Positions 1 through 64,000 of a stretch of 64,000 nt of DNA are shown piece by piece. This DNA is from Phorcus lineatus (Eukaryota > Mollusca > Gastropoda > Trochida > Trochidae): NCBI GenBank assembly GCA_921293015.1, contig OV121081.1, positions 72,991,022-73,055,021 of the forward strand, given 5' to 3'. Position numbers and translations under genes: made by a program. Position 1 is the first letter of the stretch. Each line of letters begins with the position of its first letter. The notes beneath the pieces are model-generated. The model made no database searches. It was not told where the DNA came from and saw only the letters and a program-made list of their open reading frames with translations.

Positions 1-2493
1 TTACAGAAAGGTGGTTTCAGACTTACAAAATGGGTCTCAAATAGTAGAGATGTTTTGGATGTTATTCCTGGTGAAGAGAAGGCAAAGCAATTCAAGGATA
101 TAACTTTACAAGACAACTTACCACAAGAGAGAGCTATTGGCGTCACATGGAATACTGCATCTGATAAATTTGGATTCAAGGTTAAACCTAAGGAACGCCC
201 TTTCACTCTCAGAGGAGTTCTTAGTGTCACAAGCTCTTTATATGACCCCTTTGGTTTTATTAGTCCAGTTGTGCTAAAGGCAAAGTTGATATTCCAACAT
301 GAATGTCGATTGAAGAAGGGATGGGATGAAGTATTGGATCAGGTAAATACAGAGAGATGGATGAACTGGTTGAGCAAATTGCATCATATTGAAGATTTGA
401 CGATTCCTAGATGGTTGATGCCCTTTGACCTCTCTCAGATCGTCACTTGTGAACTGCATCACTTTTCAGACGCTTCCACTGTTGGATTTGGTGCTGTATC
501 TTATCTCAGAATGGTGTGTGACACTGGTGACATACTTTGCAGGATGCTTATGTCAAAGTCTAGACTGACACCACTCAAGACTCTTACAATTCCGCGATTA
601 GAGTTGTCGGCTGCCATCATATCAGTACAACTGGACCAGATTTTGCTTCGTGAGCTTACAGTACAAATTGACAGATCAGTCTTTTGGACAGATAGTACAG
701 TGGTGTTATATTACCTAAAAAACACATCTCAACGGTTTCAGACCTTAGTTGCCAATCGTGTCAGCAGGATTCTTGATAGTTCCTCAGTGGAAGACTGGCG
801 ACATGTTCCATCTCACCGCAGACCATGCTTCTAGAGGTTTGGATGCAGACAAGATAGGAGATTGCCAGGAGTGGTTTAGGGGTCCTGATTTCCTTTGGAA
901 GGAACATGAGTTATGGCCTGAGTGTCCTTTAACTTTTAAGCCATCTGCAGATCAAGTTGAATTCATAAAATCGAAGACTTGCTTAATGTCATCAGAGGAT
1001 CATGATAATCCAACATCTGTTTTCCTGGGGTATTACTCCTCATGGTACAAGTTGAATAAAGCAGTAAGCTGGATTTTGATGTTGAAAATTTTCCTGCTCC
1101 ATAAAGTCAGAAAATCTATATCTCCAAGTCTGTGCACTCCATTGACAGCCATGGAGCTAAAATCGTCTGAAAGAGAAGTTGTTAATTATCTCCAAAGGTG
1201 TCACTTCCCAGAAAGAATATATGATCTGACACATGGCAAGGATGTGAAGAAAACCAGTAAGATCTTCAATCGTGAACCGCAGGTTTGTGAAGATGGAATG
1301 ATAGTTGTTGATGGCCGCTTGAATAATGCATCAATATCAACAGAAATGAAACATGCAGCAATTCTACCCAAATGTAAGATTTCAGAGTTAATTGTTCGAC
1401 ATCATCATGAACTCCTAGGTCATTCTTGCAGAGAGCATGTATTGGCTACCATTCGTCAGAAGTACTGGCCTGTGAAAGGACGCAATTTAGTGAAGAAAGT
1501 CTTACAACAATGTGTGCATTGCAGGCGCTTTAGAGGACCTCTTTTAACTCAGAAAATGGCATCCTTGCCTAAAGACAGAGTCAAACCTGGTAAACCACCA
1601 TTTCCATCTCGTGGTGTTGATTGTTTCGGACCCTTCATTGTTAAACGAGGACGAGCATCAGTAAAGAGGTACGGGTGTCTCTTTACTTGTCTAGTTACAT
1701 GGGCAGTGCACATTGAGAAGTTGGATTCACTTGACACAGATTCTTTTATAAATGCCATGAGAAGATTTGAGGCTCGACGTGGATGCCAGAGTTGGTGCGA
1801 TCAGACAATGGCACTAACTTCACAGGAGCAGAAAGAAAATTACGAAAGGCTCTCACATCTTGGAACTGTTCAAAGGTCAATAACTACATGTTGCAAAAAG
1901 AAATAAATTGGATCTTTAACCCTCCATCCGCTTCCAACATGGGAGGGGTGTGGGAGCGACAGATTAGAACCGTGCGCAAGGTTTTGTCATCCCTGTTGGT
2001 TCATGATCAAGGTATTTGTGATGAAGATTTGTCAACGATTTTAAGTGAAGTTGAGTCTATAGTAAAGAGCAGGCCGATCACCTACATCTCTGATTCTGTC
2101 AAGGATGCTAAGCCACTGAGTCCAGATCATCTACTGTTGCTCCGGTCCAGTCAACCTTGTCCGCCAGGTGACTTCACTGTTCATGATATATACACTCGAC
2201 GTTGGAGACATGTGCAACATATTGTGGATGTATTTTGGAAAAGATGGATTAAAGAATACCTTCCAACAATTCAGTTGCGGAAGAAGTGGCATCAAGGAAA
2301 GCCAAAAGTGTCTGTTGGAGACATTGTTTTGATCATGAATGAGAGGACACCTAGAAAGCTGTGGCCTCTTGGACGTGTGGTACGGATTTTTCCAGGACAG
2401 GACGGACTTGTTCGGTCAGTGGAACTTAAAACGGCTTGGTCTGTTCTCATCTGTCCCATCCACAAGCTCTGTTTGCTCGAATCTACCTCATAA
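1..2493 (+). mobile_element. BEL/Pao LTR retrotransposon fossil, pol 3' part
   Basis: Old LTR-element copy whose 5' part lies outside the window. Parts seen in order: the end of the reverse transcriptase with the Pao-type linker and RNase H region (about 1-830), the integrase H2C2 zinc-binding domain (about 1400-1530, with the HH...CxxC arrangement), the integrase core (about 1600-2080, including the SDNGTNF motif) and the C-terminal DUF5641-type domain typical of BEL/Pao (about 2200-2480). It is on the plus strand. It is broken, with about two breaks in the visible part, so it is a fossil. Much of the protein is still easy to recognise, which suggests moderate rather than extreme age. The family call is firm from the integrase plus DUF5641 order. 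Confidence 0.9.
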
Positions 2494-2617
2494 TTTAACA
2501 TAATTTGTGAACTTGTGTGTGTATCAATAACTTATCAAGCCATATTCATATATTGCCTTTGTTTGGCATTTGCTGGTTTAAATGATCACTTAAGTTCCCA
2601 TTTAAGGGGCCGGAAAT

Positions 2618-3045
2618 GTTACAGACAATTTAAGTAATTACAGATCTCAGATAGGGTCCGGTTCATTGTCCGGATCAGTAATATAACTGTACCGGAAGTT
2701 CTCCGGATTTTAAGGACTGCACGGATTTTGAATGCCTGGCAGTGGTCAGAATGTGCTTGCTGCGGCAAGGGACTTTATTGGGTTGATAGGGCTAAGAAAT
2801 TTTGTAAGTATTTCATTGTGCTGTATTTGTAATTGTTTATGTAAATTTCCAAATCTAAAATATTGAACAAATTAAGAAATTCACTGAATACTAAAATTAT
2901 TATTCAACATAATGTAGATTTCAACTACAAATGTTACACTGGGATGTATGTTCTTAGGTGTATATTTTATTGTGTTTTCAGCTTGAACTGTACACGTTCG
3001 GAATAAAGGCCCTATGTCAGCAATACATATTGTCCAGGAACAAGT
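2618..3045 (+). repeat. Probable 3' LTR of the BEL/Pao fossil
   Basis: Directly after the pol relic a purine-rich tract (AAGGGGCCGGAAA) is followed by TGTTACAGAC, a usual way for an LTR to begin. An AATAAA signal lies near 3002. The right limit is an estimate because the 5' LTR is outside the window and cannot be compared. Confidence 0.5.
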
Positions 3046-3179
3046 ATTGTATATATAACTGATTAACTGATGTACTAAAATAATTATTTTCTCAATTTGA
3101 AAGTAACACCTTAGTTCACAATCAATAATGACGTAAATTTTGCATTCCTTCTCGTAAAAATGATGTAAATATTGAATTC

Positions 3180-3650
3180 ATTTTCTTCTAAGCTTTACAA
3201 TCACATCAATGGAATTTTTCTACCAAATTGTGATTAAGTAAGTACTTTAAAGTTTATAAGTAGGCACGTAAGCTTTTACGAATTTGAAATACAAATAGTG
3301 GGATTTGACTTCAACACTCTTGTTCTCACAGAAATACCTGAATACTAGATACCAAATTTGACAAATAATCTGATATCGAAACATTATTTTGTAACGTGTA
3401 AATACAAAATCATATTCTGTGTTGATGCACTTACTTTCGTAAAATTGATATTGCTGTGCAGTTATGAGGCAGACTGAATGCATTGTTGACATAACTGCAA
3501 GTTGGCAGGAAAGAATGTTGTAATTACATCCATTTAGTTAAGTAGTACTACCGCTGTTGATAAAAGTCACGCAAATAGACAATGGCCGTCAGTCTAACAT
3601 AGAAAACAGATCTATCTCACACTGTTTCATATTCACAGCAAATATGTAAC
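3180..3650. repeat. Copy of the long low-copy repeat (block Q)
   Basis: About 450 bp is clearly related to 63,040-63,490 and more weakly to 11,400-11,620. All three share the order GCAGACTGAATG, a region around TTGACATAACTGC, and GGCCGTCAGTCTAACA in the two closest copies. The copy ends where the foldback element begins. I see no coding evidence. Confidence 0.75.
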
Positions 3651-3975
3651 TAACTTTTTTTGAAGCCTTGACATGTATATTATGCAAATTTGAGTGGTAA
3701 CAGTGTATAAACTCGGATGCAATGTGTTATTTTTACATATTTCCATGGGTACCCCCCTCAGCCACTTATTCTCTGAAGCATCACACCAAAAGGTGGATGT
3801 CCCCGTATCTTTGGTTCTAATTATCATAGAACCATAATCTTGGTATCTCATTGTATGTTTTGAAGGTCACTGAATCCATTGACAGACATTTCAGATAGCT
3901 ACCATGAGTCATTTGTACGAAAGTTTAGGTTTCCGTTACAAAAACACATCATTCATGACTTCGATCGGTAACAAT

Positions 3976-4575
3976 TCTATTTTCTCTTCTCTACAGTTAA
4001 TGTATATCATTTTACTTTACATTATTTGCACTGAAAGTAGAATTATGAGTACTTGTAACCCTTTTGTGTACTTATGTGTACTTATAACACACAAATTGAG
4101 TATCCAAAAGCAAACCAAGGGACCTACCGTTAATCTACTATCATTGAAATACACCAACTCGGCCTTGGAAAAAAACTATTTTCTCTTCTCTACAGTTAAT
4201 GTATATCATTTTTCTTTACATTATTTGCACTGAGAGTAGAATATGAGTACTTGTAACCCTTTTATGTACTTATTTGTACTTATAACACATACAAATTAAG
4301 TGTCCAAAAGCAAACCAAGGGACCTACCGTTAATCTACTATCATTAGAATACACCAACTCGGCCTTGGAAAAAAACTATTTTCTCTTCTCTACAGTTAAT
4401 GTATATCATTTTATTTTAGATTATTTGCTCTAAGAGTAGAATTATGAGTACTTGCAACTCTTTTGTGTACTTGTGTACTTATAACAATCCAGGTTAAGTG
4501 TCCAAAAGCAAACTAAGGGACCTACCATTAATCTACTATCATTGAAATAAACCAAATCAGCCTTGGAAAAAACTC
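3976..4575. repeat. Three 198-bp tandem units in the left foldback arm
   Basis: Each unit runs from a TTTTCTCTTCTCTACAG-like start through ACTTGTAACCCTTTTG and GGGACCTACC to CTCGGCCTTGGAAAA. The third unit is the most diverged. The right arm repeats the same unit about twice in inverse orientation. Confidence 0.85.
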
Positions 4576-5340
4576 ACAAACTTGTATTTTGAATGTGTTG
4601 TTTTACTTCTAAATCATTGGGGATTTAAAGGGTACAAAGAAGAAAGATAACACATAGGTACTAATTCCGTCATTACACACATCACAGGCATGTAGTATAG
4701 GAGTACATTCTTGAAAATTATTCATTTTCAATCTCCATATGACTGCTTGATTCAGCTGCTTTTCGGACATCAGCAATTTATCAAAATCATAGTTTTAAGA
4801 GAGAGCATCATCATCAATAACATCACCATAAACGACACACCACAACAGCCATCATTATCATCGTCAAAGCTGTCACGTTGTGGGGCCTTGATGTCGACTA
4901 ACTCTCTAGGAACAGCGCACTGGCTCTAGCTTCGCATCCACAAGAGTCGAACTATGACTCTCATTAGCAACAAGAACAACAGGCATTGGAACAAAGATGT
5001 CTTCCATACAGCCACCTGCTAATTGAAATGCATTGTAAGATATGAGGTTGGTTGCAGGATATATGAATTTTGGTACATATAACCACAACAAGTAAACATT
5101 AAACAATAGTGAGGAAACCTAATTATCCAGATTAATCATATGGGAATGTAATACAATATGGATTTCCAGTAAATGCACATATGAAGGCACCTACATTTGT
5201 AGCTCACCAAACAAATCTGACGGCACAACGTTATAGCCACTTGATCTGACATGAAAAACTTTGAAGTCACCGTCGGAATGAGCAAGTTAATGCTGTAATT
5301 TTATCAATAGATATATCAAACAAAATATGTCTGCATCTCT

Positions 5341-5829
5341 AGACAACAGAACTGCAATGGTTACATGACAATCCACAAAAGGCCTAAAGTTATATCACAC
5401 ATATATGATGTATCCATGTGGTTAAGTTGTGCTTTCTTCAGCAAATCAACACAGAAGGTGCTTTATAGTAATGTAGGTTTCCTTACCAAGTCTAGAATCA
5501 ACACAAACAGTTTGACATCTCATGATTACTTTCAATATAGAACTTTATGGGAATGCCTAAGGTGTGCTGAAAGTGCTAGAGTAGAGGTGCAACAAACATT
5601 CAGTATGACCACATTTGATCTGGGAGTTTCATTGAAGGCATGTCCTATCACATGTCATAACAATGATAGATACAAAAAACATATTATAGTCATAAGAACA
5701 TTCTAAGTGGCATGTGAATATATAAGGATGCGTGGCAAGTAGATGGATGGAAGTTGTTTCTCAGACATCCTTAGCTTACTTGAAGATGGACTCATTGGAT
5801 TAGGCTCATTGCAAAGTGTTTTTTACTAG
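5341..5829 (+). pseudogene. Remnant of a repeat-associated protein gene in the foldback core
   Basis: One plus-strand frame reads from 5341 to a stop near 5829, interrupted by TAA at 5704 and TAG near 5740. Readable stretches include TFDLGVSLKACPIT, KKHIIVIRTF and, beyond the stops, MDGSCFSDIL and DGLIGLGSL. From memory these match a domain-less family found in many copies in cnidarian, molluscan and fish genomes, with the pattern TFD..KA..I....IGxFH...K.MDGxGFSDIL...GLI. No function is established for that family that I can state. The stops lie inside otherwise continuous similarity, so this copy is dead. It fills most of the unpaired core, so it may derive from the element's own gene or from a captured one. 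The family assignment is inference. Confidence 0.5.
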
Positions 5830-7025
5830 ATATTTTCAAAAATTTTCTTGTCAGATCAAGTGGCTCTTAGGTTGTGCCATCATATTTGTTTGGTGAGGTT
5901 GGTGCCTTCATATGTGCATTTACTGGAAATCCATATCGTATTACATTCTCATATGATTAATCTCGATAATAAGGTTTCCGATATAAAAAATGTTGATAAA
6001 GTTTGCTGTCTGCAACTGAATGACTATTGCTGTGAAGATGAGTCAAACAATGTAACATGGACACTATCATGATACCATCAAAAGCCTAGCGTATCATACA
6101 ATGCATTTCAATTAGCAGGTGGCTCTATGGAAGACATCTCTGTTCCAATGCCTGTTGTTCTTGTTGCTAATTAGAGTCATAATTCGACTCTTGTGTCGAC
6201 TTAGTACCTATGTGTTATCTTTCTTCTTTGTACCCTTTAAATCTATCCCTTTAAATCCCCAATGATTTAGAAGTAAAACAACACATTCAAAAATACAAAA
6301 TTGTAAGTTTTTTCCAAGGCTGATTTGGTGTATTTCAATGATAGTGGATTAACGGTAGGTCCCTTGGTTTGCTTTTGGACACTTAATTTGTGTGTAATAA
6401 GTACACTTAAGTACACAAAAGGTTTACAAGTACTCATAATTCTATTCTCAGTGCAAATAATGTAAAATAAAATGATATACATTCACTTTAGAGAAGAGAA
6501 AATAGTTTTTTCCAAGGCCGAGTTGGTGTATTTCAATGATAGTAGATTAACGGTAGGTCCCTTGGTTTGCTTTTGGACACCTAATTTGTGTGTTATAAGT
6601 ATACAAAAGTACACAAAAGGGTTACAAGTACTCATAACTCTACCTTCAGTGCAAATAATGTAAAATAAAATGATATACATTAACTGTAGAGAAGAGAAAA
6701 TAGAATTGTTACCGATCGAAGTCATGAATGATGTGTTTTTGTAACGGAAACCTAAACTTTCGTACAAATGACTCATGGTAGCTATCTGAAATGTCTGTCA
6801 ATGGATTCAGTGACCTTCTAAACATACAATTAGATACCAAGATTATGGTTCTATGATAATTAGAACCAAAGATACGGGGACATCCACCTTTTGGTGTGAT
6901 GCTTCAGAGAATAAGTGGCTGAGGGGGGTACCCATGGAAATATGTAAAAATAACACATTGCATCCCAGTTTATACACTGTTACCACTCAAATGTGCTTAA
7001 AAGACATGCCAAGGCTTAAAAAAAA

Positions 7026-8340
7026 TCTTTTTGCAATCACTTGAATTAATGATCATTAAGCGAACTGTAAATTCAGGTCTGTGATTAAGATTATTTAAAT
7101 AGACAGTTTGATCTAACTTCAGCTGCAACCTTTCTAAGGAGCATATGTTATGGCCCATGTTATTGTCAAATATAAAGCCTTTGAAGGATATTTATAATTA
7201 TTAGAGGCTACAATGATGTTTATTTTATGTGAAACATTACACAATTCAAGTGTATAATATTTCTGATACATGTATCAGGTAAGAGTAAAGTGTATCAAAC
7301 TAATTAACGGTTTAGCAACTTTGCAAACTTTTAAAAGTTATCTGCTATATATGTTATGAAGTTATGCATACATGGGGGACCACATTTCTTTAAATTCTTT
7401 ATTGTTTTTAATCTATTATTTTACCTATCTTTTTCGAGAATGAAGAGTACTGAAGGTTTCATAATTTATTGAGCTTAAAACATTAGAGAGGTAGAGCTGA
7501 CTGCAATTGTGCAATAAGAGTGATAATCTCAAATGATGCAGTTTCCCGAAACCTTACTCATGTCGTCAAGAACTTGGTCATTTAGATATTTTTACACAAT
7601 AGATAGATGACAGGGTTATAAAATATGGTTGGATCAACTAAGTATAAGACCTATCTATGATTTATTTTTATTGCCGTTTGATACAATAGACGTAATAGAA
7701 TTACATATCTGAAGCTTCTGAGAACACTATATATATATGTGAGTAAGCTGTGCTCAAATACGCTCCTGTTTATCCATACCGTTGCAGTTTCTTTACAATT
7801 TTCAAACATCTATTTAATAGGATTTTGTTTTGATATCATATTGGAAGCAAGATATGGGTGACATTATGATGTAGTTTCTTTTGTGAGGCATTTATTCATC
7901 TTGATCAAAGTAGAATTTATAAACTATGTGTTATATTTCAGAATTGACAATCTTCTAATATTTACATACATTCTAAAAATATTTGCAGATTGGTTGCTCA
8001 CAATCTAGGAATAGTTCATCATTCCTAGATTGTTTAAACAATCTGCAGATAGTGCGACCTGAACAATCTGGGAATGATCACTATCAGGAGAAATGAACAT
8101 TTTGGCCTACAAGTATAATTTATTTCAGGATAAGAAATATTATCATGCTGTGATAATAGAGTATACATATTTTGTTTAAATATATCACTGTGGTATCAAG
8201 ATAGAAAACAACACTATTTCTAAAGATAAGATAAATGTATTGCCATTGCAAAAGTATTCTTTTTAACAAGCAATTGAAAATATTATATGTGATATAATCA
8301 TCATTTGTAAATGTATTGATGTTAGCGTCGATAACCATAC
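7026..8340. other. AT-rich stretch without a recognisable gene
   Basis: No supported reading frame or element end is visible apart from the nested hairpin at 7985-8046. Confidence 0.5.
7985..8046. repeat. Nested hairpin
   Basis: An inner 13-bp stem (ACAATCTAGGAAT with its complement at 8021-8033, loop of 8) sits inside an outer 8-bp stem (GCAGATTG at 7985, CAATCTGC at 8039). A third CAATCTGGGAATGATC-like echo follows at about 8070. Confidence 0.7.
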
Positions 8341-9269
8341 TAAAACAATTGTTTGAATGTTGACGCTTCCATGATAGCATGACTTTTATGCTGTTCTTGA
8401 TGCACTTTCATTTTATTTATTATTCAATTTGACGCCCAAATGTCTGGTGATTGTCGATTTATGCATATAATTGATATTAAAGTTGGCATTTGCCACAATA
8501 GGATCAGCGTTATCACAGCGTTGCACAATATCTGATATTGACAAAATTGTGTTTAGTGATGTGGAAGCCTGAGGAAAAAGATGGGATGCAAACACAAATT
8601 GATTTAACAAAACGATTTTCACAATTTTGATTTTACCAACCTTTATGTAATAATTGAGAATATTTTATAACTTGTTATTTTATGTCCTTCTTTGAACAAA
8701 CGTTTAATAAGTTCTTTCCGTATCGTGAATGATTATATGAAAAGGGGGCATAATTTTGAATAAATTCAGACTTTGTGATGTAAACGATATGCTGCATTCT
8801 GATTGGATCAGACATGGTCATGTGATCGGTATACATTTCAATGAACCCAAAGTTGAGGGTTATACAAAATAACCTTCAGTAAATGCAGGTTATACGATAT
8901 CGTGCCGGAACTATTTTCTAAAGTGACAGCTGACAGCTGATAGCCAAAACACGCTGTACTGTCACCTAGATTCTGGACAGTATAAATACGCGAGTGTTAT
9001 TTGTTAACTTTGATCTATTTAAATTAAACTTTACATTTTCCACTTTTTTCCAAAAATATAATCATTGTTAGTTTTTTGATACACAAAATGTATTATTTGT
9101 AGAATAAAAAAGTGTCATTTTTACCGAGTCTTTGGAACTATTTTGTTTATGCGTCTGAATACGGGTAGAGATCCGTCTTGGTGTAACCGGTACGTAGGTC
9201 AGTGCGACAAGCAGCTATAGAATTGCATTTCGAATGCATTTTCGCTTTAAATACAACGTTTGAATTTAT

Positions 9270-9440
9270 AAGAAATGAATTTCATCATATGGTTGTCCAC
9301 ACGGTTATAACCTGTTTGAAACTTGTAAGATAAACTTTTGTATAACCGGCGTCGCAAGCTTGCCGGTTATACAAGTTTATCTTACAAGTTTCAAACAGGT
9401 TATAACCGTGTGGACAACCATATGATGAAATTCATTTCTT
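9270..9440. repeat. Long near-perfect hairpin
   Basis: Left arm 9270-9350 and right arm 9362-9440 are reverse complements apart from a two-base length difference. The loop is about 11 bases (GTCGCAAGCTT). The arms include GTATAACCGG and CCACACGGTTATAACC. It may be the terminal hairpin of an unrecognised element starting near 8740, or a foldback MITE. Confidence 0.9.
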
Positions 9441-9881
9441 AAATAGAGCATTAAAGCACTGATGATTATGATACTAGGCGATCTATTCATATTTTGTACA
9501 AATAAATTAGATAAGTATACGGAATTACACTCTCTTATTCAAACTCAGTTGGTATTAGACATACAGAGATACACTGCAGTATTATATCTTCAATTCCTAT
9601 TCTTGTACACATGAATTGGAGTACTAAATAGTGCTATATGAACATTACAGATGAGCTCTATTATACAATGATTACATTCATTACAAAACAATTTTACTTA
9701 AACTTCTATTGGTAATAGATATCAATGAGATGCATTGCACAATTGTATTTTGCATTCTTATTTACAGATTTGTTTATATTAATTTATAAATTTAGGTTTC
9801 TGAAATTTAGTTGAAATGAAACAAGTTGAATGTGGAGCAGAAACACTCATCAAATCTTTTGTAGTTTGAAGTTTTTTAAGG

Positions 9882-9952
9882 CCCGAAAGAGATCAGGGTT
9901 TGAAGGAGAAGCGAGAACGGATTTATATACGCTGATTAAGCAGGGTGTTAGA
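9882..9952. repeat. Left copy of an inverted 75-bp repeat
   Basis: Starts GCCCGAAAGAGATCAGGG and continues with a GCGAGAACGGATT-like part and AGCAGGGTGT. The inverted partner is at about 14,515-14,589. The two point inward and could be the ends of one 4.7-kb element or two solo copies. Confidence 0.6.
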
Positions 9953-10456
9953 AATGGGGAAAAAACTTGTCTTGGATAATATTTTAATTTAAATCTGTAT
10001 TCTATGATTACAATCTCGCACATCAAGCAACGATATCAAACTTACACGTTTTTCTTTGCATTGAAAAAAGTTCAGTACTTTCCTATTCGAGGTCTCAGAC
10101 ACTAATAATAAGGATTCCATAATTTACTGAAATATATTGATACTCCATTTTTTAAAATTCAAATATAGATTTATGAACTTTGTCAGATGTGAGATGTTAA
10201 AGATGAACAATGATGTATTCCTAAATTCAAAATTCATTAAGCTTTTTGAGGAAGTTCTATATCAATATTCATCCTGTCTCAGGGTAAGACGTATAGCTGA
10301 AGCTCCACTCTTCTTACCCTGGGTGTAAATCCCTGCATAAATTTCGCACCGTGACCTAAGACCAACGAACTTTCTAAACAAAATCAACCAATGACTGCGC
10401 TTGAAATGCCAGTCGGCAATTTATTTTGGCGGCGTCCATCCCTTCGAAAATCAAAC

Positions 10457-10778
10457 CGAGTGAGTAAGTGAGCGAGTCGGGGATTAACGTGAACAATATT
10501 TTAGTTATTAAACACGTGGATGACATGCATCCAAAAGAGAGTGGACAGATCAGGGAGACAGGGATCGACAGGATGAGGGAAAATGATGGAAAGAAAGACA
10601 TAGTGAGATATAGACAACAGGTGTTGGAACAACTCAAATTTGGTCTGGCTTTTACTCGACGACCTATCCAGTGTGGGTGCCCCTGCCAGGAGCATGTAAG
10701 CTCCGGCTGGCATAGCTCTGTTGGGTCTCTGAAGCACGCAAACCACCACACCACCATAAGGTATTGAGTCAAGTGGTG
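10457..10778 (-). mobile_element. SINE-like retroposon, copy 1, inside the MULE-like MITE
   Basis: A 322-bp element flanked by an 11-bp duplication GAAAATCAAAC (10,446-10,456 and 10,779-10,789). It is about 85 percent like the copy at 12,154. Read on the minus strand it ends in a simple (ACTC)n-like tail, seen on the plus strand as GAGTGAGTAAGTGAGCGAG. Minus-strand frames of up to 183 residues cross it but are not shared between the two copies, so I regard it as non-coding. Confidence 0.8.
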
Positions 10779-11054
10779 GAAAATCAAACAGATTCTTAAA
10801 CACTGGATGTATGATTTGTTGTAATAATCTGAACAGAATCGCAAAATTTGACTCGGAGTAAAGCACAATCGTGGATCGGTTAAAAAACTATCGGTTCCAT
10901 GTTGTTTACCTGTGGACGTCGACATTTACCGGAAGAGTGAAAGCCTACTGGAGTTGGAGAGGTTTTCCTGGGTTGGCTGATATTTAATCGCACACCATCG
11001 CAATAAAAGTATTTGATTGGCTGAATCATAGGCCATGACGCGAAGTTAATACTG

Positions 11055-11117
11055 GGGTTTACACCCAGGGTAAGAAGAGTGAAGCGTTAGCTATACGTCT
11101 TCCCCTGAGACAGGATG
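11055..11117. repeat. Right terminal inverted repeat of the MULE-like MITE
   Basis: Inverse of 10,270-10,332. It differs by a few bases (for example GTGAAGCG against GCTTCAGC in reverse). Confidence 0.8.
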
Positions 11118-12153
11118 ATCAATATTCTCTAAAAGAGTGACTTGAAAATACGCAGTGTGCTATGTTTTCAGCAGTGTGACTACAAAATTGCTCTCAATAA
11201 CTTGCAAACCTCTCTATCGTCTCCTTCAAGTTGCACTATCAGCCTTATTACATTGAACCTTATTTCACAAGTTGACAACGGCGTCCGCTGATATGAAAAC
11301 AGGTCATGTGCAGACTAAGGTCTACATTTGAAAACGAATGAAGTATCAAAAACATAGCTGTGTTACATCGATGTGTATAGATTATAACCATTTGTGTTTT
11401 GTCAGTGTTTCTTTGGGAATAATGTTGCTATGCAATTACGAGGCTTAATAAATGCAGTGTTGACAAAACTGAAAGTTGTCACGAAAAAATCATTCAATTA
11501 TGCCCATTTCGCTAGGTGATGGTACTGATCTCGCCAGAAGACTCATAAAGAAAATTGCTGTCAATCTAACACAGGAAAAGAATCTATCCTACACGCTGAA
11601 CTTGAGTTCTTCATGTTATTGCAAGTATTTGTTACCTGTTCCCTTTTCAATAAACAGTAATATTAATGAATTTTAATGGAATTTACGATTTGGCAACTTT
11701 GTAATGGAAAACGCTAAGTTCGGTTTTATAACATATTCATAATTCTTTATGTTTTTTTAACGTCTGCATGTAGGTTGCGAAATGTCAAAGGACAAATCTC
11801 TTAACAAAGTTGTCATATTCTGTAATCCTCTTGAATAACAGAAGCCATTGGCACACTGCAACTACTCTACATTCAGATTTAAATAATGTAGAACGGTTTT
11901 GACTAAAAGAAAATATGCAAGCCGTCTGGTTTGACTCGAAGCAAATATGTTTGACATCAACTCAAATCAATGATAGCTGATACCAAAGTTTCCAACTCTA
12001 ACTTCCGTGAACTTGACGTAGCGTAATAAAGCACTAATATCTCATAAGAATGTCTATTCAAAACTCAAAAGCATCCCATATGTCAAACATAAAATGAGCT
12101 TGAACAACCTCCAGAACATAAATACTAGAAACAGAAATAACATGATTTGAGTG

Positions 12154-12469
12154 AGTGAGTGAGTTGGGGTTTAACGTGCTTTGAACAATATTTCAGTTAT
12201 TAAACACGTGGATGACAAGCATCCAAAAGAGAGTGGACAGATCAGGGAGAAAGGGATCGATAGGATGAGGGAAAAGACGGAAAGAAAGGCATAGTGAGAG
12301 ATAGACAACAGGTTTTAGAAGGACTCAAATTTAGTCTGGCTTCTACCCGTCGACCTGTCCAGCTTGGGTGTCCCTACCAGGAGCATGTAAGCTCCCGCTG
12401 GCATAGCTCTTAGGGTCTCTGAAGCACACAAACCACCACACCACGATAAGGTATTGAGTCCAGTGGTGG
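12154..12469 (-). mobile_element. SINE-like retroposon, copy 2
   Basis: A 316-bp element with a perfect 15-bp target duplication AACATGATTTGAGTG (12,139-12,153 and 12,470-12,484). The corresponding place in segmental copy 2 (about 37,920-37,945) has the flanks joined without the element, which proves insertion after the duplication. The plus-strand left end GAGTGAGTGAGTTGGGG is the reverse of a 3' simple-repeat tail. There are no terminal inverted repeats, and the length of the duplication fits target-primed insertion. Confidence 0.88.
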
Positions 12470-14514
12470 AACATGATTTGAGTGGAAAACCATGTTTCAA
12501 CTGTACGGCTTTTAAAGGTATGCATTTTCCACTTCTTCAGAATTGATTAGGGAAACAAGAGGTCACTTTACATTCTACCTTATGTAATAGGTGAAAAATA
12601 AAGGAATATAAGTGCTCAATACACAAAAGGTATTTAGTCAAATCATAGTAAATGTTTTTAAATGTAACTCAGCCTGACGGAAGACATATCACTGAGTCAA
12701 GTTATTCATACACTGATTTTCACTCGCATTGGGTGCATTCTTAAAACATTTATCAAGGTGTGACATTCATGAAAGAAGATTATGCATCATAAACTTAATG
12801 CACACTGTATAATTATCCACAACCAGAACTGAAGTAGGTAAGATTGCACTGATTGTGTCTTTAAAGGAGATCAAAGTAAAATCTACAATTTCATACATCG
12901 CTTTATCGAGGCTTCATTGAAAATAATCAACTTTCTACCAGATACATTTGTTTTTTAATTTCCCGGATTTACAACTATATAAAAGTATAATTTTTTCTGT
13001 TTGGGTACTTTTCTCATAAGAGGGATGGGTTTTAATTAACATCCATGCAGATCTCCCAAAACCTTCATGATGTGTTAACAACTAAGTGTTGTTCACACAT
13101 TTCAGACATGTTAGAACTTGAGGCTTGAAGACAAAGTCAGGTGTATCCTCGCTTTTCCAATTTTAATCAACTACACAAGATTTTCACGAACGAGAAAAGA
13201 TATAGCCAAACCAAATTCGACAAAAACCCTTTTCATTTACAAGGGTAAGCGAAATTTGTACCCAGCTTTATGCTAGGTTGTGATCAACTCATGTCATCAT
13301 ATGTTTTCAGTGATACATTGTAATGTTTCTTCATTTGTATGCCTCTTCAAGTTCTTTGTTTAGAGATCGTCGTTAAAATTGAATTCCTATTCTATAAGTC
13401 AACGATAGTCATTTCTTTAACACTATCTAGTTTCTTATTAACTTATCTATTTAAGATCTGCAGAAACTAGAAATCACAGTACGTTGCCTCTCAAATCGGA
13501 TACATATGAATTTGAATATGAATCTAATTTGTTTCTAATTTCTAACTGTATGAATAAAGTCGTATTTTATACAGAAATATAGGAAACATTTAAATACTGT
13601 ATGTTCCATTCAGCGACTTCAATTTTGCAACAAAACTGACGAACAATACCTTACCTTTATATGTAATAGATACTGAGTTATCTAAATCATCTGCATTGTA
13701 GGTTTCCTAAATGGAAAACCAAATTTAAGTGCTTTTGACGGGATGTCACCATGATCAAATCAGGTTTTGGGTATAAATAGCATGTTTCATGGGTTTTATG
13801 CCCCAGTTGCGCTAATCCCACTGATGCAATTATTCCAGAAAATTGAGGACCAACAAGCTCGTTCCTCCGGGAACTACCAATGCTGATTAAAGAAACTAGT
13901 GGAATGATTGATGTCCTGGTGCCTTATATAAGTGGAATTGATCATTTACATGAATTATTCATTGATACTATTTCTAGAATGAAGGGTATAGCACATTCTT
14001 AAGCTCCCTTTCCTATATTCTCTTTATAAGATTTCTTTTGCGATGCATGTGTCGAAAATGTACGCGTAAATTTCTTTACTTTCTATTGAGAAAAATATTG
14101 TGCTCTATGATAATATAAACATATATATGCAAACAAAATCCAGGTGGTATTCTTTGCAGTGCAGAGTGTGTGTTTTTTCGAAATTATCTACGTTATATCT
14201 CAATATCTTTTAGAAATATTTTCAAAGAGGTAGTTTTGGAATTAAACAATTTTACAAAACTACCAAGTCTGCAATTTGTATTACACAAGAGCGTCAGTGT
14301 ACTTCAGTCTTTTCAGACGATATAATATGAATTATTATGCTAAGGGATATTTGGCTCGTGCAAGTTCCAGTTTGATTCTCTTACTCTGACTTTGGATCAT
14401 GAGGTTTGTCCGTTTACTTTTTGCACCGTTCTTAGCTCCCAATTTTTGCTGACTATGTTCAATATCACATATAAAAGCTGTACAATATTATCATTCAGTC
14501 TAAATTCAACAACC

Positions 14515-14589
14515 TGAAACACATCCTGCTAAAACAGCGTTTATGAATCCGCTCTCGCCCTTTCCTAATACCCTGATCTCTTTCGGGCT
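14515..14589. repeat. Right copy of an inverted 75-bp repeat
   Basis: Ends CCCTGATCTCTTTCGGGC and matches 9882-9952 in reverse. The match fades beyond about 75 bp. From here to about 16,240 I see no gene. Confidence 0.6.
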
Positions 14590-16239
14590 GAATCCCTCAT
14601 ATCGCTATCCAACCAGCCAATGAGACGACTCGCATTCAGCCACAGCGGCACACCTCGGATGGAAAAATCCGTTGAGTTCAAGGTAGTAGTTTCAAGCTTC
14701 TTAATTAACGACATTTCATTGGCTTAATGGTGCTGAATGGAGAGCATCTTACAAGCGGTCAAAGTGTCCAAAACCTTTTTGATAATTTATTTCATTTAAA
14801 CTACTCAAAAGGATCCAAGAAACAGTGAAAATTTTGTGTAAGAATCATTGACTTAATTTGCTTGCATATTGATAAGGATTGGGTACAAACTTTCATTTTT
14901 TAAATTTCATTTGATCAACAACTCGTAATATTTTAAAAATCACGTTAGGACAATACACCAATGCAATGTGAAGGGTTTGATGTTGGAAATTTGACATCCG
15001 ACAATTTGACAAATTTATATTTTTGAGCCGCAAGCTGAGACTTCATAGGTCTTATTTCCTCGAATACAGCTATACTGCCAATGAATATGATGGTGCTCAT
15101 ATCCCTTTTTATCATGCACAAAATGCTCCCTACAAATTACCATATTGCAAAGACTTATATAATGTAAAACATTAAAACTAGTTTTGAATTTTTAATCTGA
15201 CATCATTCATAAAAATAAAGTTCAATGAGAAAAAAATTTTGACATAAAAAAAATTTAATTATTCCATCTTCCTCTTGACAATTTTGTCAGTAGTTCAGAT
15301 AAAATTTACAACTTAATAAGCTGATGTGAATAAACTACGAATTATATATACTAGTATATGGTTAAAATGTAAAATGTGCATTCATTTTAGGTTGTTTTCA
15401 ATGGAAGAAATAAACATAATACTTTTTAACTTTTTAACAACTTATGTTACAGCCATCATTGGCATAAGTCATGACCAGTATCATCACATGGATTATTTCT
15501 GTCTTTCCGATTGGCCACCTTTGTGACATCACAGCATTGACGCCAAGTGTTGTTAACCTGTTGAAATCGCAAAAGATCCAAACAACTCTTGTGGATGAAA
15601 AAAGATTATCGAAATCCCAACATTGAACTACATTCTCTGCGTGTAATACTTTAAATGAAGCAAATAGTAGTGATAACGTTGAGTTACGTCCCTTACACTT
15701 GACGAATACCAGTAATTGAAGACATTTTGAATACAATGAAATAATTTTAGACTTCAGAATCGGTTGTTTCAATGATTTATCAACCTTACACACCTGATAA
15801 TTATCTCGGTTTCGCCTATATGAAAGGTCGATAAATCACTGGATCAACCTCACTTGTCAATAATTGCTTAACATCGATACACATTATTTCACCAATACTT
15901 TCAAATCGAACAGATCAACATCTACCAATTTATTTTATCTAGGTACAGTTGATAGTTCAGTTTATATGGAAAATAATGTAAATCTTCAAGGATTTAACGA
16001 ACCCCCCATGTCACTTTGCAGAGCAACTGTATATCTAACTGTTAGATGAATTTAAGAAGAGAGATGGGCAAATGGTGATCAGCTGTCATCTTATCAGACA
16101 GGATAATGGTTGAAGTAAAATGGTATACAAGATATGTTTACACAAACGCCTTGCTTTTAAGGCAAATCAACATCAATATTCATTATATGATGTTGGTAAT
16201 AGGCATCTTCTATTCTCTATCTTAGCATATAGTATTATT

Positions 16240-16456
16240 TACCGATTTATTCTTAAGCATCCATGCACTCAACACTTTATTTCCCTGTTATCAACAACCA
16301 ACAGTAATCTGTTGCTCCGCTTAGCCACCTACTTATATAAAAAAATTATATTAAGATAGCGCTCTGATAGTATACTACATATACAATGGAATGCTGTATT
16401 TGTAATCTAGGCCTCCTGGCCCCGGAATGCAATAAACTTCTGTTCTGTTCTGTTCA
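16240..16456 (+). mobile_element. 3' end fragment of a non-LTR retrotransposon
   Basis: A short frame ends in a LINE-like C-terminus (LLLRLATYLYKKIILR then stop at 16,357). It is followed by a 3' UTR with GGCCTCCTGGCCCCGGAATG, an AATAAA-like signal (GCAATAAAC) and a CTGTT repeat tail at about 16,438-16,456. This layout is common at the 3' end of invertebrate LINEs. The clade cannot be told from so little. Confidence 0.5.
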
Positions 16457-16495
16457 GATAGTATTTGAAAGAGACTGAAGTTTTTGTAACTTTTT

Positions 16496-18010
16496 AGCTC
16501 ATCAGGTCTGAAAGACCCGATGGGCTTATGGCATGGCAAGGCGTCCGGCGTCCGTCCGTCCGTCCGTCCATTCGTCCATCCGTAAACTTTTCACTTTTTC
16601 GACTTCTTCTCCAGAACCAATGACTCTAGAGAGCTGAAATTTTATGTGAATACTCCTTGGCAAATAGGGATTCTAAATTGTAGATTTCGTGACCCCATGA
16701 CCCCAAATGGGGTCACAAGGGTCAAAACCTTAAAAATCTATTTTAATCTTCTTCTCCAGTTCCAAAAGGTCCAGAGAGCTGAAAAGTTGTGTGTAGACTC
16801 CTTGGGCACTGGAAATTCTAAATTGTAGGTTTGGTGACCCCATGACCCCAAATGGGGTCACAGGGGTCAAAACCTGAAAAACCTAATTTCATCTTCTTCT
16901 CCAGTTCCAAAAGGTCTAGAGAGCTGAAATGGTATGTGTAGACTCCTTGGCCAACGGGGATTCTAAATTGTAGGTTTGGTGACCCCATGACCCCAAATGG
17001 GGTCACAGGGGTCAAAACCTAAAAAACCTAATTTCATCTTTTTCCTTAGTTCCAAAAGGTCTAGAGAACTGAAAAGGTGTGTGTAGACTCCTTGGCCAAC
17101 GGGGATTCTAAATTGTAGGTTTGGTGACCCCATGACGCCAAATGGGGTCACAGGGGTCAAAACCTAAAAAAACTAATTTCATCTTTTTCCCTAGTTCCAA
17201 AAGGTCCAGAGAGCTGAAAAGTTGTGTGTAGACTCCTTGGGCACTGGGGATTCTAAATTGTAGATTTTGTGACCCCATGACCCCAAATGGAGTCACAGGG
17301 GTCAAACATGAAAAACCTATTTTCATCTTCTTCTCCAGTTCCAAAAGGTCCAGAGAGCTGAATAGTTGTGTGTAGACTCCTTGGGCATTGGAGATTCTAA
17401 ATTGTAGGTTTGGTGACCCCATGACCCGCAATGGGGTCACAGGGGTCAAAACCTGAAAAACCTAATTTCATCTTCTTCTCCAGTTCCAAAAGGTCTAGAG
17501 AGCTGAAAAGGTGTGTGTAGACTCCTTGGCCAACGGGGATTCTAAATTGTAGGTTTGGTGACTCCATGACCCCAAATGGGGTCACAGGGGTCAAAACCTA
17601 AAAAACCTAATTTAATCTTTTTCCCTAGTTCCAAAAGGTCTAGAGAGCTGAAAAGGTGTGTGTAGACTCCTTGGCCAACGGGGATTCTAAATTGTAGGTT
17701 TGGTGACCCCATGACGCCAAATGGGGTCACAGGGGTCAAAACCTAAAAAAACTAATTTCATCTCTTTCCCTAGTTCCAAAAGGTCTAGAGAGCTGAAAAA
17801 TTGTGTGAAGACTCCTTGAACACTTGGGATTCTAAATTGTAGGTTTGGTGACCACTTGACCCCAAATGGGGTCACAAAATCCTACGCTCATCTTCTTCTC
17901 CAGTTCCAAAAGGTCTTGATAGCTTAATAGTTGTGTGTAGACTCCTTGGACAATGGGGATTCTGAATGGTAATTTCGGTGACCCCTTGACCCCAAATGGG
18001 CAATGGACCT
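16496..18010. repeat. 145-bp minisatellite array with GTCCGTCC leader
   Basis: About nine to ten tandem units of 145 bp, with unit steps near 16,818, 16,963, 17,108, 17,253, 17,397, 17,542, 17,687 and 17,832. Each unit has a TTCCAAAAGGTC box, a GACTCCTTGG box, ATTCTAAATTGTAG and a G-rich/C-rich palindrome GTGACCCC...GGGGTCAC. The leader (16,496-16,600) contains CATCAGGTCTGAAAGACCCG and four or five GTCC repeats. The unit is not a multiple of three, so frames shift in every unit and the array is not coding. Confidence 0.93.
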
Positions 18011-21000
18011 TTTTTATTTGATTGTGAATAACTCGGACGTTGGGACAGGCTATCTTTCCTACACTGCCCATGACCCCATGGTCTAAACCACAACACCTAT
18101 TTCTATCAAAAGTCTGATGAGCTACAGAGCCCATGGCTCTATTTTTACGATCAAGTAATAGAAATATAACTCTTTATATGAAGTCGGGATTACACAAACA
18201 GGTTAGGTTTAATTTGCAACTACCACGACTTCCAATGTATACTATGTATATATAGAAAGAAATACCATTTGACATATTTGCAAAGATTACAATGAGCTTT
18301 AGTCAAACAATCTGATAAATAATGGCAATATAATGATATTTGCATATTTTCTAACAATTAACTTTTTTGTATCTCCATGCAATAATTGTAATGTTTGATG
18401 AAATTAACGTTAAGACGGGTCATAAAAGTCTCTTGACGCTATGATAAAAATATTTTGCATCACCTTCTGTTAAATAAATATTCCAAAATATCAGAAATTA
18501 ATAAAAGACAAACAAAAACACATCAACTTTGTTACAACATGCTGTTTCAACGGTCATGAAAATTCCTATTTTTTAAATCTTACATACCCTAATATCAGAG
18601 CGTTATAAATATGTTATATCCAATTTGTAATATGCTCACAAATTATTACTTGAAATATGAATACCACTAGTATTTAGATTTCGTGGTATGATGCAGTTGG
18701 TCACTGACATCCAATTACCTCTAGACATTGGCGTCCACAAATTCTACTGGGAATTACGCAGAGTGATTGACGAAAGTGACATTGCATTTGAAACGAATTT
18801 GGGAAAGCTATCTGAGTGACCTTTTCGTAGAACTAATTTTTTCTACAGCCTCATAGTAATGTAAATAGGCAGGAAAACTGTTATTTTGTGTACGAGATGC
18901 AATTGTGAAAATATTTTGCAATTGGTTGATTATTTAGGTGGTACAATTTGCAGTAGAGTTTATAAGATATATATTCAACAATAGTTCCATGCTCAAATAT
19001 AGCACTGATATTGTCTGTATTTTCCTAGTAGTTTATTCTTCCATCCACTTTTTTCTGCAAGTTTTTTGTTGTTAACATTTTTTCTTTTTAAAAGAGTTAA
19101 CCTTAATATAACATACCTATTTTCTACTGCTACTAAATTTAACAAAATAAACTGTATGTATTTAAAGACCACCTCAAATGTTTGCTAATTGTTTCTTTTT
19201 CGTAAATAGTTTCTTACCTCAACCCATATTATTAAAGTGACACAGAGAGTGGTTTCTAAATTAACTTATGACCTTAAAGTTGAATTTGCCTTGCCAAAGA
19301 TAAAATATTTTCTTGTTTTCAATGACAATCTGAAAACGGCTCTGTAAATGTTATAAAGTCGAAATTCCGTATCCAATTGACATGTATATAAGTAAAATGA
19401 CCTACTTAACACTTTCGGCCTACATGTAGGTTTGTCCTTGTGTCCAAAATTGGGTTTCCAAAATTCCGTTTGAGTCATTGGCGCGCCACTGTCCGGTTTT
19501 CGGTCACAAATAACGACGTTAACACGTTTATCGTCACTACACTAAATTGATATGCAAAGGGATTATGATTTTCTGAAACAACCGATACTTCTCTACAAAA
19601 TAACACAATTTATGAAGTTTGACATGTTTGATTCCAACGGCATACTCTTTGCCTGTTGAAACTATTCTGCCTTGCTGTTTTTGACCTTTTCCTGTGAAAG
19701 GACCGGATTTGTCCTTATTGCCTACTTTGTTGGTATCCAATATATACAGCTAAAGCATTAAGTGTCTTTGACGCTAGTTCATTTGGTTCAAAACAGGATT
19801 GTGACATAAATAGCATCGTTTCAGAGATTTTATGGCATGGATCAGCTGGTTTCAGTGATGCAATTATACTAAGAAATTTGACATTCAACAGGAATTTGCC
19901 ATTTGTATCTAACCAGGCTGATAAAAGCAAGATTTAAAAGAACGGTGTTTTATCAAATAAATGACATGAATTTGCTATATTCATGATCTAGATATTTTAA
20001 CAGACAAAAATGAAAAACAATCGTTTTATGGGAGCACTCTAAAGTAAACCCTGAGAACATCTATGGTCTGATTTGAAATTTCAACTAAATAAACGAAATT
20101 CTAATAAGAACTTAAAAATGAATTAAGTTGATTAAACACTTATTTAGTAACTTGCAGATTGTTAAAGCTTTCATATATGTATCTTAAATCATTTAAAACT
20201 TATTGTTTTAGGTGGAATGAACCCAAAAATACTACTTATGGCACATTGACTTACATCAACACATTTCTAGGGGAAAACTACTTCTGAAAGATTGCTTCTA
20301 GATAATCTAGATGGAAGGGTTCTTTTCACAACGTTTTTAGATGTCCCACTGAGTACTAAGAACTGTTTTGTAACCAAAACAATTTTACAACATCTAGCTA
20401 TGAGCGAACCAACTTCATTATCCCTTTTTTAAACTATCAACATTAGAAATGAATTTGTTTGCATATCCCAATTTGGATATAGATTATTCAAGGGAGTCAG
20501 TTGCTCCAAGCATTTTGTGCCGCAAACTTTTGTTGGAAGTCTAGTGGATGGCTAACCGATCCGGCTACAAAAGATGCCCCTTAGACATCATTAGAGTAAC
20601 TGAATAGGAACCATTATAAGTTTTATGCCTTGATAAAGGTTTGAATCTGTATGAGACTTTTGAATTCGTAAAAAATAGGATAATGATTATAATGATTAAA
20701 TGTTAATTGAGCATTGTTAGATTTTAGTGTCATTCATCGTGACTCTATTTTGTTTTTGTTTTGCGTCACTGCATAAATGTTGTAGCATCCTTAAACGTTC
20801 ACGTATACGTGATCAATATTCATTGTCAAAAGAAATTCCCTCACTTTTGATGATACATTGATATCCCTATAACAAGGTGTTTGAGGTTCAAAGAGGACGA
20901 AAGGCTGTAAACTTATAGGATATGAAATATTCGTAATCAAGTAAATGCATAAAGACAGTCGGCAATAAAGACTTTGTTCGACCCCCAAGTGAGATATATG

Positions 21001-22827
21001 ATTCCACCAAATAATTAATATTCACATATTTGATACATTTCTATGACATATACAGGTTTTAATCTGTATAAATATAGAGATAATGATAAGGTAAGATTTC
21101 GAAAAAATAAACCTGAAGTATGAATGATTGATCATGCAACGTCTGCTACTAGTTATTAAGGAAAGCATGAAATCAAGTCCATGAATCTATGAACAGTTAT
21201 TAGTTTTCCATCACACAAAAACATCACATATAGATAGCTGAACAGTCAACATGTCAACAAAAACAATATCATTTCACTTTTTCAAAACAATAACCAGGTA
21301 TAAAGAATCCCATTATTGTCATTGTTCTGAAATGAGGAAACGATTTTCTGTGTACAGATCTTTCAGGAATGTGCAAATTGATGAAGACATATATTCTTCA
21401 ATGATGAGCAAAAAAGTTTCTATGTTTAACTAGCAAATTATTTTATATGTGATTCGATTTGCCATGTGAGGACAGAACATTTACATTACTTTCATTGGGA
21501 AATTATGTTTTTCACTTAGTATGTTAGCGTCTGACATAAGTCAAAAATAGAGTAAGTCCTGATTTAAACTGTGTATTGCCTTGATGAAATTAGGTTCCTA
21601 TTTATGACTTTGTAAGAGCGCTATTTGGGCGATTTGAACACTCTATTTTCAGTAAAGGTTTTGAAATATTTTTGAATGATTATTTGGAATGGTTCTGATA
21701 TAATTTGTTCTAAATGACATTTAAATTTGACAATCACTATTTTATCCTATTTAAAAGTACTGAAAATGCAACCAAGGCAGGACAGGATGGATAGAAAAAT
21801 ACTCAAGTGTTTAATCACAAACCTATTAAACTTATCACTGTTTCATTGATTTAAGATAACAATTACGAATTGTGTGACTACTTTAGATGCTGCCAATTGA
21901 CTTGACGTTATAGTAGTTTAGTAGTTTAGTATGATTGTATCCTTCGTGGAAATTAGCGAGTTTATTGCAATATTCTGCAAAAGCAAGTTAAGAAAATTAG
22001 CTATGAATACTTTTGTACTATTACATTTGATATGTAATGTACTGTTTGACTTTGCATTCATCAGTGTGTTATACATCCATTCCGATATAATTATGTTAAG
22101 TAACCAATTAATCACTATGTTTGCATCGTGTAGGAGAACCATTTATAACGACTATTGTAGCAAGTTTGCTGATCCTGTACATATCAGTATATAAAAGAAA
22201 TGAATATACTCATTGGCAAAGGAAAAGCAAGTTTAGTATTATGTCTTCATCATATTAACAATATAAATATCTTCAAGAAAATACCACCCTGGGGTGAAAG
22301 ACACTAATGACTATAAATCAATTGCATGGTCTGCATCAAGATATGACGTCGCCAAGTAATATCAGAAGGTATATAATGAGAGAGAATCTCTACACTTTCC
22401 AATATGACAGTCAAGACCTAGTTTGAGCTCCATTAGCATTCATCAATGTCAAACATTCCTTGTACATTGGGTGAATCACATGATTTATGGAGGCCCTATT
22501 TTTTCATATTTTACAAGGCCACCAGAAATTTCTCCTGTTCTGAAGATTTATTCATAAATTTAAAAATGGTTTTGAACTATACTGTACACATTCTGATTAA
22601 CATTTAGATATACTAGGGTTTGATTTGACCTCATCAATACTAAATTTATCTGTTGTCAAACTAAATTACGACCAAATAGTAAACCCTTGAATCTTTCTAC
22701 GAAATTATGCTTTTTTATCAGAAAACTATTTTCCGATTTCACTGAATCCCCCATCATAAATGATGTTATCCAGCGTTATGTAAAAATAAAACTGCTTGAA
22801 CATTATCGTAGTAAGCAACCAATTGCA

Positions 22828-22844
22828 ATATATATATATATATA
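22828..22844. repeat. (TA)n microsatellite
   Basis: A short alternating TA run. Confidence 0.9.
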
Positions 22845-23522
22845 GATGTAAACATAGCTATGTTACAGCTTATCTAAGCGTTGTAGGTACACGTTATAAC
22901 CCTAAATTTTTTGTGGCATTGTTAAAGTTTAACATAAGATGTCATTGATGCCTCTTGTTCCAAACAATGAATCCACAGATCAATATAGTACTCTCTAAAC
23001 TTTGAATGGTGAAACTCTGAACATATTTCAAATACAAAGGAAAGTTTTAAAAATAAATATTTTTCTGTGATATATGAGACAACTGTCATGGTAAGAATAT
23101 CACATTACATGTTCTGCTTATATGGCGCCAGGTTCCTCATAAATCACATTTTCCTTATTTATAGTGTCCCTTTGAACCTATTATTGCCATTATACAACGT
23201 CGAATAAGACATGTTGTAAGTATATGGTTACCTTTGTATTTGCTATTGTCGAGTCAATCTTTTAAGTGGGATTCTTCTGACGCACATTTGTAACAATGTA
23301 CACATGTCTCTAGCTTGAGATATAAACTCATTCATAATTGCAAGATGAATTAAAAACAAATATATTCATCATGAATCAGCGCAGCGTTTATTTACTGTCA
23401 TAACAATTAAAAATTTTACACACGTTTTCCAATACTAGAAATAATGGATCATTTTCAAGTTCAGTTTGCAATGTTAATATATGCTTTGTTACATGATGAA
23501 TCGAGAATGAAACTTTCATTTA

Positions 23523-23523
<1 letters not shown>

Positions 23524-23553
<30 letters not shown>
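23524..23553. repeat. (TA)n microsatellite
   Basis: About 15 alternating TA units. Confidence 0.95.
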
Positions 23554-23557
<4 letters not shown>

Positions 23558-25549
23558 CTTTCACCCTAGGATTCTTTGTAAATTAATCACTATGAAGTAC
23601 AATAAAATCTCACTAACTCGAAAACCTCTCTCATTTAAACATACTCCTGTAATATCTCTACATGTTTATCATTATTTACATCCTATCTAAATTTAATCCT
23701 GTGTTACTTGAACAGCGGCAACGGCAACGTTAACCGTCGAATATCTCAAACATTCTTATCATCACGGCAATAAAAAAATTGAAATATAGTTTACTTAATC
23801 CTCTAACTCAAACTCAATTCATTGTAATCCACAAACGAAATGCAAGTAATTTTGCAAAGTGCATGTTTTTGTTTGCAGTACTCGAAAAATTACACTGTAG
23901 CATATTTACATTTAACAACTTCAATCATTAAAATGAATAAGTTGCTGAAACAATAAGTCACTGGAAGAGCATCAATAAGAAATTAGAGGCCTACATAATT
24001 TTCAATGTCAATTATTCCTGACTTATATATTGAGCCCCTTATTATAAGAAACATATCTTAGCTAGAAGTAATGCTTCATTTTTTAAAAAGCACAACTGGC
24101 AAATATCGGTCACAAAATATCCTTGTCCACATCATACTCCATATATACTTTCTAAAATTATTAAACGAATCAGTGGCAAACATCTGCAAAATATGACTAC
24201 GAGTTTTTCTACCATAAGCTGGAAAATATCCCCCCCGCGTTAAAATATATATTACACTAATACAGGATATACATGTAGTTTCTTTAAATATAATTTAAAT
24301 CAAGAAAAACAAATATAGATTTTTCAAATATTCTAATCTAAAACGTCCATGGGTGGTCTCTTCACTACAGCTGCAAATGATATTGATTCTAAATCCCGAC
24401 TGAAGCACAACAAATTACGTTTCCAAAATATGCTTAGCGGATGTGCTATGTACATCTCTAATTAACTACAAAAAGTAATGTATCCGTTACATTCTTAAAC
24501 TGAAGAAGGGATAACAATATTTGAATAGTTTATCATTCGTGATATTAAAAAGAAGAAAGACAATAAAGCCAAAGAATCTTCAAGATGAATGAACAGAGGT
24601 TAGGAATTATGCATGTACCAAAAGTAAATTTCACATATTTAGCAATCACTACCACGGAAATGAATTCATAGAAATACAGAGGAAAAAAGGAATAGGGCAT
24701 ACCTAAGAAAAACTTAATATTAAATGAATAGAAACGGCTACAAACAGTGAATTTCAAGCCAAGACTGTGGGCATAAAGCCAGTCGGAGAAGTGAAACATG
24801 CATCATAATCTATACAATTTTAGTCACATGGTACCATGTAGATGGTTAGGTTTATACACCCTGGCAAATCTGATAACACGGTTTTGTATGCTTTGACTAT
24901 TAAACAGTCAAAATCTGACAAATCTATCTTTAAAAAGATGAATTGGCATATGCGTTGACATAGCAAATACCAAAGTGAAAATTTAAGTCATGAATGAACT
25001 GATAGAAATAGTTACTCCAGTAAGGACTCCAAACATGATGAAATAGCACATATTCAATGCTTTTATAATATCGATCATTTGGTATAGACAAACTATTGAA
25101 TTAAGCAACGAAAGATTAGATTTATAAATAATGATTAGTTTTTACACATAGTGTTAAACCTGTGAGGCTGTATAGCGTGTCATTTTCGACAAACTGTCTT
25201 TCAAAAATCTATTTGGACAATTAAAAGATCTGGAAAATATATAAAAGCTTCTGAATATCGCTTACAGCAAACCATCAACATTTTGTAACCTTTGAAATAT
25301 GTACCTTCGATATCATCTGGTTCACATAACGAATCATATGAAGATATCCTATGTAAATAAATCAATCAAGTTTAACATCTTGTAAAAACAATATTTAGGT
25401 ACAAATAGCATGTTTTATTGCCCTGTTGAGGTGGTATCATTGGGGCTATTAATTAAGGTAATTGTAGACGCAACTCTCTCCTCCCCAGCTAACAAATCTA
25501 CGTTGTAATGACGTTGTCACAACGTCCACTTTACGTTGTAATAACGTAG

Positions 25550-25880
25550 ATTCATGACGTTGTCACAACGTGATTTTGTAGACTCCCGTTCACGTTGTCA
25601 CAACGTGGTATTTCTACCTAAATAAGACGTCGTGGCGACGTTATAACGACGTTCTTTTTTACGTTGTCCTAAGGTTGATTCCTGACGTTGTCACAACGTG
25701 ATTTTGTAGACTCCCGTTCACGTTGTCACAACGTGGTATTTTTACCTAAATAAGACGTCGTGGCGACGTTGTAACGACGTTCTTATTTACGTTGTCCTAA
25801 GGTTAATTCCTAACATTGTCACAACGTTATTTTGTAGACTCCCAAACACGTTGTCACAACGTGGTATCTCCCTAGATAAC
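25550..25880. repeat. Left subterminal tandem repeats (128 bp)
   Basis: About two and a half units with period 128, seen at GTAGACTCCC (25,578, 25,706 and 25,834). Each has several palindromes of the type ACGTTGTCACAACGT. Confidence 0.9.
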
Positions 25881-26364
25881 AAAATTACGTTGTGAGAACA
25901 TTGTTACAACGTTACCTTTACGTCTCAGGGACATCAGCATGAAACATCCTCGGAACGTCCCTCTTGTGGAGTCGATAAGTCCCAACAACGAAATTTTGGA
26001 CTTTAACGCGACCTAACAATAACGTTCCTACAACGCACACGACTTCCAAATAACACTAGAAGTTTAAAGGAATACTTTGTTAGGCTGCGCGTACCATATT
26101 TGTTTTAATAGACGGTGGTTACTAATAAAAAGCGAATGGTGGGTAGTGAAATATGCACATTCTCTTCGCACTCAGAATTTTCCAATTATTGAACATGGAG
26201 TCAAGATTGCGAATCAAAGGCGTCGAGTTTCTATTATAACAAATATGATAATGGAATATTCGGATTAGCCATACTATTACAAGGTAAAAAACAGACAGGG
26301 ATAAACTATACAAAATTGTTTATTCAGCCTTAGAATGTATAAGGGAAAACGCGTTTCTTCATTG

Positions 26365-26430
26365 TTCTCGCTTCATTGTACATGTTTCTTCACAGCACTG
26401 TTCAGGAGCCGAGGAACGTTCTGTAAAATA
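26365..26430 (-). CDS. Candidate last exon of the outer element's gene
   Basis: On the minus strand a good acceptor (TTTATTTTACAG, ending near 26,430) is followed by a short open stretch ending at a stop: NVPRLLNSAVKKHVQ or, in another frame, RSSAPEQCCEETCTMKREQ. An AATAAA signal follows near 26,315. The splice site, stop and poly(A) signal together suggest a true 3' end of a gene. The frame cannot be decided from sequence alone. Confidence 0.35.
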
Positions 26431-26635
26431 AAAATGAAAATAATGATAAACAGAATAAACCGTTCCAAAAAATACATAAAACACTGTGAATCGATGGTTT
26501 TATGTATGGAGCCTATTATCTAAATATATCATGTTGTATCCTTTCAAGTATTTCAATTAGTTTTAATTCTGCTTATATATACATATAAAGCTTTAAGCGT
26601 TCATTACACATAATATTTATCATTAGTGGGTACCT

Positions 26636-26750
26636 GAGAGTAAGATGAGTTCCCCTGTGTAGATGGAGCAAGCTAGAACACTAAGATTCATGTTGGCTGT
26701 CTTACTCTTCCCTGCCTCTCCGGTCCTCCGCCTCGTCTACCTCGAGCAGC
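26636..26750 (-). CDS. Candidate internal exon of the outer element's gene
   Basis: A GC-richer patch in AT-rich DNA. On the minus strand a pyrimidine tract (TTTCTTTTTCTTTTC) leads to candidate acceptors, then an open frame with GEAGKSKTANMNLSVLACS, then donor CTCAG/GTACC at about 26,636. I recognise no domain. Its phase allows joining to the downstream candidate exon in one of its two open frames. Confidence 0.3.
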
Positions 26751-27135
26751 CCAAGAAAAGAAAAAGAAAATTGAGTATTTCATAATACTGACAACACAAT
26801 TTGATAGTTGTTCGTAAAGATACAATCGACTGATGGGCACTATAGTGTGCATACTTACGAAATATTGGTGACTTCATTAAAAAGTCATGTAAAGGTAGCG
26901 ATTCCCGTTGACTTTAAATATGTTTCACAAACATAGAAATTAAATTTTATATGAATGCCTGACATTTAATTAATAATTGATATGAATAAGAATGGTCCTT
27001 ATCTTTTGGAAATAGATTTATGCTCATTTTACGCTACTCAAATAATTGCATCATTTCAGATGTTCGGAATATTCAGCACATGACGGGGCAATCATGAATT
27101 TCAACGTATCAATTTTGTTATCACAGAAAGAAGTA

Positions 27136-27819
27136 CAGTGCTGTCGGGTAAAGCTACGCACCTAAGAGATACATGATCATTCATCCGAGAAATGTACAAT
27201 ATATTTGATATAAACAACGTCATTGTTAAAGTTTAGAGCTTCGTTGATAATATTAAAGTATATATTGTGAAGTGTTTTTGTCAGTGACACTGAAAGTTTT
27301 CAAACGACTACCCAACTAAATATTTCATTTGTCGGCATATGTAGCCTAAAGATATACAGACAGTGTTTGAATACACCAAACATTTCCATCATCATGATTT
27401 TCATAGATTTTGAAATTGATTTCTGAAGTTTAGGCAAGGACAAGCCGATATTTGGTTCAGTATTTTGGTTTCCATTGACAATTGTTATGTGAGAAGAAAA
27501 ATGTTTAAAGACGACATGTTTCCTATGAATTTTGTCAGTTGTTACCAATTTCTATGTCTTTTTTGCCTCTTATCACCATTTAGTTAGAGAGGCTCTACCT
27601 TCAACCCCATTAGATAGTTAGAATGCGGTTCCATTGCGAGAATAGAGCAATTGGCGACAGAAATTTCGGTCTTATCACCATTTAACGTTTTTAACCTTTT
27701 CAAAAACTTCATGATATCTTTCAAGATGCAAAGACGTCAATGTATTACAAGCTCACACTCATCCTGATTTACAAGGTTAATAAGTTTGTGCAAGTGCGCA
27801 TCTTTACCCGACACGGCTG
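27136..27819. mobile_element. Tc1/mariner-like MITE, copy A
   Basis: 684 bp with ends CAGTGCTGTCGGGTAAAG and, inverted, CTTTACCCGACACGGCTG, flanked by TA on both sides (27,134-27,135 and 27,820-27,821). TA duplications and CAGTG termini fit Tc1/mariner. It has no transposase frame. Confidence 0.8.
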
Positions 27820-27858
27820 TACATTTCGCCTACAATGTATCACTGTACACTAACCATA

Positions 27859-28456
27859 CAGTGTTGTCGGGTAAAGCTACGCACCTCAGAGATACATGTT
27901 CATGCTTCAGAAAAAAATACAGTATATGGGATAAGAACCATGTCACTGTTAAAGTTTAGAGCTTCACTGATATCATTGATGTAAAATATACAACTTGAAA
28001 TGTGTTTGTCAGTGACAGTGAAAGTTTGCCAACGACTACTCCCCTATTCCCGTAAGTCGGCATGTGTCGGCTAAAGATACGCACGCAGGGTTTGACTACA
28101 CCTAACATTTCCAATTTAATGATTTTGATAGATTTTAAAACTGATTCCTTAAGTCTAGGTAAGGATAAACCGATAGTCAGAACAATATTTTGGTTTCCAT
28201 TGCAGTTGTTGTGTGGGAAGGCAAACTGTTTGATGACTACATGTTAGCTAGGAATTTTGTCAGTTTTTCCCAGTTTTGTGCCAATAATCAACATAAATTT
28301 TTTTTTACCTTTTCAAAAACTTCATGATATCATCTTAATTGCCTAAAGATTCATAGACATAAATCAATTTCAAGCTAACACTCATCTGATTTACTGGGTT
28401 AAGTTTTGTCCGAGTGCGTATCTTTACCCTCCGCGTATCTTTACCAGTCACGGCTG
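27859..28456. mobile_element. Tc1/mariner-like MITE, copy B
   Basis: 598 bp, same family and same orientation as copy A, only about 39 bp to its right, with TA flanks. The right end carries a small extra duplication of the CGTATCTTTACC motif. A third, partial left end (CAGTGATCGCGGGTATAGC) lies at about 28,625-28,720. Confidence 0.8.
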
Positions 28457-28739
28457 TATATATTTGAAATATCTTGACATTCATCGACGTTTCCTCACGT
28501 TTATTCGTTTAGATTTATTATTCACCTTCACTTTCTGCTGGTTATCTACTAAAAGATTTTTACTTCACCAACATGTTTGCATTGTTTATATGAAACACAA
28601 ATAAAGATTTTGTGTAATGTTATCACAGTGATCGCGGGTATAGCTACTTACCCGCGAGATAAAGAATCATTTATTCAAATATTATAGATAGTTAGGTTTA
28701 AAAGACGTACAGTCGTACTGCATCCATCTAATAAACAAT

Positions 28740-28918
28740 GGAACTGAATGTCAAACACAAAGCCTGCACTCGGTGAACTCGCAAACAGCTGATTGAAATA
28801 CTTTTCAAACTCCGTGCAGCACTTGTGACAGACGATGCGTCATCAAGCAAGAAATGCTATGCCGTAACACTGTAAGGAGTTTGACCGTGTTTTCGGAGCC
28901 GAGCCGGCGACAACAAAA
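28740..28918 (-). pseudogene. Degraded exon of the outer element's gene, zinc-site half
   Basis: On the minus strand, after an acceptor (TTGCTAGGCAG), a frame in phase with the candidate first exon at 34,723 reads GSAPKTRSNSLQCYG and then, after two adjacent stops (TGATGA), VCHKCCTEFEKYFNQLF. The first exon supplies CxxC and this one supplies a second CxxC followed by an F..Y..L helix. That pattern resembles ZAD/THAP-like N-terminal zinc domains, but this is inference. The stops suggest that this gene is dead. The hAT element lies immediately upstream, in what would be intron 1. Confidence 0.35.
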
Positions 28919-28939
28919 CTGCCTAGCAATCATAATGAT

Positions 28940-31900
28940 CAGGGTTGTCAAAAAGAATTTAAGTAGAAGGCAATATTGCTTTAGTAGAAGGCACCCAAAC
29001 TGCGAGTTTGGCCGACGGCCGGAGGCCGGAGCAGGGGAGAGCACGAGAGGGGGCATTGCCCCCGCTCGTTGGTGGGGGTCCGGGGGGCCTCCCCCGGGAA
29101 TTTTTTTAAAAATGGATGCTGTTATATGCAATTTCAGGCCCTCTTTTTGTGATTTTCCTGACATTTAGCACCTGAATAAATAGTCATTTTTTAATATTGA
29201 TAAAATAATTCCATTTTTTTCTCTCTTTTACAGACAGTGTGACTGGAGTAAAAATGAAGACTTGAACACTGGTGTTTTAAATTGATGTCAACTTTTAATG
29301 ACAGTAAATGAGAAAATATTGAATAATAGAATCACACAATTTCATTCCGGATAAAACCTACTCTTGTCATATCACAGTAAAAACAAATCCTGTAACTTTA
29401 GTAGTAAAAAAGTTAACAGAGAAATGATGTTGTAAGTGATATTTCATTACTAACCAATCTTCAGGATCAGAATTATCTACAACAAGTAATCATTTTCAAA
29501 AACATAATAATAGGTTATTAGCACTAACATTTCTACAAGCTATGGAGTGAAGTATTTCATTACATGATAATGCACATTTTGAGAATGTTTACTGTTTTAA
29601 TTCTTTGAATTTTCAGTCTAGTTGAGCTCACAAAAATGATGTTGTAAGTGACATTTCATTACTAACCAATCTTCAGGATCAGAATTATTCAAATCTACAA
29701 CAAGTTATCATTTTCAATAACATAATAATAGCACTAACATTTCTACAAGCTATGGAGTAAAGTATTTCACTACATAATAATGCACATTTTGAGACTGCAA
29801 GCACATATCAGTATGACTCAGTCAAATTCATCATAGTCGCTTTCAAAAGCAGAATCACTGTCACTCTCTGGTGACAGACCGATGGAAACAGCAGCTGCTA
29901 TTTCCTCCTGTTCTTGCAGAAGAACTTGTACTGGGTCAGCATCAAGGCAGACTTCTTCCAATACATGATGTCCAGCATTGTCCTCTGTTTCATTTTCTAC
30001 AAGTGTAGGCTTGGTTGTAACAGTTTCCCTTCCTTTCCTTTTCAGCTTCTTCCGGCGCTTTTCTTTCAACCAGGATGTGACAGCCTTGTTGACAGTGTCT
30101 GTGCTGGATTCGGAGGATGGTCCATTGATTGCCACATGCATGAGGGAATTCAGCATGTCATTGTTGAGTCTGTTCCTTGACTTGGTCTTTGTGATTTTCA
30201 GGATGCTAGCCCCTCTCTCTGGCCAGGCATTGCTGCATGGAAGACACAAACCAACTTCCACAACATACAGCAGCTCCTCAAATAAATCTGGATGGAATAT
30301 TCCCTTGTTCTTGACAATAAAGCTCATAACATAGGTACTGCTTTGACATCCATCTGGCACTTTCAAGGACTTCTGTGAAAGAAAATATTTCACCTGGTTC
30401 CACTGAGACTTCAGTTTGGAAATTCTTTCATTTTCTTCATGGTAGAAGTGCTTTCCAAGTACTTCGATTTCTTCCATACCATATGGGCCTAGGTCATCAT
30501 CTGGCAAGGAATGTGGATCAAACACAGCATATGCACTGATGACTTCAGGAAACGATCCCAGTCTTCCCTCCATGTTTGATGACAACGCATCTGTGTACTT
30601 GCCAAGTAAAGATGCCAGCTCCTTCTCTGTGTTCTTCGTCATTCTAAGGGTGTCGGAGACGTGGGTGTACTTGGAGTCGATGTCACTTTTCAATTTCTCC
30701 AGTGGGTCCATGCTTTCCTTTACTTCCAGCAACTCTGCTTGAACTCTCCTCACTGCTGGTTTCACCATTGAAAAGTGAAATCTTCCTGCTTGAAACTGCT
30801 GAGAGAGCCTGGAGAGGATGGGAAGAATGGCATTCAAAATATACAGAGTCCCTAGGAATTTCACTTCTCTCATTTTCATCAGGAGACCAAGGCCTGTGGC
30901 ATCCTCAAGTTGCTGTAGAGTTAACACAATAGCTTCAAAGTCGCGAACTGCGGCACTCACTGAAGCTCCAAAACTCAACCAACGAGTCTGACATGCCTTT
31001 TGTAGACGTCTGGATAGCAGTTTCTCAGATTTCTTGGGGTTTGACAGATGTACACTGTTTAGTGCCAACTGGCATTTCAAGAAGCATGCCATCTTCTTGG
31101 GGGAATTCTTGAAATAATACCATAGTTGGCGAAGGGTATCTTCCACTCCTCTGATGACTTTCAGATCATTACAGCTGTCGGTACATGCCAATGCTAGTCG
31201 ATGACATACACAATGAATGTTTAACAGTTTTCCATTTTTTTCACGGAGTTTGGCTGCCACACCATTTGCCTTGCCAAGCATGACACTTGCTCCATCGGTC
31301 GACAAGCCCATAAGGTTTCCAACATCTAGCCCTGCTTCATCTAGGTCTTTCAGCACCAGCGTTTTGATGGCATCTGCATTGCAGGATTCAAAGTCCTCAA
31401 GAACATTTTGTGCTGACATAAAAGATATTTCACATTTCTGTGTCTCAGTGTCCCAGTACTGAATGAATGTTACAAGTTGAGAGCATACTGCTATGTCGGT
31501 CACTTCATCTATCATGATTCCATAGGCCTTGGCCTGTCTTACTCTGTCCACAACATCGAGCCTCACAGTGTGACCCACGGTCAAAAATATTTCCCGTATG
31601 GAACCTGTTGATGTGTGGTTAAAGTACTGCAACCTTGATACACCTATTACATTCTTCATGAACTTCAAAAGCGAAAGCAATTTGCGGTTGGCAACAAATT
31701 CTTTCATCATCCAATATATGGTGGAAAATACATCATTCAGAACTTTGGTCTCCACTTCATTTCTCTCAACAGTCACTTGGTGAAATACAGAGAGCCTTTG
31801 CATGAGGTCTGCATCAATAGCCGCAAGATGATTGCTGGATGACATGTGCTTCTTAATGGAATCTTCTTTCAAACGTATGGAAGGCTGTTGAATAAATATC

Positions 31901-34381
31901 TGGCTTTTGTTTTGAGAATTTTTCATGTTGTGTTTTTTGCACAGCATGCAAAAAAATCCCTGTCCCTCAACATAGCAGATCGACCAATATTTTGGACTTG
32001 CTAGCCATTCATGTTTGAACTTGTCAGGCTTCTTTTTCTCTTTTATTTTTAATTCTTCTAGCTTTCGAAGGCGAGACTTTTCATCGGTGGACAGCGAAAA
32101 GCAAGTTGATTTGCACTTGAAGTAGTTGTGAAGATTCTCAGATGGCCACATTGGTTGAATGGTTGACAACGCTTCTTCGTCAGACCAGAGGACTGGTTGT
32201 GGATTACCTGAAATAAAAATTATTACATGAACACCATGTCAACAGAAAAACATCTTCATTAAATGGAAATGTAACCACACATTCTCCCCAATTTAATTGA
32301 TGAATTAATTTGATTGTGCTTGCTTTATGATGATTCTAACCTGAAGTCGACTGGTTAACTTGGCTTGGAGGGATAGACTCTGGCTCGTCACGAGTGGTAC
32401 CGGGACGAGGAGGGACTGACTTCGACTCATCATGGGAAGGACCAAGAGTAGCAGTGGAATCTGTGCCAGTTTCTGAAAATAAGATTTCAAATTATTCTTA
32501 AGAAAAGTTCCAGTTCCATGGAAACCGCCAAAATTTTAAAATTTCAGAATATTGAAAACACCAAAAGGCACAACTACATGTGAAGATCTGTCAATATACC
32601 AATTTTTATGAAGCTCACGGTTTCCGAGTTCTGCCCCGGAAACGATTTGATCATGGACAGACGGACGGACAGACTACATGTATATCTCCCTGCATTATAT
32701 GTCAGGAGGATAATAAATGGTGAACATGGGGATATACCTGAATAAGTTTCTTTACTTCCGGCCACAGACTTCGTCACAGATGTGGAGACAGATTCATCAT
32801 CAGCAACTCTGTTTTCTAGAAAAATATATATTTACAGTTACTTACTGTAATTATTTCTAAACAGCAAGGACATGACTCTATAAAATATATTTTATCTAAT
32901 TTTATAATATTATAATGTCCAATTAATACACATGATGACATTACATGAAACGAAACATAGAACTTAATTTGAAATTATATAGCCATGATATTTATTTGGT
33001 TCCTATTACACAAAGTTATGTGCTAATAAACTTTAACATCATGGTTTAACTATAGAATAAGAAGTAGTTTGTATCCAACACCCAAGAAATGAGAACAGAA
33101 AAGATATATTGAGTAGGATGGTAAATCAAAGCCATATGATAGAAAGCAGACTAATAAACTGACAGGCGAAAGAAAGTATAACACTCATTTGTTTACAATT
33201 AATTCAATAGTTTACAGAAATGAGATGCATTTGATTATGGCACGATACAATAACCCCTATCCCCTATCCCCTATAGTTTGAATGACTTATTTAAATCATT
33301 ATTCAAAGTAGACAGGGGGTAAAAAACGAAAATTACACCAACAGCCCCTATCATATTCAAAATGTTGTAAATGTGTGCAGGATGAAGCATATGATAAATA
33401 CAAATGAGCCATATACTTTCTTTTGCCCATCAGTGTCACTGTATTAATAGCAGAAAGTAAATGTAATGAAAAATGAAAACATGCACCTCAATATACTAAT
33501 GTCATACCATCACCATCACTATTATTAAATTACTTACAGACAAATATGCTGGAACAAAGTAAAAGGAAACAAAAATATACAAATAAATCAAGGAAACAAA
33601 AATATTTATATATAAATAAATTTTTATGTTTTGCAAAACGAAAATGAAAAACGAAAATAAAATAATTCTTGTCGAAAAATATTGTCATTTACGTATTACT
33701 ATTCTCAAAACGAAATAATTCATGTTTGTATTGCAAGCTGGAACTAATTTCGCTATATATGCTCATTTTATTAAAAATATATTCAATATTGATGTAAACA
33801 TGACCTACGTGTTTCAACCATGAAATGAATTTGCTGAATAAGAAATATAAATGCGTGAAAATAGCAGGAGCAGGCCATATTCTTTCGAATCGGCTTATTA
33901 TAAGCTCATCCGCTATGAATACGTACCTTGAATAGGCTTTTCTGTCGATGAGACTGGCTGGAAAAAGACATCTAACATTCGTTGCCGCTTCCCAGGCGCC
34001 ATTTTGAAGGAAAGCGCAATGCATTGTGGGTTACATGCTTACCTCCCTTGTGAAACTGGTTCTCCTTTGGACTTGCGCAGCCAGCTTAGCGCGGTTAGCC
34101 AACTCTTTAGCGAAGGCAGGAACCCAGTCTTACGAAATTTATCACTCAACATCGGGAGATACGTCAATATTTGTCAGAAATGTCCGAAGGGATAACGGTG
34201 TTGTTGATATTCGCACAATCGCAACGATATTAGATTTAGATTGGCGAGAATTAGTCAAGGCAGGGAAATCAATATTTACTTTTTGAACTATTAAAAAATG
34301 GTTTGTATTTGATTTGTAGACGGCGACAACATGTGAGTAGGCGGCGATATCGCCGGTCGCCGCCGTATTTTGACAACCCTG
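28940..34381 (-). mobile_element. hAT DNA transposon, apparently complete
   Basis: 5442 bp with perfect 14-bp terminal inverted repeats CAGGGTTGTCAAAA (28,940-28,953) and TTTTGACAACCCTG (34,368-34,381). The flanking 8-mers ATAATGAT and TTAATGTT agree at six of eight positions, compatible with a decayed 8-bp duplication, the hAT hallmark. It contains a four-exon transposase gene on the minus strand. The left subterminal part is very GC-rich (29,010-29,100, with CCCCCGGG-type palindromes) and the right subterminal part has GGCGGCGATATCGCCG. It sits inside the 10.3-kb element, so it arrived later. Confidence 0.85.
29818..34002 (-). CDS. hAT transposase, ZNF862-like, four exons, 891 aa
   Basis: Exons on the minus strand are 34,002-33,927, 32,815-32,738, 32,472-32,341 and 32,207-29,818. 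All three junctions have GT/AG and the same phase 1, and the joined frame is open for 891 codons. The start [14 protein letters not shown] is typical of these proteins. In full-length numbering there is a TTF/BED-like zinc finger (C182, C185, H216, H222), a transposase core with D329 (IMIDEVTD) and D400 (LSTDGASVM), the [10 protein letters not shown] box, QTRWLS, and the C-terminal dimerisation region with [10 protein letters not shown] (E759) and an INGP end. D, D and E are all present, so it could be active. It would cut and paste DNA at hAT ends in the nucleus. The tail is acidic ([15 protein letters not shown]). Introns are 1111, 265 and 133 nt. Related domesticated host genes exist (ZNF862, C17orf113), but the flanking hAT ends argue for a resident transposon. 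Confidence 0.88.
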
Positions 34382-34637
34382 TTAATGTTGGTCAAATGGA
34401 TATGAAATAACTAAAAATGTCTAAAAAGAAAACTAAGATAGTAAATTGACTGTTATATAATGCTATAGGACATACAGCAGTAGTCTATTTACTTCTAATT
34501 TTGTATCATATCTTCCTCTATGAGAGGAGATCTAGGCCTTGGCTATTTATCGTAACGATGATCATAAATCAAAAGTGCGTAAATTGTGTTAAACTCCAAT
34601 GATACAAAGTATGCATAAAAGTTCTAAAACAACTTAC

Positions 34638-34723
34638 CTCAGAGCTTTGGGAAGGATCGAAGAGACGCCAGTGCCAAAAAACTTGCAAAGTAAACATTGA
34701 TTCCCCACGGCGACGTCAAACAT
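34638..34723 (-). CDS. Candidate first exon of the outer element's gene
   Basis: On the minus strand a strong start context (GCCGCC before ATG at 34,723) opens 28 codons including GNQCLLCKFFGTG, ending at a consensus donor GAG/GTAAGTT at 34,638. CxxC suggests half of a zinc site; the second half may be the degraded exon at 28,740-28,918. It lies outside the hAT ends and inside the outer element. Confidence 0.4.
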
Positions 34724-34740
34724 GGCGGCCAAGTACTCGT

Positions 34741-34800
34741 TTGTGACGTAATCGTTACGACGTCATGTTTTATATGACGTCATGTGCATTTGTAATGGCG
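34741..34800 (-). promoter_or_regulatory. CRE-like cluster, candidate promoter
   Basis: Just upstream of the candidate first exon are TGACGTAA, ACGACGTCAT and a perfect TGACGTCA (34,775-34,782) within about 40 bp, and CATGGCGGCC at the start codon. CREB/ATF-type sites near a start are common in animal promoters. Function is inferred. Confidence 0.35.
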
Positions 34801-35099
34801 CGAAACGTACGCCTTGTACAATTTCGTATCAAAGTTGAGAAATTTATGATGTATGATAGATAACAAGTACATCGCAGCGACGCCAAGATATCCCATTGTG
34901 GTTTTAACTTACTGTTACTACTGTTTCCTTTTTCAATTCATAGAACTGATTAATTAATGTGGATATATTTTTGATATCACAGAATAACTTTCTTTCGTTT
35001 AGGCCTATATGTTTGATGAAAGATGCGTGATGAAGACTTGTAACGCATGTAAGACTAGGCATCACATAACTACGTTAAATACGTAATACTTACAACTAG

Positions 35100-35750
35100 A
35101 GATATAACGTTACATTTTTCGTATTTAATACGTCGCAGATACGTCAGGAAATAACATTACCAGTAACAGGCTCTCTTTGAATATTTGACCATCGTATATT
35201 GTTTTTACTGCTTCGTTTGTGTATCCCAAGATTAAATGTACATTTTTCTTTCATGTTACTGGATAACTTATCTACTGTTATATCCCGTAAATGGCACGTA
35301 ATCAGGACGTTGTGAGGACGTACCACTGGACGTGACATAACTACGTTACATTTACGTAAAACATACGTAGAACACAACGTCGTAACAACGTTGAGGAATG
35401 ACGTTAATTTTTCGTACTTAGTACGTCGAAGATACGTCAGGAAATAACATTACCAGTAACAGGCTCTCTTTGAATATGTGAACATCAGATATTGTTTTTG
35501 CTGCTTCGTTTGTGTATTCCCAGATTATATGTACATTTTTCTTTCATGTTACTGGATAACTTTTCTACTATTATATCCCATAAAAGGCACGTAATCAGGA
35601 CGTTGTGAGGACGTACCACTGGACGTGACATAACGTTACATTGACGTAAAAAATACGTATAACACAACGTCGTAACAACGTTGAGAAATTACGTTATTTT
35701 TTTCGTACTTAGTACGTCGCAGGTACGTCAGGAAATTACGTTACCAAAAT
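35100..35750. repeat. Right subterminal tandem repeats (about 295 bp)
   Basis: Two units plus part of a third, seen at ATAACATTACCAG (35,151 and 35,446). They are rich in TACGTC, ACGTTG and related palindromes like those at the left end, although the unit sequence differs. Confidence 0.88.
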
Positions 35751-38700
35751 ACGACCTTCTCACAACGTCGTATGTACGTCGTGTGTTAGCTGGGTGGGAC
35801 CTACCAATGATGATTAGGGAGAGTGGTGGAATGATTTATTTCCTTTTCTGTACAGAAGTTGAATCATTACAATGAACTTTTCCAAAAAAAATTGTCGAAT
35901 GAAGGATATTAGAAGTTAGACGTTTTATTTTAAGTATAGTCCAAATGGGTAAAAACTCGACAGGGAAGGTATTAATAACATGAATACCAGTATGCTATAC
36001 ACCTTTTAAGATGAAGCCACAATGATTTTTTCTTAGTTGGAGCGACACATAACAGTTAGGATTCTTAAATTTCTTCACAGTTTAGAGAATTAAATGTTGT
36101 CTATAAATTCCTGTTAATGAACCAGTAAAACGTGGATTGTGATTAGGGGGTTTCAACTTTGAAGATGGGAATATATTTTTAAAATAAGATTTATTTATTA
36201 GATGTATAGTGTCCATAAGCTGTAGTGACATCATATTCCCCTTATCTGTCGAAATAAGGATCTACGTCAACAAATAGATTTGATTACAAAATAAGATACA
36301 TTAACATGCTGTGAAATTCTATATGCACATTTTGCTTAAATGTATATTTGAAACAAAAATATGGTAAAACATCACTTGTAAATTTAATTATTTCAACGTC
36401 GATAACCCAAGTGAGATAAATATTTGCATGTTGATGGCCGAATGATATCATGACATGTATGCTGTTCCTGATGTACTTTCATTTTATTCATTTTGCAATT
36501 CGACGCCAAAATGTCTGATGATTGTCGATTTATGCATATAATTGATAATAAAGTTAGCATTTGTCACACTAGGATGAACGCTATCACAGTGTTGCACAAT
36601 ATCTGATAAAGAACAGTATTGTCGTTGAAGTATGATGAGACTACTTAACTGCAGTAACTGCAAGTTCATCATCATCGCAAATTCTTGTACCACATAAGTG
36701 TGATCTGGACTGTAGGGGAGATGGTTTAGCTGTTCAAAGTCACATAGATCTGAACTGGAGCGTTGTTATGAAGAAGCAAAACTCCACAAGTCAACATGTT
36801 GCGCCTCTTCTTCTTGGTCGCCTCTCTTTTAATTGCATAGTAGGCTCCTGTTATTTTTGGTTTAGGTGGTTAATAATCTATAAGTATCACGCCCCCTGAA
36901 TCTCAGAAATGTCGCCGTGATCTTGCCAGCAGATTTTACCCAATGATGAGTGATAGTTTCATCACCTTAACCAGATGGGCATGAAACTTATCGGGATCAG
37001 CAAGGTAGATGCCATTTGGACATGATTAATCCCTGGACTCGTACAATCATATCACGTGTAATGACTTCAACAGCCTTCCTGACCCTGGGTCATCGTCCAA
37101 GGAGCTGCGACTCCGCTTAAAGTCAGCTGACCAGTAGAATATTGAGGGGTATATTATTACTCACTTGTTGACTTCAACTCCACTTGAAAGTATATTTAAG
37201 ATAATTTGCCCGACCCTTTCAAAGAAAGTTGTGACATAAATAACTTCATTATTTTATTTTCTGCATCACGATTGCCTGACATGATCATGTCCTCTTTGAG
37301 GTGTATATGTTTTGCCTCAACATGAGATTTTCTTTTTTGAGCTTTATGTGTTTGCCTCAATTTGAATATTACATTATCTTTTTTTTCGTTGAAGACAGTG
37401 ACAGTATATGGCAGAGCATTTTGTCTTAATAGGTAAGCGTAGTGACATGACGGAGATGGACATGTATTTTGAAGGTAGTATAAGTAATTGGTGCCTTTTC
37501 ACTCTCCCATAACACGTGCGGCAGTAATAGTACAGATTTATTCAAATGGAAGCTATATTTCAGTGACATCGTAACGGAAAACGTGATGTTAAGTTTCATT
37601 AGGTTTAAAGGTGTTTAAACTGATGCATGTAGGTTGCGAAATGTCTCTTCAATGACAAATAACTGAAACCAAGGACACACTTATCTGTTTATCTGTCAAG
37701 TTTTTATATAGGGAAAAGATGCCAGGCCTCTGGTTCAACTCAATGCAATGATGATTGACGCCAATTTTGCCAAATAGTGCAGTTTCTCGCACCTGAATTG
37801 AGTAATAAGGCACTAATAGCTCATAAAGATGTCATTCAAAATTTTAAAGCTGCCTCATGTTTTAAATGTAAAATAAGCTGGAACAACTTACGAATGACAG
37901 AACATAAATACTGCAAAACAGAAATAGCATGATTTGAGTAGAATTCTATGTATCATGTGGAAGAGTTCAATCAATGTGTCAACTGTACTTTTTTTGATGG
38001 TACACGCATGTTCCACTACTGCAAAATTGATCGTGGAAAAAAGATGTCTTTTTACGTTCTACATTTATGTTGGGTGATATGTGAGGGAATATAAGTGCTC
38101 GATACAAAAAGGTGAATGAGTAAAATCACAGTGAATATTGTTTATCAAAGTAACTCAGCCTTATGGATGACAAATCACTGAATGAAGTTTTTCATGCACT
38201 GATATTAACTCGTAAAGTGTGTATTCTTGTAAAAAATTATCATGGTATGACATTTTTGTAAGAATGGTATCTAACATGGACTTAAAAGTGTAACCTCAAG
38301 GAATCCTTGAATTCCTATTAGGGATTAACCACACAAGACTTTTAAGAAACTGACAAAAACTTTGAAGAAAAATGCTTTCATTAAAAATCAAATAATCAGC
38401 TTTAAGTTAAGTTGTGATCACCTAAAGTCCTCACATGTTTTTAGTGATATATTGTAATGGTTCTTCATTTGGTTGTCTCTTTATGTTCCTTGAGAGATAT
38501 AAGTTGAATTGCATTGCTTTTCAATCAACAACAGTAATCTGTAGAACAGTCTACTTTCTTATTAACTTATCTATCTAAGGTATGCAGCAAATAAAATATT
38601 TGCATTATCAAGGGTATAATATGTCAGTTGTCTCTCATTTCAGAAACATATAACATGCTTCTTTATCATAATGAGTATATATTTTTTAATCATGTCAAGT

Positions 38701-41700
38701 CATATTGTACTTAGTTATATAGAAACCTCTTATAGCTATGGTATGCTCCATCGACAAAGATTCACCGATTCTATTTAGAGACTAAAATATGCAACTATCA
38801 CTTTCATTTCAGCGTTCTGTGTTATAGAAACTGAGTCATCCAACGCATTATCAATTTAGGTTTTCAAAAATGCCAAACCCAAGATTTAAGTATATTTAAT
38901 CAATACAGTATTTGGGTATAAATTCGGGTATATCATAGGGTTTGTGCCCTAGTCGAGCTGGTCTCACTGATGCAATTATTCGAAAAAATGAGGACCGACA
39001 AGCTTTTTCCAGAATGGCAACATGTATGTTATTAATGTCAGAAAAAAATCCATTTGTCAAATTGTCTGTTGATTCTTGATTTGTGCATCTAACTGGCATC
39101 GGAGATGGCATTGGCTACAATAGTGTCACAATGGTGTGTAACATCTCATAATGAAAGTTTGTGCGTTATTGTGAATTGAAGATGAAAGATCAAAAAAGAA
39201 CATAAACATGATAAAAAAATGTATATGGTAAAAATCGTTACACTTAAAAAAAATAATCCGGATTGCTTGTATGGAGTCACTAAGTGTTTCTTCATGTTCT
39301 TACAGATCATTCCTTTTTAAAATAATAAGTGACAGTCACTAAGTTTATTATGTATTTAGTATATAAAATGTGTCATCATGAAGAATGTGGACTTTGAGTA
39401 AATGCATGAATGATTTTCAAGTGGAACATATTTCTATATTTTAGTGTGGTTCTATCTATATTTATCTATGCTGAATGATTATTCTTCTGGCCATTCTCCG
39501 AGTAGGTAATAGTGGCCAGTGATAGTTTCCGTGTATCTTCAAGGAGTTATACTCAATCATCTATCATTGATTTTGAAGCCTTTAGTATTTCTTGTCATAC
39601 AAGTTTTCATATCTTATATTTTGAATATAATTTAAGTCAGTTTTGAAACGGGTACTGGGTGTAATAATATGTGTTTGAATTTTTTCACTCAAAAACAGTT
39701 AAACTAATATCCTTTATTCATCAGAGGGCGACCCCCATTATATTAAATATGTACAAAACACATTATCAAACTTTCCTGCATTCAGCAGAAGAAGACTTGG
39801 ACAATTATGATTTGAACTTCCAATACGTGAACTAATGACGTCATTTTATTTTACTATTATAAAACTATAATGGATAAAAAGATTAAAAGTATATGTTAAA
39901 GTAGTCATGGCAAAATCACGATTGTCAACATTTGAAAAGTCTTACTTTTTCTAAGTAATGTATAACAGAATCGGAAAACTTTTACTTGCTGATTATAAAA
40001 TTATACAGGTATTTTGATAAATATGAAACTATTTAGCTATAAACTAAGTATTTTCAAATGGCTACGTTTGTGAGTCCAACCCATCAAAGTGTTAAAATTG
40101 TCCTCAATCGTTTATTTCCTGTGCTTGAGCATGTGTTTGATATAATGCTTGATAATGTTTATTGAAATTCTTTTCCCCTGCTGAATGCCTTTAGGGCCAT
40201 TGTGAAGACCAAATGTATGTTGTCGTTACAGGGAAATTATAAACTTCTGTAAAACATTTAACAGATGAATTGATCTGAATAATTATACAACAAACATTTA
40301 AATACTGTGAAAATTGATTGTCATTTAAATGCGCGTACGTAACTTATTCATCTTTTAATGAACAAGAAAAACACAATGCTTTACACAAGTAAGTCTTATG
40401 TCGATGATAATAAACTTAAGTTAAAATCATTATTATCAAAATCTATCCTGTCATAGGTGCAAAGTAAATCCGTGTTGTCAAAATCTATCTTCTTGCTTAT
40501 AAAGGGTGAATATATTTATAAGATGTTCTTATCGTTGCGGACGGGATAAAAGGTCAAGTAGATAACTAATACAAAACTTGTTTTAACTAACTGCTTTCCC
40601 TTATCTCACAGAAAACATCTCTAACCACTTAAGTAGACGAATGCTGCTTTCTGGTTCAGGTTTCTTTATTTTGAAATGTATTAATCGATGATCTTCAGTG
40701 ATTTTCCTCATTAAAGATGAGTGTTTACAAATGACATCTTAGTTCATGTTCTCATCAAAACCAAATTCATAAATTGTTCATATGTAATATACATACTGCA
40801 TTGCCGGTGTAAAAATGTCACACTTTCTTAAGATACTTCAAGTTCACAGTTACATGCTTAGGACAATCTGTACAATCCCTATATGAATAAAACATTATTT
40901 GAAACAAATTGCACATTTTGCACATTGCACGTTTGTTCTGTACCAATCATTTACCATTGGCTAAGTTCAAGCATGTGCTCAGTCAGTGTCAAGTTTGGCA
41001 AAGATTTATTTTGACCATTGGCGTTGTAATGTCCGTTTATTTGTTTTATTGATTAACTGTATCATTTATAGATGATACAAAAGTTTAAAACAATATTTTA
41101 AAGAGGCAAAAAATTCTCAAACTGAAGTTTAGTTGCAGCAACTTTGTTGTAAAAACACAGAAGCCAAAAGGCCATCACAGCGGTCGTACAGTATAAAAAG
41201 GAATATTTAAAACATTATTATAAACTATGCATAATGATAAGTTTTTTTAAATTGAATAAATCGAATAACTGCTTCGTGTCTTTATTTAGTCCAGATTCTG
41301 TAACTTTATTTTGCATTAGCTGTGACTATCTTGTCAGAAAAAAAGTAAATGCTGAACCATTTCGACCTGGTTGTTATAATTCTGAAAATTCATTACTATT
41401 TAATGATGCCAGTGATACATGTAGTTCCTTGGTATTGTTATTGCATATCTCTTTTACCTATATGTTAAAGCTTCTGGTACACTGGAAGTCTATTTTACAT
41501 TGATTTATTTTATGATCAAATCTGAGTACAACACAGTCAACTCGTTTTTATCTGTTGTTAGGTTAATCTGGTTTCTTCATGTATTTCAAAAAGGGATATG
41601 CTGACTCGTAATGAGAAGAACATATTGACAAACTATATAGAAATCGCAAGGGGAAGCATCAGTCAAACAAGGCTGAAAGATTCACTATTTCGATCAATAT

Positions 41701-44700
41701 CTGGATCTTTATCATTGTTATGACACGATTGCCAGACATGAAGATTACACATGTAAACGTTATGTTTCAGATGTATATCGTGTGCACCGTTTCTACTTGA
41801 TGCATTAAAACATGATTATTTTCAACGTTAAAGTTCAAACGTTCAACGTCTCTGCTCATGAATGATTTAAGGGCTATTTGCAAGAATATGATTCTTTAAA
41901 GGGAGCATAAAAAGCTGTAAACTATCGTTGAGTGGCGGATTTAAGATTAAAGTATCCTGTAGAAAAACTTGCTATTGTAATCAAATTTTTAAGTTGTTTT
42001 TATCAAACATTTTAATCATAGTTTAGTTTTCTTTGACGAAAAAGAATTAATAAGTAATCTGAAAACTTGTTTATCATCAACACAATGAGCCCGCCTATCT
42101 GTTTAATTTGCTTCATTTAATGATGAAAACATTCAGTCAGTGTTCAATAAAATATGTCGGTTTAACTGTGCTCTTTTGGATTTAGTTCTTCATCCATATA
42201 TAGTGCACCTGTCAAACACCCATTAGGTCGTCTGAATTTGCTTTTATTATCATGTTGGTAACACTGCCCCATTCAATGATGGACATACGACTGTCCGTGA
42301 AACATAGTCAATACTGAACAATTGTGTTGTATCCATGACATGGCACGTATTTTTTCATAAGTGTTAATCAGTCCTGTCTCCTTTTACTTGGGAACCGTGC
42401 AGTAAAAACACGTTCGCGTGTCTCTGCTGTGAATTCTTCATACAATGTATTCTTTTAGTCATGGCTCTAATCAAACCCAATGATTCTTGTGAATGATAGA
42501 AGATATTGGAAACTACCAATACTCAATTTCTTTGAATATAAGTATGCTATGTTTCAGTGCCAATTTTTTAAATAATCACGTAATTTAAACCAATTTGTCC
42601 TTTTATACATTTATCATTCACAAAGAAAGATGAACTACTACATTTTATTGCTTAAATGCATTTTTGTGCCTTACTTTCTTAATTGATGTCTTTGACAAAT
42701 TATTCAACATTCTTAATTATAATCTTTGTTATGCTTTGAACTCAGCATGTTTGCATTTATTTGATTTGCTGAAACCCAAAATTTATTATAAACAGAACGA
42801 AAAATATTTTTGTCTTTGATTTTTTTCTCTTTGAATTCTTTAATTCATTAAAGTATGTGCATTGCAATTAACAATGTGAAAATGAAATAGTATGATGTAG
42901 CGGTTCTGAGACTTTGTTGCTATAAAACTTCTGCCAATAAAATTAAAATAACTAAAGATTCTTTTAAGGACAACCTGTTTACTTTTGTATGACAGATCAA
43001 CCTTATATTCAAAAGTACATAAACGTTTCTAAAATACTCCATACGATTTTATTTAAGGACATTTCTGTTGACTGAAACTATACTCTTATTCAGCCAGAAA
43101 CTATTGTCATGTTGTTTTATTCCTAATGGACAATGACAGCGACTAGAAATCTGATACGATACAATTTTTCTTTCTTGAGTCAATGAGGAGATGACAAATT
43201 GAAAAAAATTCCCTGCAAAACAAACTTAAAGTGCAGACGTACGAATGAAACACGTGGTATTTATACACATAGAATTAAGTAAAAACATAGTTCAATGTAG
43301 TAAAGGTGTTTTTTTAGATATTTTATTTTTATGAATTGTTCAATAATTGAGCTGAAATTAAGTCTGAATTACTTTCAAAGGAACATGATTGCAGTTTCCC
43401 CATTTTCTAAAGAGTATCACATAGATAATAAAGATGCACTAATGCCACAAAATTAAGTCTTAGATGCTTCATTTAAAGTAGCTGATTGCTTTGTATATAC
43501 TCCCAGCAGTTCTTGCACTACACAACAATATATTTTGCTTTGTTTTCCATTGTTGAACTAGCAACAAGGAACAGTAATGAAGCGTTCCTTGATGAATTTT
43601 TGAGTCAAGAAGGAGAGATGATAGTAAAATGATGAAGTCATTATTTTGATAATTAATGTACATTCTTTCTATATGATCATTTCTTATATTGTCTTTTACT
43701 TGTTTGCAATGTTCTGTGAAAGAAAGACGTCTATTTAGAAAACCTTATCACCCATTTTTTAATTTATCACTTCGCTGTGAAGTAGAATTTTAAGACATAT
43801 TTACATAAACTCGTTGCTTTTATCGAACGGCAACGGCTATTTCCATGCTATGAAAAGAGTTATAGGAATCTGCTGCTCTGTGTCTTAGCTTATATCATTT
43901 CATAAAGATTAAATGCATATTCTTAGTTGAGATGGACCTATGAATAGGATGCTACTTTTGTATACGAGGTACGGATCACTCTCAGAACATAAAGTGCACA
44001 GTGCTATTATTACAATGTCCAATGAATATTTTTAGAGATAAACAGAAAGCATACATAACTTTTCAATTTTTTTATCGATTTTAATGAGCAATTGTCCACA
44101 ATCTGATTCACAAATGTTAAACGTATTGATAATTTTATATGTTTTAAGAATGATGATTGCACTCCGTGTTGACTGAGGTGTACGATAAGGTCTAACGTCA
44201 TAAATCGGTGACAAGTGCCAGACAGTGTAATTATTCCTTTGCTGATGTATGCCCTTAAATGGAACATTGGCAATTTGTCTGCTACTGTTGCGTAAATGTT
44301 CTATACATATTATGGTATTACAGTCTCAAAATAACAAGGTTTTTCAGTCGCACTTGGTTATCTTTTTAACATATGTGTGATTTATAGAGTAACCTATCAA
44401 ATATATGCAAGTATGTTATTCTCTAAATATTTCAGTTGGGGAAAGCTATCAGAGTGACTTTTTCGACATAACATAAACAAAGTTAGTCATTTCTAACGGA
44501 TGAAAGTGTCAATGGTGGCATTACGACTATTCTATTTTTCAAGACATAAATTACATCTTTGAGTGGTAACTCTTGTCACAAAACCATTAACCAAGAGACT
44601 TTTGACAATATGTTAATATTAAATCATCACAATTTTCATCGGTGGTTTTTGACATATCAATATTACTTAATGAATCTCATATCAACATTAGCCAAGTAAA

Positions 44701-46633
44701 AACGAAAATAAAAAAAAATTCCCCTCCATAAAGTTACTCAAATAAACACTACTCCCGAAATGATTAGGCTTCTAAGCTGTGGTATTGAACTTCGAAATGT
44801 GGAAGAGACTTCCTTGTACCATGTTATGTTCGAGATGTTATAGTACTCTTACAGTGTCAGAAAAAAAATGAAAGAAAATCTCCCTTCCAGTCAAACCGAT
44901 ATGAAGATAAAATAACAATGTATATTCCTATGTACAACTCAAAGTTAAGAATGTAGATATAATGATGTTGTCCTTTATCTTTGTCCTACCTTTTTATTTG
45001 AGGAGGATCAATGTTTAATATTGTGAAAGGGCTGTTGATAGATTTCTTCTCTCTATCTCTGCATGTCTATAGTGTATGAAAAAACTGAGATATTAATCTC
45101 TAAAATGTTGAACAAATAGATCCCCTATTCTATATCTGTAAGATTATAATTAAAACTAATTGGTAAAATTATTATAATCAGGTAAAACATATACTTAGAC
45201 ATTACTTTTACACTTTTATTGATTTATGATTATTTGATTTATGATTTAGGATATACATAATTATATATGTATGACAGTACTTTGTAGTCCTTTTGGTCAG
45301 TGCACTATCATGGATAGAAAATCAATGCCTTTACATTTAATTACATTTATCTGTATATGATAAACAAATATGTGAGAGTTCAAATCTTATGGCGGAAGCC
45401 ATATAAGTATACATATATACTTTCAATTGGCACTCTCAATAGGTAATGTAGTCAATGGACTTGTCATCAAAAGTCCTTTGACATTATTCCAAATCACATG
45501 ATATTCATGGCAAGTTTGGAATACATATCAATAATTCAAGAAAAACAATTTTGGTGATGATAAAAAGCATATTTTGCTCCGTATTTTTCCATTTGAAGTA
45601 TATTGTCACATGACTTGGTTATATTCTCAATTCTGAGTTACAAGGTTTGTTGTTAACTAGTTCACGATATAATAATCTTAACAAAACTTTTGTTTACAAC
45701 CATGAATCATGCATTGACATTAGGTTTTTATGATACATATGAGTATCTGATCGTGACATATAACTAAGTTACACTGTTGGCAAATTTGACATAACACTGA
45801 CAATTTAAACCGCATTCTAATTAAGAAATAATGATGCCTTCAACTTTTGTTCTAGATAGCTATTTCTTCAGAGATATTTTATTTCAAAATTCCATATAAA
45901 TTACTCCATCATTGCCTCTGCAAATTTCTTTAGAGTTTTGGGGAATGAAAGCCCCGACAAAGGTTGATCTAATGTATGTTTGTAAAAAACTTTTGCCAAG
46001 AAAACGGAGATATAATGCAGACCTTATAATTGACTTTGGTGCACTGTTTTCTCCCACAGACTGGGCATGTTTCGATTCAGTCGTCACCAGCACACAAAGA
46101 GAGAAGACAGGCGCAATGGATCACTTTAAGGAGAGAGAAGACATAACGTCCGTGAATACGAAATATATGTAAATAAGAGTTTATTGATCAATAGTCAGAC
46201 AGTAATCGGGTCTCAGAGGAGCACACGATGATAAGACGTCATCAAAACCTTTTGTACACTTAAATAAAGCTAAAAAATGTAAAAGTATATTACAATTTGC
46301 TAAGAAGGACAATTAATGTGTAATAATTCTTCTTTATTACCCACGTGATCAGCGTATAGGCAGTTGCATACTAATGCCGTACGTCACACGAGTGTCGTAT
46401 CGCATTGACCTGTGTCGTAACCATTTGACCCGTATTCTAATGATTTGATTGGATAACCGTTGACCTTTCACTTAGGTCATGTTCTGAGGGAACTACTTTT
46501 TCATTCATAACAATCACGTGAATTCATTCATTTTACAACTTTTACTACGTCATTTTCATAGAGTGTTACATCTCGTATGAACGATAGTACTTAAACTAAT
46601 TACAAGAACAGATAAAAAGATACTAAAAGTATC

Positions 46634-47065
46634 TTACATTTGTTTGGAAAATAAATAGATTTCTAGCTCGTTCGTCTGCTTTGTTTTCTTTCTATAATGT
46701 CTTTGGAAAACATGGCGACTCCCATTCGTGTCAATGACAGCGTGGAAATCGATGGTACTATTCGAGGAAGACATCTGGGGACATTCAGTGTGTTCAACAT
46801 CAAAACTTAGCTTAGCAGCATCATTTCCTGTGACGGTGACCTTGCCCTTCAGCAAACCATGCCACCCAAATCCAACGCAGTCACTGCCAGCACAATGCGA
46901 CCATCCCTAGCTCCGACTCAATCTCGTCCTGGGTTTGGGAACTCGATATTCTCTGCCCCCATCTATGGTGGCACGATAAACATTAACTTCTGTAGCAACC
47001 AATGTCAGGGCAGGGAAAAGTGTGAGAATTCCGTAACACGTCCTGTGATCGAGCCGACTCGAATG
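46634..47065 (-). pseudogene. Unrecognised coding remnant
   Basis: A patch of higher GC content reads on the minus strand as two stretches in one frame separated by one TAG. The first includes LFPALTLVATEVNVYRATID (hydrophobic, signal-like) and the second includes KGKVTVTGNDAAKLSFDVEH and NSTIDFHAVIDTNGSRHVF. The composition looks like a beta-rich secreted protein. A neighbouring frame also reads plausibly over the middle (RIVLAVTALDLGG), which hints at a second lesion. I do not recognise the family. It could be a decayed exon of a host gene or cargo of an unseen element. Confidence 0.35.
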
Positions 47066-47440
47066 CTAAACTAGGTCACACGTCAAGTGTCGTTCAAGTG
47101 ACGGTTGACGGTAGATGTTGTGCGGGGCGAAATGACAAAAACAATAGTTGTACGCTATTCACTTATGAAAAATTTAAATTTGCTTCTTTTGAAGCTCGAG
47201 TTTGTTGTTATTAAAATTCTTAAGTTGCCCCTTTGGTTTTGTTTTCTTTTAATTGAAAAACCAATGTGGATTTATTCTGTTGCGCATACTCGCGAAGGTC
47301 AAAAGAAGTGCAGTGGCCATTGGTCAACGGAAATTCCTCCGCAACCGCTTTACGAAACCGGTTTCGGTTTGAAAACATAAAAACTACAAAATAACAGTAT
47401 TTTTCATTTTTTTTGCATTTAGAACGTGGGTAATTAATAA

Positions 47441-47586
47441 AATACCACACTTGGTCTCATTGCGTACGAATTATACGAAACTCGTGACCTTCCTTTGGTA
47501 TCTGACCTCGCTTTCGCTCGGTCAGATACCGCCGGAAGGACACTCGTTTCGTATAATTCGTACGTAATGAGACCTCGTGTAGTATT
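47441..47586. repeat. Long hairpin
   Basis: Arms 47,441-47,507 and 47,520-47,586 are near-perfect inverses around a 12-base loop (TCGCTTTCGCTC). The arms include CGTACGAATTATACGAAAC and GGTATCTGACC. Confidence 0.9.
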
Positions 47587-50500
47587 CTCTATATACACAA
47601 ATTTACTACAAGCTTACATGTCGGAAAAATTCAGTACACATCTATTGAAAATGGAAAACTCTATTTATTCCATTTCTGTTCATATCAACATAGTGCTTTT
47701 GAGCAGCATGCTTTTTATATAAGATATAAAATGTCAATGACGGAGCCTCCTGTTAAAACGCCACGCAAGTAACCTTCATGCAATGATAGAGAAAGGGAGT
47801 TGAGGATTACCTTAATGAAGGTTGTCTTCCGAGTGAGGCCCGGGTCCGGTCGAACAAATTGTTTTGGCATCAGGTTGATGTTCAACATTCCAGACAACAA
47901 ATAATGTGCTTTAAAATTATGTTTCTTAATGCATATTCGTTTTCCTTAAAACTGTTGTCGACCACCAATCTGATCACACGAACGGTATATGTCTGGTTGA
48001 AAAGGTGTTTTATTGGATTATCATTTTAGTGGTTACAAATGAGACCAACCAAGGATCTTTGACTTGTAATTGACTTCAGAAGACGTTGGGTCTTAGAGCG
48101 TAGAATTATGTCAGATGTTTTATGACTCTTGAAAGCACAACTCCTGCTCTTATGCTTTAGCCTGACGTCAAATAGTCTCATTCTTTATGAATTACATCTT
48201 ATACAGACAAGAAGGTTATCAAAACCCTTAATTAAAATGAATATATTCAAACCTAAGCTTGGTCTGCAGTCAAAAGTGAATAATTTTGAATTAATGTGCA
48301 TGAAATTAATTATGTAGATCTAACTTTAATCATAAAATTGACTGAAAAATAACTGCTTTTATTATGTTAATTTGCTATTTTAAGGTTTAAGAGGACTTAT
48401 GCATTCACTTAAGCTTTCTATCGATGCAATGAAATACTGCAATCAACAATGAAAACATTTAGACAACCGCTGTTGGCTTGGACATATAACATATCTAAGG
48501 TTAGCTGTGCACAAAACGGATAGATTATAGACAGTTGAAAGCGGCTGAACTATTATTATGTGCAGCTGTTGACTTTACCTGAACTCTGAACTGAGAACAA
48601 ATAATGAATTATGTTTTATGAAAGCAATGCTGTAAATAAACCGATTTAATAACACAGCATTAGCATTGCTTTTAGATTGACCAAGGCGGCTGCCGTTTCC
48701 GCTTGTTTGGTCATAAGCAAAACCTTAATATTTCCGATATCGTAGTTCATGCGGATTTATTGTAACGTAACATTAAATACTTCCGGTCTTTAAAAATCAA
48801 CTTTTCTACCTGAATACGTAAATATTTGTTAAATAACTTACGAGGTAGATTACTTGAGTGAGGATCTTGAATAATATCGAGAGATATGCAGTATCTGTGC
48901 AACGAATGCAATAGTTCATCACTCAATTTTAAAAACGGCACCTGCACACGTGCACACTGAGATGCATATTCTATTTCAGAGTCACTCAAAGTAATATGCT
49001 TTATTTACAGATATAGCCCATGTTTTCCTTTTACCGACTAGAAACGTTTTCAGAGAATGGGTGGTGATAATGCAAAGGTCAGTGGTCTCATGTGAAATGA
49101 AGTTAGAAACAACAGGTGGAAATAATGATTCAAGTTAAAGAATTATTGATACATTGATATCCCTTTTGGTTTTAATGCTAACCATTTCTTCTCATATAAT
49201 TATCTTTAAATTGTCGATTGTTGAAACTATTATATGTGAAAAGATTATACCAACAGCACTCTTATTTTATCAACACTGTTTGAAGGATTATATATATTTT
49301 TTTAAATATACGTTGCCTCTTCCTAGATAATCAAAGTTTTCTTTTCAAAATCTAGAAATAAGTGGACGTTACTGTTATTAAAATAAATATTTTATTGTTT
49401 ACCATTGTTGTTCGAAATGTTACTTATCAAACTCTTTATGTGATTTCGCATATTATAAACTTGTGTTTAATAATTTGATGATAAATGTATGCTTCAAAAT
49501 TATATGTATAGAGATAAAAACGATGTAGACACGATTTTTTTAAACCATAAAACATATTTCTTTGTATTTCCATGAAAAATTAGCTCGCTGACAAAGATCA
49601 TTCGGTACTAAGACATTGTAAGATCCCAATGTGTGCCATATGATTTTACCAAATTTCAGCAAGCTCTCACTTATTTACACCATCAATATCTATTTGTGAA
49701 ATCATATTTAGGTTGGATAAATGTAGAGCCTTTGATAAGGTAAGATTTTGAAAACGATATATTTAGGTATGAATGAGTGATCATGAAAAACGAAAGATAC
49801 GCATGTATTCAAGTTCATGAATCTACAAACACTAATCATAGATTCAACTCTTAAAGGGAAACATCAGAATTAAGAGTTTTAAGTCCAAAAAGCCAATATG
49901 TCTAGAAACTCCCATTACTACAATGCACATGTCGTGCACCTAAAACTTAACAGCATGATATAAGTGCAGATTTATGTAACAAGTGCTATTGTTCATTACA
50001 ATAGTTCATAATTAAAGAGCTTTAACTGTGTAATTGATGTATGGTTGGTCTCTATGACAAGTGCATGTGTATTTATAAAACTTATACATTTACTTGTGAT
50101 AAATTAGGAAACTGAAACTGAGATGTTTTAAAACAACATCTGTTAACCATTAGTCGCTGGCGGTTTATTTACGAAGATGTTTTCTACATGTTATAGTTAA
50201 CAGGCTATGTTTTCACTTTTGGTATATTGTAAGTTTTAATGATTCTATTTTTTTACGTTTGCTTTTAACTTGTTAAATGCTAGCCACATATGAATAGTTA
50301 GACTCAAGTGAAAGTCATGTTATTCAGGATGTTAATATTTGAAATTTAGTGTTGCAATAAGATATCGTATATTTGCATTTCTTTAAGGTTTTTAAGGTTT
50401 GATATTGATTGCCCCCGCATTCTTTCTCTCTGCTAAAAAACTCTATATACGTGACGAACTCGCCCCTTGAATGTGTATAATATATAACACTGCACAACTC

Positions 50501-53500
50501 TCTTAACTGAATGTTGGAACATACCATGGTGCTTTATTTATTTCTCCAGATGTTTACAAAAAAATTATATCAGCTTTTTTAAGCTATTCCACAACTAGAA
50601 CTGTTTAAGGAGTAATCCAATCACATCTATGATACCATCTTATCATATTGGTTTAATATCCGAAATTTTCCGAATTGAGTCTGAGTAAGCAAGTCTTGTA
50701 CTAATCTGCAAATAACTATTTTCATGTTTTAAAAGATAGTAACTTCTAATCAATTGTCCCCTATATGTTTATTCAAGCAAGGTTCAATTTGTTAATTGTG
50801 GCGTTCAATAAACATTAATGTGACGTATGAAGATGTTTTATAGCTGTGAAGTTGAACATTATTTTGGTAATGAACTTCGATAATTCAAACTTCAGATCAA
50901 TCACATTTCAACATGGTTTAAGATATAACTTTTGCGATTTTTTTTTGGCAACCAGCAAATGTTAGCAATGTCATACCCTTTCATCACACACTTAATGAAA
51001 AGATAGTGAATAGTTGTACGTATGTTCATAATAGAAGAGTACACTCAAATAATTATAAAACTATAAGTACTTTTTAGCCTTAAATTGAAACTTTACAAAA
51101 TATTGAAGTAAGCCGTTTGTGTTGTGTAGTTCCATTATGTATTAAATTTGTTTCAAGACAATTGTTTCGAGTCATTTGGAACAAACCAATGTAGTATAGG
51201 TGGCGGAGGGCGATTGGGTTGCAATGAAGGACATTATTCTTACTAACTTGCTACAAAAAAGCAAAAACTTGAGTTCCCATTTTAAACAAATGCACCACCG
51301 CAATCAATTGCATTTGACGAAAAACAAAAAAGATGGAAGTTGATTGCAGATGTTTCATGATATACCCATTTTTAAAAAATCGTAATTAATTCACTTTTCT
51401 GCTCTTTATTTGTTAGATGGAAACTAATTCAAACTCGGATTTATCTCACTTTTACTGCGCATCCCTATGCATTTTATCCGTAGTGTGCGTTTGAAAATCT
51501 GATTAGAAGGTAAAGTATAATATGTGTTTAAGTTATGATTTTTTTTATTTTACAAGACCATCATAAATGGTACCTTTGAATTGAAAGATTATAGAAAATA
51601 AGGATTTGTTCGCATACTGAATTTAATTTGACCTCATAAACACTACTAATATCTGTTGTCAGCGACATTAACAATCCTTAACAACGAGCCCATTATAAAA
51701 CCTTTTCATCTTGTTCAAATGTCGTTTTGTAATGATAACTAATTAATCTATTTTCTCATATACATCCATAAATAATGTTGACAACTGTTATGTCCCATTT
51801 AAACTGCTGTTAAGTTATTTTGATATCCCCCATTGTATTTAGATAATATTAAATATCTATGTTACAGCTTTTATCAAATAATGAAAGGTGTTATCTGTTG
51901 GAATAAATTGATGGGCGACGTAATCTTGAACTCAAGTTTTATTATGATGCTGATTCAGATGATACAGGTAGAGGTAGTACATGTTGATGAATAGTAGGTC
52001 TGACTAATAGTTATAGTTTCTGATCATTCCATAGTTGTAGGATCATAAGAAAGTTTAGTATGGTAGAGTAGAGTCGAATAGGTTCCTAAGTAGAGTAGAG
52101 TAGGTTCAAGCTGTACAAAGAAAATAAAAACATTATTTAGTTTAATCATCCAGCAAGATAGCTTGCACAATAATGATTGACTACCACAATAGCTCGATAT
52201 TAACTTTCAACTGTCAAATATCACTGAAACGACAAACAAAATCAATTACTTTATGATACCACGACAATAGGTGACACCAAACCACGTGTACTTCGAGGTG
52301 AGGTTTACAGAGTGAAAATTTACCGCAAAAAGTTATTTATACTGCTCCAAATTATTTGAAATAGTTACTATACAAAGCGAAAACAATGCTTACAAATTTT
52401 CTGGCCCATTATTCCTCTTAAAGGTGTTATATAGAAGTGATATGTCTACCGCAGCAGACGTTAATTGCTCGCAGCAAAACATAGGCTTCACCGCAGTGAT
52501 TTTAGAGTTATCTCCCTTAGCTAAACTTCCTATCAAGCAAAAAAGTCTAGATTGAGTGAGGCGCACATAAAATATTCACATATTCAAGAAACAGCTATTA
52601 ATTCCTACATTATCGTTGCAATAAAGCTATCCAATAAACTTAGTATTCAACTTTGAAAAACATGCAAATGTTTGTATCCAAATTTGTTAACACGGAAATT
52701 AGGTCAAAATACGAACTATGTTCGAAAATCTAAGTGCACTTTCATGTGAAACTTTAAAGTGGTCACCAATAATTGATAACGTCAATTGTGAGTTTACGGG
52801 GTGTTTTTTTGTTCAACCCAGGGTGTTTGTAAGAAAATCCAGAAGGGTAGATCTACCATGCATTAGTATTTTATCAAAACCTTTTGTTATCAAAGCTTTG
52901 TAAAATAGGTTAAAAAATCACGTATTTTCTTAAAGAACAAACAGTATACAGTCTATATTATCATACATCATACATAAATCATACATGAACTAATTTGAGC
53001 AGTTTCCGTGCATAAAGTGTTTGTGGACTCTGATTCACTGATGTTTTCACATAATCACTGTGCAGGTTTTAAGCAATAACATTTGTTTTCAAGTTTCACA
53101 TTAACAAGCAAAAGAAGCCCACTTTCGCAAATATTTGCCGTTTAGTCTAAGCCGAACAATCGTGACAACGCAGCTTTTTATGAATGTACTTTGAGTTACT
53201 TCCCTTGTAACAGTATTCACAGGTGATTGATAAACATTCGGAATTATTACAGAACTATAAATCAAATAAACTATGTGCCTGTGAGCTGTACAACTAGTAT
53301 AGGATGTCAACATATTTTTAGTAGAGGGGTATATCATTTTGAAAAATAATATTTAAGAAGGAATATTTTCAGGCAGTCTCACAACCATATATCTCCGATA
53401 ATCTGACCTTCACCTCGGTGTATTGTAATTGTAATTACTCCGCATAATCTTGGGCACTGTTTTTAATAAGATGAATCAGTTTTGATTTTTAAAGCGTCTC

Positions 53501-53653
53501 TTTTTAAAAATAACATCATATGATAAAGTGAAACATATATGTATTTTGCTCGCCAAAGGCTCACATAATACAATTTGGATTCCCTAATATATTACATAAA
53601 TGATTCGGGAACACACCAGGTTAATAGTCTTCATATCTTATCATCGTATGTAT

Positions 53654-53903
53654 ATGTTAGCGGCAATAAGAAGAATCAGACAATAACGTGTGTGATAGGG
53701 GGAATGAGTCATTTAAGCAGGTAGTAGTGCCTGTAATTTGAATCATCTTTGAAAATGAGTTGACTACTTGAATGTCTCTAAGGCAATTACTAGAATTCAT
53801 TAAAAAATACCGAGGCAATAAGCTTACTCCTTTGCTTTTTAGGTAGTAGCTTATTGCCGTGGAAGTAACGTTACTTCCGTATTCTCTTTATTGCTGCTAA
53901 CAT
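53654..53903. mobile_element. Small MITE-like element
   Basis: 250 bp with inverted ends of about 23 bp (ATGTTAGCGGCAATAAG at the left, CTTTATTGCTGCTAACAT at the right). Inside are a second inverted pair, GGCAATAAGCTTA and TAGCTTATTGCC, and the perfect 18-bp palindrome GGAAGTAACGTTACTTCC near 53,862. No clear target duplication is visible. Confidence 0.55.
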
Positions 53904-54699
53904 AAACGTTACTCCCACTGAACTGATTATGTTTTTTATATCAATGAAAACTATTAAGGTATCAATCTTAAACTAATATAAGAATGTTTATAGACATTTG
54001 AAGAGGCATCGTCAAATTTTAAAATACGATGTAATTGAGTACCTCTTGCTACAAACATTAATTAATCCATAAATCATTATCAATACTATCTAAACTTTGT
54101 ATCGTGAAACACGAAACATTTTAAACAAATACAAAGGAAGATGTTAAAAGTTCATATATTTCTGTGTTATAGGAGACTTGTGTCATGGTAGCAATATCAC
54201 ATGTCTTGGTATATGGCGCCAGGTTCCTCATTTATCATATTTCCCTGATATATCATTTCTGCTTGAAGCTATTTTCTACATTGTACAAAGTCAAGATAGA
54301 TATAGTTCTAGTGTATGGTTCCCTTTGTTAGTTAGGCCTTGTTATCGTCAAATCAGTCTTTACATAAACTGTTCCCATGCACATTCTGTAATAATGTACA
54401 CATTTCTAAAATATTCTTAATAAAGATGCGTTGTGTTTATCTACTGTCATAATAGTTAAAATATTGTCACGTGTTTTCAAATACTAGCAGAAAAATATCA
54501 ATCAAAAAGTTCATGTTGCAATTTTGATATATGCTTTGTTAAACGATCTAACTGGCAATGATACTTTCCGTTATAGAATATTGATTAACGTTTGTTATTG
54601 AAATATTTTTGTCAATTAACCTCTATGGAGTACAGGATAAGCTCACTTGGTCGAAACCTCTCTAACTCAAATCACGGCTGCTGGTAATATGGCAGGGAG

Positions 54700-56360
54700 A
54701 AAGCCAACAATGGCTTGAAACTCAGGCTTACAGTAAGATTTTCTGTCGTCGTCTGGCTTTAACCTTGTGTATGTGACATATATCTATAATGTACATATTG
54801 CCTAAATCATCAATTTTGTTAAAACCATATGTCACAGCTTGTTACATCAAAACTGTATTTTGAGCTTTTATTGTGAACAGACACGCAATTAGAATTATCC
54901 CTGCCGCACATGATCATGTCAAGAAGAAACAATAATGAAAAGCAACATATGATCAAATAGCATTAAGAGAATCAGACAACAAACTTACGTTGAGTGTATC
55001 ATTCTGAGCAAGAAATATTTTGTATGTGACCCAATCCGCGGTTTCTCAGGTCTTACTGATTCACAACTTGTGTAATTATGCAGTAATGCATCATTCGTGA
55101 ATAATCGAAGAAAATAGGTAACAAAATATGCAATTGATTCCATGTCATATCCTTTGTTTGAACACCTATGTAATCTTTTATCCTTAATCACGCATATTTG
55201 ATATGTGTTATTGCTAAATCCAATTTGTTTCAAATAAAACAAAGGCCTTTTGAGCAACAATGAATTTCAAACGTTACCTTATTGACGGATTTAAAAAAAA
55301 TAATGTTCATTTTAGTTTATGAAACAAATTTTAGCAGACGCGAAATTTTAGGAAAATCATGTGAACGCTGATATATAACAATAGGAGGATTTAATTTTTG
55401 AATCTTGAGTCACATACTTTCAGGAGATCATTTTCATAATGAGGCATTTTAGATTTGTCATTCCTGACACATATACGTAGACTAAAAATACTAAAAAATG
55501 AAGACCATGACATCACAATGACCTCGACAATCAAACAATTACATAGCAGTTATCTCATATATGATCAATTGATAACGCAATAGATAGACGTCAGCTCCAT
55601 GGATTGAACAATGAGATTAAGCACATTTAAAACTTGTATTTCAGAATAGAGGAACATCTTTTGTGACCAACAAATTGGAATGAAGATCTTATCGCGCGTA
55701 AACAAAGCTCTTATAATAAGTAATATAATTATTATGATATTATAATAAATTAGTTAACGTGCAGAAATTATTAAGATTACAAAACGCAAATAAAAAGAGT
55801 TATTTCCCATGCTTTTTGAAGAAAATTACTTCAACTTCCAGTTACACTAGTATCGAAATATCGATGTTATAAATGACCTCAAACTGCTAAAGCAAATATT
55901 GAAACACAAAAATATTAGTAGTGATCAATATAATTTCTTTGTAAGAGATTTAATCCAAAGGTACTGGAATTAATACAATTAGGAAAATCAATAAAATGTT
56001 GTTATCCTTAGACATATGGTAGTGGTTGAAGTGGATGATTGATACGCGACTTGTGTATTCAAACTCCTTGTCACTATTGGTAAACTGACGACTAAGGTGT
56101 TAATGTTCTTGGGATCGATGCCTCCTTTGTTGAGGAACATTATGAAGTTGGTTACGACTTTTAGGTCTAATTTGTCCACTATTTTGTTTTCTGATTAGTT
56201 ATATCTTAAGTGGTTTCTATATTATTGCTAAATCTACCGGTATTAACTACTGGTACTACGTATTTAGCCGTTGATGCCTCCAGGATGCACCTACGTAGGC
56301 ATGTTTTGACAAAAAGATGACAAGAATTGATTAAGAAGAAATATTTTTGAATACATAGAG
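54700..56360. other. AT-rich stretch without a recognisable gene
   Basis: I see no element ends or supported frames. Confidence 0.4.
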
Positions 56361-56475
56361 GTTATCATGCTCGTATGTTTTGGGATGGTAAATATCCTGC
56401 CAAGGCTCGCAAAATACATCGTGTTTATTCCTAATGCAGGATATTTACCATCCCAAAACATACGAGAATGATAAC
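56361..56475. repeat. Hairpin with 40-bp arms
   Basis: Arms 56,361-56,400 and 56,436-56,475 differ at one base; the loop is 35 bases. The arms contain TTTTGGGATGGTAAATATCC. From here to about 57,720 no gene is visible. Confidence 0.9.
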
Positions 56476-57721
56476 TTCTTTATCATACAATGTCATTCTG
56501 TATTCATTTTGCCAAAAAAGGTCTGCCGTCATTACTGGAGCTGTAAAAGTTATCTTCAAATGTGCGCATTGATATATGCAAATGAACAGCGTAATGGTAT
56601 CCACGGTAAATTGACATTAAATTAATCCTCAATTCTTTGCCTTTGAGGCAACAGAGCTGTTGTGTTGGCATGATCTAAATGTTCCAGTTGGTCTTAGAAT
56701 TTGTTTCTAAATAAAAAAGATGTAAACGAAAATAAATTTCCGTTTCGAAAGTACGTGTAGATTTGAACCCGAAAGCGTTCGCCTTTGCATTCACACGTAC
56801 TCAGGCGGCCAGCGTATCTCACTTAGAACGAGAGTTCCTTCCCTTTTCCAAATGCAAATGGCAGCTTGTGTAAACGCAGCTAGCGTTACAGATAGATTAA
56901 CAAATACTTACTCTACTTAATTTCCAAAACCCAATAAATGATGAAAACATATTGAAGCTAAATATGAGGTCATTGAACATGTGATTCAATCTGTCTTGGG
57001 TTCCCGTGAGTAAAATATAACTCAGTTCATTCATTGATATATCTAGGCCTATATAAATTCGGTTGATTTCAACCAGCGATGTAATTTAGTTATTTTTCAC
57101 TGCATGAACTTCACGAAACAGCTGCAAAAAGTCCGTTTGTCTTTTCTTCAACTTAATTTTGATGCATTAGATGACGAATAATTTGCTGAAGCCATCCGTT
57201 TGTGCAGGCATTCCAAATGATAAAGCGTGTGACATCACAGTAATTTTCAGAAAAAGTTCCGGCACTTGACCTCTGTAATTTGCATCGGTATCCGCATATG
57301 ACCCCAACGGATATCGAAAATATCCGTTGACTTTATTGTGTCGAGAACACTATCCACTGTATGATAAAAATTAAGATCAGTTACAAGTAGAAATTAATAC
57401 CTAAGCAGAGACGTCATATTATTCTAACAACACGAGTGACTGTAATATGATTTTCGCACGAGTGATATGTCATCTCCGTAATGTGTTAACGTCTTGATTA
57501 TTGTCAGCACGTAATAGTTAGATTATTAGAAAATTTAACAGTAGCATCTCAAGTGGAATCAATCGTGCGAATACATATGGAGACATCTGTAATTAGATCT
57601 CGGCAAGCAAAGTAAGGCCGTCGTATTTGCATCACTTTTAAACAACATGATTACACAAACACAGATGTCATTATTGATATTATATGCCGGTTTCATTGTA
57701 AACAATTATCAATTATTAAAG

Positions 57722-57754
<33 letters not shown>

Positions 57755-57906
57755 TGGTAAACTCTTAAGAGAGGGATTGTGTCAATCAGAAGACCAACAA
57801 GGAAGAACCATGACGTCACCTGATTAGCATAATTTACAATATATCCTTGTACATTGTACGTATATTTTGTTATAAAAACGCTTGTAATGCGATGTTAACG
57901 ATCATA

Positions 57907-57966
57907 TCGTTTCATCCCTGATGAGTCAATACTATTGACGAAATACTAGTATCGGATTAAAATGAT
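57907..57966 (+). ncRNA. Hammerhead ribozyme, left copy
   Basis: The core box CTGATGA (57,918-57,924) is followed by stem II, GTCAAT and ATTGAC closing on ACT, and the GAAA box (57,940-57,943). Stem III is ATAC/GTAT with a two-base TA loop, ending in T57,952 and C57,953, the expected cleavage position. Stem I pairs ATCC (57,914-57,917) with GGAT (57,954-57,957) and, past a mismatch, TTT with AAA. All invariant core bases are present. A very short stem III is usual in animal retrozyme and Penelope hammerheads, which often act as dimers. Confidence 0.8.
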
Positions 57967-58662
57967 TCTGCAAACGACTATGTGAAGTATGTTATATTTA
58001 ATCTATATGTGACCTTGCGTTTGAACCAATTCAACTTTTCATATATATATATATATATATTTCATTTATTTCATTTATATTTATTTCATTTACATCAGTA
58101 ATAACAGCCAAGAAAACGATACTAGTTATTCTTTGAATAAGTTGAATGAAACAATGCCAGCTCATTAACCTCTTTCTCATATCCAAAAACTCAAATGAAT
58201 TACTCACGGAATGAATCTCAGCTTGAACCCCGAATTCGCTTTTAAGAAAATGATCATTTACCTTGAACAAATAAAACTGTCCGGTATCTGTACCGAGACC
58301 ACCCATTACCTCATTACTTACCATATAAAAATATACATTAACATTCCGGAACCAACACAACAGTCTAAGATTTATGATGCACACAAGCTAATACAAGTGG
58401 ATGTTGGTTTTGGGCCTGAGAAAGTAAGATTCCTTTCAAACACGTATCCATGGATAATTCAACTTTGGAAAATTAAGACAATGTTAAAATTACATAACTG
58501 TTGCAGGCAATGTTTAATATTTCAGATTTCTTATGAATCTGAAAACACATGCTATTTTGGAAAATTATTACCGTAAGAATGAAACAGAACCATTTGCAAC
58601 AGTCATCAACGGACAAAGGAAAATTGATTTAGATCACAGTTAATCATGTCTCAACATGCAAC

Positions 58663-58664
<2 letters not shown>

Positions 58665-58738
<74 letters not shown>
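58665..58738. repeat. (TA)n then (GA)n microsatellite
   Basis: About 28 TA units run into about nine GA units, ending at the right arm of the ribozyme element. Shorter TA runs are at 57,726-57,752 and 58,040-58,060. Confidence 0.95.
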
Positions 58739-58739
<1 letters not shown>

Positions 58740-58775
58740 TTAAATATAACATACTTCACATAGTCGTTTGAAGAA

Positions 58776-58835
58776 TCATTTTAATCCGATACTAGTATTT
58801 CGTCAATAGTATTGACTCATCAGGGATGAAACGAT
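58776..58835 (-). ncRNA. Hammerhead ribozyme, right copy, opposite strand
   Basis: The same core lies on the minus strand: CTGATGA as the inverse of 58,817-58,823, stem II and GAAA to its left, and stem III with the cleavage C around 58,788. The core is identical to the left copy. The two ribozymes would be transcribed toward each other. Confidence 0.8.
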
Positions 58836-59022
58836 ATGTATCATCATTATTATCATTATATATATATGTGTGTGTGTGTAATGGTGACAAATGTGACATG
58901 AATACGCAATTATATCATGCTGGTACCGACCCTGAAAGTTCAATGTTCTGAGTCATATGAAAATGAGTAATTCTTGTTCAACGTGCCAATTGAATTGGCT
59001 GGCATGTTAAAATTGTGTACAA

Positions 59023-59273
59023 AATGAAGGATGTCAGTTCTGAAGTAGATACATTGTTGAAACTCTGTTTTGTGGAACTTGTGTAATTTGTGATTCGTTA
59101 TATGGTCTAGCTAACTTCTGTTAACATTTGTCAAAATCACATATTGGATGTGTTGCATTTGGATTGACAAGGACAAGGATGTCAGTTCTGAAGTAGATAC
59201 CTTGTTGAAACTCTGTTTTGTGGAACTTGTGTAATTTGTGATTCGTTATATGGTCTAGCTAACTTCTGTTAAC
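59023..59273. repeat. 152-bp local tandem duplication split by a LINE
   Basis: Unit 1 (59,023-59,174) and unit 2 (59,175-59,273, resuming at 62,262-62,306) share GGATGTCAGTTCTGAAG through GTGTTGCATTTGGATTGAC with very few differences. Confidence 0.9.
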
Positions 59274-62248
59274 TTCTGCTAATGATTAGAGGAAATACGA
59301 TCTCATACTCATCTGCTAAAAAGAAAGAGCGAGAAAAAGAAGAAAAGGATTTGAACGATAACTAAAATAAGAAAACTATAGAACTCGATACTTCCTTAGA
59401 TGAGAAAACTAAACTGGTCATTCTACATGAAATTGAAAATTTAAATGCAAAAATAGAAGAACTAACCCTTGTAAAAACTAGAGGTATGGTTATAAGATCA
59501 AGAGCAATTTGGGGAGAAAGCGGAGAAAAACCGTCAAAGTATTTCCTTAACTTAGAGGCGAGAAATTTCATTAACAAGTCTTTTATGCGTATTGAAACCA
59601 AGAATGGAAATATTGTGACAACTCATCAGGAAATAAAACACGAAGTCAAAGCTTTCTACGAAAAACTATATAGTTGGCAAGATGTATCAACCGTCGATTT
59701 ACCAAAGCTTTTAGATAAATTTGACATTCCAAAACTATCAGATCAAACAGCTAAAACACTTGAAGGGGAACTCTCTTACGAAGAGGTTCTTTCTGCTGTT
59801 AAATCCCTTAAAAATGAAAAAAGTCCAGGACCCGATGGTTTTACTGCAGAATTTATCAAATTTTTTGGCTTGATTTAGGCAAATATCTTATACTCTGCTT
59901 GAACGAATCCTATAGAAAAGGTATGCTACCAATATCGCAAAAAAGAGGGGTTATCACTTGCATTCCTAAAGGAAACAAACCTAAACAATTCGTTAAAAAT
60001 TGGAGACCTATTTCTCTTCTTTCTGTTTTCTATAAGATTGGATCCTTGGCAATATCTAAAAGAATTAAAAGCGTTCTTGACAACATTATAAACGAAGAAC
60101 AAAAAGGATTTATGGCAGGAAGACATATTGGTGAAATCACAAGACTTGTATATGACTTGATAGAATATACAGAGAGCTATCAGATACCTGGATTATTACT
60201 TCTTATAGATTTTGAAAAGGCTTTTGACACTGTGGACTGGAATTTTCTAGATAAAACCCTTCAATTCTTTAATTTCGGAAACGCAATAAGAAACTGGGTG
60301 AAAACTTTTTATAATGATATTGAAACCTGCATATTGGTTAACGGATTTGGCTCTGATTTCTTCAAAATTTCAAGGGGATGTCGTCAGGGAGATTCCTTAT
60401 CCCCTTACTTGTTTATATTATGTGTTGAAATATTAGCTAATATGATTAGAAATGACCCAAATATAAAAGGCATACAAATTGATAATATTGAGTATCTATT
60501 GGCACAATTTGCCGATGACACTACCTGTATGCTTGATGGCACTGAGCGTTGTCTGTATGCTGTTATGCAAACACTAGAACAATTTGCACGTTTCTCAGGA
60601 TTGAAAGTTAATGTTGACAAGACTAGGATTTTGTGGTTGGGATCAAAGAAACGTTCTAGAATGAAGCTGTGCCCTCAGTGGAAATTAAATTGGGACCAAG
60701 ATTCATTTACATTACTGGGAATCCATTTTAGTTTAGATCTTGACGATATGACCAAAATGAATTATGATGAAAAGCTCCTAAAATGTCAAACAATAATGAA
60801 CTTATGGTCGGCCAGAAATCTCACTCCTTTCGGCAGAAACACAGTACTAAAATCACTTATTCTTCCAAAACTAAACCACCTCTTTTCAACAATCCCAGAC
60901 CCACCGGAAAAAATCATTAATGATTTTCAAAGTAAATGCTTCAAATTCATATGGAAAAATAAACCCGATAAAATAAAGAGAGGCCAGGCCATATGTAGTT
61001 CAAAAGACGGAGGTTTCAAAGTTCCTAAGATAAAAGAGATAATCCAAGCCCAAAAACTGTCCGTTCTGAGACGTTACTATAAAAAGCCAACACTTTGGGC
61101 GAACTTAATCGATCAAAACTTACCAAAAATAAACTCCTTAAGCATCTTAGAATTAAACTGTTATCATTTGAAGAATGAAATCATCTCAAACATCAGAAAC
61201 CCGTTCTATATAGACCTAGTCTCATCCTGGTTTGACTTTATAAAACATATTACACCTCAATCGGAAACAGACATTCTAAATCAAACAATCTGGCATAACC
61301 GCAACATTATGATTGGAAATAAATCCATTCATTACTCAGATTGGAACTCGAAAGGAATTCACTTTATAAATGATCTCTTTGACAAAAATGGCTCCTTTCT
61401 AGAACTGAAAGACCTAAACAAACAACACGATATGAACACAAACTTCATTCTATATTATGGCTTGATACAAGCAACAAAAACATATATAAAATCAACTGGA
61501 TACTCAGTAAAGGAAAGGTTAAATTCCCCAATTTTCCCTCTTTTTATAAAACATCTCTGCAAAGAAAACAAAGGATCCAGATATTATTATTCAATTCTCA
61601 CAGAGAAACAATGCATCAAAAACAAACATACTAACAAGTGGAATTTCGAATTACAGTGCAACGTTCCTGTCGAAACATGGTCCAAATACAACATGATACC
61701 TTTCAGATGCACTTCCCATACAAATATTCAATGGTTCCAATACAAAATCCTGCACCATATCTTGCCAACAAATACTCGCTTATACAAAATGGGATATACA
61801 AAATCAAATCTATGCGACTATTGTTCAGACAAAATAGATACAGTTCAACATTTATTCTGGGATTGTGTTTTTGTGAAACCATTATGGGAAAAACTGGAAG
61901 ATTGGCTCTCAGACAAAGCTCAAATTAAAATTCATTTCACTAAAGCAAATATATTAATTGGTTATCCGGAGAGAAACAATGATCCATTAAACATAATTAT
62001 CCTGATTTTCAAAAAAACTATTTTTGATTATAAACAGAAGAGACTGCCAGACTTCCAAACTTTAATAACAAAAGTCAGAGATTATTATTATATAACTAAA
62101 TGTGCTGCCGAAATTTCAAATAGAAATGATGTGTTCTTTAAGTTTTGGTCATCATGTCATTTTTTGTTTATGTAATTATCTTGTGTGATTGATACATGTA
62201 TATATTCTTGGAAATAAAACTATAAATAAAAAAAAACACAAAAAAAAC
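59274..62248 (+). mobile_element. 5'-truncated LINE, Tx1/L1-like
   Basis: Flanked by a perfect 13-bp target duplication AACTTCTGTTAAC (59,261-59,273 and 62,249-62,261). It ends in an A-rich tail after AATAAA (62,214). ORF1 and the endonuclease are missing, as is usual for 5'-truncated insertions. Unit 1 of the neighbouring tandem repeat gives the uninterrupted target sequence. Confidence 0.92.
59282..62175 (+). pseudogene. LINE reverse transcriptase (ORF2, C-terminal part)
   Basis: The frame opens with MIRGNTISYSSAKKK, the linker after the endonuclease in L1/Tx1 proteins. It has one in-frame TAA near 59,363 and one -1 shift in a T run near 59,865 (six T where seven would keep the frame). The 758-codon stretch from 59,899 has the reverse transcriptase boxes: NWRPISLLSVFYKI, the catalytic DFEKAFD (residues 104-110), RGCRQGDSLSP (159-169), FADD (204-207) and GLKVNVDKT, then the thumb and a C-terminal zinc knuckle (CDYCSDKIDTVQHLFWDC). 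The protein would copy element RNA onto a nicked target. With only two lesions the insertion is fairly recent. The clade call (Tx1 group of L1) is by motif likeness. Confidence 0.88.
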
Positions 62249-62309
62249 AACTTCTGTTAACATTTGTCAAAATCACATATTGGATGTGTTGCATTTGGAT
62301 TGACATCTA

Positions 62310-63040
62310 TCTTACCAGAATTACAATTTATGTATTTCAGATTCACTTATCTTCATCTAAGTATCTAACACATTTTTACGACCTGCTTGTATTGCACCAT
62401 AAAGCGGACAGTGAATATTTATATTTTTAAGATATATTTCACATAACCCTGACCTGTCTCCACTGATTTACATATTTTCTGTTCAAATTAGCTCATTATA
62501 GATGTTATCAATGTTGAAAGGTCATCGATTCGAAACTACATATCTGTAACAGTTATAATATGTAATAATGTAGACAAATATTTTCAGTAATTTTTAATCT
62601 CGAGCAAACACACGAAGTAACAAAAATGTTCTATACAACTATTCGCCTGAGATTCAATGATCATATCAGAACTTCAGGCAGCAGGTCTGAATGTCAACAT
62701 CCATCAAACAATTGTGCTGTTTAGTTCAGATTCAGTTACAGGAATCAATACGAGGGTTTTAGGGACATGAACAAATTTGGTTATCAAATTGCAGTATTTT
62801 CGAATAATTTATTATAGGTTTTATATCAACATAAAGACAGTGATTGGAAATTGACACTATGGTTTTTGTTTATAATTTGGCCATTGTAAAAGAAAATGCG
62901 ATGTCTTTAATTTGTGTTTGGATAAAAAAAAGTATGTATGGATTATTTGTTGTTTCAACTGTACAGTAAAATGTTAGTTTAAAATCAATATTAACATAAA
63001 TCAAACAATCCATCTCATAAACATGTCGTAAACATTGTAT
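62310..63040. other. AT-rich stretch without a recognisable gene
   Basis: I see nothing I can name. Confidence 0.4.
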
Positions 63041-63990
63041 TCAATTTTCCCAGAAGTCAAAGGAATTTATCTACCAAACTGCATTTATGTAAGTACTTTA
63101 CGACCTTGAGACTCTATATGTGTCTGCTGGACTACCTCACTATAGCATAACCAGTTTTTAAATTAATTTGATATCAGAACAGTGGTTTTTAATAAGTGTA
63201 TTCAAAATCACTTTCTGTGGTATTTCAATGTTACTTTCGGAAAAATAAATTTTCAGTGCAATTATTAGGCAGACTGAATGAATCGTTGACATAACTGCAA
63301 GCTTGCAGGAAAGAGTGTTGTAATTATATTCATTTAGTTAAGTAGTGATACGGCTGTTGCATGAAGTCACGCAAGAAGACAATGGCCGTCAGTCTAACAT
63401 AAAAACAGATCTATCTCACACACTGAATAGGAGTTAAATTAATGTGTTTCATGTTAACAGCAAAACCTTCATAAGCCTATAGTTATTTCATATGCACACA
63501 TACATACATGCAGGTGTATGATAAATGATCTTAGCCATCCCATTTGGGGAATCTAATAACACGAATGGGTTAATTTATTATGCATTTTATCATGTTTGTC
63601 TGACAGGAGCATTCACCTTTTGTAGCCTTCGAGGGTCTGGCTTCTCTTATAGTGTCAAATTTGCATCATATTGAGGAAATACATGCATATCTTATTTGTA
63701 CTTATAAGTACTGTTGTAATATCTCTGTAGTCTCATTCATGGAAATAAGGAGAAGCACGCCACAATTACAATTGAAGGTTCAATTTATGTTTCAACTTTA
63801 CTTTTATTGAAGGTATATGCATGTCTTACATCTCTGAAATTAAATGAGGGAAACGTGAAATGCATATGCTACATTCTTTGATGGGTATTTCTAGCAAGCA
63901 AACATGGTCTTGTTTATTCTATGTGCACCATTACAACGTTTCAAGTGTACAGTACTCATTGGTAATTGGTAATAGTACAATGCAGTACTA
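63040..63990. repeat. Start of a further copy of the long low-copy repeat
   Basis: 63,040-63,490 matches 3180-3650. 63,760-63,900 resembles 12,488-12,590 and 37,979-38,060 (TCAACTT..., GTATATGCATG..., GCTACATTCT). The order is the same as in the 11.4-kb region, so another copy of the segment seems to begin here and leave the window. Confidence 0.65.
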
Positions 63991-64000
63991 ATTAACGGTT

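What the first reader, a model, noticed from the sequence alone, without database searches (positions are those of the whole stretch)
57902..58840. Pair of hammerhead ribozymes in inverted repeats
Both 100-bp arms fold into a hammerhead with every invariant core base (CTGATGA, GAAA, T-C at the cleavage site) and stems I, II and III. Known animal hammerheads sit in Penelope-like elements and retrozymes, usually as direct repeats. Here they face each other across about 830 bp that lacks a recognisable reverse transcriptase. A transcript through the whole element would carry only one active sense copy per strand, and the arms could also pair with each other, which would compete with ribozyme folding.
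Basis: partly seen in the sequence, partly recalled or inferred. Interest (0 to 1): 0.85.

Follow-up and report, generated by a model that had tools for sequence, protein, structure and literature searches.

The report
Two self-cutting RNAs facing each other
A short stretch of probably animal DNA ends in two nearly identical mirror-image arms, each encoding a hammerhead-type self-cutting RNA; it is most likely a small passenger of a known class of jumping elements, in a layout that is unusual for the ribozymes but known for Penelope elements.

Summary
Two 102-bp arms (57903-58004, 58737-58838; 101 of 102 bases alike, inverted, 732 bp apart) each carry a complete type I hammerhead, cleavage predicted after C57953 (+) and C58788 (-). 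A covariance model from 50 viral-contig and prokaryote hammerheads, none from this window, finds both arms at 34 bits, E 5.3e-9 in 64 kb; next best 10.4 bits. A structural descriptor hits only these two places, and 1 place in 400 random windows. Rfam's type I model matches full length but below cut-off (19.3 against 34 bits). The fold is weak: not the energy minimum, no better than shuffles, and less stable than at least 95% of 101 comparison hammerheads. Self-cleavage is predicted, not shown. The two longest interior ORFs match no Pfam family, no adjacent target duplication was seen, and no copy elsewhere could be fetched. Best reading: a non-autonomous Penelope-type element with inverted hammerhead ends, cut from read-through transcripts of either strand. 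A new variant of a known kind, of modest interest, resting on one locus.

The parts
57903..58004 (+). left arm of the inverted repeat, 102 bp
   Evidence: 101 of 102 bases identical to the reverse complement of the right arm
57906..57966 (+). type I hammerhead (outermost helix I pair 57906-57966), predicted cleavage 57953/57954
   Evidence: sub-threshold RF00163 match
57918..57943 (+). catalytic core CTGATGA, stem II (6 bp), GAAA
57943..57952 (+). stem III strand ATACTAGTAT, a perfect 10-nt palindrome that could form a longer stem III between two molecules
   Evidence: 125 such palindromes other than (AT)n occur in the window, so not rare by itself
58005..58736 (.). interior, 732 bp, 29.6% GC; two longest ORFs match no Pfam family; 58087-58640 has no second copy in the window
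58666..58736 (.). (TA)28 followed by (GA)n at the inner edge of the right arm
58737..58838 (-). right arm of the inverted repeat, 102 bp
58775..58835 (-). second type I hammerhead, minus strand, predicted cleavage after C58788 (helix I limits taken from the left arm by symmetry)
58839..58879 (.). AT-rich simple sequence just outside the right arm, a kind of target reported for Penelope elements
   Evidence: preference from PMC3846280 section 11

Best explanation
A roughly 936-bp non-autonomous retroelement of the Penelope/retrozyme sphere whose ends are inverted, head-to-head copies of a hammerhead-bearing terminal repeat. Read-through transcription from either side makes one sense hammerhead first; it cleaves after C57953 (or C58788 on the other strand) and sets the 5' end of the element RNA before the complementary far arm exists. 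The freed RNA then pairs what is left of its first arm with the far arm, leaving a 51-nt 3' overhang. A Penelope-type reverse transcriptase acting in trans copies it, and the inverted arms allow self-priming or template jumping that restores the 51 nt lost by cleavage. Shown here by sequence: arms, hammerhead architecture, predicted cleavage position, no Pfam match in the two longest interior ORFs. Inferred: cleavage itself, trans-mobilisation, restoration by self-priming.
For: Hammerhead model hits both arms at E 5.3e-9; descriptor specificity. Outer arm ends lie 3 nt outside helix I, so the repeat ends where the ribozyme ends. Helix I runs 7 bp beyond the internal loop; 265 of 50,000 flank shuffles and 1,006 of 50,000 window places do as well. 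Penelope elements with inverted pLTRs, non-coding cargo between solo pLTRs, and a self-priming proposal for head-to-head repeats are in PMC3846280. PLE pLTRs carry type I hammerheads (PMC7761336 passages). The right arm sits in AT-rich simple sequence.
Against: No Penelope protein domain found, but only the two longest interior ORFs were scanned. No adjacent target duplication: 5-bp flank matches (ATCAT, TTATA) are out of register, and the bases touching the arms (GAT left, TAT right) match over one base only. pLTRs in PMC3846280 are about 180-220 bp, these arms 102 bp. PLE hammerheads usually lack helix III; this one has 3-4 bp. Weak fold: -6.6 kcal/mol with all of helix I (minimum -9.3); -2.7 with the trimming used for controls, which cuts its outer helix I, against a 5% quantile of -8.3 in 101 controls; 4.4 above its minimum. 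In longer nascent transcripts helix I pairing probability falls to about 0, and stem III is at most 0.01 in all eight lengths tried. In a PLE studied in vitro, cleavage was not needed for insertion and no RNA-seq ends were seen at the site (PMC11167929 passages). One locus only.
Confidence: 0.5

Rival explanations
1. Two independent insertions of a short solo hammerhead repeat (solo pLTR or retrozyme fragment) that landed in opposite orientation 732 bp apart; the stretch between is host DNA.
For: Dispersed hammerhead motifs and solo pLTRs are described (PMC7761336 passages, PMC3846280 section 9); the two longest interior ORFs match nothing in Pfam.
Against: No duplication of 5 bp or more beside the left copy (a 2-bp AT match by eye) and only (AT)n matches, off the arm ends, beside the right one. 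Two unlinked copies would have to be almost identical (101 of 102).
Confidence: 0.22
2. A DNA transposon of MITE type whose terminal inverted repeats contain, or have adopted, a hammerhead.
For: TIR-like geometry, no recognised coding, and a similar-sized inverted pair elsewhere in the window (10269-10361/11026-11118, span 849).
Against: No adjacent target duplication; no transposase in the two interior ORFs scanned; the other inverted pair has no hammerhead hit. The listings of three literature searches showed no such case.
Confidence: 0.13
3. A local inverted duplication (replication or repair template switch) of one existing hammerhead repeat, without mobility.
For: Arms 101 of 102 alike and close together, with (AT)n runs nearby.
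Against: The outer arm end coincides with the ribozyme end, which a random switch would not favour.
Confidence: 0.1
4. Assembly artefact: an inverted join at a long AT repeat.
For: A (TA)28 run lies next to the right arm.
Against: The arms differ by one base and have different outer flanks. No reads could be checked.
Confidence: 0.04
5. Chance resemblance to a hammerhead.
For: No Rfam match at gathering score; arms fold no better than shuffles; weak fold.
Against: E 5.3e-9 in each arm with an outside model; 1 hit in 400 random windows; a viral-contig hammerhead taken as control (L001) also stays below its best Rfam cut-off (21.5 against 48.5 bits).
Confidence: 0.01

Closest known systems
Penelope-like elements with inverted pLTRs (Adineta vaga Pen2, Pen2a, Pen3a; PMC3846280, passages and sections 9 and 11)
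   Same: Terminal repeats in inverted orientation; non-coding or foreign sequence can lie between pLTRs; AT-rich targets. PLE pLTRs in other taxa carry type I hammerheads (PMC7761336 passages).
   Different: No RT-endonuclease ORF found, arms about half as long, no clear target duplication, helix III present. Whether those rotifer pLTRs carry hammerheads was not checked.
Metazoan non-LTR retrozymes (PMC7229834, part 1, section 14 and passages)
   Same: AT-rich, no known coding, type I hammerhead with short stem III; palindromic stem III loops are described for amphibian ones.
   Different: Retrozymes are direct repeats of about 170-400 nt in tandem; here two inverted copies and no tandem unit.
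Plant LTR retrozymes (PMC4918200 seen in search listings only; features from PMC7761336 passages and the PMC7229834 figure legend)
   Same: Two hammerheads in terminal repeats, about 600-1000 bp apart.
   Different: Plant ones are direct LTRs of about 350 bp, type III hammerheads, GC above 55%, 4-bp duplications.
Hammerheads of viral contigs and prokaryote genomes fetched here
   Same: Same core and topology; 50 of them make model R1.
   Different: More stable stems and an unrelated setting; 1 of 241 stretches held has matches on both strands, about 4.3 kb apart.

Membership tests
Hammerhead ribozyme, type I | Conserved core and three helices with helix I open | tested here: met
Hammerhead ribozyme, type I | Rfam RF00163 gathering score (a database cut-off) | tested here: not met
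   19.3 bits against 34, though over model positions 1-45 of 45; control L001 also fails its best family's cut-off
Hammerhead ribozyme, type I | Self-cleavage | not testable with these tools
   needs in vitro transcription; predicted fold is weak
Penelope-like element | RT plus GIY-YIG endonuclease ORF | tested here: not met
   no Pfam family in the two longest interior ORFs; only a non-autonomous derivative remains possible
Penelope-like element | Terminal repeats, direct or inverted, that carry a hammerhead | tested here: met
   layout documented in PMC3846280. That the arms descend from a pLTR was not testable: no pLTR sequence was at hand
Penelope-like element | Target-site duplication (8-10 bp, or absent, in PMC3846280) | tested here: inconclusive
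   only 5-bp out-of-register matches
Metazoan retrozyme | Direct tandem repeats of about 170-400 nt | tested here: not met
   arm occurs twice in the window, inverted
Metazoan retrozyme | Circular RNA of the monomer | not testable with these tools
   no RNA data
DNA transposon (MITE) | TIRs with an adjacent target duplication | tested here: not met
   TIR-like arms present; no adjacent duplication

The most novel reading that the evidence does not exclude
A family of miniature inverted-repeat elements that use a hammerhead at each end, one per strand, to cut themselves out of read-through transcripts in both directions, and use the arm-arm hairpin, rather than direct LTRs or circular RNA, to rebuild the lost end during reverse transcription.
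Probability: 0.15. Interest if true: 0.75.

Novelty: new variant of a known kind. Interest (0 to 1): 0.42.

Why it matters
The role of hammerheads in Penelope-like elements is called unknown, with dimeric cleavage of tandem copies as a proposal (PMC7761336 passages). An inverted pair cannot make a dimer within one transcript, so this layout would separate monomer 5'-end processing from tandem-dimer models, if other copies exist and keep the core intact.

Tried and rejected
Rfam gathering scan of the window: no hits. E-value scan of 1,051 bp: mostly AT-repeat noise and a misplaced Hammerhead_3 match. Own-genome search: no genome held, so the count of direct against inverted copies could not be done. 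Exact arm-core pattern in viral contigs: 0; a looser one gave 3 viral contigs and 0 genome contigs. tRNA scan: 0, bacterial settings. A possible extra core at 59621-59637 (D11) is no hammerhead: the overlapping model hit 59540-59635 has 7.1 bits, E 0.57. A loose hit at 31710 (-) lies inside an ORF and was not pursued. A reading in which cleavage splits each arm into 51 + 51 nt, the second half a hairpin, was not relied on: 15 and 9 of 200 shuffles fold as well, 25.6% of 3,000 random 51-mers are as stable. Covariation in the comparison set is no evidence, as its members were filtered for pairing. Loop-loop tertiary contacts were not tested.

Literature: I read listings (titles, abstract starts) of searches (10 of 10; 25 of 33; 20 of 35; 5 of 5; 20 of 71; 2 of 2; 10 of 47; 10 of 14), and passages or sections of eight papers. 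None of this showed a non-coding element with a hammerhead in each inverted arm; the library holds open-licence papers only. Cervera and de la Pena 2014, Lunse 2017 and Craig 2021 are not held and were not read. Passages of PMC6431247, PMC8490949 and PMC6155905 were seen and add background only.

Full report
Observation. The window (64 kb, 34% GC) holds inverted 102-bp arms, 57903-58004 and 58737-58838, 101 of 102 bases alike and 732 bp apart. Each has CTGATGA, a 6-bp stem II, GAAA, a 3-4 bp stem III and C17, with stem I of 4 bp, a 1x2 internal loop and 7 more bp. Predicted cleavage follows C57953 (+) and C58788 (-). The outer arm ends lie 3 nt outside stem I.

Is it more than chance? The bare core pattern is weak evidence (9 matches, 4.83 expected, 7 of 100 shuffles reach 9). 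The full descriptor hits both arms and nothing else in the window, and 1 distinct place in 400 random windows; its thresholds were chosen after seeing the motif. With one core mismatch allowed, one more place appears, 31710 (-). Rfam alone would not have called it: nothing at gathering score, 19.3 bits against 34 for RF00163 in each arm over the model's full length. As a control, a viral-contig hammerhead with a clean core (L001) also stays below its best cut-off (21.5 against 48.5); only this one control was run. I therefore built model R1 from 50 hammerheads, picked by hand from 101 that passed filters among 241 fetched stretches. It scores both arms at 34 bits, E 5.3e-9, full length; the next match has 10.4 bits, E 0.84. 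Caveats: those loci were picked with the same canonical GTC/GAC core, and filtered for pairing, so the covariation is not independent evidence; E-values of the model are rough.

Against easy activity. The arms fold no better than dinucleotide shuffles (z -0.14, -0.03, -0.07, -0.66). The hammerhead is not the minimum: -6.6 against -9.3 kcal/mol; with longer transcripts the gap runs between 2.7 and 7.6, helix I pairing falls to about 0 from 57990 on, and stem III is at most 0.01 throughout. Trimmed as the controls were, it has -2.7 kcal/mol, less stable than at least 95% of 101 (5% quantile -8.3); the trimming removes its outer helix I, but the full -6.6 is also weaker than that quantile. 88% of the controls fold within 0.5 kcal/mol of their minimum. 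Nearest-neighbour energies leave out tertiary contacts, which were not tested. The stem III strand ATACTAGTAT is a perfect palindrome, which would allow a long shared stem III between two RNAs, the way weak animal hammerheads act as dimers (PMC7229834 passages; PMC6155905 passages). In the inverted layout that can only happen between molecules.

Surroundings. The interior has 29.6% GC; its two longest ORFs match no Pfam family. The arms, and 58087-58640, have no further copy in the window. Flanks show no adjacent duplication under the single-element or solo-copy models. A LINE-type ORF with RVT_1 and zf-RVT lies at 59818-62175; that it is not a Penelope element is my reading of these domains, recalled, not tested.

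Mechanism. The arm-arm duplex is worth -165 kcal/mol and beats the ribozyme at equilibrium. The second arm starts 784 nt after the cleavage site, so cleavage can come first (inference). After cleavage the predicted structure pairs 50 of 51 positions of the remaining first arm with the far arm and leaves a 51-nt 3' overhang. Restoration of the missing 51 nt by self-priming is my proposal, modelled on the self-priming discussed for head-to-head Penelope repeats (PMC3846280 section 11).

Comparison. Penelope elements bounded by inverted pLTRs, and unrelated or non-coding sequence captured between pLTRs, are documented (PMC3846280; PMC8969392 passages). Type I hammerheads in PLE pLTRs and in retrozymes are documented (PMC7761336 passages; PMC7229834 part 1, section 14 and passages). 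In a PLE studied in vitro, hammerhead cleavage was not needed for insertion and no RNA-seq ends at the site were found (PMC11167929 passages). The locus thus combines known pieces: it works like a hammerhead-ended Penelope derivative, but is not filed as a Penelope element because no RT-endonuclease ORF was found, nor as a retrozyme because the repeats are not direct. Verdict: real sequence feature, new variant of a known kind, modest interest, one locus.

Noticed in passing
window 59113-59169 and 62249-62305: A LINE-type ORF (59818-62175, RVT_1 and zf-RVT) lies between two identical 57-bp direct repeats; a 99-bp tandem duplication 148 bp apart lies upstream (59027-59125 / 59175-59273).
   Followed up: partly
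window 3655-4374 and 6308-7025: Long inverted repeat, 95% identical over 721 columns, overlapping about 200-bp tandem repeats: a candidate larger inverted-repeat element.
   Followed up: no
window 10269-10361 and 11026-11118: Another inverted pair of similar size (93 bp, 85%, span 849) without a hammerhead hit.
   Followed up: partly
window 1-1903: Pao-type retrotransposon remains: Peptidase_A17 in the first ORF, Integrase_H2C2 in the next; the ORF at 1771-2493 was not scanned.
   Followed up: no
window 29818-32238 (-): 806-aa open frame with weak zf-C17orf113 and hAT dimerisation matches, both below Pfam cut-offs.
   Followed up: no
window 16603-18000: Tandem array of about 10 copies of a 145-bp unit.
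   Followed up: no
L097 (five matches), L081 (three matches): Fetched contigs with several hammerhead matches on one strand, about 0.5 to 2 kb apart; 9 of 241 stretches have more than one match on the same strand.
   Followed up: no
L001:12801-12870: A hammerhead with a clean core in a viral contig scores below the gathering cut-offs of the hammerhead families listed for it, so Rfam cut-offs can miss hammerheads.
   Followed up: partly
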